Source: Hyaloperonospora brassicae (lineage: Eukaryota > Oomycota > Peronosporomycetes > Peronosporales > Peronosporaceae). From it: a stretch of 64,000 nt of DNA. The notes beneath the pieces were generated by a model, which was not told the origin of the DNA, ran no database searches, and saw nothing but the letters and a program-made list of their open reading frames with translations. A program made the translations under genes and the position numbers. The DNA lies in the NCBI GenBank assembly GCA_947650285.1, contig CANTFL010001446.1, positions 416,001-480,000 of the forward strand, given 5' to 3'. This document shows positions 1 to 64,000 of the stretch, one piece after another. How positions within the stretch are numbered: position 1 is the first letter of the stretch; every line of letters starts with the position of its first letter.

Positions 1-3000
1 AAAAGACGGTTCTCATACAGCAAGCGGATTATTTGCCGCTCAAAACAAAACATCGTGAGGCAATTTGGGCAACTTTTAGGTCTTTGTGTAGAACTGGCAA
101 GGAGAATTAAAATCGTTCTCAATACAGCGGCCGCGCTTGTCAATTTTGGATATTTATCCGTACTTTATTACAAGCACACGAATCGGAACTTTAGTTTCCG
201 GTCAAAAATGGTGACCTCGTAAATTTTAATCAAAATTTACGGACACGTAACGCCGTGTATCGCCGTGCCGTTGCGGTAAGTCTATTGTCACGTTTAGGAT
301 ATCGCTCCTAAAACAATTATGCTATCGCCGGTGTCATAAGCATCAGAGGTCATCCGACTTTTTAGATGGGTTAGGAGCAAATGTCAAACTGAAAATTCCG
401 AAGCACTTTCTCTAGCACCACTTTACTTCTACAGATGGCAGTCGACAAAAAGTCAAACTAGGCCTGCTCTACACGACACCAAAAGCGGTTTGATAGGGCT
501 GACTCTTCTGAAGGTGCAATTGATACATGAAGGCAAAAACATTGCGATAAAGAAACTAATACTGCATCAAAATTTCTGCTTTTATGCGTGGGCAGTGTGT
601 ACAGGTTTTAAGATTTCGTAGCCCTAGCTTTGTGGCGACATCATCATCATAGATTGCTTCAATGACACAGCCACATCCTACCCTACTCTTCTTAATAGAA
701 CATCAGGGAGTAAATAAAAGCGTGATAAGCCACGACCGGACGAATTTGAGATCAAAGTAACCCCAAACATTATTGGTTGAACGACTATAAATCCAATTTA
801 TAGGTCACCAGAACTAATTCAGGTTTACGCTGTTAATATTCCGAGGACATCTTCACTCCATACTCCACCTATACTTAAAACTACAAAACAATATGGGCTT
901 CGTTAAGATGGCATGAGAACGCTCAAATCGTAAATGGCAATAGTTATGTGCTCTCACCGAAGAAGTACCGTCTACAACAGGCCTTCAGCATTAACGTTAT
1001 ATGCATATAAAGTGTATTTACTATGATTTAAATATAGTAAAGATGCTTCATATGCATTCAATAATTGTGCCGTGCATGTGATTGCCCATATGTCCCACCT
1101 TACCGTTAACTCAGTCAATGGGCGTCTGCCATTATAATGCCGAGTCCGTACCTGCACGTCGAAAAAAATATGAATTTTGGCAAGGCTCAGACTTCCAAAC
1201 GTACAGGAAGTTCTCAATAATTACATATGGAAACTTGATGAACCCATATTGTTCACGAGCACCATCAAGCTCATTTAGGAAGTAATTTGTCCGTATTCAT
1301 TCTGCGTTAGGCCAGCAATATAATTAAATGGGTCATACGCTGCATGCTAGACATGCCCTAGATGAGTAACGGTAGCTGGTTGGCATAGCAAAGCGAAGAC
1401 GCAACAACGCGCTATTGTTCGCAGCGCATTCTCTGCTTCATAGCTTCCCGTCGTGTCAGAATCCTGCCGTTAACAATGTACACGCCCACGTAACTTTGAA
1501 ACGGCATCTGTTTCACATATCTTATAATGATCAACATTCATTTCGGCGCTGACAGCGGTTCTTACCCGGCTACACAAACCTGAATGCTCTTATGGCGGCT
1601 CTAACATCCCGATGTTAATGGCACCGGCACGAATACGGGCACACATACATATTTTTTGCTGGTAGGTACAGCGTGTACGTTCAGTTCTCCAAACGACATA
1701 ACAATGCCCTCTTCGTGTCGGGCATCCCTCCCAGTCGTAATTATTGTCTCACGAACGGAAGGTGTTTACCAGCTACTCTGGTTGCCTGCTGACCGGATTG
1801 CTTAACTTTTAGTTGTTGGGGGTTATATGCTTCTTCAAGAGGCCTTACCAGCTGATACCGGGGTTCCCAAAGTGGTACCAGTTCATCTAGTGTTTGTCAC
1901 AATTTTTGAGGACTTGGGTTAGTCTGACAGGGAATTGAACCGCGCAACTTACGTGGCACAATCGGTGTTTATCCAGGGCGCCAGGGAGAAAACCCAACGC
2001 ACGTACCTACCCCATTGATAATCTTTCTTGGTCTGCTACAAGTCCTTTTCATCAGTAAAATATGTGCTATCCAGGAAGAGACAGTGATTCAACTTGCAGC
2101 GTCATGTAGTCTATGTTAGCAGTACGAAGGTCTTATTGCCATTAAATGTTACTGCTTGGGATCTTAAGAGTATGATGTATAATCTATTCAAGTGGACTAG
2201 TGAACAGTGGACGAGATAATATATTTCAGCTAATTAAACTCTCCAAAACAAACAAGCAGCATTATCGCAAATGACTACGGCACTTCCGTCGAGGGTGCGA
2301 GCTGATCTCGAGCGCAGATATACGGATATAGTAGATATCTTCAGACTGGCCTGGAATCAGATATCGTGCATATCATGCTCAGTCTGCGTAGCCACTTCGA
2401 TTCTCAGTGGAATAGGAGCGTATGTAAGAAGATAGACCATTCAAAAGCAGGTGGCGGCGAAATTGCAACAATTCCTGGAACGACGCATTCACGTGACCGC
2501 GGTCAAGGAACAGCGGCATGCTAGAACTGAGGGAAATAGCATCTACCTATTGCTGGTGATAGGAGTGTTGTGGAAATATATAAAACAGAGAAAATCGGAA
2601 CATCAAGGTCTACCTAAGCGACTGTAGCCATCTTCAGGAGTACCAGAGTAGATCAAGGCATTTTATAAATTTAGCTTTTCTGATCTCCGTAACGGAAATT
2701 GACAGTTTGCTTATCTTTTTCTGCGAAATAGAAATTATATAGGTGGTTTAATCTTGCGCCTGTTGCCAAATTTAAAAAGGTAGCTTTGTACCATTTATCA
2801 TGAAATTGACGTTATCTATGTCGCGTGACAAACTTAGTTGTAATTGCCTCGATGTCCAGTGTTTATAGCTACGAATCTCTTCTTACAGCGAGTCTTTTGT
2901 AAATGACGCCCTACGGTTCGCACCTCCTCCAATTTGTTTCATATTTTTGGCGGCTAAATTGAAGAAGAAAATAATCATGTTTTTCGTTTTTACGCAGCCA

Positions 3001-5289
3001 GAAACGCCTTTTCCTACGCTTTGGTCTCACTGTACACAATAAGCACGTATTTGGTACTTTCTGATAACAACCAATGTACCAAGTCGTCAATTATCACCAA
3101 CATGCCGCGCCCCAGCGACGGCTACGCTTCATGCAGATAATGAGGTTTATTGGTGTGCCTGCAGTGTATTCAAAACCAACGTGGCTTTTGTAAAAGCCCA
3201 ATCAGCTTTTGATAGAGCCTATCACTGCGAACAGCTATATCCCACTTTTTACACTATGTTTCATTACGAACTGTCCTTATCAAATTGTTCTGGGAAGGAT
3301 CATATGCCATGCTCGAAAACGCCCTCAAGCCCATTCTCTCAAATTACGTTGCATTCGTCGCTCTTACTACCATCCACGGTCATTATCAAAAGTACTTCGA
3401 TTACATAGACGTATATCGCAAGATCCACGCTAAGGAGGCCGTCAAATACGCAGTTAAGAGTATCGGTCGCATTGCTAGGCTACGATTTAATGTTACCGGA
3501 TGTCAACTTTTTAGCTACTGCTAATTTTTGAGCTTTGCAACTGTTTTAACAAAACGTGGTGGGTTCTGATGAATTTGGACGATTTATTGCGTCGTTTTGT
3601 AGTGTTTAGAGGACATCAACAGCCAAAATGATGTCGTTTAGGGTGACGATAGACAATTTTGTATTATAAAAAAATGCAAAAATGGTTTTTGCGCTAATTT
3701 GTCGAATTAATCAATGGGGTTTTCGTGGGAAATAATCATAAAGATCGATAAAATTAAGTCTACGTGAGGAATTTGGGCGGCCAAATGTGGCTCACCGCGT
3801 GCGAAATTCAATATAAATTGCCGACTAGTGTCATATGATCCGAGATTAGAGAAAGAAGCTAGTAGCATACTCAAGCCATCTATAGTCTTAGACTTATATT
3901 TCAAGAAGAATGGGGTGAGGAGTAGCTGAATGAAAGAGATCATACATTGTTACAGATTATAAATGGGTACACTAAAGCAATCATATATAGTTTTATATGG
4001 TAAAATGCTTGATTTACTTAAATTTAAACAGGATCATATTGTGAGCTTAGCGCTAAATAAAGAAAAATTTACATTTGAAGTTTGAGGAACTGACGTGACC
4101 CTAGGCGACGTTGAAAGGAACGTGTCTACTGCGCGGATCTAACCATTTTTCTTTTATAATATTTCATTTGTTATCATCACATAGTAAATGAACGCAGGAC
4201 ATAGAGTTATGCATCCCTAAGGGTAGCGAAGGATTATGAAGATATAACGATGAAATATGCACTAGGTCGTCAATGGTCGAGAACACGGTAAAAAACAAAG
4301 ATCAAATTGGGTAAAAATTTTCGATATGAGATAAGCCACAAGACGGGGCAAATCATACATTCTCTTGTCAGTGTTATCCTGTGAGCACTCACTTATTTGT
4401 ATCAGGTACAGATCTCCCTCTGCGAACTGTTAGCATCGATGGACACCTTTTCTATATGTAAGCGGGGGATATCATGAATCGGATTATAGTGGTCTCATAC
4501 ATATACTGTAGTTAAGTCACTAATGAAATGATTGGAAGTGAAACTTCCTTTGGGATTAGGTGATGTGTATTGAGAATGAATTATAGGACATGATTATTTT
4601 TTATGAATATGCGTCAGTATGAACAGGGGTGTACAACTCGTGTGATATTGAAAGATTATACCGCGCGTACGCTTGTAGCTTAAACCGTTTGGTTTGGCAG
4701 TATTGACCGGTATGTCACCGGTTCGAGAACCGGTACGAGCAGAAGATGAAGTAAATATATCAGGTCCTAGTGTATAGGTTTCACCAGCACTGCCGACCAC
4801 CAGCGACTTATCCTACTTTTGGGTTAGTGGCGCCAATAAAGAGATAAGAAGGAAATCGCTGCTCTATCCGTTGGCTGATTAAATAATAAAACAGAAGAGT
4901 AGAATCACGTACCATAGAAAAAAATGATGCAAAGATAAAATAACCACGCTTTGGTTTACTGAGTCGCCGTTTTGTATCTTCACCTTATTAATATTGTTCA
5001 TAACCTCTTCCAGAACCATCCACTTCCACTCCCAACTAAACAACCCTTAAAAGCAGCGACGAAAGACCTCGAAAGTCCAGAGCTCAACAACACATGGTAT
5101 TACCTTTTGTTTGTAACCTTGGGTCTGGTTGTGACCAATAGTTATAGACACGTACCCGCCCTGGTCTTTTGCTGAGGATATTGTCTATGTGAGGATCGAA
5201 GTGTATATTGTTATTGCCGACCTTTGATCCCACTCACATGGATGTCTCAGGCTCGCCATACCAATGCTCAACGCTTTCAATTTTTGCAA
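1..5289. other. AT-rich gene-poor repeat debris
   Basis: No convincing gene is visible. The longest open frames are under 80 codons, lie in all frames and show no recognisable domain. The stretch around 3,180-3,520 keeps a slightly protein-like frame (about 79 codons from 3,285), but I cannot assign it to a family. Base composition is clearly more AT-rich than the gene block after 34.5 kb. It is best read as decayed transposon sequence. Confidence 0.6.
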
Positions 5290-6986
5290 ATATAAGGACA
5301 TATATTGCAGCACGAGAAAAGCGATTTTGCCTGTCTGGACGACAAAAGAATTCAACTTGACCAAGAGCTTGACTTAGGCTTCTATCATCAACATCATTAT
5401 CGAGAAATTGCTTATCTGGGGGCTATAAATTCGAGTAGCCTTTACGCCAAGCATCAGCGCCTTGTTCAGCAGCCAGATGTGGAGACGGCCGTGGTATCGT
5501 GGAGTTATCCTCACCGGGGATCCGATATGCAAAAAGCTTGAAGATACGCCGTATCGATTAGGATCACGGATGATAGCATCAAGTTTTCTTACGGATTGCT
5601 ATAAAAGTACCAGCAACGGTACAATCTCTGTGTAATCCGCGTCTACGAAGAAACTGGATCTGTTGAAATGAAGCTTTAAATTGAGACTCTACCTGAGCTG
5701 AAGACGGTGATTGCCGAATATCCATTCCGTGATGTGTACAACATTAATGAGACTGGTAAGTTCGGGCCTTCGTTGAGTTCGATCGAAATAAATAGCTGAC
5801 ATAGCTTTCACAGAACTGTATTGCAGCATGTCATCGGATAGAAGGATCGCCCAGGCAGAGGTCTTAAGGCATAAAAATGACAAGGTAAATACTCTCTATC
5901 TGTATTCATACTTATATTACAAAAACGACTGCTGGTACATTTTACACAGACGCGCATCACCGTGGCTCAAACCGCAAATACTGATGGAACTTATAGGCTC
6001 CAGCCATTCTTCACGGACAGGCTAACAAATCGCGGTCTTTCAACACGAAGACATGAAGTAGGTAAGAGTTCATTACATGCACAACGTGAAAGCATGGATG
6101 ACCAGGCAGCTATTTCAAGAATGTACTATCAATGTTTAAAAAACTATAAAGGCATGGCTGCAACCTTTTATTTGTACTACTTGTCACATTTATTTTGCAA
6201 TGATCTAACAAGTATTGTAGAATCAAGACAGGAATGCTCTCGTTTTGTCGGACAATGCACCATCCTACATTGTGGTCGACCTGCATCTGACCAACGTCAA
6301 GGTCTTGCTTATATCGATTAACACGACCGCAAAAGTCCAACCGATGGATGCCGGTATAATCTCCGCATTCGGCAGGCGTTTTCGTCGCTACCATCTTCAG
6401 CACACTGGATTGCGTCGAACGTGACGAGATTGGTAACATATACAAAGTTGGCCATCTTACAGCTATGCGCTGGTATATTTTTGCCTGGGCAGATATTGCG
6501 GTCAGCACGATATAGAACTGCTTCAGCCACAACAAGACCTTTGCAATTACTGCCGCGGTTTGAATGTCAAGTAAGGAAATTAAGGATACGGAAGAAGGTA
6601 ACGAGACAGAGAAAGAAGAGGTAGCTCTGGAGCAGGACGTGGAAAACCAGCTGAAACAGCTGCCGCTCTCCAATCCTATGGCTGTAGAGGAGCTACCTAA
6701 CCTCGCCAAAGAAGATACGAGTTTTCATCCAGAGATCAGTGATCGAGAGCTTCTATACGCAGTACAGGAGCCGGGGAAACGAAAAGAAGGAGTTGCAGCA
6801 GAGGAGATGGCAGTAACAGATAGATATACCAAGTTGAAGAAGACCGCCATCTTTGAAATTGCCTGTTGCTTGCTTGATCTGTCCCAGGAAACCCACCGTT
6901 CTGCGTTCAAGCTACTACGCAGCCTACAGGATGACATTCGCAGTGCCAACACCACACAAAGCACCATCGGTGATTGGCTTGAATAG
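5290..6986 (+). pseudogene. decayed pogo/Tigger-type DDE transposase
   Basis: Reading across frames on the plus strand gives the domain order of a pogo/Tigger transposase. A CENP-B-like DNA-binding part lies at about 5,300-5,640. It is followed by a DDE-1 catalytic part that includes an INETG motif near 5,740, corresponding to the family's (D/N)xDETG start, and a DGTYRLQPFF segment near 5,980. A block reading VQPMDAGII, the hallmark of this superfamily, lies near 6,330-6,360, and a C-terminal tail is still open from 6,564 to 6,986 (140 codons). Several frameshifts and stops separate the pieces, so the copy cannot encode an active enzyme. I did not find the terminal inverted repeats. Family recognition is from motifs I can see; assignment to pogo rather than another CENP-B-related clade is inferred. 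Confidence 0.75.
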
Positions 6987-7324
6987 GTTTACATCCCCAC
7001 ATTTGGTACAATCTTCCCTCTGCACACGAATATCGGATTTTTCGGCTATACATTATAAGTTAAAAGTAAGCGACCATCGAACGAAAATAGAACGACCATT
7101 GTGGACGTCCAATCCTACAATATAGTGGAGGTTACTAGTTATCGGAAGGCAAACTATCAAAGGGGGCCTGTGGTACTATGCACGATTATGGAGGCGTTTT
7201 AGTCACCTTACAAGTACATGTGCGGGTCTAGCTCAGGTAAGTACGAGATTCTTGCGTCAAGTAACAAGACGAGTTATTTATGCGCAAAATGAAAAAATAT
7301 CAAAGTCCACACTTGAATCACCAA

Positions 7325-7605
7325 AAGACACGTGCATTCTAAACGCGTCTTGATCGTAAGAGTTACAAGCCTCATAAAGTCGCATACTATTGAGCACTTT
7401 GCGCCACTTCTTCTTCATCGTAGTAATAGGCCCCTTGACCAAGGAATGGAAGCTCAGTGAGCAAGTAGGCGAGCTAGGCGTTGCTGAAAGAGTCTGTTGA
7501 CTCGTTTGGTCGTATTTTTTATATCCGTGTTGACTCGTTGATTAGTCGCTCAAACTTATTGGCTCTTTAAGCCTTGAGCCTTCTCTGTCAAGGAGTTGTG
7601 GTAAC
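7325..7605 (+). repeat. LTR-like fragment related to the 16.7-23.2 kb gypsy element
   Basis: The start (aaagacacgtgc, with a gcgtcttg block about 20 bases on) and the end (ctccgctaca) match landmarks of the LTR that ends at 16,956, in the same order and about the same distance apart. The middle is diverged. It is probably an old solo LTR; boundaries are approximate and no target duplication was identified. Confidence 0.4.
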
Positions 7606-7639
7606 TCCGCTACATTCACTAAATGACTGTGTCCGTCGT

Positions 7640-8608
7640 GGCGCCGACACGTGAGACTTTGTGCTTCCAAACGTCGGTGGCTGCCGACCACGGAGGTTCA
7701 TGCCTGTTGAACACGGCAAGTCAGCACTCTAGCACTCAAGTACACAACACACACACGTCAATTCAGTTTACAACACGCACCCGAACGAGGGCATGAGTTG
7801 GGCGCAGGAAGCAGTGCTCGTTCTTCTGGTGGTACGTCATCATCCTGCTCGTCTGGTCGTGCCTCTGGTGTCAGACCATCCTCGTGCACTTCGAGATGTC
7901 TGAAAATCTCTACGACACCGTCCGCAGAGACAACAACGACCGACGGGTCGTCCAGCTCTCGATTGCTCGCTGCTGAGCTCGGCGTTCTCGAAAAAAGCTC
8001 ACACTGCCACCATCGGGACTCGACACCCGGTCTTCTTCCAGATCCAGCGACAGGGACGGCTCGTAGGTATACGTGGGCAGGAGCTCTCTCGCTTCGCCCC
8101 TGCTCAGCTTTCGATCACGGTCGCCTGTCTTCCACGACGCATCGACGTTTTACGTCGTACGAGAATGCATACACACAATGGCAAGCCACAAGTGAGCGAC
8201 ATGACGCTTGTTAGTCAAAGAGAGCAATGGTCCAACTGCAGGCAACAGCTCTTGATACCGTCAGGAGCAGTTTGGGCACAGCAGTTGACGGCTCCCATGA
8301 GGTCTCAATGCGCTCTTGTCGTTGTCACTTCTTCTCGTCTCCTTTTTTTCTCGACGACTCACTGTCAACTGCAGCAAACGTTTGTGCGCTCGACGACAAG
8401 CGAAGTCGAATGAAAAAAGACACTGCACCACTTCCATGGCGCGAACAGCTCCAGCCGCGGGTCGTGCCTTTCTCGACATGGCTACACTTTTGGTTAGCTC
8501 GCGAGGTGGTGGTGGTGGTGGTGGCACAAAAACAGGACTCTCCTCTGGGTGCCCTCGACTGTAGCCATCTCGCAAGTGTGGGTTCGTTCGTGCACATCAC
8601 TCGATCAA
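7640..8608. other. upstream region of SLD5 with unassigned open frames
   Basis: Several overlapping frames are open here on both strands. A serine-rich plus-strand frame covers 7,798-8,214. Another plus frame near 7,800-7,980 would encode a short aromatic hydrophobic stretch typical of one membrane span. None has a recognisable domain or clear splice pattern, so no gene is called. A GGT/GTG microsatellite sits at about 8,508-8,523. Confidence 0.35.
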
Positions 8609-9716
8609 ATGTCGTCGCAGGTCGAATGGAATGCCGAGAACCTGAACGAAGACGTCGCGCGGATGCGGACGTTGTGGGTCAACGAACTCGTACGTGTTCG
8701 TCACTGTCTCAATTGCGTTCGTGATGGAACACACCCCACCGATGCGGCGCTGTTGCGCGATGGCACGAATCGCTGCTCGGAGAGTGATCGGAACGAAGCC
8801 ATAGTGACGTCTGCCGTCGGTCGGCTGCTCTCGTTGTTGTCTGTAGCACGCGCCCGAGATCCTGCAGTACAGCGACGAGATGGTGTCCGAGATGCTCGAG
8901 CAGATCCGCAATCAACAGGAATACATTGACGCGATCAATGCCGACCGGGAAGCGCTCACTGAGCAGAAATCCTTGGTCAACAAGCTCTATCAGATGGAGA
9001 TTGACCGACTGCGGTACATGGTCTCATCGTATCTCCGCACGCGTCTACGAAAGGTATTGGGCAGCCACAATTGTCGATCGATCGATCGTCGTCCAAGTCG
9101 ATCGGTCGGTCAGCTGTCCACATGTGTATGTTGTATGGTGCTAAGGCTTATTTGTGATACATCGTGGACGTGATGCGGTAGATTGAAAAGTTTGCTTTGC
9201 TCATTCTGGACGACGCCGGACTGACGCAACGTCTGTCAGTGCAAGAGCGCGACTTTGCACAGCGGTCTGTTGCGACCATGCGGCGTTGTATGGGGGCGCG
9301 TCACTCGATTGACGTTGCGATACGCTGCCTTCTTGATTCTCTCTTTGTGTTGTGTAGCTTTGTGATGCTGTATGAGTCGCATGTGAATGACTTGGCACTG
9401 AGCAAGATGGACGAGGAGTCTCGATCTCTCTCGGCTGAAGGCATGGGTACGAACACTAACTGTGTCGGGCATTTCCAAAGTGGCACAAACGTTTGAATCG
9501 CTGACACGAATGACTCTGATGGCCGTTCAGATGGACGTGTCAGTGCTCCAACCGGCTTTGGACGGCTTTGTCTTTTGCCAAGGCAAGGACGCAGGCGGCG
9601 TGCAGTGCGACGACAGGGGAGCGAGTTTCGTCCAGGTCACTTCCTCCAATCGCTACGTGCTGCGCTACCGCAGCGTTCAGACACATGTCGAATCCGGCGC
9701 AATTGAGCTGCTTTAG
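8609..9716 (+). CDS. SLD5: GINS complex subunit SLD5
   Basis: Subunit of the GINS tetramer, which joins Cdc45 and Mcm2-7 as the replicative helicase in the nucleus. Five exons: 8,609-8,689, 8,847-9,053, 9,182-9,264, 9,358-9,446 and 9,481-9,716. All have GT-AG borders, phases fit, and they total 231 codons plus stop, the usual Sld5 length. Family landmarks follow in order: LWVNEL near the N-terminus, a charged helix ending in IDRLRYMVSSYLRTRL, then IEKFALLIL and a LSVQERDFA block, and the small C-terminal beta domain ending RYRSVQTHVESGAIELL. The start is the first ATG in frame, 26 codons before the conserved helix. It stands almost alone between transposon debris on both sides yet is fully intact, as expected for an essential gene. 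Confidence 0.9.
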
Positions 9717-10036
9717 GAGACGTCACGCTACGAAAAGACGAGTATGGACGACACGCGGGGCTGGAGGTGGGAAGCAATATATAGACCACGTTGGCTGCTG
9801 TGCCAGACCAGAGAAGGATGTGGCCGGATCGTACCGCCCAATACCTCTCGACATTGAGGATACTGATGTCCCGGCTGAAAGCCACTCCTGTATCGGGTGG
9901 CGCGGTGAAGAAAGCCGTAGCTCATAGCTGTGAGCTTATGCGTTCGAAAGCACGCGGTTTGGTCATCCCCATCCTGTCCATCGTCGCGCTCGCGTTGCTC
10001 TTTCTGATACACGTACGTCCAATTCGCGCAGGTAGC

Positions 10037-10867
10037 TCACGAGCGCACTGCGCCGAGTGTTAACACCAGGGATTCGCACCTGCTGCCGCAGCGACAATGC
10101 ACACGTAGAACGCTGCTGGCTGCAGTTGCAGGACCGCATACAAACAGCACACACCGAATACAAGACACCCCGTCAGACAACAGCCACCGAGACGACGACC
10201 CACTTGTACCTCTGCCACCCCACAACAACAACAACAACAGGCAACACGATCGCACCACAAACACCACTTCCTCCAGCACGAGCACGACAACCTGAAACAT
10301 CTCGTAGCGCGAGAGAGCGACTCCCGGCACTTCAACGCGCTCGTGCAGATGCGGCGTCAGCAGCACAATCCGTGCAAACTCCATCGCGCTCAGCAACAAG
10401 TACTGCAGCACAGCCAGTGCCAACCAGAGCCACAGTAGCAGCCACAACAACAGCAACAGCAACAACGCAACAATAGCGCCCCACAGATAACAATTGCACC
10501 ACAACAACATGAGCACACAGGTGCGTATCTTTGTCGTCCCAAACGCACTCTCACACACGTGCACGAGACGCACCACAACGATCCAACTCGTGCGCTCCGA
10601 GCGTCCCGCCAGACACCCCACGACGCCGACGACGGCCATCAGAACGTTCGACAGCCACAAGTAGTTCCCGCACGCCAACAGCCCCAACAGCAGCTGCAGT
10701 GTCGCAATCGCGCGGAGCCGCTGCGACCGCTGCGCAGTGGCCGCCCACGCGCGTTTCTGCTGCTCGAAGCCGCCGTAATGTCGCGGCGCAGTGGACGTCG
10801 ACGTCGTGGACGACGGCGCGTCACTGCGCAGGACCAGCGGATCCGACTCGCGCGCAGACGGCGACAT
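10037..10867 (-). CDS. predicted polytopic membrane protein, unrecognised
   Basis: The frame opens with ATG at 10,867 and stays open to 10,037 (276 codons). After a polar N-terminus of about 45 residues there are hydrophobic segments near residues 65-95, 120-150 and 150-180, with leucine/tryptophan-rich runs, and a further hydrophobic stretch near the end. GTGCGT donor-like sequences lie inside the frame, so one or more short introns may be hidden and the C-terminus is uncertain. I do not recognise the family. It is divergent from a degraded region on its left side and convergent with SLD5. The many leucine and cysteine codons reflect a CAA-rich complementary strand, and the open frame opposite is only a shadow. 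Confidence 0.4.
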   Translation of the reverse strand: MSPSARESDPLVLRSDAPSSTTSTSTAPRHYGGFEQQKRAWAATAQRSQRLRAIATLQLLLGLLACGNYLWLSNVLMAVVGVVGCLAGRSERTSWIVVVRLVHVCESAFGTTKIRTCVLMLLWCNCYLWGAIVALLLLLLLWLLLWLWLALAVLQYLLLSAMEFARIVLLTPHLHERVEVPGVALSRYEMFQVVVLVLEEVVFVVRSCCLLLLLLWGGRGTSGSSSRWLLSDGVSCIRCVLFVCGPATAASSVLRVHCRCGSRCESLVLTLGAVRS

Positions 10868-11713
10868 GAGGTCGAGAGCCGATCCGCAGCAGTGACCGAC
10901 CGATCGCTGGCGTCGGTGGCGACTCGTTCCGAATTGATTGGCTGAATCGCGTGGGAGCGATGTCGATCGCCTTCCGCCCACTTGAGGCGGTGCAGTACTT
11001 TGCGGAGGAGTGGAATGGACTGCAGCGCAGAGGACTCGAAAACAAGAGCGACCGCTTGTGAGGCCGTTGGCGCTGAAGGAGAAACGACGCGAGTCGGGTG
11101 GAGCTCTTTGGAGTCTGAAGACGACGATGGGACACCGTTTCGGGTGTTTCGATCGATCGATCGATCGAGAGGTGCGATCCGTTGCGGGGACAGCTGAGGA
11201 GGCAAAGGGAGTGATGTGTGTCACAGCGCATGCACAGGTTCGCAGCGCACCCGAAGGTGAACGACAGTTGTCATGAGCAGCTCGTGTTGCGCTTGCTCTA
11301 CGCCCCGAGGGGCATCGAAACGGACTGCGACGAGTGCATCTTGTTATACGATAGCTGTGTGGTACCCCTACCAGTCAGTCAGGTGTGGCTGCATCGCTAC
11401 GAGTAAGCACAAAGACATACCATTGACGGCCCCGAGACCAACAGAACGAACGGATTACCAGCTCATGCTCTCATCTTCCGCTCTTCAGCGGAATCCGTCC
11501 GTCGTCTCTGACGTCGTCTTCATCGCCGTAATCACGGGATCCAACGACGTTGACGGGTATCACACCGGTCGACACATCCAATCCAAGCAGAAATCGGTTC
11601 GCACTTCTCTTTCCTTTCATGTTTGTTCACTGAAACTGTTGCTTACGACGCACAAGACATCGTACGACAGGCGTCTTGAGGATGCCATGTCAACTGTACC
11701 TGCAACTCGAACA
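10868..11713. other. intergenic, no gene seen
   Basis: A short GATC tandem (gatcgatcgatcgatcga) lies at about 11,150-11,168. Overlapping short frames on both strands have no domain, and nothing else can be supported. Confidence 0.5.
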
Positions 11714-12455
11714 TCACCTGTGCAGTTTTCTGCGCTTCTTCATCGGCAGAGGGGTCAAGTATCTCGAGGCTAGCGCTGCGAGTAGGTTGTCCGCGCGGTC
11801 CTTCATACCAGAGTAGCTTCGAAGCCATTGGAAAAGATCCGTTGTCTCTGCTGTACCGGTGTTTCCCACTACCTGCTTAGCCCTGTCACCGTCGTCACAG
11901 ACGTCGTTGACGTTCAACACGTCAAAATAACGATGCCACATTACAAACTTCAGGCGATAGGTAAGCTCTTGCACCTTCTCTTTGGCGTCAGGCGTAGCTC
12001 TGTCTCTTGGCCTGTTGAATAGCAAACGGTGGACTTCCCCAAGGTGCATGGATGCTTCTTGCCATACATCGAGCACCATCTGCAGCGAGTCTGGCTGCGT
12101 CGAAACTAGCGCTGCGAGGCAGTTGTCAACTCGATCCGCCATACCGTCAACAGAGCGAAGGAAAGTCAAACGTGCTACTGATCCGTCATCCCGCGCCCAA
12201 GGCCCGTTTCAAACAAAGACCGAACGCATGTCGTCGTCGCTATATTTGAAGCGGCCGTCAGCGACATGCAGGCGCATGTACGTAGCCCGCTGGGTCAGCG
12301 TGGACCGGAGGAACTTCCGCTGCAATTCAGGGCTACCACTTCCGCGCAAATAGAAAGCCGCTACCTCGACAAGCGTTTCGTAGACATCGTTCGGATGTAC
12401 GTTCGACCTTAGCCATGAGCATCCCCTCAACGGTCTCTGGGTACATCACCATAAA

Positions 12456-13524
12456 TAGGGCTCCTACCCGGGTTTTTTTGGGGGGTTGAGGGCACACCCC
12501 AGACCCCATCCCCCCAAAGGGATACCCACCCCCCGGGCCCTATGGGGGGTTTTCGGGGTGCAATGCAATACGTGCTCTGTCTTCCTTGTGTAATTGTTTA
12601 GTAGTAATGTAACGCACCATTATTTGAATCGATTGTGCAAGTGTCACTAGTGTTAATGTCGCCTCGTGCGAAGCTATGATTTTGAAGTAGAGAATCCAAA
12701 ATATCAATATACATGTTCAAGCATATTTGAATCTTGTAGGTGGAACAGACCTACGACTCGGAGGAGCTTCTACAGCCAGCTAAAGACATTATTCAAAAGC
12801 TTCAAGTATCTCAAGGCGGCTCTTAAGAATCCTGTTTACCTGCACGCCGTCATTCTCGACCCACGCATCAAGATTTTTTTGTTCAGCAAGGATGCAGGAC
12901 ATTTCGCTCAGTATGGCATCCATACTCGCATGATTCGTGAGAGCTTTGCTGTTGCTGCAAGCCGCTACAGCACTCATGCAGCCGTTCCCATGGCTACAGA
13001 CGAAGCAGGCGAAGAGGTCGACGATTTTAAAGATTTCATTATACAAAGCGGCAGAAGATTAATAACGTGGACGGGAAAATTGTGAAGAATTTGGGCTAAG
13101 ACCTGGCCGATAGGGTTATTGATCCTTTAGGATATTGACACCGTCGACAGGTGGATTTTCCTAGTTTGGGCGAGAGGGCGAGGCCCCTCTGGCAATTCCT
13201 GCTACCAGTGTCCCTTCCGAGCGTGCTTTCTCGATACGTTATTTAATTTGCAGGGATGAAAGGGCATCTCTTAACGGGGAAACCATTGAGATGCTGATTT
13301 GTATGCAGGACTGGTACAAGAAGTTGCCGAGGGTTGTTTTGTAGAGATGGTATATAATCTGTTGGAAAACTCTATGCAATATATACCGATATGTATCAAC
13401 AATAAAAAAACATATTTAAACCCCAAGCGACCCCCGGGGGGTTGCAGTACCCCCCAAATCCCACCATCCGGTCCCCTCCCCGGGAAGAAATCCTTGGGGG
13501 GTTCCAGTCCGGGTAGTAGCCCTA
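12456..13524 (+). mobile_element. hAT-superfamily DNA transposon remnant
   Basis: The 1,069-bp element starts TAGGGCTCCTACCCGG and ends with a complementary CCGGGTAGTAGCCCTA: 15 of 16 terminal bases pair. It is flanked by an 8-bp direct duplication ACCATAAA at 12,448-12,455 and 13,525-13,532, the hAT hallmark. Both sub-terminal regions are long G/C runs. Inside, the plus strand keeps the C-terminal part of a hAT transposase. A VYLHAVILDPRIK-like block lies near 12,835-12,875, and a dimerisation block with LPSERAFS and SLNGETIEML lies near 13,205-13,300. The N-terminal BED and catalytic parts are missing and there are frameshifts, so it is a non-autonomous, internally deleted copy. Confidence 0.88.
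12666..13320 (+). pseudogene. hAT transposase C-terminal fragment
   Basis: Open for 139 codons from 12,666 to 13,085, then continuing in a shifted frame to the dimerisation motif ending MLICMQDWYK at about 13,318. It lacks the first catalytic half. It lies wholly between the inverted termini of the hAT element, and the host flank is in the opposite orientation. Confidence 0.7.
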
Positions 13525-14102
13525 ACCATAAACACACCCTGTAATTGTGTAGCCATGTACGGATCGAACCGGCACTCTTTACGAAGCCAATGGATAGATC
13601 ACGTCGCCTCTTTTTCTCCCTTCTTTATCACCAACACACCAAGTACATAGCCCATTTCGGAGAGGTTCACCCGTGAGTTGGGCACGTGAACATAACGAAG
13701 AAACAGTACTATCCTGTCATAAACGACATTCCGTCTCGCCCTGATGTCATCAGCTGTAAGTCGTCCCGCCTCTGCGATAGGAATCTTGTCGTAGGCTTCG
13801 TCAAGTCGGTACCCAAACTCACGCCAGTCGCTGAACTTCTGCTCCACTGCTTCCGCTTGTAGATCACTTAGCGCCATTTGCAAAGCAGAAGCGCGGGACT
13901 TCATGTCTGGACGCTTTCCAAACGCTAAGAGAAGCGACAGCAGCTTTTCGGCAGCTCGATGATTGAAGCCTCATTAACGCGTTGCTTATCAGACGTACCA
14001 TCGTACACGCAGGCGTACTCGCTCCACCGCACAAGGTCCGCAACGATTTGCTCCTCGTGCTCTCCTTGGACATTAATTTCCATTAAGAAGTGGGACGGAT
14101 AT

Positions 14103-14572
14103 TGTAACGGGTCACGTTCTTGCTCGAAGAACTGAGCAAGGCCTTGTGTTGATCAGAATACATGGGTGCTTACGCCGGACGGCACATACACTTGGCGTGA
14201 GGAAGCGCGACCAAGTTAATACAGGACCCGAAAGCTCAGTCTTGATGGAAAAGAAGAACTGTTATTTAATATAGCTATTTCCTAGCTAAATCGTCTTTCG
14301 TATTATTCTGACTATATTAAACTACTGTCTTCTTTGTGGGTCTTCTGTCCACCACCTATTGCGCGCGTCCAGCAGCGGTTGGTGGTTAAATTGATTGAAG
14401 TACACGGTACATCAACCAAGAAGTGAACCCCTCCACGGATATTACCCTTTTAGGTAATATTCCGACAAGATCACTTTTCTCGAGTGATGCTGATTGATTA
14501 TTATCAAAATAGATAATATTCAAAAATTGCTACTTTCGTATCATTTTTTTGTAATGGGTTCACCTCGTTACA
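14103..14572. repeat. solo LTR of a Ty3/gypsy family, 470 bp
   Basis: Begins TGTAACGGGTCA and ends CCTCGTTACA, flanked by the 5-bp duplication GATAT (14,098-14,102 and 14,573-14,577). It shares the internal landmarks attgcgcgcgtc and the inverted TGTAACGGG termini with the LTRs at 24.4 and 32.0 kb, but is clearly diverged from them. No internal retrotransposon sequence remains, so it arose by LTR-LTR recombination. It interrupts the minus-strand host gene described above. Confidence 0.85.
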
Positions 14573-14765
14573 GATATCGCTCCGTCCAATACTCGCCCGA
14601 ACCGTTTACCGGTTCGATGAGTGCCTTGGATAGCGATTCCTGGTCAAGAAACCATTTCTCTCCTCGTCGTTTGGGTGGGTGAGGTCGGTTGCGTCCACTG
14701 CGGAGTCGCGTGACATCATCAGACTCGGTGTGACAGACGACGCGTTCGTCTTCCCAGGATACCAA

Positions 14766-15199
14766 TCAGTGAGCAACTTGAAGGCGTCATCGGTTCGGAC
14801 ACTAATCGTGGGCGACGAGCCGGCAGTTCTCCACAGAACAATGGCAGAGACCGTGGAAAGACGACACAGCAGGCGGAGCTTGTCTCGGGTAGCTGTTCGA
14901 CACTGTGCGGAATGGGAAGTAACGTCTGCACACTACTTGCCTCGCAGCGTGCGGACCACCCAAGTAGCTGCCAGCTGTTATCACAGGAGACCTGGTCTGT
15001 AACGGGGTCACACAATGTGTGTGGTTTACACAAGGGACGGAGTCCCATTACAAATGATATTAGAAAACCATATTAGTTGTTAAAGGATGACGTGTGTCAG
15101 CCACCGAATTTAGTGATCCTTCCGGAGGCATTAGATCGAACGTTAGTTAGTGTCTAAAGGAAGTACGTTCGTCTGAGGTATTTTTTCGATAAAAAATAA
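14766..15199. other. no gene; possible further LTR start
   Basis: At 15,000 the sequence reads TGTAACGGGGTCACAC, like the start of the gypsy LTRs in this window, but I could not find its partner end. The two open frames of about 107-109 codons on opposite strands (14,679-15,048) have no recognisable domain. Confidence 0.4.
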
Positions 15200-15455
15200 T
15201 CAAATTCGGAGATTTATAGCTACACACTCACCCTTGGACACGTATTAAGACCCCTGAAATAGCGGTCCTTCTTTAAATACATAACATCCTAAATTAAGTG
15301 ATGCACACTATACATATTTAGATTTGTACACACGTCTCCTCAATACAGGACTCTTTTGTGTCAGCACACAGCCTTGTGTATGAGATCCGCTCTCATTATC
15401 CGGTACACCTCCCAATAAGAACCCATAATACTACCATTTCTCCTATTTTATAATG
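15200..15455 (-). repeat. left arm of a large inverted repeat (LTR-like)
   Basis: The segment is an imperfect reverse complement of 16,420-16,710. Matching blocks in order include gacccctgaaatagcggtcc, gactcttttgtgtcagcaca, ctcattatccggtacac and aatactaccatt. Identity is roughly 70-75 percent by eye with small indels. Confidence 0.7.
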
Positions 15456-16419
15456 GGTTCTTATGCTGGTCATCCACACCGTGATCCGTCAAATGCTCTG
15501 TGAACTTTAAGTAGATCGATATGATGGCGTTTAATTTTCGATAGATCTCCACTTCACGATGATCTTTTCGTCTCTATCGCGCATATAAATTATGTGCGAG
15601 TCAATTGTCAAGCAGAAAAGCTCGTCCATGATGGCCTTTGCTATCTCGTACCGCGCAGCAGTGGACCCTTACGACGCATCCGATCAAACGCAAACCATTC
15701 AGCAGCAGCAAGTGAGTAAACAGCTGCTACTAAAGAACAATTCCCAGGTTCCTTAGTGACCAACTATCGGATTGATAGCGTTTATATGAGACGACACAAG
15801 TTGTGCGTGGTGACAGTCGTCTCCCCTAACGAGCTCACAAAGCACGTCGGCACACGAGCGCTCGTTTCTTGCAGGATAAATCTGACCATCATTGCTAATC
15901 TTGCTATTGTCTGGCGCTGCTGCATTTTCAAAGATCGACCGCAGCAACTCCGGGCACCTGATCAGGTCAAAGACACATTGCACATCCACAAAGAGTCAGA
16001 AAATAATTATCCGGAGGTCGGATTGAAACAGACACAAGCACTGCATTGTGTATGTGTGGCACCTGATCACCTAGTCGAGTTGCTGTAATTGGCCACCACA
16101 ACGATCGTGCGACGCCCGTTATCAATCGATCGAGTAGCTTTAAGTGGCTGCGATAGAGAAGGAACAGCTGCTGCACTGTCGTCCGTGCGCAAACTCCGCT
16201 CTGCTTAGCAACAAGACGGTCTCCTGCAGTCATGCAGGCAATGTAGTCTAATAAGTAGATAAACTCGTACAGCACCACAACTAGACAAATGGCAGGTACG
16301 ACAAAAATCAAAGCGGCACGCAGGTCACATGCTGTGCCTCTTTGCTTCTCGCCGAGGAAGCTCACGCGGCCGTACGGCTGATTTGCTGCTCGTATCTTAA
16401 GCGTTTTTGACGTTGTTCT
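15456..16419. other. spacer between inverted arms with an unassigned minus frame
   Basis: The minus strand is open from 16,365 to 15,967 (132 codons, no ATG at its start). It has a hydrophobic stretch near its beginning (ALIFVVPAICLVVVLYEFIY) suggesting one or two membrane spans, followed by a shifted frame to 15,753. I do not recognise it. It could be a captured host-gene fragment or chance. Confidence 0.35.
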
Positions 16420-16710
16420 GAGCGCTATTTATAAAAGGAAAATGGTAGTATTAGGGTTACTTTTTGGGTAGTGTACCGGATAATGAGAGTGGATTTCATA
16501 CGCAATGCTTTGTGCTGACACAAAAGAGTCATGTATTACGGAGGTGTGTGTACAAAGCTAAATATATTTATGTGCCATTTTGTATGTATAAGTGTGCAGT
16601 ACTTCGTTAAAAGGTTACGGCACTTATATAAGGACCGCTATTTCAGGGGTCTGTGAACGTGTCAAAGGGGTAGTGTGTACCCATAAATCTTTTGAAATTT
16701 AGTTTTCATT
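16420..16710 (+). repeat. right arm of a large inverted repeat (LTR-like)
   Basis: Reverse-complement partner of 15,200-15,455. It abuts the LTR that ends at 16,956 and may be the 5' part of that same LTR (a candidate start TGTATTACGGAG lies at 16,534). In that case the left arm would be part of a second, oppositely oriented LTR. Confidence 0.65.
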
Positions 16711-16719
16711 TTGATCTGC

Positions 16720-16956
16720 GAAAGACACGTGCCTTTCTAAGGCGTCTTGCGATCGTTTGATAGTATATCATATGCGTTGTTGAGGCAGCTACTCTTAGAG
16801 CACTCTATGCTATGATTCTCGAGATCGTTTGGTTCACTGGAATAGAGAGCGGAAGATCTCTCAGCTTGCTGACTCTCAGAGTCGGGTTCTAAAACGTGAG
16901 TTGCTAGTAGAGCGCTAAGTCTTCATCTGACTTGGAAGCTGTGTATCTCCGCTACA
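16720..16956 (+). repeat. 5' LTR of the decayed gypsy element (end well defined)
   Basis: Ends gtgtatctccgctaca. The last ~130 bp match the 3' LTR (shared blocks ctctcagcttg, gactctc.gagtcgggttct, gagttgct.gtagag, gctaagtctt). The start is approximate. Confidence 0.6.
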
Positions 16957-16958
16957 CT

Positions 16959-16973
16959 TGGTAGCACTTGTAG
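16959..16973 (+). other. primer-binding site of the decayed gypsy element
   Basis: TGGTAGCACTTGTAG starts 2 bp after the LTR end (gap CT). It begins with TGG, as expected for pairing with a tRNA 3' CCA end. It shares its first 11 bases with the site of the other gypsy element at 31,992. The priming tRNA is not identified. Confidence 0.6.
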
Positions 16974-17199
16974 TCATTCAACGCCTGAGTCTTTAAGAAT
17001 GATACTCTGTGAGGATGGAACAATCCACATCCCTCGCTGAGGCCCAAAAGGTCGCGCTTGATAAGCTGACCGCGGCCGTGGGCCCATAATACTTGATTTT
17101 TTCGCTGCGCAAGGTCCCGATGTGCTAAATGCACGTGTAGAGGCCTCCATGCAATTGTAAATAGCCCTTGTAGGGCAGGTACAAAATTAATCAGCGTCG

Positions 17200-20100
17200 G
17201 CTATGCCAACACGATTTGTGGAAATGCCAACCGAAGAGGCTAAGCCCTGTTCACTTCGGGTGGAATTCAAACATTTTTCCGGAAAGATGGGAGAAATTAT
17301 CACCCTCTGGATCCATGAGATTGAGATGGTCATGAGATCGGGATAAATATCACTGGAGCATCAGCGAGCCTCGATGGTCATCTCTAAGCTCGATGGAAGA
17401 TCTAGAGAGTGAGCTCTGACGAGTGGCACGTCTGTAGACTTGACGTCTCCCACATGTTATTAGCTCATGTTGGACGTGTTAAGGGTTTATCGCCGCCTAA
17501 CCTGGCTTATCGCGTGCGCTCACGCTTCTTGTCTACCCGTCAGGGTAAGAGTAAGTTAACGGACTATGTCCGAGAGTTGAGAACTCTAATGATGGCTATG
17601 CAGTCCGACCCTCTACGTGAGATAGTCTATGTGACTGTCTGCATGGAAGGTCTTCGCACTGGCGTAGACAAACCGAAGTCCTTTGGATCCTTTCCCTTAC
17701 TTTTGAAGAAGCTGTGAGCATTGCTTAGAATGCTTAGCACAACTTCAAGTCGGCCATAATTGGTTGGAATAGGTACAACCCAAAATTTGCGGGGACAACC
17801 TTAGCAAACACGTCGGCTTACTGCAGGCCTGAACCGATAGATCTCAGCCATGCTGAAGATGAAGGTGAAAATGAACTTCAGGTTGACGATCAACAACAGG
17901 AAGTGATACGTTGTTATACGTGCGGAAGAACTAAACACTTGCGTCCCATTTGTTCTTCGCGCAACCAGCGCCAGACCAATGTGAGTCAAAACCCGGGCTT
18001 CCACTAGAAATCTGGTATGGCATGGTGAAACGTCAATACCCAGTAGTCGCAGGGTGCCCTACTGGGATAGAACTAGGTTCTTTCACAGCTCCACGAGGCA
18101 GCAGAAAATAGGGCTTAGCGCCACTGAGCTCTGTGCCCGTCATCACAGAGCGTTGATACAAGCTTGGATTTAATTTCGCCGAGGCGACAGTGAAAATATT
18201 CGAGAAGCAATGGTCGATATTTAATCGATCTAGCCGCTTCATGCAATTATGCTTGATAACATTCCCTTGAGAGGAGTGAGCGATACACTGAAGCGCTTAT
18301 AGAGCATGAGGGTGGCTCAATCACCGTTTGTTTAGCGAATAGTAGTCGCGTTACTGTACCGAGAGTTACGTTGAGTTTAGGTGTGAAGTTTTTGGACTTT
18401 GACACCATTGGACGAAGCCTTTTTCTCGAAGTAGATTCGAGATATGATCTTATCCTTGGTATGATCTGGCTAGAACGCAATGAGCCATGGATTGATTGGA
18501 GATCTAAGACCTTAGGCGAACGCGCACAGTTACTAATGAAGTGTGGAGATTCATAAACCCATCTAGTCTAGGCAACAAAAGCACTAAAGTCGCGAACCAT
18601 TAGCATCGGATGTCAACGTGTTGGACATTGGTATGTCCGAATGAAGTAACTTTCATGTCAATGACATAAAAATTGAGCGGAGATTTTTCACCGTATGTGA
18701 AGCAATTTGTACTCCGTTGAGTGATACTCGTTGTGATAATGAGTCACTGCATGCTACAGGCATGGTTGGCCTAGGGCAGAGACATCAAGAATGTAATTCC
18801 TCTGATGTGAGTGGGGTGGCGTGTCAAATTACACAGAGTGAGGGTGGCCGTGATGGCACCTCACTGAATGTCGGTAATGACATTGATGGCGAGAAGCTAG
18901 AGTGTTCAGGGCTGGGCCAGGATGCTATACGTGAAGTGGTTGTGTAAATCCGCTTGGTGAAGTGTTCGAGTTACGTAACACTTCACCAGATGTCGTTCAA
19001 GACATGAGCTCTCGTACAGAGCGTGCTATTATAAATAGCAAACACGGGGACCCTATTTTCCCGGCCTCTAGGATGAGTAAGGTTTCTGTGAGGAAACAAT
19101 CCCGGCATCGGGTGGCAACTGTTCAGCGCCCAAAGTCTAAGAAGTCACGAAGTGATATTAGTAATAATACACTATATACACTTGTCAATGAGTTGACTGG
19201 CCAGATTGATGGCAATACTAGTCTTGAGACTCTTCCATCCTTGGATACTCTCTTTGAACTAGACGAAATGTCTGACGGCGAATTTAGCCAAGCCTTACAG
19301 GCAGGAGAATAATCCGAGTTAGTGGTCATTCGGCCTGATATTGAGCTGAACTCATCCTCGTTATTGGACGAGTCTATCCTTGAGGACACAAAGGCGGCAT
19401 TGGATGCCCGTAGTAGATCGTCGATCCTTAAGGATCCTATTGATCATTTCCATCCTTTGGTAAAGAAGTTTCAAGACGTGGTGTGTCACAAGCCACCGTC
19501 CGCCTTACCTCCCGATAGAGGTGTACGTCATTAAATTGACTTGGTTCCTGTAGCTAAATACTGCGTAACACGGCAGTGGCCTTACCGAAGGAACAGTGCG
19601 ACGTCATTGAAGACTTCTTTCGTGCAAAGTACGCGGCAGGAATGGTACGTGAGAGCAAATCTTCCCATTCCACACCGACCTTATGTGTCAAAATACTCAA
19701 TTGAAAGTGGCGCATTGTTCATGCTTACAATGAGCTTAATGCGGCCACCACCCCGGCTCAGACACCAACTCCGAAAAAGGATGTTCTTTAAAACAAATGT
19801 AGGGATGTACAATGTACAGTGAGCTCGACTTGGTCGATGGATATTACCAGCTGTTCATGCGAGAAAGCGATATTCCGCTGACAGCGGTCAGCACTCCGAG
19901 CGGTATGCTCTGGGAGTGGCTTGTTATGCCACAAGGGAAATCAAATGTTCCGGCTACACTCAATTGTCTGGCAATGAAATTGTTCAGACCTCACAGAGGA
20001 TATGCACAGACGTACTTTAATGACGTCTTTGTCCATAGTCGTGCTATGAACGGTCGGTCAGATGTACAAAATTACATTGACCATTTGTGAGCGGTGCTCG

Positions 20101-22600
20101 AGTGCATGCGCACGAATAAGTTGTACGCCAACGCGTCCAAGTGCATCTTTGATGCAGAAGAGATTATTTTTAGGGTGATTCATTGATAGGCGAGACCCTA
20201 AAGCGGACCCCGCTAAGGTAAAATCCATAATTGATTTGCCGGTTCCAAAGAACCACAAGGACTTACGTAAGTGGCTTGGCGTAAGTTGCCGATTACTTAC
20301 ACAAGTATAGTGCGAACTAAGCATATATGGATAGGCAATTATTCAATCTCCTTAATAAGGATTTGGAGTGGTGATGGACGAGCACCAAGCATGTTGCTTT
20401 TCAAGCAGTACGAGAGGGTTCAATAATGCACCAATCTTGGCTTTGTACGATCCTGATCGACCTTTCATTGTCGTCCTTGATGCATCTGTTTTGACTTTGG
20501 CCGTGATCTGTTACAAACAGATGTCGATGGACGGGAACGCGTCATTTGTTTGAGTCCCGACAGCTGAAAGCTGCTGAAAAGAAATATCCAGTTCATACTA
20601 AAGATCTACTTGCAATGAAGTATGCTATAGTCAAATTCAGAGTTCATATGATTGGCTCTAAGCCATTTGTGATATATACCGATCATGCGTCACTACGCAC
20701 TGCAACCCGGTCGCTTCATTGCTCTCAGACAATGGATCGTTGGATTTCATTCTTCGCCGAATAAAATATCAAGATGAAGTATAAGCCGGGGAATTAGAAT
20801 ACTTTGGCTGATGCGATGTGTCGCAGGCCTGATTATGAGCGTGATCATATGACGACTCTCCGTCGTCAGTAACTGACCTCATACGTAAATCATACGACAA
20901 GGGTGAACACTGTGTATCTCTGCTACGTGCTCTTGGGACCGACGAGTTCAAGGATTGAAACATAGAATTGTCAGCACGATCAAGTGCGAGACTACATATA
21001 TATTTCGTCGATCGAGGCCTTTTGTTTTATAGCAGGGATGTTGAGGACAATCCTAAGACCGTTGTCACTCATGATGAGGTGTTTCAGAATAGGATCTTAT
21101 GAGGCACATGATACTGCGTTGAGCGGTCATCTCGGTCGTGAGAAGACCTATGGCTCATTTGTCCAATGATAATGGTGTCCGAAGCTCTATAATTGGATCA
21201 GCACTTATGTGCGCACGTGTAAAACGTGTCAGCCGGTGAAATCATCAGCCCACGCGTCAGCACCGCTATCTAGTTTGCCTGCACCCTCTGGGTGTTGTAA
21301 GTCCATCAGCATTGACTTTTTTTCGATATGTCGAGGGATTCTTATGGCATTGTGGTCTTTGTTGACCGTTTGAGAAAGACGTCTCATTTAGCGGCGGTGC
21401 CAGACTCTATCGGTGGTGAAAGCACAGCTACGCTGCTTATCTATCGAGTGTTTTGACAACACGGTTTGATTTTGGCAATTATCTCGGATAGATATCCTCG
21501 GGAAATTTTGGAAGTCCGTCTTCAAGGTACTCGGCACACGTTTGGGCATGTCCACAGCAAATCATCCGCAGATCGATGTTCAAACCGAGCGAGTGAATTG
21601 CATTGTCGGTGACATCTTGCTCATTGTTTGCGCTGAAATGCCGAAACGTTGTAGATCGATACTTCCTGTGGTTGAGTTTGCGTTGAACAAAGCCATTCAT
21701 GCCTCCACCGGCTCCACACCATTCTACGTGAATGGTCTCACAAACGCTCGCGTTCCATTGACGCTACCATTCCGTGGTTCAGGTCTTGGTGAAGACGGAG
21801 TTGCCGATTGACTTGCTAATATCAGCACTGCTAATTTCCCAAAACAGGTAAGCAAGTTTCTCGCAACGTTATCAAATGTCCTACGACATGGGCGTGACGC
21901 ACTGTCTGATAGCTAAGACAGACAAAAGTAACAAGCAGATGCCACAGGCAGAGATTGTATTGAACGTTATCAGGTCGGAGACCAAGTGTTACTCAATTCT
22001 AGAACCTACCGACAAATGTAGTATCCGCTATCTTCAAGACAAAGTTGCGTCCGCGCTTTATTGGACCATTCTTGGTCGCCGTTAAGGAAGAACTTGCGTA
22101 TACGTCAAATATTCCGCGCAAACGGCGCACCGAGACTGTGATCTACATTGACATACCTAAACCATATCGGGATCCGTCCCACGTGAACTTGAAGGCGCTT
22201 GTGCCGCGACATTAAGCATTGCCCTCGGCTGCTATATCCGAACCAGGATGTCAAGCTGAGCCTCCGTCCGGGTTTGACCCATCTCCACCGTCTGAAGACG
22301 AGCCTGCGTCGCGTTGAGCGCACCCTGGATTTTATCCAAGGTATCGCGGATACAACTTACTTCGTGACGCAGCTTCTCATGCTCGTCCTTCGGTTTACCG
22401 CCCACCAGCGACGCTGCTCGATGAGCAAGAAAACCGCCAGTTCCATGTGGAGAAACTCCTGAAACAACGTCGTCGTCAGGATCAATATTAGTATCTGGTA
22501 AAGTGGAGATGGTACCCGAAGCTGGAAATATCATGGGAGTTTGAGGTATTCCTTCGGTAGGATTGTCCATATGCCTTCGATGTTTTTGAACATCGCGGCA
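17200..22600 (+). pseudogene. decayed gag-pol of the older gypsy element
   Basis: Pieces in order: a capsid-like segment (17,200-17,720); a CX2CX4HX4C zinc knuckle reading CYTCGRTKHLRPIC near 17,910-17,955; protease remnants (18,100-18,550); and a variable acidic linker (18,700-19,540). Reverse transcriptase follows (19,550-20,330), whose catalytic box reads YFND at 20,013-20,024 instead of YFDD. RNase H (20,430-20,830), integrase (20,980-21,800) and a chromodomain reading FHVEKLLKQ…YLVKWRWYP near 22,440-22,550 complete it. More than a dozen stops and frameshifts are visible. It is closely similar to pol of the 24.4-32.4 kb element. Confidence 0.8.
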
Positions 22601-22846
22601 AGGCTCTTCCTGCGACCATGAACGCTTCTCACAAATAGTTGTAGAAGCAGGTAGGTTGCTAGTCATCGCTTGGCCGGAACTCACAACTGTCGGCACAGCC
22701 GGACTGTAGCGGGTGCAAGTTCGCAATCCATCTCTGGCCTTGAGATCGTCGTAATCATACCGAAGCTTTCGTTCTCGACGAACTTCTGCCACATCGGCAC
22801 TTGCTATTAGAGCTACCACGCTGCTAAGGTGTCGTTTTCGATACAC
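22232..22846 (-). other. open antisense frame over the chromodomain end of pol
   Basis: This frame is open for 204 codons on the strand opposite to the decayed pol, between integrase and the 3' LTR, and covers the chromodomain. It has no ATG at its upstream end. The end of the predicted protein is helical and coiled-coil-like (HEKLRHEVSCIRDTLDKIQG and following). In an element whose sense frames are shredded, an open frame this long is notable. It sits in the same place as the antisense frame of the other gypsy element. It may be chance. Confidence 0.4.
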
Positions 22847-22899
22847 CCATCAAACAAACGCATTGTCCTATTCCTCCTATGATTCGCCTGCGAATAGGA

Positions 22900-23156
22900 A
22901 GATGGGTATAGCCTTGATCGTTGGAAACAGCGCATCCCGTGCTTGCGTGTCAAGTCGCAACTTGTATTGACTTTGAGTTGTCAAACAAGGCTCCTGGTAC
23001 TTCTCGCAAGGTGACTGTCGTCTCGCAACCCCTTCAGGGGGATGCCCGTCATATCTCTGAGCTTGTTGACTCTCTGAGTCGGGTTCTTTGAACTCAAGTT
23101 GCTCGTAGAGAGCTAAGTCTTTCAGTGGCTTAAGAAGATGTGTAGCTCCGCTACAT
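22900..23156 (+). repeat. 3' LTR of the decayed gypsy element (end well defined)
   Basis: Ends gtgtagctccgctaca, matching the 5' LTR end. The start is approximate; the first half is poorly alignable. Confidence 0.55.
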
Positions 23157-23656
23157 CGGAACTTTACGTCTTCCTCTTATAATCTTGGTTTGGCTTGATA
23201 TTAAGATGTAACGGAAGATGGATTTTGCAGGCATCAAGTCATTCGTTGGAATAGAAGCAGCTACACTTTCAATCTCTTTTCTGCTGGGTACCAATTGTTC
23301 TGCGAGACGAGGCAAGTAATGCATGGAGAGGATGGAACCAAGTGCGCACAATGATGGAAATTGCGAAGTGATAACTTCTGACTTGTTTCGGCAGCATGCG
23401 CGAATGCAATACCTCACATCCGGACCATCCCCACAAGGATGGGGTGATACCCGATGGGACGACAGTTCTACACCACCACGAATAGATTATCTGAATGTTG
23501 AGTCCTGAGCTGAGCCCAAACATATAGCTTGCTCTTTAGCGTCATTCGTTATTCATTCGGGTGCGCAATTTGCGTGCTGTTCGGTGAGACGTATCAACGT
23601 TAGCATCGATATCGTCAATGCTGATTGTTAAAGACATCCTCTTCTACCGTCTCAAA
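23157..23656. other. spacer between two retroelements
   Basis: Short frames only (under 90 codons) and no recognisable domain. Probably host or older repeat sequence. Confidence 0.5.
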
Positions 23657-23661
23657 TAAAG

Positions 23662-24104
23662 TGTAACGGGGCACCGACGACTACGTACTATAAAACCAGT
23701 ACGGAGATAACCTTTCACTGACAACAGTGAAGGTTAGTGCCCAGCTAGGTGTAAACACCTACGTAGAGACAGGTAACGACTAAGGTAAAATCTCTAGTCG
23801 TAGTAAAATTAAAACATTTATTTAGTACACTTAAGTCCTAATACTCTTGGTTCTCTTGTTCATCGTGACTTAATTCTATTACTCTAACTAAACGTATGAT
23901 GATGTCTACTTACCACCCATTGCGCGCGTCTAGCAGCGATTGATGATTTGATATCATCTCAATATCAACTAATGAGTAGACCCTTCGGTCATCTCAACAA
24001 TATTACTATGCTTAGTGATATTGTTAAAAGAATGTTCAACGTAATATTCTCTCTTGTCATTTTCTTCTTTATGACAATGTCGTGTAACGGGCTACCCCGT
24101 TGCA
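23662..24104. repeat. solo LTR related to the complete gypsy element, 443 bp
   Basis: Starts TGTAACGGGGCACC and ends GGGCTACCCCGTTGCA. It is flanked by the 5-bp duplication TAAAG (23,657-23,661 and 24,105-24,109). Shares the central attgcgcgcgtctagcagcg block and the gatattgttaaaagaat block with the 24.4-kb LTR, but differs in its first 200 bp. It inserted only about 290 bp from the complete element. Confidence 0.85.
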
Positions 24105-24395
24105 TAAAGAGCAATATTGCTGTGCAAATTGTGCCATCGCCATGGCTGCAGGTGGATTGACCCAATGCCTGCGTTAGAGTATCGGCAGAGCCGGCGAGAT
24201 CTTTGCCCACCGAACGTGCCGACGCTTGTGTGCGTGGTGTAGTCTAGTTCAGCCTATCAAAATTGACATATCATGGCTCTCAGGTTCTGACCAGCCGATG
24301 GCAGATAGTCGTTGAGTCAGTTTCGCAGCTGTGAACAGCCAGCACATCCCTAAGATTACGGCTGTCGCTGGCTGCTGTATGGCATGAGCTATTAC

Positions 24396-24789
24396 TGTAA
24401 CGGGGCACACCCTTGCGTGAACTTAACGCAAGGGTTTTGGTGCGCCCGACAGACGTACACGAGGCAAACGAGGAAGCGTAGATAAGGGAAAAGTAGAACT
24501 GTTATATTAATATAATTAAGTCTTTTTGTCACTGTCTCTCTGTTTGACTTAACTGATTTTAACTAAACTAACTGAGTGTATGACGACGTCTACCCACCAC
24601 TCATTGCGCGCGTCTTGCGGCGATTGGTGGGTTAACAACGTCAAGATATCAACCAATGAGCAGACTCTTTGGTCGACCCATCAATTCCACCACCATTGGT
24701 GATATTGTTAAAAGAATATTCAACATAATATTCTTTATTGTCATTATCTTCTAAATGACAATTTCCATGTAACGGGCTGCCCCGTTACA
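24396..24789 (-). repeat. 3' LTR of the complete gypsy element, 394 bp
   Basis: TGTAACGGGG…CCCCGTTACA. It contains perfect stem-loops at 24,410-24,434 (9-bp stem) and 24,768-24,789 (9-bp stem, the LTR end itself). Any antisense transcription from this LTR would run into the plus-strand frame that begins at 24,920. Confidence 0.93.
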
Positions 24790-24802
24790 TCACCCCCCTT
24801 AA
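24790..24802 (-). other. polypurine tract
   Basis: On the element's strand the sequence just upstream of the 3' LTR reads AAGGGGGGTGA, immediately before TGTAACGG. This is the expected plus-strand primer position. Confidence 0.75.
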
Positions 24803-24919
24803 CTGATAGTCACCGTGTGACTATCAAAAATCTGGCGGCCACCCATTGGGCACTATTGGAACAGGGAGCACTTGTTGGGTCCGTTTCATTCACTTTTCGC
24901 TTGACCTCGCATATTTAAC

Positions 24920-26529
24920 ATGTCTATGCGAGGTGACTCAAGACCCGCACAGCCCGCTGCTGTGCCAGCCTTTGCGGCAGACGTTTCGTCTTCTACTGCT
25001 CGTTCTTCGCCTGCAGCAAGAGGTACTGCAGGTGCACGCGGTACAGCACCGCGTGCGCATGTTGACCCCGACATTGAGGTCATCAACTCTGGCGAGTCAG
25101 ACGTGTCTGACTCGGGCAATGCAGAAGAGGCGTCTCGATCACCGGCGACGCCTAAGTATTTGCCAAGGCCACTGCCGAACGAACGGACTCTTGAGTTGCA
25201 TCACAGTCTGTTCGGAAGTGATGATGAAGGTGATCAGAGTGGTGAGGAGTATTACTCCTTACCACCGCCGACTCGTGCCTCTTCGCACGAGCGTGATGAC
25301 GATGTCGTGAGCCGTCGTCATTCTGGGAGCCGTGGTGTCGACAGAGGTACCACTTCGAAGCGTGATGAGCCGAAGCCATGGCGTCTTCCCGAACGGCTCA
25401 TCAATGGCTTGTCTCACGAGACAAGCCCACACCATTGAATACCCTTATTCGATGCGACTGAGCTTCACGTCTTAAGTTCCAGCGCGAAGAACTTTCGCGC
25501 TGAAGAAGATTCTTATCTTGATGTCTTCCTTACACATCGAAGGTACAACAGCAACCAAAAGCGTGACAAAGCCTCGCTTTTGGCTGCGTGGAACGCGTTC
25601 GTCCAAAACGTAAAGAATTTTGGACGAGAAGGGTGGCTCAAGAAACTTGAGGCAGTACACCTCAGGTTCGAAAAGTGAACGCCAACCGGTGCCAGGTACC
25701 GGTTTCACTGTTTGTCGAGTGAGGCAGACATTCCTTGCCTCACATGGGGAGACCCTTGTGCGAGTTGTGTTGACAACTCGCAGCGTGCACATAGGAACGT
25801 GTATTCCCTAATTTCGCCCTGGGGAAGGGCACACATCTCGGCTGAGATGCGTGACGCGATTGCAAACTTGCAATCCGTCTACAAGCGCCAAAGGCGCGTG
25901 TTTACCGATGGTCCCGAGGACTCATCGGATGGGTCTCGTCATACTGGCGGACGAGACCTTCAACGTCCATCAACAGCTGAGCGCGGGCTCCCAGATGTTC
26001 CAAGAGGGTGGATACCCCCGCCACTGGACGAGGTAGCTCGTCCTTGATCCTGAATCGTCACGGTGGTTCAAGATACGCTCCACTCGAAAGCGTTGATCAC
26101 CGTGAGAATCCACCAAAGGATGTGGTGGAGGAGGAAAGACCTCCTTCAGATGATTCTGCTCACCATCTCGACCCTTACGAGATGGATCGCGCAATCGATG
26201 AATTGCGCGATGACTTAAAGCACGAGCGCGACCGGCGCTACGCTTTGACTGATACCGTGCGGAAGAACCGCAAGGATCGCGAGGCTGATCGGGCGAGAGA
26301 CCGCGCCGATTACGCCACAGCGCAGCTTCAGGTCGAGCGGGATGCCCGCTCCCTTTCCGGCGAGCTGGCGACAGCTCGCGGGGAGATATCTCGGTTGAGT
26401 TCCGAGGTATCTTATCTGCGCGACCAGACGGATCGTCTGGAGCGCGAACGCAAGAACTTGATGGATGTTCTTGAACGTGGGGGCTATCTCCATCGGAAGA
26501 AGAAGGCTCGTACCGACGGTACGGTCTGA
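24920..26529 (+). pseudogene. antisense extra ORF of the gypsy element, coiled-coil protein
   Basis: The plus-strand frame starts at ATG 24,920, 131 bp inside the 3' LTR and opposite to gag-pol. It runs in one frame to 26,047, interrupted only by TGA at 25,436 and 25,676. A second frame, 26,008-26,529, carries on with a strongly charged coiled coil (about residues 60-160 of that frame, Arg/Asp/Glu-rich, ending GGYLHRKKKARTDG, a nuclear-localisation-like tail). The N-terminal part is Ala/Pro/Ser-rich and acidic. The middle contains a protein-like block with a CASC pair near 25,755. The region 25,901-26,529 overlaps the chromodomain and linker of pol on the other strand. It was probably one protein of roughly 530 residues in the parent element. 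Function unknown. Confidence 0.6.
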
Positions 26530-29500
26530 GACTTCCCACGTAAAACGTAGGATGCGTGTGCATCTTACGTGGCAATTCGATCGTGTATGCATTGCCCTTG
26601 CGATGCAACACTCAAAATGGCCCAATGTACTTCGGCAGTAGTTTACTACTGCCGAAACTAGTGACTGCATGTCCAGGTAAGTTTACCGTAGACAGTAGTA
26701 CTAGGTCATTAACTTTATATGAAAGAACATTTGCTCTTCCATTCTTGTCTGCGTTCCGTTTCTGGCGGTCCACCGCGTTTGCGATGGAGTCCTGAACGAA
26801 ACGGACTACCGCCTCTCGAGTCAGCAGAAAGTTCTCTGCTGACTCGTTGTTTTGTCTTTCAGTGTGCTTCGTGCGCACTGCTAAGAGATTGTTCTCTTCT
26901 TCAGCGAGGGTGTCTTCTTCCTCGCTGTAATAATCGTTGACGATGCTGAATATACCAGCATCGTCATCATCATCCGATTCAAAAATAGCGTCGCCGCTAT
27001 TATTGAGGTGATCTTCTTCATCGATGTCGACCTGATCGACATCGGCATCATACGTGACGACGTTAGCGTCGACACGTGATGAGCAAGAGCCAAAACGGTT
27101 TTTGCTCGAGCGAGTCCCTCCCCCCTTATCCAAGAGTCACACTCTAGAAGGGCGGGCACACGTGGATGGCGTAAACCATTCACGTAAAACGGTGTGTGCT
27201 GTGTGGAAGCATGCACCGAATTATTGATGGCGAATTCCACCATGGGTAGGAATTCGCTCCAACTCGAAAACGAGTGGACATATCCTCGAAGGATCTCTTC
27301 GAGGACACGGTTCGCACGTTCCGTCTGACCATCGATTTTCGGATGGTCAGAAGTAGACATCTTCAATCGTGTTTCAAGAGAACGGAACACTGTTTGCCAA
27401 AATTCCGCCGTGAACCGAGGGTCACGGTCGGATACGAGCTCACGGGGCAACCAGTGGAGTCGGAAGATCGTGTCAAGAGAGACACGAGCACAGCCGGGTG
27501 CCGTGATGGACTCGGGCACTGCAGCAAGATGCACCATCTTGCTGAACCGATCAACGAACACAAGAATACCATTATTCTTGTGGTCGTCTTCGGGAAACCC
27601 GAAGACGAAGTCCATTGAAACGGACTGCCAGCACTCTGCCGGGACCGGTAGAGGCTGTAATGGTGCACGGGATGAAGGACTAGGCTTCACCCATTGACAA
27701 ACCTCGCAAGCACGTATGTACTTGCGGACAAACTGATACTGGCGGGGCCAGTAAAAGTCACGACTTACCGTGAGGTAAGTCTTTTCTCTCCCACGATGGC
27801 CACCTATTGGGGCATCGTGACACTCATACATGATGCGTAATCGCAAATCATTATGAGTGGGGACGACGACACGAGGCGTGTCGCCGTCAACGGCTGTATA
27901 ATATAACAGTCCGTTACGCGTTGTGTACCGATCCGATGAGGATCGGTACAAAGCCGGTAAATTCTTCAATGATTTACTGGATGGATGCACCAGATGATCC
28001 ATTAATCGCAGAAGATCCTTATCTTCTGCGTATGCCTTTCGTACGTCGTCAAGTAAGCTTGACGACGGAACACTGGCTGTCAGTGTCGCAACAGTGGGCT
28101 TATCCTCACTGTTGAATTGTGCGACCGGCTCGAAATCGGGCCGGCGCGAAAGCGCATCAGCGACGACGTATAGTCGTCCTGGTTTATTCTCCACGGAGAA
28201 GTTATACTCCGCGAAGAAAGACATCCACCTCGCCATTCTTTGCGAGAGGTGTGGGCTGTTTACGGCCGTGCGTAGTGACGCATGGTCCGTATAGACAACA
28301 AACGGTCTATCTCCGAGGATATAGACGCGAAACTTAGCCAGTGCGTACTTCATGGCAAGGATTTCCTTGTCATGCACTGGGTAATTGCGCTCAGCTGCTT
28401 TCAGCTGACGCGATTGATAACAGATGACGTGCTCTGCGCCATCTGCGTCAAATCGCATTACACGCACAGCCGATCGCAAAATGGCTGGCGTCACAGACCC
28501 CATGGAATGGCCTGTCCTGATCTGCAATCGCCAATATCGGCGACTGCATCAAGCTTTGCTTGATACCTTCGAAGGAACGCTGGCACTCAGCGTTCCATGA
28601 CCACTTGACATTTTTCTTGAGTAAACAAGAAAGATGTACCGTCATTTCGGCGTAGTTGCGCGAGTACTTGTTCAAGTACGCCGCTAGCCCAAGGAACTTC
28701 CTTAGTCCCTTGACATCGACTGGCACTGGCCAGTCGGTGATCGCCTTGATCTTTTCGGGATCAGGGCGTACGCCGTGTTTACCCACGATGCACCCAAGAA
28801 GTGGTATTTCGCTAGTCGCGAATATACACTTCTTGAGGTTTGCGTACAACTTATGCTTGCGCATAAGTTGAAGGACTTGACGAACGTGAGTTCTGTGAAC
28901 TTCAACGTCCGTCTTTCCGTCCATAGCCCGACTATGGACGAACACATCGTCGAAGTAACTCGGTGCGAAGTCTCGCACCGGTCTCAACAGATTTGTAACA
29001 CATCTGCTGAACGTTGCAGGGGCATTGCTCAGCCCCTGTGGCATCACTAACCACTCCCACAGCATACCGCTGGGGGTGCTCACTGCTGTGTACGGGATGT
29101 CCCGTTCACGCATGAGGATCTGATAGAATCCATCCATCAGATCCATGGACGAAAAGATGGTACTCTTTGACATACCATCTATGATGACGTCCTTTCTCGG
29201 TATCGGCGTCTGAGCCGGTACCGTTGCAGCATTCAATTTGTTGAATGCGTGCACTATCCGCCATCCTCCTGTGGCCTTTCGCACACAGAAGGTCGGAGAT
29301 CTGTGAGGGGACGTTGATTCCCTCACATGGCCCGCTGCTAAGCGATCGGCAAAGAACTTGTCGACCGCTAGTACTTGCTCACGAGGCAGTGGCCACTGCT
29401 TCATGACACAGTACTTCGAGCCCGGTTTGAGCTCGATCTCGTGTCGAGTGCCTTTGTCCTTAGGCAACTCGCAAGGTACGGATTCAGGGAACACGTCCTT

Positions 29501-30795
29501 GAATTCGATCAAATCCTTATACAAATGATTTGCCTGAAGTGACTCCCAGGATTGAGACGTGTATCGCTCAATCCGAGTCTTCTCATCGAGGACACTTTCG
29601 TCCATCGATGAGTTGCTGAGAACCCGTTCGTTCTCAGCAAATACTGTGGCCGACCGAATATCGGCCACATACTCATCCTCTGTGACGAGTATGCAGATCT
29701 GCTTGACTTTGCCACTACGTAGATCACGCAAGAAGCGTTTCGGTTCTAGCGTTGGCAACTGAGTTATCTCCGAAGTCAACTTCGGGGGCACAATCAGATC
29801 AAGCGTATAAGCGCCTACACTTGATCCGTCATTGACCAAGACGTTCAACGTCTCGGTTTCTTCTTGGGAACTTGCTTCCACAGGTTGCTGAGGGCCTGAT
29901 CCCTCAGCAAGTGACTCTTGAGTAATTCCTTCCTCAAGTACGTGGGGACTTATTCCCTCGACGTCTTCTGGCTGTGGCTGTGCAACCACAGTCAGGCACC
30001 GATCCTCTACGGTCGACTCTCCAGTCGACCTAGGATGTCCATGTTTCCCTTTGAAGGCAACAGGTTTCTTTTGTCGAAGATGCTGCCCGCTAGGCATGCA
30101 TCCATGTCCCCGTCCACTCGACTCCTTCGAGTGGTGGACCTTCGGCGCCGCATGTACTTCTGTACAGCCGCCGGGAGCTTGCTCCACAGTGTAGTGATCA
30201 ACTACACTGTGATCTTGTGCAGTCGTGCTAACGACCGTACCGCAAGTGAGGCCATCGCACTCACTCGCAGAACATCCACACGCTTGTGGACGCTCCAAGA
30301 TGTTCATCAGATGTCTATCTGATGAACAAGTGGCAGGAATCTTCACGAATCGATGCTGCCAGCTCACCCTTGACTCGTACTTTCTGAGCCAAGGTAATCC
30401 CAGGATGACATCGAATTTGTCATCTAGATCGAGTACGATGAAGTCATCATAGTAATGTTCGCCCTCTAAAGTGTAGTGGATTCCTACTACACGTTTCTCA
30501 ACGGTAATCGATGCGCCTGTTGCAAGGCGCACCGTCATCCTCGTGAGGGGAATGTCGCGCTCAACGAACTTGAGCCTACGACCCTCTAGTGACTGGCGAC
30601 GAACAAAGTTGTTCGACGCTCCACAGTCTACTAGGGCACGAAGCGACAAATCATTTGTCTCTTCCAACTTCAAGGTGATGAGAGACAAGTCATCACCATG
30701 TGCAGAGACACACAATGATTGTGTATCTGGAGCAACTTTCGTCAAGAGATTTGCAAATTCTCTTGAGGTTGCTCGATCAGTAGGGCGCTCCGCCC
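25901..30795 (-). pseudogene. pol polyprotein of the complete gypsy element, frameshifted
   Basis: The order on the minus strand is as follows. The aspartic protease has DCGASNNF (about 30,633-30,607). The reverse transcriptase has an intact YFDDVF box (28,957-28,940). RNase H has GVCDAS and the TDHASL block. The integrase has an HHCC zinc finger (CHDAPIGGH…CEVC, about 27,820-27,695) and catalytic D, D, 35, E (SMDFVFG, SDRDPRF, QTERANRVLEE). A GPF module (KYIGPF) and a chromodomain (FRVERIL…YLVQWRGYPPSW, about 26,100-25,990) complete it. Long frames are 30,745-28,448 and 28,527-26,881, then 27,133-25,970 in another frame with a TGA at 26,612. A one-base shift near 25,995 splits the chromodomain, and the frame then runs to about 25,901. 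The pol frame is open upstream into the end of gag, so expression by frameshifting at the gag end is possible. Confidence 0.9.
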
Positions 30796-31944
30796 CTACT
30801 GACCCCGACCATTTTTTGATGGCCTGCTTCGCTGTTGCGGTTTCCCAACAGCGTTGGACCTACGCTCATTCCCCATTTTGGAAAATGGTCGTTCATTTTG
30901 CTCAGTATTGTGTGGTACTGGGCGTGGAGCACTACACTCATATGCGTAGTGCCCTAACTTCTGACAGCGATTGCACTTCTGCAATCGCTTGTTGTTTGAA
31001 GAGCAAGGTCTCTCGCTTTCAACATAGCAGAGGTCCATTGGTTCTGGACCTCCGATCTCTTCTCGTCTTGGTGGACGATAAGAGTTTGAGCTAGCATGAG
31101 CCTGTCTCATGCTAAAGTCCTCCTGTTCCGCGGCTGATATCGCATCTTCCAGCGTATTCAGCTCAAGGCGGAACAGGTGGCTCCTGACGGGCCCTTCTGC
31201 GAGCCCTTGCATGAACACCGTAATCAACGTGTGTTCATGGACTGGTTTAGTAGTTATACTATTCGCGAGGAGTCGTATATGTTGAGCGTAAGCGTGCACA
31301 TCACGCTTACCCTGCTTGAGTTCCAGGAGCTCTGAACGAGCCCTGAACTCAGCCCGTGGCGGCTCAAACGTTTGTCTGAGCCGGGACTTGAAGTCATATA
31401 GCGACCTAAACACTTGTGGATCGCTACTCTCGAGCCCCAGGGACCAAGTTTTGGCACGTCCTGCCAAGTGGGTTTGAGCAAATGTGAGTTTCATTGGCTC
31501 ATCTTCGACGCGACGAGCCCTTAAGGCTCTGTCGAGTTCGACAAACCACAGTAACAGGGAGTCTTCCGGGACTCCACTGTACTTGGAGATGTCAACTTTC
31601 ATGACTTCGGGACGACGCGCATGTGCCGTCCCGCCCACAGCAGCATGGAATTGCTGCTGTCTCAACAGCTCTGTCTGTTGAGCACCTAGTTCTCTCAACT
31701 GCTCGGCCTGTTGAGAGCCTTGCTGGTGAAGCAAGACCACTTTCTCCCTTTCGGCGACAAGTTCATTTTGAATGAAATTTGCTATAGCGGCATGTTGTTG
31801 GTCTCTGTCTAGAGACTCCAACATGGCGCTAATGGCGAACTCGCCTACGGTAGAACTCATTCGTTCTACCGCACTCCATTTGATGTCACTCAAATGGTTA
31901 AACCCTTCACGCGTGGCGTGAAAGGTCTCTTGATCATCCAACAT
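30796..31944 (-). CDS. gag polyprotein of the complete gypsy element
   Basis: 382 codons from ATG 31,944, intact. The N-terminal third is a helical, glutamine-rich coiled coil (about residues 50-105). It is followed by a retrotransposon-gag capsid domain (about residues 115-290: DISKYSGVPEDSLLLWFVEL, then FAQTHLAGRAKTW). A CX2CX4HX4C zinc knuckle CNRCQKLGHYAYEC follows near residue 330, and the tail is basic. It packages the RNA in virus-like particles. The stop is followed by the pol frame, which overlaps in a different frame. Confidence 0.9.
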   Translation of the reverse strand: MLDDQETFHATREGFNHLSDIKWSAVERMSSTVGEFAISAMLESLDRDQQHAAIANFIQNELVAEREKVVLLHQQGSQQAEQLRELGAQQTELLRQQQFHAAVGGTAHARRPEVMKVDISKYSGVPEDSLLLWFVELDRALRARRVEDEPMKLTFAQTHLAGRAKTWSLGLESSDPQVFRSLYDFKSRLRQTFEPPRAEFRARSELLELKQGKRDVHAYAQHIRLLANSITTKPVHEHTLITVFMQGLAEGPVRSHLFRLELNTLEDAISAAEQEDFSMRQAHASSNSYRPPRREEIGGPEPMDLCYVESERPCSSNNKRLQKCNRCQKLGHYAYECSAPRPVPHNTEQNERPFSKMGNERRSNAVGKPQQRSRPSKNGRGQ

Positions 31945-31975
31945 GTTTATGTTGGATGCTGTGGTCCTTGGAAGG

Positions 31976-31992
31976 ACTACAAAGTGCTACCA
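31976..31992 (-). other. primer-binding site of the complete gypsy element
   Basis: On the element's strand, after the 5' LTR and two extra bases (CC), the sequence reads TGGTAGCACTTTGTAG. The first 11 bases are identical to the site of the older element at 16,959. It would pair with a tRNA ending AAGTGCTACCA; the tRNA is not identified here. Confidence 0.7.
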
Positions 31993-31994
31993 GG

Positions 31995-32387
31995 TGTAAC
32001 GGGGCACACCCTTGCGTGAACTTATGCAAGGGTTTCGGTGCGCCCGACAGACGTACACAAGGCAAGCGAGGAAGCGTAGGTAGGGTAAAAGCAGAACTGT
32101 TATATTAATATAATTAAGTCTTTTTGTTACTGTCTCTCTGTTTGACTTAACTTAATTATACTAATATAACTGAGTGTATGACGACGTCTACTCACCACTC
32201 ATTGCGCGCTTCTAGCAGCGATTGGTGGGTTAACAACGTCAAGATATCAACCAATGAGCAGACTCTTTGGTCGACCCATCAATTCCACCACCATTGGTGA
32301 TATTGTTAAAAGAATATTCAACATAATATTCTTTATTGTCATTATCTTCTAAATCACAATTTCCATGTAACGGGCTGCCCCGTTACA
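31995..32387 (-). repeat. 5' LTR of the complete gypsy element, 393 bp
   Basis: Same termini as the 3' LTR; about 20 differences between them by eye, clustered in the first 240 bp. Followed by the target duplication ATTAC. Confidence 0.93.
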
Positions 32388-32392
32388 ATTAC

Positions 32393-33340
32393 GGGGTGAA
32401 GGGCGAAGCAAAATAAAGCATACAGCACCATGCAGACACTCAGCTTAGCTGTTAGAAGCGTATCCGACGCATTGCGCGTCAACAAGACATACAACTCCTA
32501 TATAAAAGCACGGATGTCCAGATCACAACATTCCGTAAAGCCACAAGCAGATATACCGAAGTTATTGTGTTTGCTGCATGGCTGTGCAAATATGCGTAGT
32601 GGACGAGGTAAACACTGGTGGCTCACTCGTTTGTAAGCGACAAGAATAAACAGTGGATGTGCTTTTACACGATGGAACCAACATGGATAGCTGCTTCGTG
32701 CTGACATCTAGCAACGTAGTGTCTGAAAATCAATCACCACGAACCTACCCTCCAAGACTACACATAACAAACGTTCTTACGCATAGGACGGATAACAAAG
32801 TTCTTTGCGGACGAGTAGGTAGCGTTATTACGAAGTAGCTAGACAAGCAATACGACGACGATTCAGGTGGTCTCAGCTATCGGTCGCACCAAGGAACACA
32901 CAGGAAACGGTCAAGTCGGTGTATGGAGCGACGCAACACGAAAAAATGCCCGTCTTTCATTTTCGGTGAGTTTAAGGGGTTCTCTCCAGTGCCTGGTGTA
33001 AGCACTAACCTTTAATGTCAGCGAGTGCCGGGTCGATTCCCTCTGAGACCTAAGCAAGGTTTCTAAACGATGTCGGACACGTACTGCTTGATGGCACCAC
33101 CCGGGACATCCATATATCCGGTACCTAGCCTATGGCCTTTCGGCGGGACTAATCTTTCGAAGCATGAACACCTCCGGAAGTGCATGATCCTCCGATGTGG
33201 GGGCGTGTGTGCGCAGGAGTACAGCCGGGTCTGTGTGGCATACAGGAACGGAGTATCCGACACGCCCGTCGCGTGGTACGATAATCCCAGCACCCGCTAG
33301 CGCACCCGTATCGCAGCCGTAGTTAGCATACCGGCAAAGG
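32393..33340. other. flank of the gypsy element, no gene seen
   Basis: Only short frames, such as 32,430-32,636 with 68 codons and no domain. A sequence at 33,022-33,050 (gtgccgggtcgattccctc) looks like a tRNA T-arm but has no matching acceptor or anticodon stem. Confidence 0.45.
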
Positions 33341-33889
33341 ATGCGTTGGTCTGCGACGAAGAAGATGTCTCAACGATGGCCATTGTTGCAAGACGAGCGT
33401 GAAATCCGTCGTTTTTGGAAACCAGTGTATGATCTAAGATCGTCTACGCTAGTCTGTACCAAAGAGCGAGGCAACGGAATGGAAAAAGAGCTGGCAACGT
33501 GGCAAAAGTATCGCCCTGGAAGAGTGCTAACGATGTCGTGTGAAGAATGGAACAGCCAAGCTCACGAGGTCTTGTCGAAATTACGTGATACTGTAACTGT
33601 TCGACCGGGGCACGAGCTGCACGGAAAGTTCCTGATTGGTTTGCCTGCCGGGGTGCTGAAGCGCAACGACGGCTATGAACACATGCGACCAAACGAACTG
33701 CCACGTTTATGCGGTAGCGATTGTCCCTTTAGCATAATGAATTGTGGACCTGGGTCAGACAAGTGCTTTTACCACACACAAATGGACCATCGTCCTGACG
33801 CATGTACTAGTAAATATTGCCCGGATGCCACGATCCCATCACTTCGTACCGGCTTAACACTTAGCAAGTGCCTAGTCGGTACGAGGTAG
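33341..33889 (+). CDS. hypothetical protein, 182 codons, unrecognised
   Basis: ATG-started open frame with a tryptophan-rich, charged N-terminal half and a cysteine-containing second half (CGSDCPF, CGPGSDKCF, CTSKYC). The cysteines could form a small zinc or disulphide fold. No family is recognised and no intron signal is obvious. It lies in a repeat-rich flank and may be a gene fragment or a chance frame. Confidence 0.25.
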   Translation: MRWSATKKMSQRWPLLQDEREIRRFWKPVYDLRSSTLVCTKERGNGMEKELATWQKYRPGRVLTMSCEEWNSQAHEVLSKLRDTVTVRPGHELHGKFLIGLPAGVLKRNDGYEHMRPNELPRLCGSDCPFSIMNCGPGSDKCFYHTQMDHRPDACTSKYCPDATIPSLRTGLTLSKCLVGTR

Positions 33890-34584
33890 CGGTAAGATCG
33901 GTATGAACAGTGCTCGCAACTTCCTTTACGTGATCGATTTGTATCCGGCCGAGACGTCGGTGTGTGTCCGAACGTCAAAATGAGCGACATCGCACAGACG
34001 ACTGCCTCGATCATTTGATCGCGAAGTCCTGACACGTCAAATTGATGTCTCAGTCATGTAGGATGCGTGAGGAATGATGTACGTAGTGCTTTGTCGAACT
34101 TGAAATGATCGTGAGAATGCCGAAGAGTGTTGTAGAAAGTGTCGGGACTACCTGGGTCGCCGACGCCGCTTACATTAGAGGTGGAAAAACTTGCCCTCGT
34201 CACAGTCACCAGAAAAAGGTAGTCTATTGAGAATGGTTGAGTCGTGTTGGAGACAGCCGTAACAATTGTGAAATCTGGTTATTATCGTAGTGTTGCTCAG
34301 GCGGTATCGCTTACGTTGACAACCAACAGAGCGAGCGAACGTCGATTGTCGGTGCTCCCGCTCTTTGATCGCTAGTAGAGCGAACGCCGATATGGGCGGA
34401 ATCGACGTTGTTGCTCACCACAACAAGGGCAATTGCCATACCGGCAATTTCGTTGTTCACCGTAACGCAAGATCAATCGAGATCAAGCGACGGTGAGATG
34501 ATATGGAAGGGGCTCAACAACAACATCTCTCGGTGCGAATCCCTCCATAGCTGCTCTTGCGTTCGTTCCCCCTCGTAACTCGTA
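33890..34584. other. intergenic, no gene seen
   Basis: No frame of interest. This is the boundary between transposon-rich sequence and the gene-dense block. Confidence 0.5.
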
Positions 34585-35106
34585 CTACTTCTCGACGCGC
34601 TGCAATGCTGCGTCTTTGTCGTCAGATGGCGCCGCGGTGATTTTCGAGAGGGCAGCATTCAGGACCAGACCAAGTGCACCCCATTTCACGGGGCGGACCC
34701 ACGCACGCACACGACGAAAAGGACCAGCGAACGGGTACACGGTATTCAGCGCAGTGCCATACACGGCAAACACTGCAGGAGCCAATTTGGCGTCACGCGT
34801 GGCACGAGAGGTACTGTCGTCCTTCTTGGCGCTAAAGTACGACGCCCCCCACACCAGTAGCTCGGCACCCGTGACGCCAAGCACTAGTGGATACACCATG
34901 AGTGTCGGGAGCGTCATGGTCAGTCGCTTTGCCAAGAACGCGACACCTGCTGTTGTTTTCTTGTGTGAGCTGATCGTTTTTGCGAGATGAAGGCCACCTG
35001 CGATGACAGAGAATCCCGCGTATCCTTTCGAGTCGTGGCTCCAGAATCGCTGCCAACGGTGCTGCGCATGGGTTCTGTGGTCAAAGGTTTTGCTCGACGC
35101 TGTCAT
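34585..35106 (-). CDS. small membrane protein, unrecognised
   Basis: 173 residues from ATG 35,106. Upstream in-frame codons lack another ATG. It has a basic N-terminus and three or four moderately hydrophobic segments: GYAGFSVIAGGLHLA, TLPTLMVYPLVLGVTGAELL, APAVFAVYGTALNTVYPFAG and WGALGLVLNAAL. Lysine/arginine residues between them suggest an organelle inner-membrane protein, which is inference only. It is divergent from the tyrosine phosphatase gene, with a CT microsatellite between. Confidence 0.55.
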   Translation of the reverse strand: MTASSKTFDHRTHAQHRWQRFWSHDSKGYAGFSVIAGGLHLAKTISSHKKTTAGVAFLAKRLTMTLPTLMVYPLVLGVTGAELLVWGASYFSAKKDDSTSRATRDAKLAPAVFAVYGTALNTVYPFAGPFRRVRAWVRPVKWGALGLVLNAALSKITAAPSDDKDAALQRVEK

Positions 35107-35387
35107 TGCTACGAACGACGAGTGAGCACGTTCCAACTCCCTCTTTAGACTGCGTGTTGGCAGCAGTCCAGACGCTATGCGCTTTGTTCTCCAACGAATC
35201 GACACTAACAATAATGACTCGCAACCTGCTCCTTGTAGGCATTTGCACCACACGTCCTTGAAGTTGGCCAATGTTTCGCGACAATAATAGGATCGCCACC
35301 CACTATCTCATGCGCTGTACGGCTCGCGACAAGACCAAACTGCATCGCGTCTCCACTTTGTCCTGCCTCTTCTTTTCCTTTAACTCT

Positions 35388-35452
<65 letters not shown>

Positions 35453-35630
35453 GTGGCCGCACGTTATGACGCGACATGACGAAAACGAAACGTGTCGCAC
35501 GGTTCGTGTCAGCTGAGACAAGTTACAAAAGTGGAGCTCCTCGCCCTTCGTCGTCCATCACGCAACTAGACGCTCTCTTCGTCTACACCACTGGCAGCTC
35601 CCTCCCTCTTGTGGCGGTCTGTGTGTTTTA
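35107..35630. promoter_or_regulatory. shared divergent upstream region with CT microsatellite
   Basis: A (CT)n run of about 57 bp lies at 35,393-35,449 between two divergent starts. It gives artefactual RE-repeat frames on the minus strand. No core promoter element could be fixed. Confidence 0.45.
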
Positions 35631-36770
35631 ATGACGTCGCCGTCCAGTCGCTCGTTGCTGCACACCGCTACTACCTGCAGCGTCGCCTCACTGCGCAGTG
35701 CATTGACGAGAGATCAACAGCTTGGCGCTTTACCACTCGTTACAGCAGCGATCGATGCGTTTCTACGCAAGACGAGGCGTCTCCAGTGCAGCGACAGTCA
35801 TAGCAGCTCGTCAGGCTTTGAGCGCGAGTACAGGGAGCTCTGTCGCTGCATTCGCAATGCAGTCGACGACGACCTGCTGCTCACGCCTCAGACGAGAGCG
35901 ACGAAAGCCAAGAACCGGTACAAAAACATCTTGCCATTCGAGAAGACGCGCGTGAAGCTGCAGGACACAGCCGAGGACTACATTAACGCCAATTACATTG
36001 ACGGAGGCTACATCGCCTGCTGTGCACCTGTACCTGCTGCGATCTCGGACTTTTGGCACATGGTCTGGCAATGCGACGTCCATGTTGTGCTTATGCTCAC
36101 CAAGTTTGTCGAGCAAGCGAGGCTTTCGGCCGATGTGTACTGGGACACACGCGTGGACCACGCGGTGGACTTTGATGGAGTGTACGTGAAGCTCGTGGCT
36201 GAACGTAAGCTGCCGTCAAGCCAGAGCATTGCCACGAGAACGTTCAAGGTGTGGAAAGTGGACGACGCGGGACGCGAGAGCGAAAGTCGAGTGGTTCAGC
36301 ATTTTCAGCTGACGTCATGGCCGGACCATGGAGTGCTGCAGGACTACCGTGTCGTTGCTCTGCTTCTAGACAGCGTAAACAGCTACCAACGAGAGGCATC
36401 GCAAGCGCACAATGTGGACGCAAAAGTAGTGGTGCACTGCAGTGCGGGCGTCGGGCGGTCTGGCACGTTCATCGCTATTGACATTCTGCTGAAGCAACTG
36501 CATCGAGTGCTTACCGACACAAGCGACAGTGACGAGGAGAAGGCGCGGGCGATGCAGCATGCAATGGACGTTCCACGTGTCGTCCACCGTTTGCGATCGC
36601 AGCGACCTGGGATGGTACAAACTCCGGTACGTCTCTCATCAGTTGTCGTGTTTTTGTCGTGTTATCCCACGTGCAAATATTCACCGAGTGCTGTTGTTGC
36701 CACGCAGGAGCAATACCGGATGATCTACCAGTTCCTAGCTGCCGTGGTGAGCGTCGAACGGCCGTGGTGA
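35631..36770 (+). CDS. classical protein tyrosine phosphatase
   Basis: Removes phosphate from phosphotyrosine proteins in the cytosol. Motifs in order: KNRYKNILPFE (residues 94-104), DYINANYI (116-123), the WPD loop WPDHG (230-234), and the P-loop HCSAGVGRS with catalytic Cys270 and Arg276. The Q-loop region QRPGMVQTP then EQYRMIYQF lies at the end. An 81-bp intron at 36,627-36,707 (GTACGT…GCAG) sits between TP and EQY. Because it is a multiple of three with no stop, an unspliced reading stays open and wrongly inserts 27 residues. The spliced protein is 352 residues, a single catalytic domain with a short N-terminal extension and no membrane span. Confidence 0.92.
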   Translation: MTSPSSRSLLHTATTCSVASLRSALTRDQQLGALPLVTAAIDAFLRKTRRLQCSDSHSSSSGFEREYRELCRCIRNAVDDDLLLTPQTRATKAKNRYKNILPFEKTRVKLQDTAEDYINANYIDGGYIACCAPVPAAISDFWHMVWQCDVHVVLMLTKFVEQARLSADVYWDTRVDHAVDFDGVYVKLVAERKLPSSQSIATRTFKVWKVDDAGRESESRVVQHFQLTSWPDHGVLQDYRVVALLLDSVNSYQREASQAHNVDAKVVVHCSAGVGRSGTFIAIDILLKQLHRVLTDTSDSDEEKARAMQHAMDVPRVVHRLRSQRPGMVQTPVRLSSVVVFLSCYPTCKYSPSAVVATQEQYRMIYQFLAAVVSVERPW

Positions 36771-39276
36771 TGAATGTGTTCAGGATGTTATCACGCCAGC
36801 CACAATCTTGCCAGTGCTACTGAAACCAGTGCAGACGGTTGTGCATCACTTGCAGCTATGTCACACAATTTCTGTGGTTCAATACACGACGTACCAAGGC
36901 AAAAGGCTGGCTGGTCTGTCCACCACCTACCGCGTATCGGCGTTTCAGCTTGTTCCTGTGGACTGGAAACGCTGGCGATGCTCTTCTTCGATGTGTGCGC
37001 TAACATCGGAGGAAATTTGGCGCCTCATCTTATTGCTCTCTTGCGTCTCTTAAGCCACAAGAGAGCATAGGACAGCATTCGCAACGTCTTCTCAGTGTGA
37101 TGATTGTCAAATGCAAATGGAGTGCTTCGTGTGTCATACGTACGTCTTACACCTGTTGTGTGTGAAGCGAGTGAACGTCAACTGCAGCTATACCTGTTTC
37201 GAGACTATCTCAAGAGCTTTTCGCATTATTCCGTTTCGTTCAGCAAGTGATACTTGACGGAAGAGCTTTATGTGTTTGTAAACGGTCCACCTCTAGAAAG
37301 ATAACTGCAGTATGCGTCGTGTATTAGTTGCCTTTCAATTTTGCTTGAATGATAAAGCACTTTACATCGAATTATGATGCCGAAGTAATACAGCAAGAAG
37401 GTATCTGGACTGTGTCTAATTTATGGATTCTAGGGACAGTAAAAAACATACATCGGTATGTCGATAAGATAGGAGGTCATGTCACAATATGGAACGTGGA
37501 AATGTTATGAAACATGTAAACGATGCGGTCGAAGCTACGCATGCCTAGGATCTTACAGTTCAATGCTTGCCTATCTCTTATGTCGGTCCACTCGCCCATC
37601 TTGGCGCAGGAGTAAAAATCGATGAATGGCTCGCTTCAGCACAACTGACCAACTTGATCAAATGATCACGTGGATCGAGGGCTCATTAGCTGATCTACTC
37701 GAAGGAGTTTATGCTGTCGTTCGACGTCTCTTCACGAGACGATTAATGCGAAAGAATGAGAGGAGAGAGGAAGCATAGCGTTTACGTGTCACCCTTGCAT
37801 AAGTTGTAGCCATGGGCACACGAAATTAGCATGTGAAAACGCTACCACGAAGGGAGTAAAACGAGATCGAGGATTTCACCGCCAAGCTGGTGCATATCGT
37901 GCGCACAAGTGCAGCGGAATCGTCAATAAAGGGACCAGCGCTACACGACCCACTCGGGAATCAATCTGACGCGACACTGCAGCAATTGTACCCTGACTTA
38001 ACAATTTCAGTAGAAACGAATTTGGCACTGCCGCTGCGCTTTCGACAAGCATTACCATTTACCGCAACTATGGCAATCGGCCAGACGATGTAGGCATCAT
38101 AGAAGGCCAGCAACGCAATTGAGCATGGCCAGAACCAGCCGCCGACGCTGCGTCACTGAAAAAATTATAATTGCGATATAGTCCACGACATACTTCCGCA
38201 GCTCGATGTCGACTCGCAGTCGGAGAGACAATCAGACTACTTGCCGCGCATGCTTGAAGTGCATCTTTCTCGTTTCGAATAATGTAAAATATCGATCTCC
38301 ATCTTCAAAAGCTAATCCTCAGTCAATACTGTGGCTGATTTACCATTTTTGATTCTCACCGTTATATCGTACTTCTAGGCCTGTTGTACTTACGGAACAA
38401 ATGCTCTACGGTTGTTGTGTCTTTACGGGAACTTACACTGACGCATTTCTCGTCAGTATGCCACTCGTATCGTTCCATGTACCAGTCATTTGTTGAGTGG
38501 CACCAGCAGTCGAGCGACTTCGAACAATGACAGAGTTCGAACGTTGCATTCAACATCTTACCTCGTGTACAATCATACCTGTGAAGAGTAGCGGTGAACA
38601 ATTAGTGGATACTACGGCTTGATCCTTGACTTGCCCATTTCTACGTATCGGATCGACTCGGCAGTATGTTTGACCTTGCGCGATCAGACATCGTCGCAAG
38701 ACCGTCGTCACTCGAGGCCAAACTCTTTACACGCGTTTGTGCAAGTCTGTTTGAAGTTCGTATCGCAATGTGATACTGCCACCTTCGCAAAGTATCACCT
38801 TGCTAGATGCTAGACGCTAGCTAAAAAACAAAGCTTCGAAGCATTTGTTGCCGCGATTGGACAAGGGGGGGGGTCGTTGCCAGTACCGTGCCGTACGACC
38901 TCGCAAGTCCTCCCTCTTGCTCTGCCTGGAATTGACTTTCACTGTCCTCGCGAGCGTTTCGTCCCTATCCAGCAGCTTTTCGATAACTTGCTAGAACGGG
39001 GTACGCGTCAAGTGGATAGACGCATTGTCAACCGATGTAGTGAGCCGTAGATCGACGCTGTCACTCTAGCTATACACGCGCAAGTGTGCGCTACATCTTT
39101 GCGATCGATTACTGCCGTGCTTGTCCAAAAAGCTCGTGTCAGGGATCGACAGTCGACCGTGACATGGAAACGTGCTGCTTCCGTTGTTTTGTCACTGCGG
39201 CAATTGAGATGGACTGCAAGTACCCACTCACTTGTCTCGAGCGTCTCTAGTCTGCAAGAACGCGGGGGCAAGTTCG
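36771..39276. other. 2.5-kb gap without a supported gene
   Basis: All frames are under about 100 codons, overlap on both strands and show no domain. A G9 run occurs at 38,867-38,875. This may be decayed host or repeat sequence; I see no LTR or inverted termini. Confidence 0.5.
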
Positions 39277-39782
39277 TCACACATCAACGCACGTCGGTTT
39301 CTGGGATTTGGTCGGATAGAGATATCTACTCTCTTTCTCGATCTTTCCTACAGTAGAAGTGCCAGTCAGAGCCGAGTCCGTTTCCTTCAGTATTTTGGGT
39401 CGACGGAACGCGCCCAATTCTGTCATATCGCACATCACCGACAACTTGTCAGCACCCTCCTTCTTCAACACGCAGAAAAAGCGCTTTTTTGTTCGCTGCC
39501 TCACCTTGTAGTCCGGATCGTACTTAAAGTCGCCCTCGTTCAAAAAGAGCAAGTCTATCAGGAGCAACAGGAGCAGGAAAATTACCAAAGTAGCCTGGAG
39601 GAACACGCCACACGATCAACATTGACCCTCTCTTTGATCCAGCATGGAAGAAAACACTCTTCGTTGGCGAATAAAACACGAACCCAGAGCATCCAGGCCG
39701 CCTCAGAGGCTGCAAACGCGACAAAGATAAAGAACACAATGACAAGAAGCTGCAGTTTCTGTCGCAGCGCGGAGAACCACAT
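39277..39782 (-). pseudogene. membrane protein gene, possibly frameshifted
   Basis: The minus frame from ATG 39,782 encodes a hydrophobic N-terminal span (LVIVFFIFVAFAASEAAWML) and is open to 39,582. A second frame, 39,606-39,277, begins with another strong span (ATLVIFLLLLLLIDLLFL) and a basic tail rich in KKEGADKLSVMC-like sequence. The two overlap by about 24 bp in different frames. Either a small intron I could not place or a one-base frameshift separates them. Family not recognised. Confidence 0.4.
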
Positions 39783-39992
39783 GACGGCGTCGCAGTAGAA
39801 AGTGGTAAGATCCAGAGAAGAATCCGCGCCGGCAGTCGACTCGCTTCGTGGATGGTTGAAACCCTACAACGGGTTTTCACTGGCTCAACAAACCGCGGGC
39901 TAAAAAGCAATTGATTCGAGCGCTGCCTTTTCAGTGGTCAAAATTCCGATCTTTTCGCTCTGCCAGAGGTTGTCGACAGATTGACGACGACA

Positions 39993-40709
39993 ATGCCGCC
40001 GCCCGGACCGCCGTCTCCGGCGCCGTCTCTCCCGGCCAAACCGCTCGAGTCGGTGCGTATGAAGCGCATGCAGCTGATCCTGCAGAAAGCGCTCGACGTG
40101 TCGGTACACGCTGCATCGCTCGTGGATCTACGTGCGTGTCTAGAGAGCGAATGCCGCGGCGACGAGGACCTTCTTGCCGCGTTTTTCCCGCCTCCCAGCC
40201 CCGAGAGCTTGGACGAGGCCAATACCGAAGAAGTGGCCGCACAGGCAGTCATGAGTTTGCGGCAGAAGGTGGAGACGGTGTTCCAGTGGCTGTGTGAGAC
40301 ACACGACGTGGAGACGGAGCTGCTGGAGCTGGAAGAGCTTCTTCGCGAGGCGCAAGAGCGACAGCTGCGGCACGTCGCAGCTGAGGAGAAGAAGAACGAG
40401 CGTCGAAGCGAGAAAGAGAGCGGAGAGAACGAGCACATGGAAGTCGAGCAGGACAGAGGGGAAGTACTACAGGCGACGAAAGCGACGCCTGCAGCGTGGA
40501 TTCGTGCGGAACGGCTGCATGCCAAGCTGGAAGAGAAGAAGGAGCTCGAGCGACTGGTCGGCGCGCTGGAGACGAAGAATCAGGAACTCGATCGGGTCGT
40601 GGAAGAGAGACGACGCGTGGCAACTGCCGATGTGCAGCGCATGCAACGCGCAGCGACGCAGTTGGAACAGGTGCGCCATCTTGCGACAGAGTTTGCCACC
40701 ACGTTATGA
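39993..40709 (+). CDS. Nnf1/PMF1-like kinetochore protein
   Basis: 238 residues from ATG 39,993 (an upstream TTG in frame is not used). A proline-rich N-terminus is followed by a helical domain. That domain contains MKRMQLILQKALDVSVHAAS, an acidic stretch ending FFPPPSPESL, then a helix with FQWLCETHDVETELLELEEL. This layout and spacing are those of Nnf1/PMF1, a subunit of the MIS12 (Mtw1) complex linking centromeric chromatin to outer kinetochore. The C-terminal 100 residues are long charged coiled coil. The assignment rests on pattern only; any other coiled-coil protein is possible. Confidence 0.45.
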   Translation: MPPPGPPSPAPSLPAKPLESVRMKRMQLILQKALDVSVHAASLVDLRACLESECRGDEDLLAAFFPPPSPESLDEANTEEVAAQAVMSLRQKVETVFQWLCETHDVETELLELEELLREAQERQLRHVAAEEKKNERRSEKESGENEHMEVEQDRGEVLQATKATPAAWIRAERLHAKLEEKKELERLVGALETKNQELDRVVEERRRVATADVQRMQRAATQLEQVRHLATEFATTL

Positions 40710-41122
40710 GATGTCGAACAACTCGCTTGTTCTTGTGGGTGTCGGGATAACTAGTTGTTTGTGCTGCTTTCTCTGCATCAAACTGTTCCTTTGTGCCACG
40801 CGCACGTTCGTTTCCCGAGTGGGTCATATGGTGAAAGCTTCGTGAAGTGTTTCTTGATGTGGCGATGCTGTGTGTCAATAGGCGACAGTGGCGCGATTGA
40901 TCGCCCGATGCCATGTCAGTTTCTACAGCGTGGCCACAAGCATGCGTGCTTGTTCTACACTGCTCGTGCACACACAGCCCAGTGTCCGTCGATGGCGCTT
41001 CTCGTCGTTTGCTCGCTGCACGTTCGACACCAGTCCTCGCCCTGGACGTTGCTATCGTGTCTTCTCTGCAACAATGCTGCAATTGTCTTCGACAAGCAAG
41101 GTTGTTGCAGTCGTTCACCGCA
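40710..41122. other. convergent intergenic region
   Basis: Between convergent stops; no gene or clear terminator seen. Confidence 0.5.
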
Positions 41123-41923
41123 CTAGACGAGTACATGGAAGAGCACCGAGTTGCCCATTGCATACAGTGCGAGTTGAGCCGCAAACTTGGCAGCCAAGCC
41201 CAGCACAACGACTGCAACTACGTGCAGCGACGTCGCCTGAGCTGGATCTTGTTCTCCCAGCAGCAACTGCAGTGCCAGTACGTTCGAGACGACGACAAGA
41301 GCGCCAATCACGTGGACGAAGCTCCAGTGGACTTCCCAGATCACCGTCATGAGTGCAAACAGCTTCCCGAAGCTCGCAATGCACAGCGCACTGCTACACT
41401 TTGTCCACGGCGCGTCTTGATCGTCCGCGAGCAACTTGGCGCGCCAGCGCCGGCGAAACGGGTCGAGCCAAATGGCAGCAAACACACTGGCAAAGTACAC
41501 GACGTTCTCGACAAGCGCGAGGCAGACCAAGTGCAGGGAGAACTGCCCAATCAGTCGGCCCGACGTGGCAACTGCGCCCTTCGCGTCGGGCAGTTTGTAC
41601 ATGGACGAGGCCCGGAACGTCACGCCAGCGTCCTGGTCCACGAGGTAGGCCTTGACGTTCATGTCGAGCATCACGAGGATCCAGAAGAGCTTGAGCGTCG
41701 TACGGCACGACACGGGCGTCGGCAGGTTGCACAGGACGTGGCGGTACACTTGGGGCTTGAGCAGCAGCACGTCGAGGAAGAGCACAATGGTCTCGTACTC
41801 GACGTACTTGTCGGCGACGCTGTTGCATGCGCGGCAGATCGCGAGCCGCAAATTGCCTTTGCCGTAGTCACGCACGAGCGCGGGCACGGGCGCGCCGCAC
41901 TCGACACACGTGCAGCGCGGCAT
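41123..41923 (-). CDS. ARV1: ARV1 lipid-homeostasis protein
   Basis: 266 residues from ATG 41,923. The N-terminus is the ARV1 homology domain: a zinc-ribbon-like C6-x2-C9 and C30-x2-C33 pair, followed by NSVADKYVEYETIVLFLDVLLLKPQVYRH, the family signature (residues 34-62). Four or five hydrophobic segments follow (around residues 75-95, 130-155, 195-220, 222-235 and 240-260). ARV1 proteins sit in the ER membrane and affect sterol distribution and GPI-anchor assembly. Single exon; convergent with the Nnf1-like gene. Confidence 0.92.
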   Translation of the reverse strand: MPRCTCVECGAPVPALVRDYGKGNLRLAICRACNSVADKYVEYETIVLFLDVLLLKPQVYRHVLCNLPTPVSCRTTLKLFWILVMLDMNVKAYLVDQDAGVTFRASSMYKLPDAKGAVATSGRLIGQFSLHLVCLALVENVVYFASVFAAIWLDPFRRRWRAKLLADDQDAPWTKCSSALCIASFGKLFALMTVIWEVHWSFVHVIGALVVVSNVLALQLLLGEQDPAQATSLHVVAVVVLGLAAKFAAQLALYAMGNSVLFHVLV

Positions 41924-42139
41924 TGTTGACACGACCCGAGCGGCTTTTTGACACGCGAGGTCGGCTGCTGGTGGTGTGGACTTGCGAGTGGTGTTTTTGA
42001 CTCGCGAGTGGTGTTTTTGACATGGGTCAAAAAGAGGTACGATTGAAGTGCGGGTTACGGTGGACTCGCTATCCTGCTTTGTTGCACGTTAGCGGTCTGT
42101 AGCCATTACTGGTGTCAGCGTCCGCGTGGGTCGACATAA

Positions 42140-42790
42140 ATGACTGCAAACGTCTACCGGCGAGTCGCAAACGCGAGTGACAAAGAGGCGGTCGGCGCCG
42201 CTACGGTTGACGCATCGTCAGTGAAGAATGACGTCGCTCGAGCGGCCTATGTGGTGGGTTCATTGTCGATGGTGTCGTCTTGCTCTTTTTGGGACAGGGA
42301 CGTGCTGTAGCTTTAAGCGCTTTCAGCTTTATCTCATCACGTATCCAAATGCTGATGTTGTGTGCATACTTCGCGACAGGATCGGCACTCTCGCCGCAAG
42401 GTGTTTCCGATCCGCACGGGACTCGCAGCGGCAAGTCTCTTGATTCTCGGGTGTATGTTGATCGGCACGAGCACATTCATTGGCCTCGACGAAGAGAATC
42501 GCGGGTTGTCGCTCTTTTTCCTCGGGCTCATTGGTAAGACGGACGACACGAGTGCCTAACTGCCACCTCGCATGGCGCATATGTCGACATCGCCCCTCGT
42601 GCTTTGTGTTGCGACGTTGACTAACGTGGTATGTTGCATGTGCGCACGTGTGCTTGGTGTTTGTATGACGGGGTACGACGCTCGTTACGCAGCATTTATC
42701 CCGGGTAGCTACGCAAGCTACCAGCTCTATGGTGCGTGGAAAGGCTGGAAAGGGTACGATTACAGCCAGCTGCCGTCCTATGACGATTAA
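42140..42790 (+). CDS. TMEM230/TMEM134-family membrane protein
   Basis: Three exons: 42,140-42,301, 42,380-42,533 and about 42,693-42,790, joined in frame to 137 residues. The second exon encodes the first membrane span (TGLAAASLLILGCMLIG). The second span is split over intron 2 (GLSLFFLGLI then AFIPGSY). The C-terminus GAWKGWKGYDYSQLPSYDD is the hallmark of the TMEM230 family, two-span proteins of secretory and endosomal vesicles. Intron 2 (about 160 bp, GTAAGA…GCAG) interrupts the second span. The start is the first ATG in exon 1. Confidence 0.82.
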
Positions 42791-43107
42791 GCGAAACGAC
42801 TTGACCTCGTCTTCCCCTGTCTTTTGTAACCCTCTCTTCCTTCTCCTCTCGGGTGCAGAATCGATCAGGAAAAAGGGTATCTTTCAACTTCAGCGTGGCA
42901 CACACAAACACCCCCCCCCCCGAAACCGCCTGTTTTCTCGCACCCGAATCCTTCCAGTCGCACCACTCCCCTCTCAAATCCGTTCGCCCCACCCCACCCC
43001 ACCCGACAGCAATTACCATAACACAAGAACACGACCACTAGCAATACCGACCACAACCACAACCACAACGACGACAGCAGTACGTCCGTAGCGACTGCCA
43101 CTCGCCC

Positions 43108-44370
43108 ATGTGGTTCATTGGATGGCCCCTGGGGCTCCTCCTCTCGGCGATCTCGAGCATCTTTGGCATCACGGGAAAGCTGCTGCTCAAGCTCGCGCAC
43201 AACGAACGCGATCGCGAAGAAGAAGAGCTCCTGCACAAACTCGAGCAGCCGCTCCATTACCACAACGAAGAAGCAAAAGCAAACGACGAAACAGCACAAG
43301 ACCATTTGCCGCAGTTTGCGAACGCCCGTCCCGTTGTTGCCACAACAAATCGAGGCTGTGTGTACTTTTACTGCGGTCTCCTGTCCATGATCGTGCTAAA
43401 TCCTGCGCTCGGCGCGCTCGCGTACTGCTTTGCGACGCAGTCGCTGCTGGCGCCCATGGCCGGTCTCACTATTGGCTGGAACACGCTCCTGGGACCGATC
43501 CTGCTGCCGCACGAGCGACTCACGACGAACGACTTTGTCGGGGCCGTGCTGATCTTCACGGGCTGTGTCCTCGTGAGTGTCTCGGGCACGCACGCGAGCC
43601 CACCGCTGCCCGTGGAGCAACTGGCAGCGCGCTTCGCGGCACCGCCGTTTATCCTGTATGCACTCGTGTTGCTCGCCGTGCTGAGCTTCTTGATCCATTA
43701 TGCAAAGCACGCGCTGCATTTCACCACAACGACGCGGCGCGCAGGCGTCAAAAGTTCCCCCGTGTCGAGCCCGGAGCAACTGCCCCTGATGGCCCGCGTG
43801 TCGCTGAGTGTCTTTGCCGGTGTCATGAGTGGACAATTGTTCTTCCTGGCTGCGGTGATGCGCATTGTGCACGACGATGGCGCGAGGAGTCGCATCTGGT
43901 GCTTCCCCGCGACGTATATCTGCATCTCTGGGGCAGTCGGAACAGCTCTGTTTGGATTGTACCTCTTGAACGAAGCCCTTGCCGTGGAAGACGCAGTTGT
44001 GGTCATTTATTTGTACGAGGCGAGCTACATCATGGCGGGCGCAATCTCCGGGCTGTGTTTCTTTCGCGATATGGAGCACCTGCCGGCATGGCACTATGTG
44101 CTCTATTCCCTCAGTCTCGTGCTGATCCTCTTGGGCATCTACATTGTTGCCAAACGGTCGTTGCCACATGCGCCGGAGGACGAAGAGTTCTTGCTACCGC
44201 TCTTGGCGCCTCCGTCAGCGGAAGACGCGTCCATTGAGCGGATCTTCCAACAAGCTTCTTACTACGCCCGTCGGGCATCGTATTCTGGTCCGGGGATGCT
44301 GCGCGCCATCCGAAGTACCCGTCATGATATGGGGGCACCTGAGCGCCGCAGGTCCATGTCGACCAAGTAA
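43108..44370 (+). CDS. NIPA-type magnesium transporter
   Basis: 420 residues in one exon. The N-terminus WFIGWPLGLLLSAISSIFGITGKLLLKLAH is the first span. An inserted charged loop follows (about residues 30-75), then eight more hydrophobic segments. Family-typical stretches include NPALGALAYCFATQSLLAPMAG, LTTNDFVGAVLIFTGCVLVS, MSGQLFFLAAVMRI, and FRDMEHLPAWHYVLYSLSLVLILLGIYI. NIPA (DUF803) proteins carry Mg2+ in endosomal or plasma membranes. The cytosolic C-tail is Arg/Ser-rich. Poly-C and CA-rich sequence lies in the 5' flank (42,906-43,080). Confidence 0.88.
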   Translation: MWFIGWPLGLLLSAISSIFGITGKLLLKLAHNERDREEEELLHKLEQPLHYHNEEAKANDETAQDHLPQFANARPVVATTNRGCVYFYCGLLSMIVLNPALGALAYCFATQSLLAPMAGLTIGWNTLLGPILLPHERLTTNDFVGAVLIFTGCVLVSVSGTHASPPLPVEQLAARFAAPPFILYALVLLAVLSFLIHYAKHALHFTTTTRRAGVKSSPVSSPEQLPLMARVSLSVFAGVMSGQLFFLAAVMRIVHDDGARSRIWCFPATYICISGAVGTALFGLYLLNEALAVEDAVVVIYLYEASYIMAGAISGLCFFRDMEHLPAWHYVLYSLSLVLILLGIYIVAKRSLPHAPEDEEFLLPLLAPPSAEDASIERIFQQASYYARRASYSGPGMLRAIRSTRHDMGAPERRRSMSTK

Positions 44371-45216
44371 GTCTGGCAGTTCAGCGACGTCGTTACGCAA
44401 GACTGCGACAGTGCAAACGACCAAGACCGAAGCCAGAGGACGCGGTAGCAATCGCAGCCGAAGATGCTGAGCAGAGGTGGGGGTCAAGAATCAAAGAGGG
44501 GGGACGACAAGAGTTTTGTAAACGCGAAATAATATCGTAACAGCAAACCACTTGCTCTATACACTGCAAACGTCGGCCAACAAACGCACTGGAGCCTGTG
44601 CGTTAGAGGCGTCAGTGCATGAGTTTGTTGGTCCACAGCATCAGAGCTCTTGCTACTATCCTGACCACCCCACACGAATACTGTAGTCGAATCTTTTGTG
44701 CAGCTTTTTCTTGACCCCAAGTAGACAATTGCGTACTGGCTGCAAAATAAACAAGTTGGCTTACATCCCAGCACACTCGACGCTGGAGTTTTGCTGGTTC
44801 CTTCGTGGATGAACACCGACTGTTTCTTGTGCGCCCAAAACATGTTGACACGATCACGTCTGGTCGATCAATATCGTAACTGCTGTGAGATAGTTGACCA
44901 GCAATGCGGTCGGTCACTGGTGCAACATCTCAATGCACGTATATGTGAATGCGTGCACAATTGCTCGCTCGGGATTGAGCCAGAAGCATACACAGGATCT
45001 GAACTCGAGCTTACGGCCATAGCACGAAAACGTCATCAACTTGGCTGTCTGAGTCATGTAGCCAAGTGCACGTTGCTGCATGCTGCGTGTCCAGCAGAAG
45101 TGACCACAAGGTATTGCCTACGATGCGCTCTACAGCAAACACGTCCCATGGAGCGGATTGAATTTACAGCGGTAGGCCAGGAAATAACTGCGAGTCTCAA
45201 ATGCATCTGATGGTGC
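44371..45216. other. intergenic with a doubtful 139-codon plus frame
   Basis: The plus frame 44,791-45,210 is cysteine-rich but has no recognisable domain, and a minus frame of similar length overlaps it. Not called as a gene. Confidence 0.4.
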
Positions 45217-46494
45217 TCATGATTGTTGTCTGGCCTTGGTCAACTCTCGAAGCCAGACCTGAACGATCGCTTCCATACTCTCTTCGGCCTGAGCAATGAC
45301 AGTGCGATCAAAACTGCCGCGCTTCAGCGCTTCGATTGCCGACATCGTGTCGCGTACAGCTTGCGACGAGTATATCACGCCATCATACGTATCTAGACGC
45401 GAAAGCCGTCGCTCATCATCAACTCGAACAACCTCTTGCATGGCTTCAGTCAACGTTTCAGCATTCCAATTCGTGTGCTGTTCTTCACTCGAGGCAAGTG
45501 TGCCCTGCTGACGCGAGAGGGACGCAGGTCTAGAACTCGAAGCAGGATCGAGTCGATGGCACATCGGTCCACGTTTGTCAGCTGTTCTAGCCACTGGACT
45601 TCGAATCGGCGCTTGATCACGTTCAGACGGCACTAACACGGCGCCGCGCTCATCCGTGCGGTCCACGGCGGCATTTGCCGGCCCTTTTCCACGATCCTCG
45701 ACAGCGTCTCCGGTTCGCACTCGTTTCGAAGGTCGCGGCTTTTCGGGCGAACCCACGCGACTCAGCTGCAGCTGCAGCTTCTCGTACAGGTACATCACAT
45801 CCAAGTTGCCACAAAACTGGGCAAACCCGACATCGGGCGTCTCTAGCTGCTTCCATCGAGCCAGACACGCTTTGTAGCGAGCTGTAATGTCTTTCCAGAT
45901 CGAACAGAGATTTCCAGCCGTGTGCTGCAGGGCCAGTGCCAAGTCAATACCGTCGTATCGTCCAGGCGGGCCTAGGATTCGATGGCGTTCCGCCGCGTAC
46001 GAAGTATACGCCACCGCCACGTCTTTCCAGTACTTTGCTCGACCGTCAACGACCTTTTCGTCCCCTTCTTGCAGCAGAAACAACGCGCCCGACTCGTGGA
46101 TACGTCCAACAAACGCGCGACTGAACAAGACGTTAATCAATCGGAATCCACAGTGTCTGGTCCAACTGCCTCTGCCCATGCGCACTGCCGTTCGTTTCGT
46201 CGGCAGTAGAGAGAGTACAACTGATACTGCGTCGCCGCGCTGTCGCGCCCGTCGGTACTGAGTCAGTAACTGGATGTACCCCTTCTTGTGGTTCATCGAC
46301 GGGTCGGCCTGCGGGTTGAGTCCGAGCTGCGTACAGGCGGCCCGAAGCTTCTTGCAGAGGTACTGCTTCTCCAGCGCCTGCGCAAAGTCGTCTTCGGGTG
46401 CGTGCGGGGGGAACTCGCGCACGAATCGAGCGGCATCGGGCACTACAGCCGGCGCAACAGACGGCACTCGCGCGGCAGACGCCGTGCTCGACAT
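45217..46494 (-). CDS. oomycete-type family protein of unknown function
   Basis: 425 residues, single exon, ATG 46,494. After a low-complexity Ala/Pro/Val start comes a helical part with KKGYIQLLTQYRRARQRGD. A conserved-looking core begins CGFRLINVLFSRAFVGRIHES and contains YWKDVAVAY, an IWKDITARYKACLARW block and FAQFCGNLDVMYLYEKLQ. That Trp/Tyr-spaced helical layout is what I know from a large family of unannotated oomycete proteins; it resembles Myb/SANT-like trihelix domains. The second half is disordered with a nuclear-localisation-like KRVR, then a C-terminal helix. Possibly DNA-binding; this is inference. Confidence 0.6.
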   Translation of the reverse strand: MSSTASAARVPSVAPAVVPDAARFVREFPPHAPEDDFAQALEKQYLCKKLRAACTQLGLNPQADPSMNHKKGYIQLLTQYRRARQRGDAVSVVLSLLPTKRTAVRMGRGSWTRHCGFRLINVLFSRAFVGRIHESGALFLLQEGDEKVVDGRAKYWKDVAVAYTSYAAERHRILGPPGRYDGIDLALALQHTAGNLCSIWKDITARYKACLARWKQLETPDVGFAQFCGNLDVMYLYEKLQLQLSRVGSPEKPRPSKRVRTGDAVEDRGKGPANAAVDRTDERGAVLVPSERDQAPIRSPVARTADKRGPMCHRLDPASSSRPASLSRQQGTLASSEEQHTNWNAETLTEAMQEVVRVDDERRLSRLDTYDGVIYSSQAVRDTMSAIEALKRGSFDRTVIAQAEESMEAIVQVWLRELTKARQQS

Positions 46495-46642
46495 TTGGAC
46501 ACGAAGCGAGGGGGTACGATCGCTACGTGGGGTATACTACCGGCAGAACTGACGATACCATTTGGATAACCGGTTTGAGACGAAACACAACCGGTAGCAA
46601 TACTTCTGTCGGTACCACGCGAGTTCGCGTCGAGCCTTCTTG

Positions 46643-47808
46643 ATGTCTGCTGCTCTGTCGTCTACTTCGTCGTCTGTAGTGCCTGTGGACGCGGTTCGAG
46701 CGGTAGAAGACGCCTTTTTACGTCGAGAATGGACAGCAGCACTCAACGATAGCCGCCGTCTCCTTATTGCGCGCATGGCGCAGGTACAATACATACATTT
46801 GACGTTTGTGCGATGTAAACCGGTGCAATTTTTGACAAAATGGACGCATGTGGACAGCTCCGACAAGAGTCAAATGATGTGGCGGTGATGACAGTGAACG
46901 AGTACGTTGTGCACCACCTGTACAAGAATTGATATACTGTGTTGACGCTGACTCTTGTTTTTCTGCTTGTGGCTGTTGTGGTGTGTATCGTTGTGCTTCT
47001 CGTACTTGTTCACTTGTCGATGCGAAGGGAACGAGTGCTGTGCGTCTATCTCCAGGTGGTGTTTGAACTGGCGCTGGACGACGAAGTGGAGACAGCGACA
47101 AGTGTCGTGCAGCACTTTGCACCACTGACAAGCACAGTTTCGATTCAATGGATACACTTTCTGCTAGCGATGAACCGTGGATTGATGGCCAAGCAGGCGC
47201 TTCGAGACTTACTCACGTCGTTAGCGATGGACAAACGAATGGGCCTATGCACCAACGAGTACAACAAAGCTGCGGAGATAATGGTCTTGCAATTGTTACT
47301 ACCTGACGAAGGCATTGACGCTGCACGGCAGTTCGTGATGGAAGACACAGAGCTGGATGATGGAACGAAGGCGGTACGGACATGGAAGTGATGTCTTGAG
47401 ATGGTTCCAGCGATGCTGACGTGTGTGTGTGCTGAAATGCGGACATTGCAGCAACTGCTTTGCCGGATTCAACCGGCATCCTTGGCGGCTCAACAGGCCA
47501 ACAAAAACGAGTCTGTGCAGACTTCATCAGCGGAACCGACAGGGAGAGATGCAAATGCTGAACCGCATGCGACTCGTGCTGCCCATCAGTTGTTGTCGAC
47601 TGCGTTTACGGGGAAGCAACAGACTCCATCCACGAAGAACGACGACACCAGTCGCTACGTGATGGTGGGTGGCACTGCTATCGTACTAGCTGTCGCGGTG
47701 ATCGGTACATTGCGGTACCGCGAGAGAATTCACGCGTGTGTTTCCAACGCTGTTCCTGCCATCCACAAAGGCGTCGCAGATGCAAAGTATGCGCTGTTTG
47801 ATGCGTAA
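46643..47808 (+). CDS. tail-anchored protein, possibly PEX26/APEM9-like
   Basis: Three exons: 46,643-46,783, 47,056-47,373 and 47,452-47,808 (GT-AG, all phase 0), giving 271 residues. The N-terminal two thirds are helical and TPR-like (AVEDAFLRREWTAALNDSRR, then VVFELALDDEVETATSVVQH). A linker of about 60 polar residues precedes one membrane span (VMVGGTAIVLAVAVIGTLRY) about 45 residues from the C-terminus. That layout fits peroxisomal PEX26/PEX15/APEM9-type anchors of the PEX1-PEX6 ATPase. Primary similarity is weak, so the function is a suggestion only. Intron 1 (272 bp) is long for this window and could hide a small exon. Confidence 0.5.
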
Positions 47809-47824
47809 ATGGCAACGGAGCTCA

Positions 47825-48061
47825 ATGGGACGTATGAGGAAGCTCATGTATGTGGTAGTGGGCAGTGCTGTGCTGTGCATTGTTCAGGCACGCGTTGCAC
47901 CTCGAGATGATGCTCCGGACTCGCATTTGTCCATGGCTGGTCGATTTTCAGCATCGAAGATTCTTGGGCTGCCCGCGCTGGTTGCTGAGCTTGCTCAAGT
48001 TGTCGATACAGTGGCAGGTATGAACACTGCGGTATTGCGTGATGAGCTTGCATGGCTTTAA
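47825..48061 (+). CDS. small protein with signal-peptide-like N-terminus
   Basis: 78 codons from ATG 47,825, starting MGRMRKLMYVVVGSAVLCIV, with a plausible cleavage after VQA. The remaining ~55 residues have no cysteine pairs or known motif. It starts 17 bp after the preceding stop on the same strand, so it may simply be 3' UTR sequence of that gene. Confidence 0.25.
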   Translation: MGRMRKLMYVVVGSAVLCIVQARVAPRDDAPDSHLSMAGRFSASKILGLPALVAELAQVVDTVAGMNTAVLRDELAWL

Positions 48062-48759
48062 GTCGTAGATGCGATGTTACTTACTTGCAGTAGTCCATGC
48101 TCTCCTCAAACGGGATCAAGCGACTGTCATCCGAAAATGAGGCTCGGGCTGTGACCAAACGTGCACACCAAATCGAAATCAGATGGACGCAGTTCCTTGT
48201 GAATACTGCATGTAAACTGGATATGTGGACGTCCATTGGTCCTTCACCGTGTGCTTGTGCGTGTCACGACTGGCAACAGAGCAGAGGTCAGCCGGTCAGC
48301 CAGCACGCTTGCTCGATCGATTGCCTTCTTCTTGTGCGTCACATGCTACGCTGGTACAAGAAGCCTTCCACTCGCTCATCTAGACATGCTGTATCAGGCA
48401 CCACGTGCAGTTCATCGGACAGCCAACGCCACGACGAAAGCGTACGCACGTACTGCACGACGGAGCCGACTCGACCCCGTCGTTCCAACAAAGATCGGTC
48501 GACTGTACCACCAGTGTACCCCCCACACACACAACCCGCGCCTGTTCGTCCAACCAAGTCAACCAATCAACCATCCTCTCTCGCGGACAGGTTGTTGCAG
48601 TGTTACCTCTATAACCGAATCATACAATAACTCTCGCAGCCTCTTTAATCTGTTCAGCTACCGGTATCCCACGTCTCCATCTCTCGCGGCCTCTTTAATC
48701 TGTTCAACTACCGGTTTCCCACTCTCGCAGTCGCACACGTCGCGCGTGGTGGGTATCCC
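48062..48759. promoter_or_regulatory. upstream region of the HisI-HisE gene
   Basis: No supported gene. It contains a tandem duplication at 48,631-48,729 just before the start codon. Confidence 0.45.
48631..48729 (+). repeat. two tandem ~50-bp repeats before the HisI-HisE start
   Basis: Unit 1 (48,631-48,680) and unit 2 (48,681 to about 48,729) share ctctcgc.gcctctttaatc, tgttca.ctaccggt and tcccac. A third partial unit (ctctcgcag) follows. The repeat ends 30 bp before the ATG, so it lies in the promoter or 5' UTR. Confidence 0.8.
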
Positions 48760-50293
48760 ATGTTGATCCCCGCGCTCTCCTTCCGGTCGCTGAGCTCCGT
48801 GACGGACGCAACGGACGCGCTACTGCGCCGTCTCAGCACATTGGGACTCGTCTACGCGTCTCTGCCGCATCAGCTGCTGCTCGAAGGGGCGCCACTCGCT
48901 CCGCCCGACCGCAACGCAGTGCACTCGAAGGCGCTCAAGACGACTGTGCTGGCCACTCGCACTCTATTAGGTCCGTTTTCACTCGAGATGGTCGACGCAA
49001 TGGTCTCGTGGCTGGATCAGGGACTGTCTCAGGTGCTAATGGACGCTGCGTCGAGCGAAGACGCCGAACTCGAGCGCGTCGCTGTCGCTGTGTCGGAGCT
49101 GCCCGTCGCGCGAGTGGTCCTGCGCGTGCCGCTGGCGTCGCTGCGCACTGAGACCGTTGCGCACGTTGCAGCAAAGATCGAGCGCTTGAGTCGTGTGGCC
49201 AGTGGGGTGGTACTTGCGCTCGACGCGGCCACGTGGACGCTCGAACGCGACGGAATCGACGCGCTGGTGGCGTGTTTGCAGACGCTGAGGACGAGCGTAG
49301 AGGACACGTTCTTGTTGGCTGTCGAGGTCAGCACTGGACTGCTGGCCGCTGGAAGTGCAGAGAAGACGTTGGCGACGATTCAACGTCTTCATCACTGCAA
49401 CGTCCACGTCGTGGCCCCGGGGTATTGCCACGGGGAAGCAGAGGAGACGAAAGACGTGGTCGAGACCACTGGCGGAGCAGTGGTGGATGCTGCATTGGCA
49501 TTCGTCGCGTGTTTACGGACTGACCGTCCGGATGGCCTGTTTGCAACGGTCGTCGCGGACGAAGCTGGCGTTGCGCTCGGACTCGTGTACTCGAGTGCAG
49601 AGAGTATCGTGGCTGCTGTGTCGAGTGGACGTGGCGTCTACTACTCGCGGTCGCGCGGGGGTCTGTGGAAAAAAGGAGAGAGCAGCGGCCACACGCAGCA
49701 GCTGATTCGTATCGATGTGGACTGCGACAGCGACGCGCTGCGCTTCACGGTGCGCCAGACGGGCGCGGGCTTTTGTCACCTGAACACCCGCTCGTGCTGG
49801 GGTCACGATCGCGGCCTTCGTGCACTGGAGAGCATGTTGTGCAGCCGCCACGAACACGCGCCGCCTGGGTCGTACACGAAGCGGCTGTTCGACGATACTG
49901 AGCTGCTGCGCAACAAACTCGTCGAGGAGGCACAAGAACTCGCAGAAGCCGAGTCGATCTCGGACGTAGCAGGCGAAGCCGCAGACCTGATGTACTTTGC
50001 GATGGTGCGCTGTGTGGCTGCTGGCTGCAAGCTCAGCGACGTCGAGGTACCAGACTTGCGTCAGCTCGAGATCGATGGTTCGGCCGTGTGCGTGTTTTCC
50101 ACTAACATTTGCTGCTGCTGCCGTGGTCGCGTGTTGACAGAAAATGCTCGACAAGCGCGCGTTAAAGGTGAAGCGACGACCTGGGAACTCGAAAGCGCAC
50201 CGCATCGCGGCTGCCAACGAGATCTTGCATGGCAAAGCGCTGCCCGACGACGACTCGAGCAGTGCAACGTCAGCGAAGAGCGACCAGAGCTAG
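48760..50293 (+). CDS. HIS4-like PR-AMP cyclohydrolase/PR-ATP pyrophosphohydrolase
   Basis: Two exons, 48,760-50,046 and 50,141-50,293, give 479 residues. Residues 1-255 are an N-terminal domain like that of fungal His4. Residues 255-350 are the HisI cyclohydrolase (DGLFATVV, RGGLWKKGESSGHTQQL, DCDSD at 321-325, FCH at 338-340, C346; zinc and metal ligands present). Residues 371 to about 460 are the HisE pyrophosphohydrolase (LVEEAQELAEA, EAADLMYFAMV, then KRALKVKRRPG in exon 2). It catalyses steps 2 and 3 of histidine synthesis. Unlike fungal His4 there is no C-terminal histidinol dehydrogenase: the gene ends after a short Ser-rich tail. Reading through the 94-bp intron gives a false 514-residue version. 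Confidence 0.9.
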
Positions 50294-50598
50294 AGGCTCG
50301 ATGAAGCAGCTGACGGCGGAGCAGAGACCGCCTGGTACGTCGCACGTCCGCCGCTTCCTGTACAACGTCAATAGAGCAAAAGAGTGCAGCAGCAACACCA
50401 AGTGGAAAGACCGTCCGTCGTGTTTTTCTTTCGCTCGTGCTTCCTGACGACCGCAACGGGTCGAGGCAGCAGCTTCGGTCGTCGACACTGTGCCGCTACT
50501 ATGCCCGTGGCTCCGTCGTGAGGCTTCTTCAACGAGGTCACTGAGCAGCAATGTGCCGCTCGACAAGTTGACGTACAATGACTGGGCCATGAGTCCGC
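50294..50598. other. convergent intergenic region
   Basis: Short stretch between the convergent HisI-HisE and QCR9 genes; no gene seen. Confidence 0.5.
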
Positions 50599-51139
50599 CT
50601 ACGCGTCTTCGTCGTCGTACTCGTGAATGCCCTCACCCGCGTCCTCTGCCCCCTCCTCCTCCTCCTCTGCGTCCTCTGCCTCCCCTTCCTCCTCTGCCTC
50701 CTCCTCCTCTTCTTCTTCGTCCTCTGCAGCAAACTTCGACCAGTCAACGTGATGGTACAAACGCTACCACATAGACACACACACACACATACACACACAC
50801 AAGTCAGTTCCTTTCGCCCAACTAGACACCTACAGACCCGTCACACAGGCGCCAAGTCTCGACGCGCTCCTCCCACTAATCCACAACGCAGCGATCCACC
50901 CAACGTACGCCGCGATTGTTGGCCTCCCAGACGTAGTTCGTGGCCGCGCCGTAGACGCCTTCGCCCACCAGTGCCGCCACCAGAACCGTCGTCACGTACA
51001 CCGGCGTACTCTTCATGAACGTCTTGTAGACGCCATCCAGCGCCCCTTTGCCGTTCACGGACGAGCGCTTCGTCGAGGCCATGCGCACGCGTTGGCGCGT
51101 GCTCTGCGAGGCGGCGCGGCGAACGGGTCGACTCCACAT
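50599..51139 (-). CDS. QCR9: cytochrome bc1 complex subunit 9 with acidic tail
   Basis: Two exons: 51,139-50,909 and 50,763-50,599 (intron 145 bp with a CA microsatellite). The core GVYKTFMKSTPVYVTTVLVAALVGEGVYGAATNYVWEANNRG, then RLYHHVDWSKF after the splice, has the length, single membrane span and N-R-G…W layout of QCR9/UQCR10, a small subunit of mitochondrial complex III. After that comes a tail of about 40 residues almost entirely Glu/Asp/Ala/Gly, ending HEYDDEDA. Two starts are possible: ATG 51,139 (131 residues, Arg-rich leader) or ATG 51,082 (112 residues, starting MASTKRSSV). The leader would suit mitochondrial import. Confidence 0.75.
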
Positions 51140-51739
51140 GTTCAGTTCGTACTCTCTCGCTCGCTCGCTCTCTCTCTCTCTCTCTCCTTCTTCTTCGCTC
51201 CTCTCTGTGCCGCACGCGCGCTGGCGGTTCAGTGGCTCGTGCAAAAGTGGACGCGAGCAGCGCGAGGCCCCCACGAAACCCACGAACCCACAAACCCGCT
51301 CAGCCTGCGGCTCCGAGCGCGTGCGCGAGTCGAACGACCTTCGAGCCACATCCACGTGCACGCCATGTCCAGCGCTTCAAACCCGCTTCACCGAAAACAA
51401 GCTGCTTTTTTTCTCCGTGCGCAACCGCTTTTTCTATCTTTCCTGATTCGGCCGGTCGGCCGGCCGATCGACAGTGGGTCTGGTGCGCACACAGATGTGG
51501 TGGTGGTGGGTCCCTACCGAACGGCCCACCCACCAGTCGACTGAACCCGCGCGTGTATCTGTTTCTACGCACGCGCCGCCACCCCATATGTGCACCACAC
51601 CAACGCCCAGCGGGTTCGACCTGCCCGAGAGTATGCCAAAAGGGGGGGGGGACCCCGCGCCACAACGAGCGCGCGCGCGCGAAAAGAACACGAGAGCAGA
51701 GCCATTGCCCGCCCGTCCGCCCTCTCGACGTACCCACCG
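51140..51739. promoter_or_regulatory. divergent intergenic region with CT-rich tract
   Basis: A (CT)n/(CG)-mixed tract at 51,148-51,187 lies upstream of QCR9. The rest is GC-rich with overlapping frames on both strands but no supported gene. Confidence 0.45.
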
Positions 51740-53068
51740 ATGGCGCCACCTGTTGCTACCGGTAAGCGACGGCGGCCCGCGAGTGCGCTGTTGGCGCCGC
51801 CGTGTCGCCGGTCGCGCGTGGACGCCGCGGCGCTTGTGGACCCCACGACGGCATTGAAGAAGCGGCGACTGGACACGCCAAGTGCAGGAGCTGGTGGACT
51901 GGTTCAGTGCCGTTCGACGGTTGACGCAGAGGCGATAGGGCTCGGGACGAAGCGACGGCGCGGCCGTACCCCACGAAGCAAAGAGGAGGAGGACGAGGAG
52001 GAGGAGGAAGAAGAAGAAGCGGAAGAGAAAGAGACAGAGAAAGCGGCGACGACGACCAGAGCGACGTGTGAGCAGACGAGAGAAGACGAGACGGGTGTCG
52101 ACGTGGTCGGAGGCGAGTTGAAGCGACGTCGCGTGGACGGAGACGAGCGCAGTGCGGGGCGTTTGCTGCCTGCGCTCGAGGCACGGGTTGGTCTATTGGT
52201 CACTAAACAGAGGGAGTCGCCCTCGTGTGGGCGTCTGGCACGGACCCATCAACGCACGATTACAAGCGACGAAGAAAAAGACGAGGACAATACGGACAAT
52301 ACGGACAATACGGACAATACGGACAATACGGGCAATACGGACAATACGGACAATACGGACAATAAGGACAATACGGACAATAAGGACAAGGGCGACACGG
52401 ACGTTCGGGTCGGGGCTGGGACATCGAGTCGAGAAGTGGACGCCGTGCGGCGTCTGGACGACAGGAGAGACGACGCTGCAAGTCACGGGACTGTTGATGG
52501 CGGTCCGTCCGTGCGGCCGAGCGACGTGGCGCTGGTCGGGGGTGGGACCCCGAAACGACCCGACGACTGTGAGAATGTCGCCACTGGGGACGAGCAGACC
52601 GCGCGCGTGCACCACCGGACGTCGCTCCGGTCGGTGCAAGTGACGCCGCCGCCGTCGACGCGGATGTTGGACCGGAAGAACCCGCCGCCGCCGCCACGGA
52701 GACCCAAGCGGCGCCATTACGGCGGCATTGTCTACGCGCGGACGTACCCGCGCTTGGCGCTGTCGCCACTGGTCGACGACTCGCCGCCGACGTCGCCGCG
52801 TGTGTTTCGTTCGCTGGAAAACGAGTTTGCGTTTGCAATGCAGGACACGCCCGAGATCCGGCCTCGAGTTCGGCCAGCGCCGCGGATGGCCCGGGGGTCC
52901 CGACGGTCCACGCGCGCTGGGGCCTCGCGCGCGCATCGGTCGTTGGCCACGCCCACGTCGACAATGGTCTTGCGGTCCCGACAGCTGAACCCGAGCTCGA
53001 GTGCAGACGGGGGCAAGCCCGAGAACCAGCGCGAGCGCGAACAACGGGACGCGCAACGCCGACAATGA
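51740..53068 (+). CDS. disordered, basic, probably nuclear protein with DNT repeat
   Basis: 442 codons from ATG 51,740 (GTG-started upstream codons ignored). No folded domain is recognised. Several KRRR/KKRR clusters suggest nuclear location. An acidic run (EEEDEEEEEEEE) lies near residues 85-95. A DNT tripeptide repeat lies near residues 183-215. A poly-Pro/KRR block (PPPPPRRPKRR) lies near residue 320, followed by YGGIVYARTYPRLALSPLVDDSPPTSPRVF, the most protein-like piece, with SP/TP sites of the kind cyclin-dependent kinases use. The coding potential is supported by one long ATG frame, although long frames also exist on the opposite strand because of high GC. Confidence 0.5.
   Translation: MAPPVATGKRRRPASALLAPPCRRSRVDAAALVDPTTALKKRRLDTPSAGAGGLVQCRSTVDAEAIGLGTKRRRGRTPRSKEEEDEEEEEEEEAEEKETEKAATTTRATCEQTREDETGVDVVGGELKRRRVDGDERSAGRLLPALEARVGLLVTKQRESPSCGRLARTHQRTITSDEEKDEDNTDNTDNTDNTDNTGNTDNTDNTDNKDNTDNKDKGDTDVRVGAGTSSREVDAVRRLDDRRDDAASHGTVDGGPSVRPSDVALVGGGTPKRPDDCENVATGDEQTARVHHRTSLRSVQVTPPPSTRMLDRKNPPPPPRRPKRRHYGGIVYARTYPRLALSPLVDDSPPTSPRVFRSLENEFAFAMQDTPEIRPRVRPAPRMARGSRRSTRAGASRAHRSLATPTSTMVLRSRQLNPSSSADGGKPENQREREQRDAQRRQ
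52286..52390 (+). repeat. 9-bp minisatellite encoding Asp-Asn-Thr repeats
   Basis: About eleven tandem copies of gacaatacg with a few variants (gacaataag, ggcaatacg), in frame in the disordered protein. Unit length keeps the frame when copy number changes. Confidence 0.9.
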
Positions 53069-53271
53069 AGAAGAAGGCGAGGAACGACGACATGTGTGCG
53101 GGTGTCGACGACGACGACGATGCCGCGCGACGGGCGGCAGGCGGTCTGGGCGCCCTGCTTTACGTCTTTTTTTTATTGTTAGGTTTAGCCTTATTTGTAG
53201 GAATCCGGGGATTCATTTGGGGCCGAGAGAGAGAGCGCAGCGACCTCGTTCCGTGTAGTTTTACTATGTGA
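53065..53271 (+). CDS. possible small single-span membrane protein
   Basis: 68 codons. ATG overlaps the preceding stop (ATGA). It has a basic/acidic N-terminus and one span (GALLYVFFLLLGLALFVGI). Its position inside what is probably the 3' UTR of the preceding gene and its length make it doubtful. Confidence 0.25.
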   Translation: MKKKARNDDMCAGVDDDDDAARRAAGGLGALLYVFFLLLGLALFVGIRGFIWGRERERSDLVPCSFTM

Positions 53272-53278
53272 AAGCACT

Positions 53279-53286
53279 CATTCCAT
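53279..53286 (+). promoter_or_regulatory. oomycete initiator-like element before RPC9
   Basis: TCATTCCA, in the context gcactcattccattgta, fits the oomycete Inr consensus TCAYTYY, about 100 bp upstream of the RPC9 start codon. Inferred from consensus only. Confidence 0.35.
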
Positions 53287-53380
53287 TGTATCAGTCCTAT
53301 TAGTGGGTTGGAAAGGGGCGAATGACGGTGGACGAGCTCGTCGCGGAGCCACTCAGCGTCTCACCCGCTTTTGACGAGCT

Positions 53381-53866
53381 ATGAAAGTGCTGCTGCTCAA
53401 CGAGGCCTCGCTGAGCGACATGGAGGTGCTCGAGCTCATGCAGGAGCGCAAAGACCAGCGGCTGCACAAACAAGCGACGGTCGAGTACGCCGAGCGCAAT
53501 TGGATGGACCACAAAGTGCTCAAGTTCCTGACACAGAGTCACTCGCGCTGCTCGACACTGAGCGCCCGTTGCATTCAGGACTTCCTCACGGAGCTCGCGC
53601 AGGCGGACATGCCGCCGTTGACGTCGGCCGAGAAGCTGCAGTTCATGAACCACATTCCCGTGGAGCTCGTGGACGTCCATTTGATCGTTGACGACTGCGC
53701 TGGACGCTATTCCGAGACGCAGGTGGACAACCTCATCCACATTGTCGAACGGACGCTGGCAGCGGAGCTGATCCAGCAGCAGCGACGGACTGCTGAGACG
53801 ACGTCGATGGAAGACGCAGATCAGGAGGCAGATGAGAAACAGCTGATGGACGCAGATCGCTCGTGA
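53381..53866 (+). CDS. RPC9: RNA polymerase III subunit RPC9 (CRCP)
   Basis: 161 residues, one exon. It starts MKVLLLNEASLSDMEVLELM, which is the family's N-terminus (an Rpb4-like fold). A helical middle follows, and the HRDC-like C-terminal part contains LTSAEKLQFMNHIPVELVDVHLIVDDC, typical of RPC9 (the N-x-x-P turn is present). It pairs with RPC8 in the stalk of RNA polymerase III in the nucleus. The last 30 residues are acidic and probably disordered. Confidence 0.88.
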   Translation: MKVLLLNEASLSDMEVLELMQERKDQRLHKQATVEYAERNWMDHKVLKFLTQSHSRCSTLSARCIQDFLTELAQADMPPLTSAEKLQFMNHIPVELVDVHLIVDDCAGRYSETQVDNLIHIVERTLAAELIQQQRRTAETTSMEDADQEADEKQLMDADRS

Positions 53867-54214
53867 TATAGAGCGACACGATGCACGATCGGTGTCGTGG
53901 GAGCTCGAGACGTCAATGGCCCGTGGTAAGTCGCCACGTGCGCCATGTTGAAGCCAACTTGTCCCACTACGAACAGCAGAACCACAGCATCAAAAAGCAA
54001 AATCAACCCACTTGTTTACGCACACTTCTTCTAGCAAGCGAAAGACTGCAAGACACGTGAGGGCCGACCACCTGCGTGCGTGCCGCCCGAACATTCTCCA
54101 GCTATCTGCTATACGGTCTGAGCTAGCGCGATCGGTCCGTCGCTCCGGTCACTTTGCGTCCACAGCCTGCGCGTTGGATGGGCACAAGGTGAGCAGACAT
54201 GCAGGGGGTCGGGC
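53867..54214. other. convergent intergenic region
   Basis: Between convergent RPC9 and the RBM39-like gene; no gene seen. Confidence 0.5.
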
Positions 54215-55987
54215 TCACTGGGAGCTCTTGGCACGCGCAGTCTGTACAGCAGACCGGGCTTCGGGAAACATGCCGACATACTCCTGCGACGACAAGTACC
54301 TTACACTGATTTGACGCTTGTTGAACCAGCGGCCGTGCAGCTTCTTTGCGGCCGATATGGCGCTGGCCACGTTGTCGAATAGCACGTACACGAGTCCGCC
54401 CTGCTTCTCCTTCTCAACGTACGTGTGCAGTACCGGCCCGTATTGCCCACACTCTTCTTCCACGTCCTGCTGGATCTCCACGGACCAGTCCAAGTTCCCG
54501 CTCTTCTGCTCCTGGTACACATCGAACATATTCTTCACCACGAAACAAAACGACTCGGTTCCTTCAATCTCCGTCGAGGACATCAGTGCCGCTGCTTGCT
54601 CCGCCCGCTGTGCAGCACTTGCAGCCATGCTGTTGGTCATGTCAGTGGTAGACACGGAATAGCTCGCAGCGCTTCGGACGCTACTTCCCATCGCCATGGG
54701 AAACAGATTCACGTCATTGCCAGCGAGCTTGGCCATCAACGCCGAGCGTGACAGCGCATTCATGCTGAGTCCCGTGCCTTCATCGTCCTCTAGCTTCCAT
54801 CGCCCGCCTGCACCACCAGTGTCTGCACCGCCTGCACCTGCTCCGTTTACGCCTCTTTTCCCGCCACCCATCGCATTTTCGTTCACGGGACCGAGATGCA
54901 AGTAGTTGCCTGCAAGCTCGAGTCCGTTCCCTTTGGACAATGCAAAGTTAGCTTCCTGTGGGCTACTGAACTGAATAAAGCTAAACCCCTTCGAGCGGCC
55001 CATTTCGTCGCGGTTTATAGTCACCGACAACACTTCGCCAAATGACTGGAACACGATCCGCAAGTCATCCTCTGTAATGTTCGTGTGGAGGTTGCCGCAA
55101 TAGATGCGACTTGCCGCAGATAGTGCCGACGCCGACATCCCGGCGGCACCGCCACCAGCAATCGCGCCAGCTATACCTGCACCCGAAGCATTAACCGAAA
55201 GTAGAGTTGAGCTTGCTGCCGTGGCGGCGTTCACCACCGAGTCCTTCTTCGCAGCAAAGTTCTTCTCGGCTTCCGAGGCTTTGATCATAATGGGAAACAC
55301 CTGAAAATCCGGCACCTGTCCGTTCAGCAGCAGCACTTTGGGGACATCTTCCAAATTCGACAGCTCTACGTACGCAAAGCCCTTGGAGCGATTGGTAAAC
55401 TTGTCGCGGATCAAGAGCACACTCTCCACTTTGCCAATCTTGGTGAAAAACCGCTCGAGATCCTTCTCGCGCACCTTTTGCGTCAGCTGGCCCACAAACA
55501 CGGTACGATGGTCACGAGTGAGCTCCATGAGCTCACGCTGCTTAGCCCGTTCCGCCCGTTCTGCCGACGTGCTGCGCTCGCGCACCTCGACTGGCGGCGC
55601 AGAGCGCGATCGACTCTTGCTCTTGCGACTCTTTCGCGACGGCCGTTCCCGGCTACGACTTTTCTTCGAGGGTCGTTCTCTACTGCGACTATGGCTGCGT
55701 CCTCTGTCTCGTCGAGGACTCCCGCGACTGCGATGTGGCGAGCGAGAGCGACGTGCACGTCGGCGACTTTTGGGTCGAGACCGAGAGCGCTCTCGATGGC
55801 GACGACGCGAGTGGCTGCGACTGTGCGACCTGCAACGACGACTGGACGAGCGACGTCGGTCGTGTTCCCCAGCTCGGCTGTCAGTGTCTCCGTTCCTCGT
55901 ATTCTGCGGGTAACGAGCCTGCAAGCAATGCACGAGAGCCCCAAGCAAAAAACCATACAGAAACTCCCATACGACGTGAGCATCCAT
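54215..55987 (-). CDS. RBM39/CAPER-like SR splicing factor
   Basis: 590 residues. An RS domain (about residues 45-140, dense Arg-Ser dipeptides) precedes RRM1 (about 160-235: TVFVGQLTQKVREKDLERFF, SKGFAYVEL). RRM2 follows (about 293-365: RIYCGNLHTNITEDDLRIVF, SKGFSFIQF), then a Gly/Ala linker. A C-terminal UHM-type RRM lies at about 475-580 (CFVVKNMFD, CGQYGPVLHTYV, GLVYVLF, HGRWFNKRQISVRYL). This is the domain order of RBM39, a nuclear splicing factor that binds U2AF-related partners through its UHM. The first 30 residues (VVWEFLYGFLLGALVHCL) are oddly hydrophobic for this family. The true start may lie further in or an intron may be hidden there. Confidence 0.88.
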   Translation of the reverse strand: MDAHVVWEFLYGFLLGALVHCLQARYPQNTRNGDTDSRAGEHDRRRSSSRRCRSHSRSHSRRRHRERSRSRPKSRRRARRSRSPHRSRGSPRRDRGRSHSRSRERPSKKSRSRERPSRKSRKSKSRSRSAPPVEVRERSTSAERAERAKQRELMELTRDHRTVFVGQLTQKVREKDLERFFTKIGKVESVLLIRDKFTNRSKGFAYVELSNLEDVPKVLLLNGQVPDFQVFPIMIKASEAEKNFAAKKDSVVNAATAASSTLLSVNASGAGIAGAIAGGGAAGMSASALSAASRIYCGNLHTNITEDDLRIVFQSFGEVLSVTINRDEMGRSKGFSFIQFSSPQEANFALSKGNGLELAGNYLHLGPVNENAMGGGKRGVNGAGAGGADTGGAGGRWKLEDDEGTGLSMNALSRSALMAKLAGNDVNLFPMAMGSSVRSAASYSVSTTDMTNSMAASAAQRAEQAAALMSSTEIEGTESFCFVVKNMFDVYQEQKSGNLDWSVEIQQDVEEECGQYGPVLHTYVEKEKQGGLVYVLFDNVASAISAAKKLHGRWFNKRQISVRYLSSQEYVGMFPEARSAVQTARAKSSQ

Positions 55988-56405
55988 CCCAAATCCACCT
56001 CACGGGCTGTCGGTCGGTCTGAACGCCCCGAACGTCGCCGACACGCCACAACGAATCACACTGCATCGCTACTACAGTGCACACTGCACCGCCAGTCGTA
56101 CCGTCGTCGCCGCGGCCTGGATACCGTCCTGCAGCAGCAGGTCAATGTCTTCGCTTGCCATCGTTTGCATGACTCTCCTCGCCCGACTGCGTTCCAGGGC
56201 GCCAATCAAAAGCGAGAAGCCATTTCGAGGCAATGTGGTGTAACAATGTAAGTGGTGCACCCAAAGAGCCTACGCAACCGCATAGTCGCTTCCCTACGCA
56301 ACAGCCTACTTCCTCGACCGCGCAGTAGTGGTCACCGTCGCCCATCGGACGAGCGCTCGAGCGACCGGCAGGTAGGCAACGCACCGACGACAGCAGCGAG
56401 CAGCG
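55988..56405. promoter_or_regulatory. divergent upstream region of RBM39-like and PDAP1-SAP genes
   Basis: No gene seen. The two start codons face away from each other, so this ~420-bp stretch should hold both promoters. No core element was fixed. Confidence 0.45.
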
Positions 56406-57426
56406 ATGCGGGACACTGGCGGCAAGACAGGCGGAAAGCCAGGCGGAGCTGCTGGCGGTGGCGGCGGCGGCAAGGCGCGCAAGAAGCGCGAGAAGGGCGG
56501 GACGCGCAAGTTTGTGACGTCGCTCGAGGAGATGACGCTGCGGGACGAGCAGGAGGACCTCAAGCAGAGCGCGCGCAAGGCGCGTCGGGACGACGGCGAG
56601 GACGGCAGCGACAAGGACTCGGACGACGCGAGCGGATCGGAAGACGAGGGCGACGACAACGACGTGGAGCTCGTGGCGTTTGAGCGCGTGCCGAGCAACT
56701 CGCTCTTTGGCTTTGCGACCAAAGCCGACGGGCCCGTGTTGCCGCACCAGCAGGAGAAGAAGGTGGGCGGCTTTGCCGCAATTGCCAAGCGGCAGAACCC
56801 GAACGCCAAGAAACCGAGCAGCAAAGTCATGAAGGCCAAAGACATGGACGCAAGTGCGGCCCCGCAGCAGTTGAGTCGACGAGAACGAGAAGCGATCGAG
56901 AAGGAGCGCGCTGAAGCTTATTACTTGAAAAAGCACTTGGCAGGCGAGACGGACGAAGCCAAGAAAGACCTGGCGCGCTTGGCCGAGGTCAAGCGGCGTC
57001 GCGAAGAGGCGGAGCAGCGCAAGCAGGACGAGGAAGCTGGTCTGTGCACGTGGACGAATGAACGCGCGAAGGCTCGTGTGTGAGCGATGTTGTGCTGATG
57101 TGTTTGGGTGTGTATGACGATGCAGCTGCTGCCGAACGGGCGAAGTCCGGCAAGACGGTGCAAGTCAAGGACGACGGTGCGTGATGCAGTGCTGGAAGCA
57201 TCCGCTGCTACTGCTGCTGTCGTGGAATGTGCGCATGTGCAAATGTCGTGACGACTGGGCTGTTGTTGTTTTTGCGACAGATGAGCCCCTGGACGCGCGT
57301 GCGATCAAGGCGCTCAAGCCAGCGGCGCTCAAGGAGAAACTCAAGGAGCGCGATCTATCCACGCAGGGACAGAAGAAAGAGCTCGTGCAGCGTCTCATTG
57401 ACTACGAGAATGAGCGCGCTATCTAA
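56406..57426 (+). CDS. PDAP1-like casein kinase phosphoprotein fused to a SAP domain
   Basis: Three exons, 56,406-57,039, 57,126-57,176 and 57,281-57,426, all GT-AG with matching phase, give 276 residues. The N-terminus is Gly/Lys-rich, followed by an acidic Asp/Ser region (about residues 60-90) and FGFATKADGP. The PDAP1/HASPP28 core is at about 155-205 (QLSRREREAIEKERAEAYYL, KKHLAGETDEAKKDLARLAEV). After a short second exon, exon 3 encodes a SAP motif (AIKALKPAALKEKLKERDLS, then GQKKELVQRLIDYE), normally a DNA or chromatin contact. PDAP1 homologues I know of end soon after the helical core, so the SAP part is an added domain. Confidence 0.82.
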
Positions 57427-57696
57427 GGAGCTGCACAGCTCACGCAGACGCATACACGTACGTCGGTCGGTCACCGCTTCTTTGTGTCGACCGACCCCGT
57501 CATCAATGAAACGCTCGTTCTGCTTTGTCTCGTTTATTGATCCCGTGGGGAGAGGCCGTTCATTGATCCCGTGGGAAGGGCAGAACCGGTCCGTCCGTTT
57601 GTCCGTCCGTCATCTTTCCGCCAATCAATCAGTGGTCGTCTCGATCCGTCACCTCCGCCGCCGCGCCATCGAAAAAGACGGTCATCGGGATCAGCT

Positions 57697-58428
57697 ATGG
57701 CATCGACGTCGGCCGCGCAAGCCGAAATGGTAGCGAGTTTGATCGGCGCGAAGGTGCTCGAGACGCTCGAGCAGAAGGACAAGCAGCTGGACGAGACCAT
57801 CAAGAAGCTCGACAAAGCCGACGACGACGAGCTCGAGCGACTGCGCGAAAAGCGGCTGCAGGCGCTGCAGCAGACGAGGCGCAAGGCGCAGGAGCTGCGC
57901 GCGAGGGGCCACGGCACGTACGCGACGATCTCCGACACGCACGAGTTCTTCGACACGATGAAGCACAGCGACAAGGTCGTGGTGCACTTTTTCACGCCAG
58001 CGAACGCGTTCTGTCAGCTCGTGGACGGCCACTTGGCGCGCCTTGCGCCGCACCATGCCGAGACCAGGTTCGCACGCATCAATGCCGAGAAGGCCGAGTT
58101 CCTGGTCGACAAGCTCGGGGTCTGGATGATCCCGTGCCTTGCACTGGTGCACAAGCAAAAGGTGGAAAAGATGGTCCAAGGGCTGGACGAGCTGGGCGGG
58201 ACGGACAAGTTCTCGACGGCGTTTCTCGCCCACTACTTGAGTCGGCACGGCATGTTGACGTACGAAGGGCCGGAGCCTGCTCACCCGTCCGATAGCTGCG
58301 GAGGCGCCTATGCAACAGGAACGAAGCCAGCGCACGTGAAGCAGCAGCTCGACCAGGAACAGATCAATAGCATCCGCCAGAGCATCTTCTACGACAGCGA
58401 CTTGGAGATGGACGACGACGACGAGTAG
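57697..58428 (+). CDS. TXNDC9: TXNDC9/PLP3 phosducin-like thioredoxin-fold protein
   Basis: 243 residues from ATG 57,697; an in-frame extension upstream lacks another ATG and looks like 5' UTR. A helical N-terminus (LETLEQKDKQLDETIKKLDK, DELERLREKRLQ) is followed by the thioredoxin-like domain (about residues 80-185: KVVVHFFTPANAFCQLVDGHL, RFARINAEKAEFLVDKLGV, IPCLALVHKQKVEKMVQGLDELGG). Only one cysteine occupies the CxxC region, as usual for this family. It then has an acidic C-terminus ending EMDDDDE. These proteins help the CCT chaperonin fold actin and tubulin. Confidence 0.9.
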   Translation: MASTSAAQAEMVASLIGAKVLETLEQKDKQLDETIKKLDKADDDELERLREKRLQALQQTRRKAQELRARGHGTYATISDTHEFFDTMKHSDKVVVHFFTPANAFCQLVDGHLARLAPHHAETRFARINAEKAEFLVDKLGVWMIPCLALVHKQKVEKMVQGLDELGGTDKFSTAFLAHYLSRHGMLTYEGPEPAHPSDSCGGAYATGTKPAHVKQQLDQEQINSIRQSIFYDSDLEMDDDDE

Positions 58429-59034
58429 CAGACACGTTGACCGACAGCGCCACAGACCGTCCTCCACTGGCTGGGGACAAGTGCAGCACAACGTTAGTGA
58501 AAGAGCTCGGTCTATATTGCTTGAGTCACACCGTGTGGTCTGCGTCACGTGGGTCGATTCCGTGGGCTTCTATCGGGTTCATTTGACTGGACGAGAGGCA
58601 CTGGTGACGGTACGCTCGTTGTCGCTGCCGCAAGTACAATTTACTACTGCACTTTGGGTCCGGTCGGGCGTCCCGTAGCGTGTGCCACGTCGTGTCCGCC
58701 TTCTCAAGCGCATCGTGACGCCACTTGGACAGGTTGGCGAGCGTCCAGCTGTCCCTGCCGCTGGCCATCACTGCTTCGGCCCGGTCTTCGAGGCCGAATG
58801 CGCGGACGTCCATTGCACTGGGAGTCCGTGCGACCTCATTGGAGACTGCAGGACTCGGCCGTGTCGCTGTTGCGCTCTTGTCCGACGTGCACGTGGGCCG
58901 CTTCCGTGGACGCATCACCAAAGTGTCCATGAGACAATGCCGCCCGCTGTCGCTCGTGGTGCAGCAACAACTCGAGCGATGATTGGCGGAAAAGGCAAAA
59001 AGCGGATATGGCATTGGTTAAAACACACAACTGG
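58429..59034. other. intergenic, no gene seen
   Basis: Overlapping frames on both strands (up to about 160 codons on the minus strand) without domain. Convergent genes on both sides. Confidence 0.45.
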
Positions 59035-59867
59035 TCAGAAGCAGCACCAGCAGTCGAACGGGCAGTCTTTCGAGTTGCCGCCTGTGCCGATTTGCAGCGA
59101 CGACTCGGTGTAAATGGGCAGTCCGTTCTCATCGTAGCGAACTGAACAAGTGGCACCGACAATTGTTAGGGGAAAATAGGGTCAAACGAGCAGTCATCGC
59201 AGTTGCAGCAGTTGACGGTACCAGGTCGTGGATCCGGATTGAGGCCGACTGCAGTGGAATTGGTGTCTGTGCACGTCACAAGCGCAATAAAGACACGGTC
59301 AAGTCAGCCCGCGTCGTCCGTGTACCACCAGGCAATGTGGTTCCAGAAGCTAAAGACGTACTTTGCGCCTCGAGCTTTTTGATCTGCTGCCGTAGTCGCT
59401 CCTTTGCCTTCATTTCATGGCGCTCGGCCTCCACTGCCGCGAGCTTCTGCCGCTCGTCTTCAGCACTCTTCTTCTTCTTCTCCGTCTTTAGCAGAGTAAA
59501 CAACTCATCGACCTCGCTCCCTTTCGTCTGCTTCGTCACACTCTTGTGGGTTGCAGCAGCTGCAGTGGAAGCAGTCGAAGCTTTAGCTGCTGCTGCTGCT
59601 GCCCCAAAGCTTTTGTTTCCCTCCTTGTTTTTGTTCTTTCTTCTTCTTCTTCACACCGCCAGCAGCTGCCACGTTCACGAAAGCTCCTTTTCCAGTCACT
59701 GGTGCAGTCGTGGCCTTCGACTTTGCATCGTTTGCAAAAGATGGCTCGAGACCTGCTTCACTGCTTAGCGTTCTACTGAACGTGGCCTTCTTCTTCTTTG
59801 TCTTTGTCTTCTTCTGCTCGGATTGGAGTTGCACGGACGCTGGTGGCTGTTCGTCGATCTGTGCCAA
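59035..59867 (-). CDS. DUF1764-family protein, with an apparent frameshift
   Basis: Exons on the minus strand: 59,867-59,362, 59,266-59,222 and 59,141-59,035. The last exon reads RYDENGLPIYTESSLQIG then GGNSKDCPFDCWCCF and stop: the DUF1764 C-terminal signature with its cysteine cluster. The middle exon supplies NPDPRPV. The first exon is Lys-rich and contains SVTKQTKGSEVDELFTLLKT and a charged helix. Within exon 1, near 59,610-59,650 in an AAG-rich tract, the frame changes by one base (frames 59,867-59,583 and 59,539 onward), either a real frameshift or a sequence error. No ATG precedes 59,867 in frame. An acceptor-like GCACAG there suggests a missing first exon. Function of the family is unknown. 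Confidence 0.7.
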
Positions 59868-60263
59868 TCAGACGAAAAAGAAGACATCAATACACAGGCG
59901 ATCCATTCAGAAAGCAAACGATTGATATGCGTACACCACTCGCTGCCTGTGCGCGGCTCCGCTTCTTACTGGCCATCGGTTGGTCTATGAAATGGATACA
60001 GCCGAGTCAAGGCGGACTTGCCTCCATCGCACGCACGGGACGACTTTTTGACCAATGGCAAAGGAACAACACGCTGCTATGTAATAGTCTGGGATACAAA
60101 TGACGGAAGTGACCGTTTCCCACATGCGACAGCTTCCCACGCAATTGCGATCGAGAGGCCTGCGGTCGCTTTCTAACTTTCTAGCTCCTCCCTCATCATG
60201 ACCGTATTGCCAACATTGTTGCCATCGTTGTTGCCAACCTGGTCGCCACATCACCAACACGTC
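59868..60263. other. intergenic, may hold exon 1 of the DUF1764 gene
   Basis: An ATG on the minus strand near 59,910 lies just upstream of the presumed acceptor, but no donor could be matched. Nothing else is supported. Confidence 0.4.
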
Positions 60264-61016
60264 CTAGCAGCATCCGCTCTTCTTTTTCTTCTTCTGACTC
60301 TCGGTCGTGTTCTCGGCCGTAATGGCAATGCTGTTGCCTGCAGGCAAACTCACTGTCGCCTGCTCCTCTGCCTGCATGGTCTTGCGACTCATGAGCTTGT
60401 AAATCTCCGTCAAAATGCGCTGGAAAGCTGTATCCACCCCCGTCGCTTCCAACGCCGACGTCTCAATGAACGCCAGATTATTCTTCTCGGCAAACGCCAT
60501 GGCCTCTTCGGTCGATACAGCCCGAGCATCGCGCAGATCGCTCTTGTTGCCCACGAGCATTATCACAGTGTTGGCGTCCGCGTGATCACGCAGTTCCTTT
60601 AGCCAGCGCTCGACGTTCTCAAACGTTCCGTGCTTGGTAATGTCGTAGACCATCAGCGCACCGACTGCACCACGGTAGTACCTGTCACCAACACCCACCC
60701 ACGCCCACGCACAAAAGCAACACGTCAACCACACTGACCCAGCACCAACGATACAAACAATCGACAGGCGCACGTACGCGCTCGTGATCGCTCGATATCG
60801 TTCCTGACCCGCCGTGTCCCAAATCTGCGCCTTGATCGTCTTGCCCTCTGCCACAATGGACTTGGTCGCAAACTCGACCCCGATCGTGCTCTTGGACTCG
60901 AGGTTGAACTCGTTGCGCGTGAAGCGCGACAGCAAGTTCGACTTGCCCACGCCCGAGTCGCCAATGAGCACGATCTTGAACAGGTAGTCGTACTCGTCTT
61001 CGTGAGCTGAAGCCAT
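60264..61016 (-). CDS. RAB11: RAB11/RabA small GTPase
   Basis: Two exons, 61,016-60,778 and 60,681-60,264. The 96-bp intron falls inside [14 protein letters not shown] and stays open if read through, giving a false 250-residue product; the spliced protein is 218 residues. GTPase motifs are all present: GDSGVGKS (P-loop), switch I with STIGVEF, WDTAGQE, NKSD and ETSA. The C-terminus [11 protein letters not shown] is a double-cysteine prenylation site. Sequence around switch II ([21 protein letters not shown]) is the RAB11 subfamily form. It acts in recycling-endosome and trans-Golgi traffic to the plasma membrane. Confidence 0.95.
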
Positions 61017-61503
61017 AGCTGTCCGAGCAGATGTGCGTTTTCCTCTAGCGACTCGCTTCGTCTACGGCGGTACCAAACACACACAGCTCTCTCTCTCTCT
61101 CTTTCTCTCTCTTGTTTGTCTCTCGTTTCTATCTGGTCACTCGACCCGCGTCGACTGCACAGGACGAAGGGGTTTCGTGACGACTGGCGGACTGACTGAC
61201 GGACTGACTGACTGACTGACTGTAACAAAGTCTCACGTGAGATAATGTATCGCTCGGCAGCTCTGGCTCTGAGTCGGTTTCGTTACGTACGACTTGGTCC
61301 GATATAAGTTGTGCGAGGGTGAGCTATAAAACACGAGAGGAGCGATCGAGCAACAACCAATGAACGAGCGCGTGGGGACAGCAAGAAACTGGTGGGTGGG
61401 CCACCGACACCACTTTGGGAAGTGGACGCCCAAGAACGCAAACGAGTGTCCGACTGTCTGTCTATCTGTGAGTTTGTCTGCTATCGTACCTGTCTGTCGC
61501 TCC
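61017..61503. promoter_or_regulatory. divergent upstream region of RAB11 and RPB8
   Basis: Contains a CT microsatellite (61,088-61,111) and a GACT tandem (about 61,189-61,221). No gene seen; it should carry both promoters. Confidence 0.5.
61189..61221 (+). repeat. GACT tetranucleotide repeat
   Basis: gactgactgacggactgact and following units, about eight copies with one interruption, in the RAB11-RPB8 divergent promoter. Confidence 0.85.
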
Positions 61504-62185
61504 ATGGCGACCGAACTGTTTGAGGATATCTTTGAGGTGCGGCAGCTCAATCCGGATGGCAAGAAATTCGACAAAGGTGTGTGTGTATGTGTGTACTGCT
61601 CGTTCGTTGCAATGGTCGACGCTATGGCGCTCCTTGTTATCTTTGCTGCAGCTCTATTGGACCCCAAGAGCTCGTCGCGTACTCACTGGCTCTGATGCCC
61701 TGTATCCGTTGCAGTGACCCGCGTGGTGTGCAAGGGCGTGTCGTACGAGCTCGAGTTGACGCTGGACATCAACTCGGACGTCTACCGGCTGCGTCAGAAT
61801 GAAAAGTTCACGCTGGCCCTGGTCAGTACGCTCGACCTCGAGGGGAAGCCGGATGACGGTACCTACAGCCAGTCGGGCAAGGTGCGTCTTGTCTCTTCGG
61901 CTCGTGCAGTCGTCGATGGGGAAACGACTGGACGCTGCGGTGGTATGCGGTTCACCTTGTGGACTAAGCCAAACGATCGTGCGTGTGTGTCTGTAGCCAA
62001 CGCTGCTGGACCGGTATGACTACGGCATGTACGGCAAAGTGTTTCAATACGACCACGAGGGCGGCAACATGGTGGCCATTTACGCCAGCTTCGGTGGCCT
62101 GCTCATGTGTCTGCGCGGCGAGCAGCGCCACTTGCACATGATCCACAATGACACACGAATTTACTGCCTGCTCCGGAAACAGTGA
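61504..62185 (+). CDS. RPB8: RNA polymerases I/II/III shared subunit RPB8
   Basis: Three exons, 61,504-61,576, 61,715-61,881 and 61,997-62,185, all GT-AG with consistent phase, give 142 residues, the normal RPB8 length. It starts MATELFEDIFEVRQLNPDGKKFDK. The first OB-fold strands follow (VTRVVCKGVSYELELTLDIN), then KFTLALVSTL, DRYDYGMYGKVFQYD and the C-terminal YASFGGLLMCLRGEQRHL. Subunit of all three nuclear RNA polymerases. Short introns (138 and 115 bp) interrupt it. Confidence 0.93.
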
Positions 62186-62531
62186 GCAAACAAGAGTGGG
62201 TCCTGCAGATCGAGCAACATGTCAGCAATAGACGAGAGCATAGCCTACTGCTCGTCGATGGGCACAGATAAACGCGAGAGCCAAGACAGCGGGCTGCTCG
62301 ATCAAGAGACGCAAAGTTTTGAACTGCAGAGTCTGTCCGATTGTCACATGCACGCTGCTCTTCTTCAAATCACGACAGGCTGTTGACTCTTGCGGCTGCT
62401 GCATTGATGTAAAGTGGTGGTCCTGTCTCTTCTGGTTGTTGCTCGTGGTCACAGCGAAGCGGCAATGCAATGCATAGCCCCAGCGCGCAAGCTGTGCGTT
62501 GCATTGGCCAGCGCCGCATTCAGCGCACCAG
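62186..62531. other. convergent intergenic region
   Basis: Between convergent stops of RPB8 and the Pet100-like gene; no gene seen. Confidence 0.5.
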
Positions 62532-62949
62532 TCACTTGTCTTCTTCGGCCACCTCGCGCATCTTCTTGTAGTATTCCTCGCGGGACACGGATTGGGGCGG
62601 GTACTGGATGTATTTCCACTGCCGTTTTATATCACGTCGGCACAACAAGGCACACAGGTGGTCAGTAGACTGCAGTCCAAGTGCTGCGAGTGAGTGCGTG
62701 TGTACACAAAGCCCATCCGTGCCTATGGTCTGTGTACCAGCCACTATGCGCACCTTGTCGACGATAAGTCGGATGCAGTCTGGCTGGGCGTAGATGTACG
62801 TGGCTATGACAGGGACTGAACACACACACACACACGTGTGACAGTTGTCAGTGGACGTACAGACCAACTCGGACATTGACGCGTGAGGGCAGTTGCGTAC
62901 CGCTAAAGTACATGCCAATACGCGCCCACTCCCACTTGGCACTCGGCAT
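62532..62949 (-). CDS. Pet100-like mitochondrial assembly factor, 65 residues
   Basis: Three small exons on the minus strand, 62,949-62,901, 62,815-62,754 and 62,618-62,532, with GT-AG borders and fitting phases. The product starts MPSAKWEWARIGMYFS and continues PVIATYIYAQPDCIRLIVDK, then WKYIQYPPQ and a charged helix ending EEYYKKMREVAEEDK. One N-terminal membrane span followed by a YPP motif and a charged tail is the layout of Pet100-type cytochrome c oxidase chaperones of the inner mitochondrial membrane. The similarity is by layout and short motifs; other small inner-membrane proteins are possible. Confidence 0.55.
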
Positions 62950-64000
62950 TTTGTGAGCAGTTTTGACGCTGGAATTCCAGCAGACCAGTGCAAAAAGGTT
63001 GCGCGAAGGTCGCTACAAGACGAGTCAGTCGAGGTGGTGGTTGTTCATCTTCAAGAGACGGTATCGAGATCAGTTTGCCGCCTCTGCCATTGCTGTCGCT
63101 ACGAGACGGTAGAGAAGACGCGTGTTGGACATGTACAAATAGTAGTCTGCATATAGTCCAGTGGAAGCACATTCGTCAAATCAAGGCAGAATTGGAAGGT
63201 CACGGCTTTTTCGTAAAGCCGCGCTGTACCAGTCGATCGACTACGTGTCGAACCGGATGATGATGATGACGACGACGGCAGCTACAACTTCGTGGACAAT
63301 GAAGATAGTCAGCTTCCGTCGATGCGACGTCGATACCGAGAGTTGTTCTGGGTGGTGGGATGTACTGATAGCAGTAGGTATTGTGTGAACGACCGTAGCA
63401 GACGTGTTTTTTCTCATCACTACAACGCGTCAGAAAATATGCAGACACGACCCGAACAGCAGCGAATATGCAAACGATGCGGGCCATCCGAGCTTGTTCT
63501 TGCACTTGTTTTGCAAACGTTGCATGTATTATGGCGATTACTACTTGTGGGCGCAGGCGATAGTACCCGGCAGGTTACAGTAGAATAGACGGCAGGTGTT
63601 GTTCCTATCGGCTGCAAAATATGGTCTATCAGGCATCGAGTTTTTGTCCCCTTCGTCACGGCCACGGTCCTTCCTTACAGTCGATCGACCATAAGCCAGT
63701 TCAAATTCTGAGCAGCATGGCATTATGAAAGCAAATGCAAGGTAGATCTTCATAGTCTTCAAGCCATTTCTGCCGAAGGTTTTGCACGCGATACCGCGCA
63801 CGTTCGCTTTTCGATACCAGGAAGTCATTTATGCTCATACCTTTGACACAAATGACCGACATGCAACCTGTCTCAACTCCTATACCCATCACGCAGCAGG
63901 TGCGAGTTATGTTGCCAGCTAGTGATCTTTCGAGACGCAGGTCTAATATGTGAGGTCCAAGAAAAACGTGATTTATTGTATATGTGATGTACAAAAAGAC
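62950..64000. other. end of window, no supported gene
   Basis: A plus frame near 63,230-63,360 would encode an acidic run (aspartates followed by GSYNFVDNEDSQLPSMRRRY), which could be an exon of a gene I cannot delimit. After 63,600 the sequence is more AT-rich with only short frames. Confidence 0.4.

Follow-up and report, generated by a model that had tools for sequence, protein, structure and literature searches.

Extreme genome-scale ordered secondary structure in a Ty3/Gypsy retrotransposon family of Hyaloperonospora brassicae, possibly a shield from RNAi

Results

Identity and layout of the element

The window, a stretch of 64,000 nucleotides from the genome of Hyaloperonospora brassicae, carries on its minus strand a Ty3/Gypsy chromodomain retrotransposon of 7,992 bp. 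It belongs to a large family in this genome, here labelled family A. The element, its parts and two solo LTRs nearby are:

14103..14572, minus strand: solo LTR from a more distant relative, with a less marked excess of hairpins (mean z -2.6, 2 windows)
23662..24104, minus strand: solo LTR of the related subfamily A2, hairpin-rich too (mean z -4.75, 2 windows); LTR about 75-78% identical where aligned
24391..24395, no strand: left target-site duplication ATTAC, from the printed flanks
24396..32387, minus strand: family A element, identified by Pfam domains; hairpin-dense throughout, 69 perfect stems of at least 8 bp, MFED 40%
24396..24789, minus strand: 3' LTR (sense orientation), from the LTR alignment
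24790..25969, minus strand: region after the chromodomain, without an ORF of at least 200 aa; about 10 stems of at least 8 bp per kb
25970..26611, minus strand: C-terminal part with chromodomain (Pfam PF00385); 3 stems of at least 8 bp
26817..26846, no strand: 12-bp perfect stem, loop 6
26881..28527, minus strand: RNase H-integrase ORF (Pfam PF17917, PF17921, PF00665); 14 stems of at least 8 bp
27584..27608, no strand: 11-bp perfect stem, loop 3
28448..30745, minus strand: protease-RT ORF (Pfam PF08284, PF00078); 18 stems of at least 8 bp
29116..29144, no strand: RT-core stem of 9 bp with both arms within the well conserved stretch MDLMDGFYQIL
30301..30328, no strand: 12-bp perfect stem, loop 4
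30796..31944, minus strand: gag ORF (Pfam PF03732); 11 stems of at least 8 bp
31995..32387, minus strand: 5' LTR (sense orientation), 94-95% identical to the 3' LTR
32388..32392, no strand: right target-site duplication ATTAC, from the printed flanks

The Pfam matches on the minus strand follow the order gag, PR-RT-RH-IN expected of the chromodomain clade of Ty3/Gypsy, and a chromodomain is found at the C terminus of pol (PF00385, E 1.3e-10). Paired LTRs with TG...CA ends and the short target duplication, ATTAC on both sides, agree with the Ty3/Gypsy assignment. The zinc-knuckle match in the gag ORF is weak and below its Pfam cut-off, and the PF00665 match is slightly below its own. With the oomycete Ty3/Gypsy chromoviruses, family A shares gag, protease, RT, RNase H, integrase, chromodomain, LTRs and the 5-bp target duplication; no report of a hairpin chain in such a chromovirus was found. 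In scans of viral contig and genome contig collections no relative was found.

Hairpin density and folding energy

Perfect inverted repeats were counted with loops of 3-12 nt, overlapping hairpins being resolved in favour of the longer stem. Positions 24,396-32,387 hold 97, 69, 47 and 26 repeats with stems of at least 7, 8, 9 and 10 bp, respectively, compared to means of 4.4, 1.08, 0.32 and 0.07 (maxima 12, 6, 2 and 1) in 200 dinucleotide shuffles of the element. The preliminary description, which had listed 13 such hairpins and claimed an excess over chance, thereby proves to have understated it: all 13 are present, each stem being at least as long as given there, and the weaker examples at 25,719, 29,017 and 14,439 have stems of 8, 7 and 8 bp. 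In the remaining 56 kb of the window only 16 stems of at least 8 bp were counted, nine in 1-24,395 (shuffle mean 2.9) and seven in 34,501-64,000 (shuffle mean 5.6), with none between the end of the element and 34,501. The high hairpin density begins and ends with the element boundaries, and the host genes after 34.5 kb are, as had been claimed, without a comparable density.

Within the element every region is dense, with 4.7-10.2 stems per kb. Synonymous codon shuffles inside the four ORFs gave 0.25-0.57 stems of at least 8 bp per ORF, compared to 11, 18, 14 and 3 observed. These shuffles, together with the 3' region, which is mostly without a long ORF yet resembles the rest in density and constraint, rule out protein or codon constraint as the cause, in line with the earlier claim. 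That the hairpins fall in all codon phases was correct insofar as all three pairing registers are used, but their use is uneven: the 46 coding hairpins are distributed 19, 19 and 8, the third-with-third register being rare (p = 0.027), as would follow from a need for both arms to be coding as well. Several stems of the protease-RT ORF have both arms within residues common to most aligned relatives (AFNKLNA, PVRDFAP, FVHSRAMDG). In the 3' LTR (24396..24789), the alignment of the two LTRs shows a perfect 9-bp stem, ATTGTCATT, whose counterpart in the 5' LTR is interrupted by a single mismatch. In the one copy examined, most stems measure 6-11 bp; by loop length, the stem count peaks at 4-5 nt and reaches background beyond about 14 nt (two copies).

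Sister copies, the closest family A copies, were taken from the best 40 matches scored per DNA search. The 29 sister RT copies, from many contigs, exceed the window copy, with a median of 12.8 stems of at least 8 bp per kb (8.6 in the window copy) and 40-55 per 4 kb (35 in the window copy). Almost the whole element thus consists of consecutive short, perfect Watson-Crick hairpins closed by tight loops, and the stems recur in the sisters. Dinucleotide shuffles rule out chance and base composition as the cause. We found no point in support of chance, base composition, codon bias or an assembly artefact; given both kinds of shuffle and the high stem counts in the 29 further copies, the probability of such an origin is negligible.

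The MFED, the excess of folding energy over shuffles, was 40% for the window copy (22 fragments, minimum 14.9%), 48-51% for four RT-side and 5'-end pieces of sister copies and 36% for one 3' piece, with 0.3% for host genes, 1.7% for Copia and 30% for the RNA phage MS2 as controls. Both the window copy and the five sister pieces, at 36-51%, lie above the threshold for genome-scale ordered RNA structure, a folding energy more than 3% beyond sequence-order shuffles, in the cited part of PMC3950689.

Strand symmetry

In 38 windows from three copies, GU pairs made up 146 of 2548 pairs on the sense and 145 of 2528 on the antisense strand (5.7% each), and the folding energies of the two strands did not differ (t = 0.32). 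E. coli rRNA, used as a control, showed the expected asymmetry (t = -3.1; GU 15.4% vs 10.5%). The rRNA-like signature of selection on one strand, a wobble-tolerant and better-folding functional strand, was not found in the 38 windows. Both strands of family A fold equally well; in one 901-nt piece the sense strand folds somewhat better (z -15.4, compared to -13.4 for antisense). The symmetry also fits selection on DNA or cDNA.

Variation among copies

Variants were called shared if present in at least 4 of 30 copies in RT, at least 3 of 16 in the 3' region and at least 3 of 9 in the 5' region; of 30 LTR loci, 16 gave the 3' and nine the 5' region, while five solo or partial ones (L013, L019, L021, L028, L030) were omitted. 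Shared variants were found at 44 of 2332 stem sites, 83 of 843 loop sites and 227 of 4620 other sites, and singletons at 475, 197 and 1040 sites of the same classes. Stems hence carry shared variants about five times less often than loops, and likewise so in the mostly noncoding 3' region, whereas private, mostly post-insertion mutations occur at near-equal rates in all three classes, being slightly rarer in stems (p = 0.04 vs other sites, 0.07 vs loops). The interaction of stem/loop with shared/singleton gave p = 4e-14, a value that, like those of the other shared-variant tests, is too small because related copies were treated as independent. Since shared variants avoid stems and private ones hardly do, the transposing lineage is under a constraint on pairing that resident copies show hardly or not at all, and this constraint extends to sequence without long ORFs. 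In genome-scale ordered structure, paired sites are expected to vary less while the lineage replicates, and selection for genome structure, one of three causes proposed in the preliminary description, is supported by this pattern.

In two polymorphic stems the perfect version requires another amino acid, EFRDVF for EFKDVF (16 of 30 copies) and PFTAV for PYTAV (20 of 30); both states of such stem-changing variants occur among other relatives, which fits either direction of change. Transmitted changes inside stems gave nine GU and four AC, the direction expected of selection on sense RNA, although not significantly (p = 0.16). Other GU-vs-AC tests in stems were balanced or small; one version gave AC 17 to GU 6 for the window copy, another GU 50 to AC 35. 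In the three closest protein relatives (P0002-P0004) conservation is lower at loop than at stem residues, but this does not hold for several others (P0005, P0006, P0014), which makes this a weak test. The loops are the most variable class of sites and the tetraloops have no common motif, which rules out packaging signals in the loop sequence.

Origin and upkeep of the stems

The preliminary description had also named a template-switching reverse transcriptase. The reverse transcriptase or a host polymerase would fold back on the nascent strand and write or repair perfect inverted repeats, a mechanism described for RNA genes in the consulted portion of PMC8794818. The hairpins treated there are perfect and sharp-ended, and the stems of family A also end abruptly: past the first mismatch, pairing over positions 2-8 is 26%, about the chance level (43% at position 2). 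Loops of 4-5 nt are compatible with fold-back copying, and one of the differences between the LTRs, A vs GT at a stem base, is a complex change that lengthens the stem. However, family A differs from those RNA genes in having few or no multi-base compensatory changes and loop inversions. Paired double changes number 2-3 of about 610 in RT and 0 of 287 and 0 of 270 elsewhere, where unbiased correction predicts many, although many of these would also be removed by protein constraint where the sequence is coding. In a comparison with one old subfamily copy, one changed pair is still matched and 35 are not; no loops are inverted except for two trivial 2-nt cases, the other loop alleles being ordinary substitutions; and the polymorphic stems differ by point changes, in both arms in 3 of the 11 shown. 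As the maintaining force, template switching is disfavoured by the scarce double changes, the uninverted loops and the point changes in stems, and we consider an origin and upkeep of the stems by this mechanism unlikely, although it may act as a source of new stems.

A neutral ratchet, in which paired bases of a replication intermediate mutate more slowly and stems accumulate without selection, could in principle account for the transmitted difference between stems and loops (about 5-fold, about 7-fold inside stems) by mutation rate. Simulated 5- or 7.5-fold protection gave 2.0 or 2.5-3.7 stems of at least 8 bp per kb, compared to the sister median of 12.8, and 15-fold protection gave 9.4, in single runs that ignore protein constraint. 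The transmitted spectrum is strand-symmetric (A/G 135, C/T 129) and gives no hint of single-strand damage. A ratchet appears very improbable. Copy variation and simulation together disfavour both template-switch upkeep and the ratchet.

Related elements in the same genome

Subfamily A2 is known from one 1-kb RT piece and two LTRs. The old copy L084 (84% nucleotide identity over about 1 kb) retains 109 of the 145 stem pairs that it covers. Stem sites differ less often (40 of 291 positions) than other sites (106 of 608), which points to common stems but lies near the level expected from simple divergence of a shared sequence. The stems probably predate the split from the related subfamily.

Family B, known from two 1-kb RT pieces and a decayed copy in the window, has an RT about 61% identical in amino acids in its best stretch. 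Its two RT pieces have an MFED of 12-16% and no perfect stem of at least 7 bp, and the decayed copy has two 7-bp stems in 1 kb of RT. Twenty Copia loci contain 39 stems of at least 8 bp in 73.7 kb (median 0.27 per kb). Four related Copia loci reach 1.1-2.1 per kb and one Copia fragment has an MFED of 46%; in the seven loci listed, the stems form one or two clusters per locus and are not spread. As the two family B pieces and Copia are without such a chain, host RNAi does not push all families into the hairpin state. A host-wide DNA process is ruled out as well, since host genes and singleton mutations lack the pattern and the Copia loci are stem-poor.

Discussion

A link of the hairpins to silencing, proposed earlier, is plausible from the stem length, the strand symmetry, the Argonaute and Dicer-like genes of the host and small RNAs in a related organism. 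The H. brassicae genome contains three loci with a Piwi domain as well as Dicer-like RNase III loci, and in Phytophthora infestans Gypsy small RNAs occur in both orientations, according to the section of PMC3522703 used here. We suggest that the nucleic acid is itself the target of selection, which would keep the sense transcript self-folded along with its complement (antisense RNA and/or first-strand cDNA). Self-folding would block annealing of the two strands to each other or to siRNAs, while each helix on its own would be too short to serve Dicer well as a substrate, and the element may in this way escape RNA silencing. Shielding from RNAi would be the likeliest use of the hairpins, and for the reading as a whole, extreme genome-scale ordered structure with shielding as its likeliest purpose, we see an even balance. 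That the whole sequence of family A, coding and noncoding, is under strand-symmetric selection for short Watson-Crick hairpins, as an armour against sense, antisense and siRNA annealing even where a perfect stem requires another amino acid, is put forward more tentatively.

The same selection on pairing could serve another purpose, a compact self-folded genomic RNA and first-strand cDNA in virus-like particles, for packaging, protection or orderly reverse transcription. Strand symmetry is expected if RNA and cDNA must both fold, local hairpins with hypervariable loops suit recognition of shape over sequence, and the stems are dense in every region. On the other hand, family B and Copia manage in the same genome with far less structure, and we regard compaction as a possible but less likely purpose.

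The positive-strand RNA viruses with genome-scale ordered structure, as portrayed in the excerpts of PMC7642675 and PMC3950689 drawn on here, resemble family A in their consecutive local stem-loops with short duplexes, and in both, single-occurrence variants are evenly spread and recurrent ones avoid paired sites. Family A differs in being a DNA-borne LTR retrotransposon with perfect, Watson-Crick stems. The cited part of PMC7642675 gives an MFED of 15% for SARS-CoV-2 and 23.4% for the highest coronavirus, compared to 48-51% and 36% for the family A pieces, by similar but not identical methods. Coronavirus pairings are, in the account consulted, fast-evolving and mostly non-homologous between relatives. 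Leviviruses (MS2), like family A, show strong excess folding on either strand (z about -4.0 and -3.4 in MS2), but MS2 has 0.56 perfect stems of at least 8 bp per kb, compared to 8.6 and 12.8 for the window copy and the sister median, and its stems of at least 7 bp also span long distances, unlike those of family A.

Genome-scale ordered structure has been discussed for RNA viruses and innate sensing, being linked in positive-strand RNA viruses to persistence and reduced sensing; its carrier here is a DNA-borne retroelement. The MFED of family A is about twice the highest viral value given in the cited part of PMC7642675.

The oomycete host has, to our knowledge, no interferon system. A host with Argonaute and Dicer-like genes and without interferon would separate RNAi or packaging from interferon sensing as causes of such structure. 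The many resident copies, in which stems are not, or hardly, kept, provide a clean internal control. With one structured family beside its unstructured neighbours, the purpose of such structure becomes directly testable.

Hairpin density in the family A element

Gypsy elements in the window include:

24,396-32,387, minus strand: family A LTR retrotransposon (Ty3/Gypsy, chromodomain type) with two LTRs, a target duplication and ORFs
16,856-23,155, plus strand: decayed Gypsy element of family B, with a reverse transcriptase (RT) ~61% identical to that of family A in amino acids in the best stretch

The LTRs of the family A copy are 94-95% identical and the element is flanked by a 5-bp target duplication, ATTAC; its ORFs encode gag, protease-RT, RNase H-integrase and a chromodomain, and the nearest named protein relatives are from Peronospora, Pythium oligandrum and other oomycetes. 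The family is multicopy: a 1-kb RT query gave 2,046 first-look candidates in the genome, and the best 40 were scored.

All 13 hairpins listed in a preliminary description are present in the sequence. The element contains 69 perfect stems of at least 8 bp with loops of 3-12 nt, compared with a mean of 1.08 and a maximum of 6 in 200 dinucleotide shuffles, and 47 stems of at least 9 bp compared with 0.32. Synonymous-codon shuffles gave on average less than one stem of at least 8 bp per ORF, where 11, 18, 14 and 3 were observed in the four ORFs. Hence, the earlier claims that neither chance nor protein constraint explains the hairpins hold, as does the reported absence of a comparable density in the host genes after 34.5 kb, where 7 such stems are near the 5.6 of shuffles. 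Mean folding z per 200 nt was -5.1 on one strand of the element and -5.3 on the other (40 windows), and -0.08 and -0.02 over 34.5-64 kb (147 windows). A 901-nt RT-region piece of the window copy folds at -420 kcal/mol, compared with -285 across 20 shuffles. The gene-rich part also contains an ORF with tandem Asp-Asn-Thr-like units (51,590-53,068).

For comparison between copies, 30 RT copies of 4 kb each, including the window copy, were taken from the best 40 scored of the 2,046. The 29 sister copies carry 40-55 stems of at least 8 bp per 4 kb, with a median of 51 (12.8 per kb); the 35 in the comparable 4 kb of the window copy are read as decay. In one good copy, perfect stems of at least 6 bp and their loops make up 49% of the sequence, with stem lengths of 6 to 13 bp, mostly 6-11. 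The stems are strictly local, since counts by loop size in two copies peak at 4-5 nt and reach background beyond ~14 nt.

Folding energy in family A and other elements

Fragments of 350 nt were used to compute by how much native folding energy exceeds that of shuffled sequence (MFED). Among pieces of sister copies, three from the RT side and one from the 5' end reached 48-51% and one 3' piece 36%; the window copy had 40%. As controls, host genes scored 0.3%, 16S rRNA 4% and MS2 30.5%, and the 198 Copia fragments, drawn from 20 loci, came to 1.7%, with a single fragment at 46%. Published values include 15% for SARS-CoV-2, 7.5-10.7% for HCV and 23.4% for the highest coronavirus (PMC7642675). Four Copia loci (L063-L066) have one common cluster of short perfect inverted repeats ~13 nt apart, at ~110-640; it is limited to one place, whereas the family A hairpins are not so confined.

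Two family B RT pieces from elsewhere in the genome reached 12-16%, without perfect stems of at least 7 bp. The family B copy in the window has a weak excess (7.7% over 17.0-22.4 kb), is bounded at its two ends by similar repeats of 0.1 kb and contains a perfect inverted repeat of 12 bp at 18,955-18,988. Beside it, inverted-repeat pairs at 15,210-15,453 and 16,429-16,690, with arms (131 and 67 nt) that are ~85% complementary and 1.0-1.3 kb apart, look like a foldback or MITE-type element.

Maintenance of the stems

Singleton variants mostly arise after insertion, while variants common to several copies have passed through transposition. With one real copy per region as the reference whose hairpins define stem, loop and other sites, singletons among the copies were nearly flat (475/2,332 stem, 197/843 loop and 1,040/4,620 other sites). 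Shared variants affected 44/2,332, 83/843 and 227/4,620 sites, respectively, five times fewer in stems than in loops, with p-values that are too small as the copies are related. The 3' region, mostly without a long ORF, behaves similarly (15/574 stem and 31/221 loop sites), and stem interiors vary less than stem ends. This deficit in shared but hardly in singleton variants means that pairing matters during transposition and hardly during chromosomal residence. The simplest explanation is purifying selection for pairing, in agreement with the selection for structure proposed initially.

Template switching, in which one arm is rewritten from the other, had also been suggested and predicts the opposite of these data. 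Paired double changes were only 2-3 of ~610 in RT and 0/287 and 0/270 in other regions, and loop alleles are ordinary substitutions, the only inversions being two trivial cases of 2 nt; both observations argue against it. A single observed change resembles template switching, at a stem base in the LTRs (32,008-32,033 in the 5' LTR, 24,409-24,435 in the 3' LTR), where one replaced and one inserted base separate an 8-bp from a 10-bp stem. Under a neutral ratchet, protection of paired sites at the measured level gives too few stems, 2-3.7 per kb in single simulation runs versus the sister-copy median.

Polymorphic stems differ by point changes, on both arms in 3 of the 11 shown. In one, a pair is exchanged between G-C and A-T, the wobble and the A-C intermediate both being present, and at another site the hairpins of two subgroups differ and are shifted in register. 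Several stems have both arms in residues conserved across aligned oomycete relatives. At two sites a perfect stem requires a different amino acid: EFRDVF instead of EFKDVF (16/30 copies) and PFTAV instead of PYTAV (20/30 copies); relatives carry either residue, and the changes may have run in either direction. Hairpins had been described in all codon phases: all registers do occur, but unevenly, the one pairing third with third positions being rare (8/46 coding hairpins).

Strand symmetry

Selection on the sense strand only would tolerate G-U pairs and give that strand the better fold. This is seen in the E. coli rRNA control (G-U 195/1265 sense versus 122/1166 antisense; t = -3.1) and weakly in MS2 (t = -1.6). 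Family A has almost equal G-U counts (146/2548 sense, 145/2528 antisense) and no strand difference in folding energy in 38 windows (t = 0.32), although a separate 901-nt piece of the window copy folds somewhat better in sense. Transmitted changes inside stems favour G-U over A-C by 9 to 4, which is not significant. Given the equal counts and energies, the folding requirement looks strand-symmetric, acting on sense and antisense RNA, on RNA and cDNA, or on DNA itself.

Possible purpose of the hairpin chain

In P. infestans, small RNAs are described from Gypsy elements along their length and in both orientations (PMC3522703). Three loci with a Piwi domain are present in the H. brassicae genome, as are RNase III loci, one of which encodes a pair of RNase III domains within one reading frame, the arrangement of Dicer. 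At G000:C871:95,352-104,330, ~7 kb separates two Argonaute (Piwi-domain) loci that have identical scores and opposite orientations. Helices of 6-13 bp are below the length Dicer normally uses. Short helices on both strands would hinder the transcript from annealing to its complement and to siRNAs. We infer that the hairpin chain may confer resistance to RNA silencing. The main rival, in which RNA and cDNA are compacted in particles, accounts for the same observations. Family B, which faces the same RNAi with only 12-16% MFED in its two RT pieces, counts against a universal need for such shielding.

No description of ordered structure or hairpin chains in LTR retrotransposons was found in searches of open-licence PubMed Central papers. 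The nearest known kind is the genome-scale ordered RNA structure of viruses, of which family A shows a new and extreme form in a new carrier, with stems that are perfect, strand-symmetric and common to copies.
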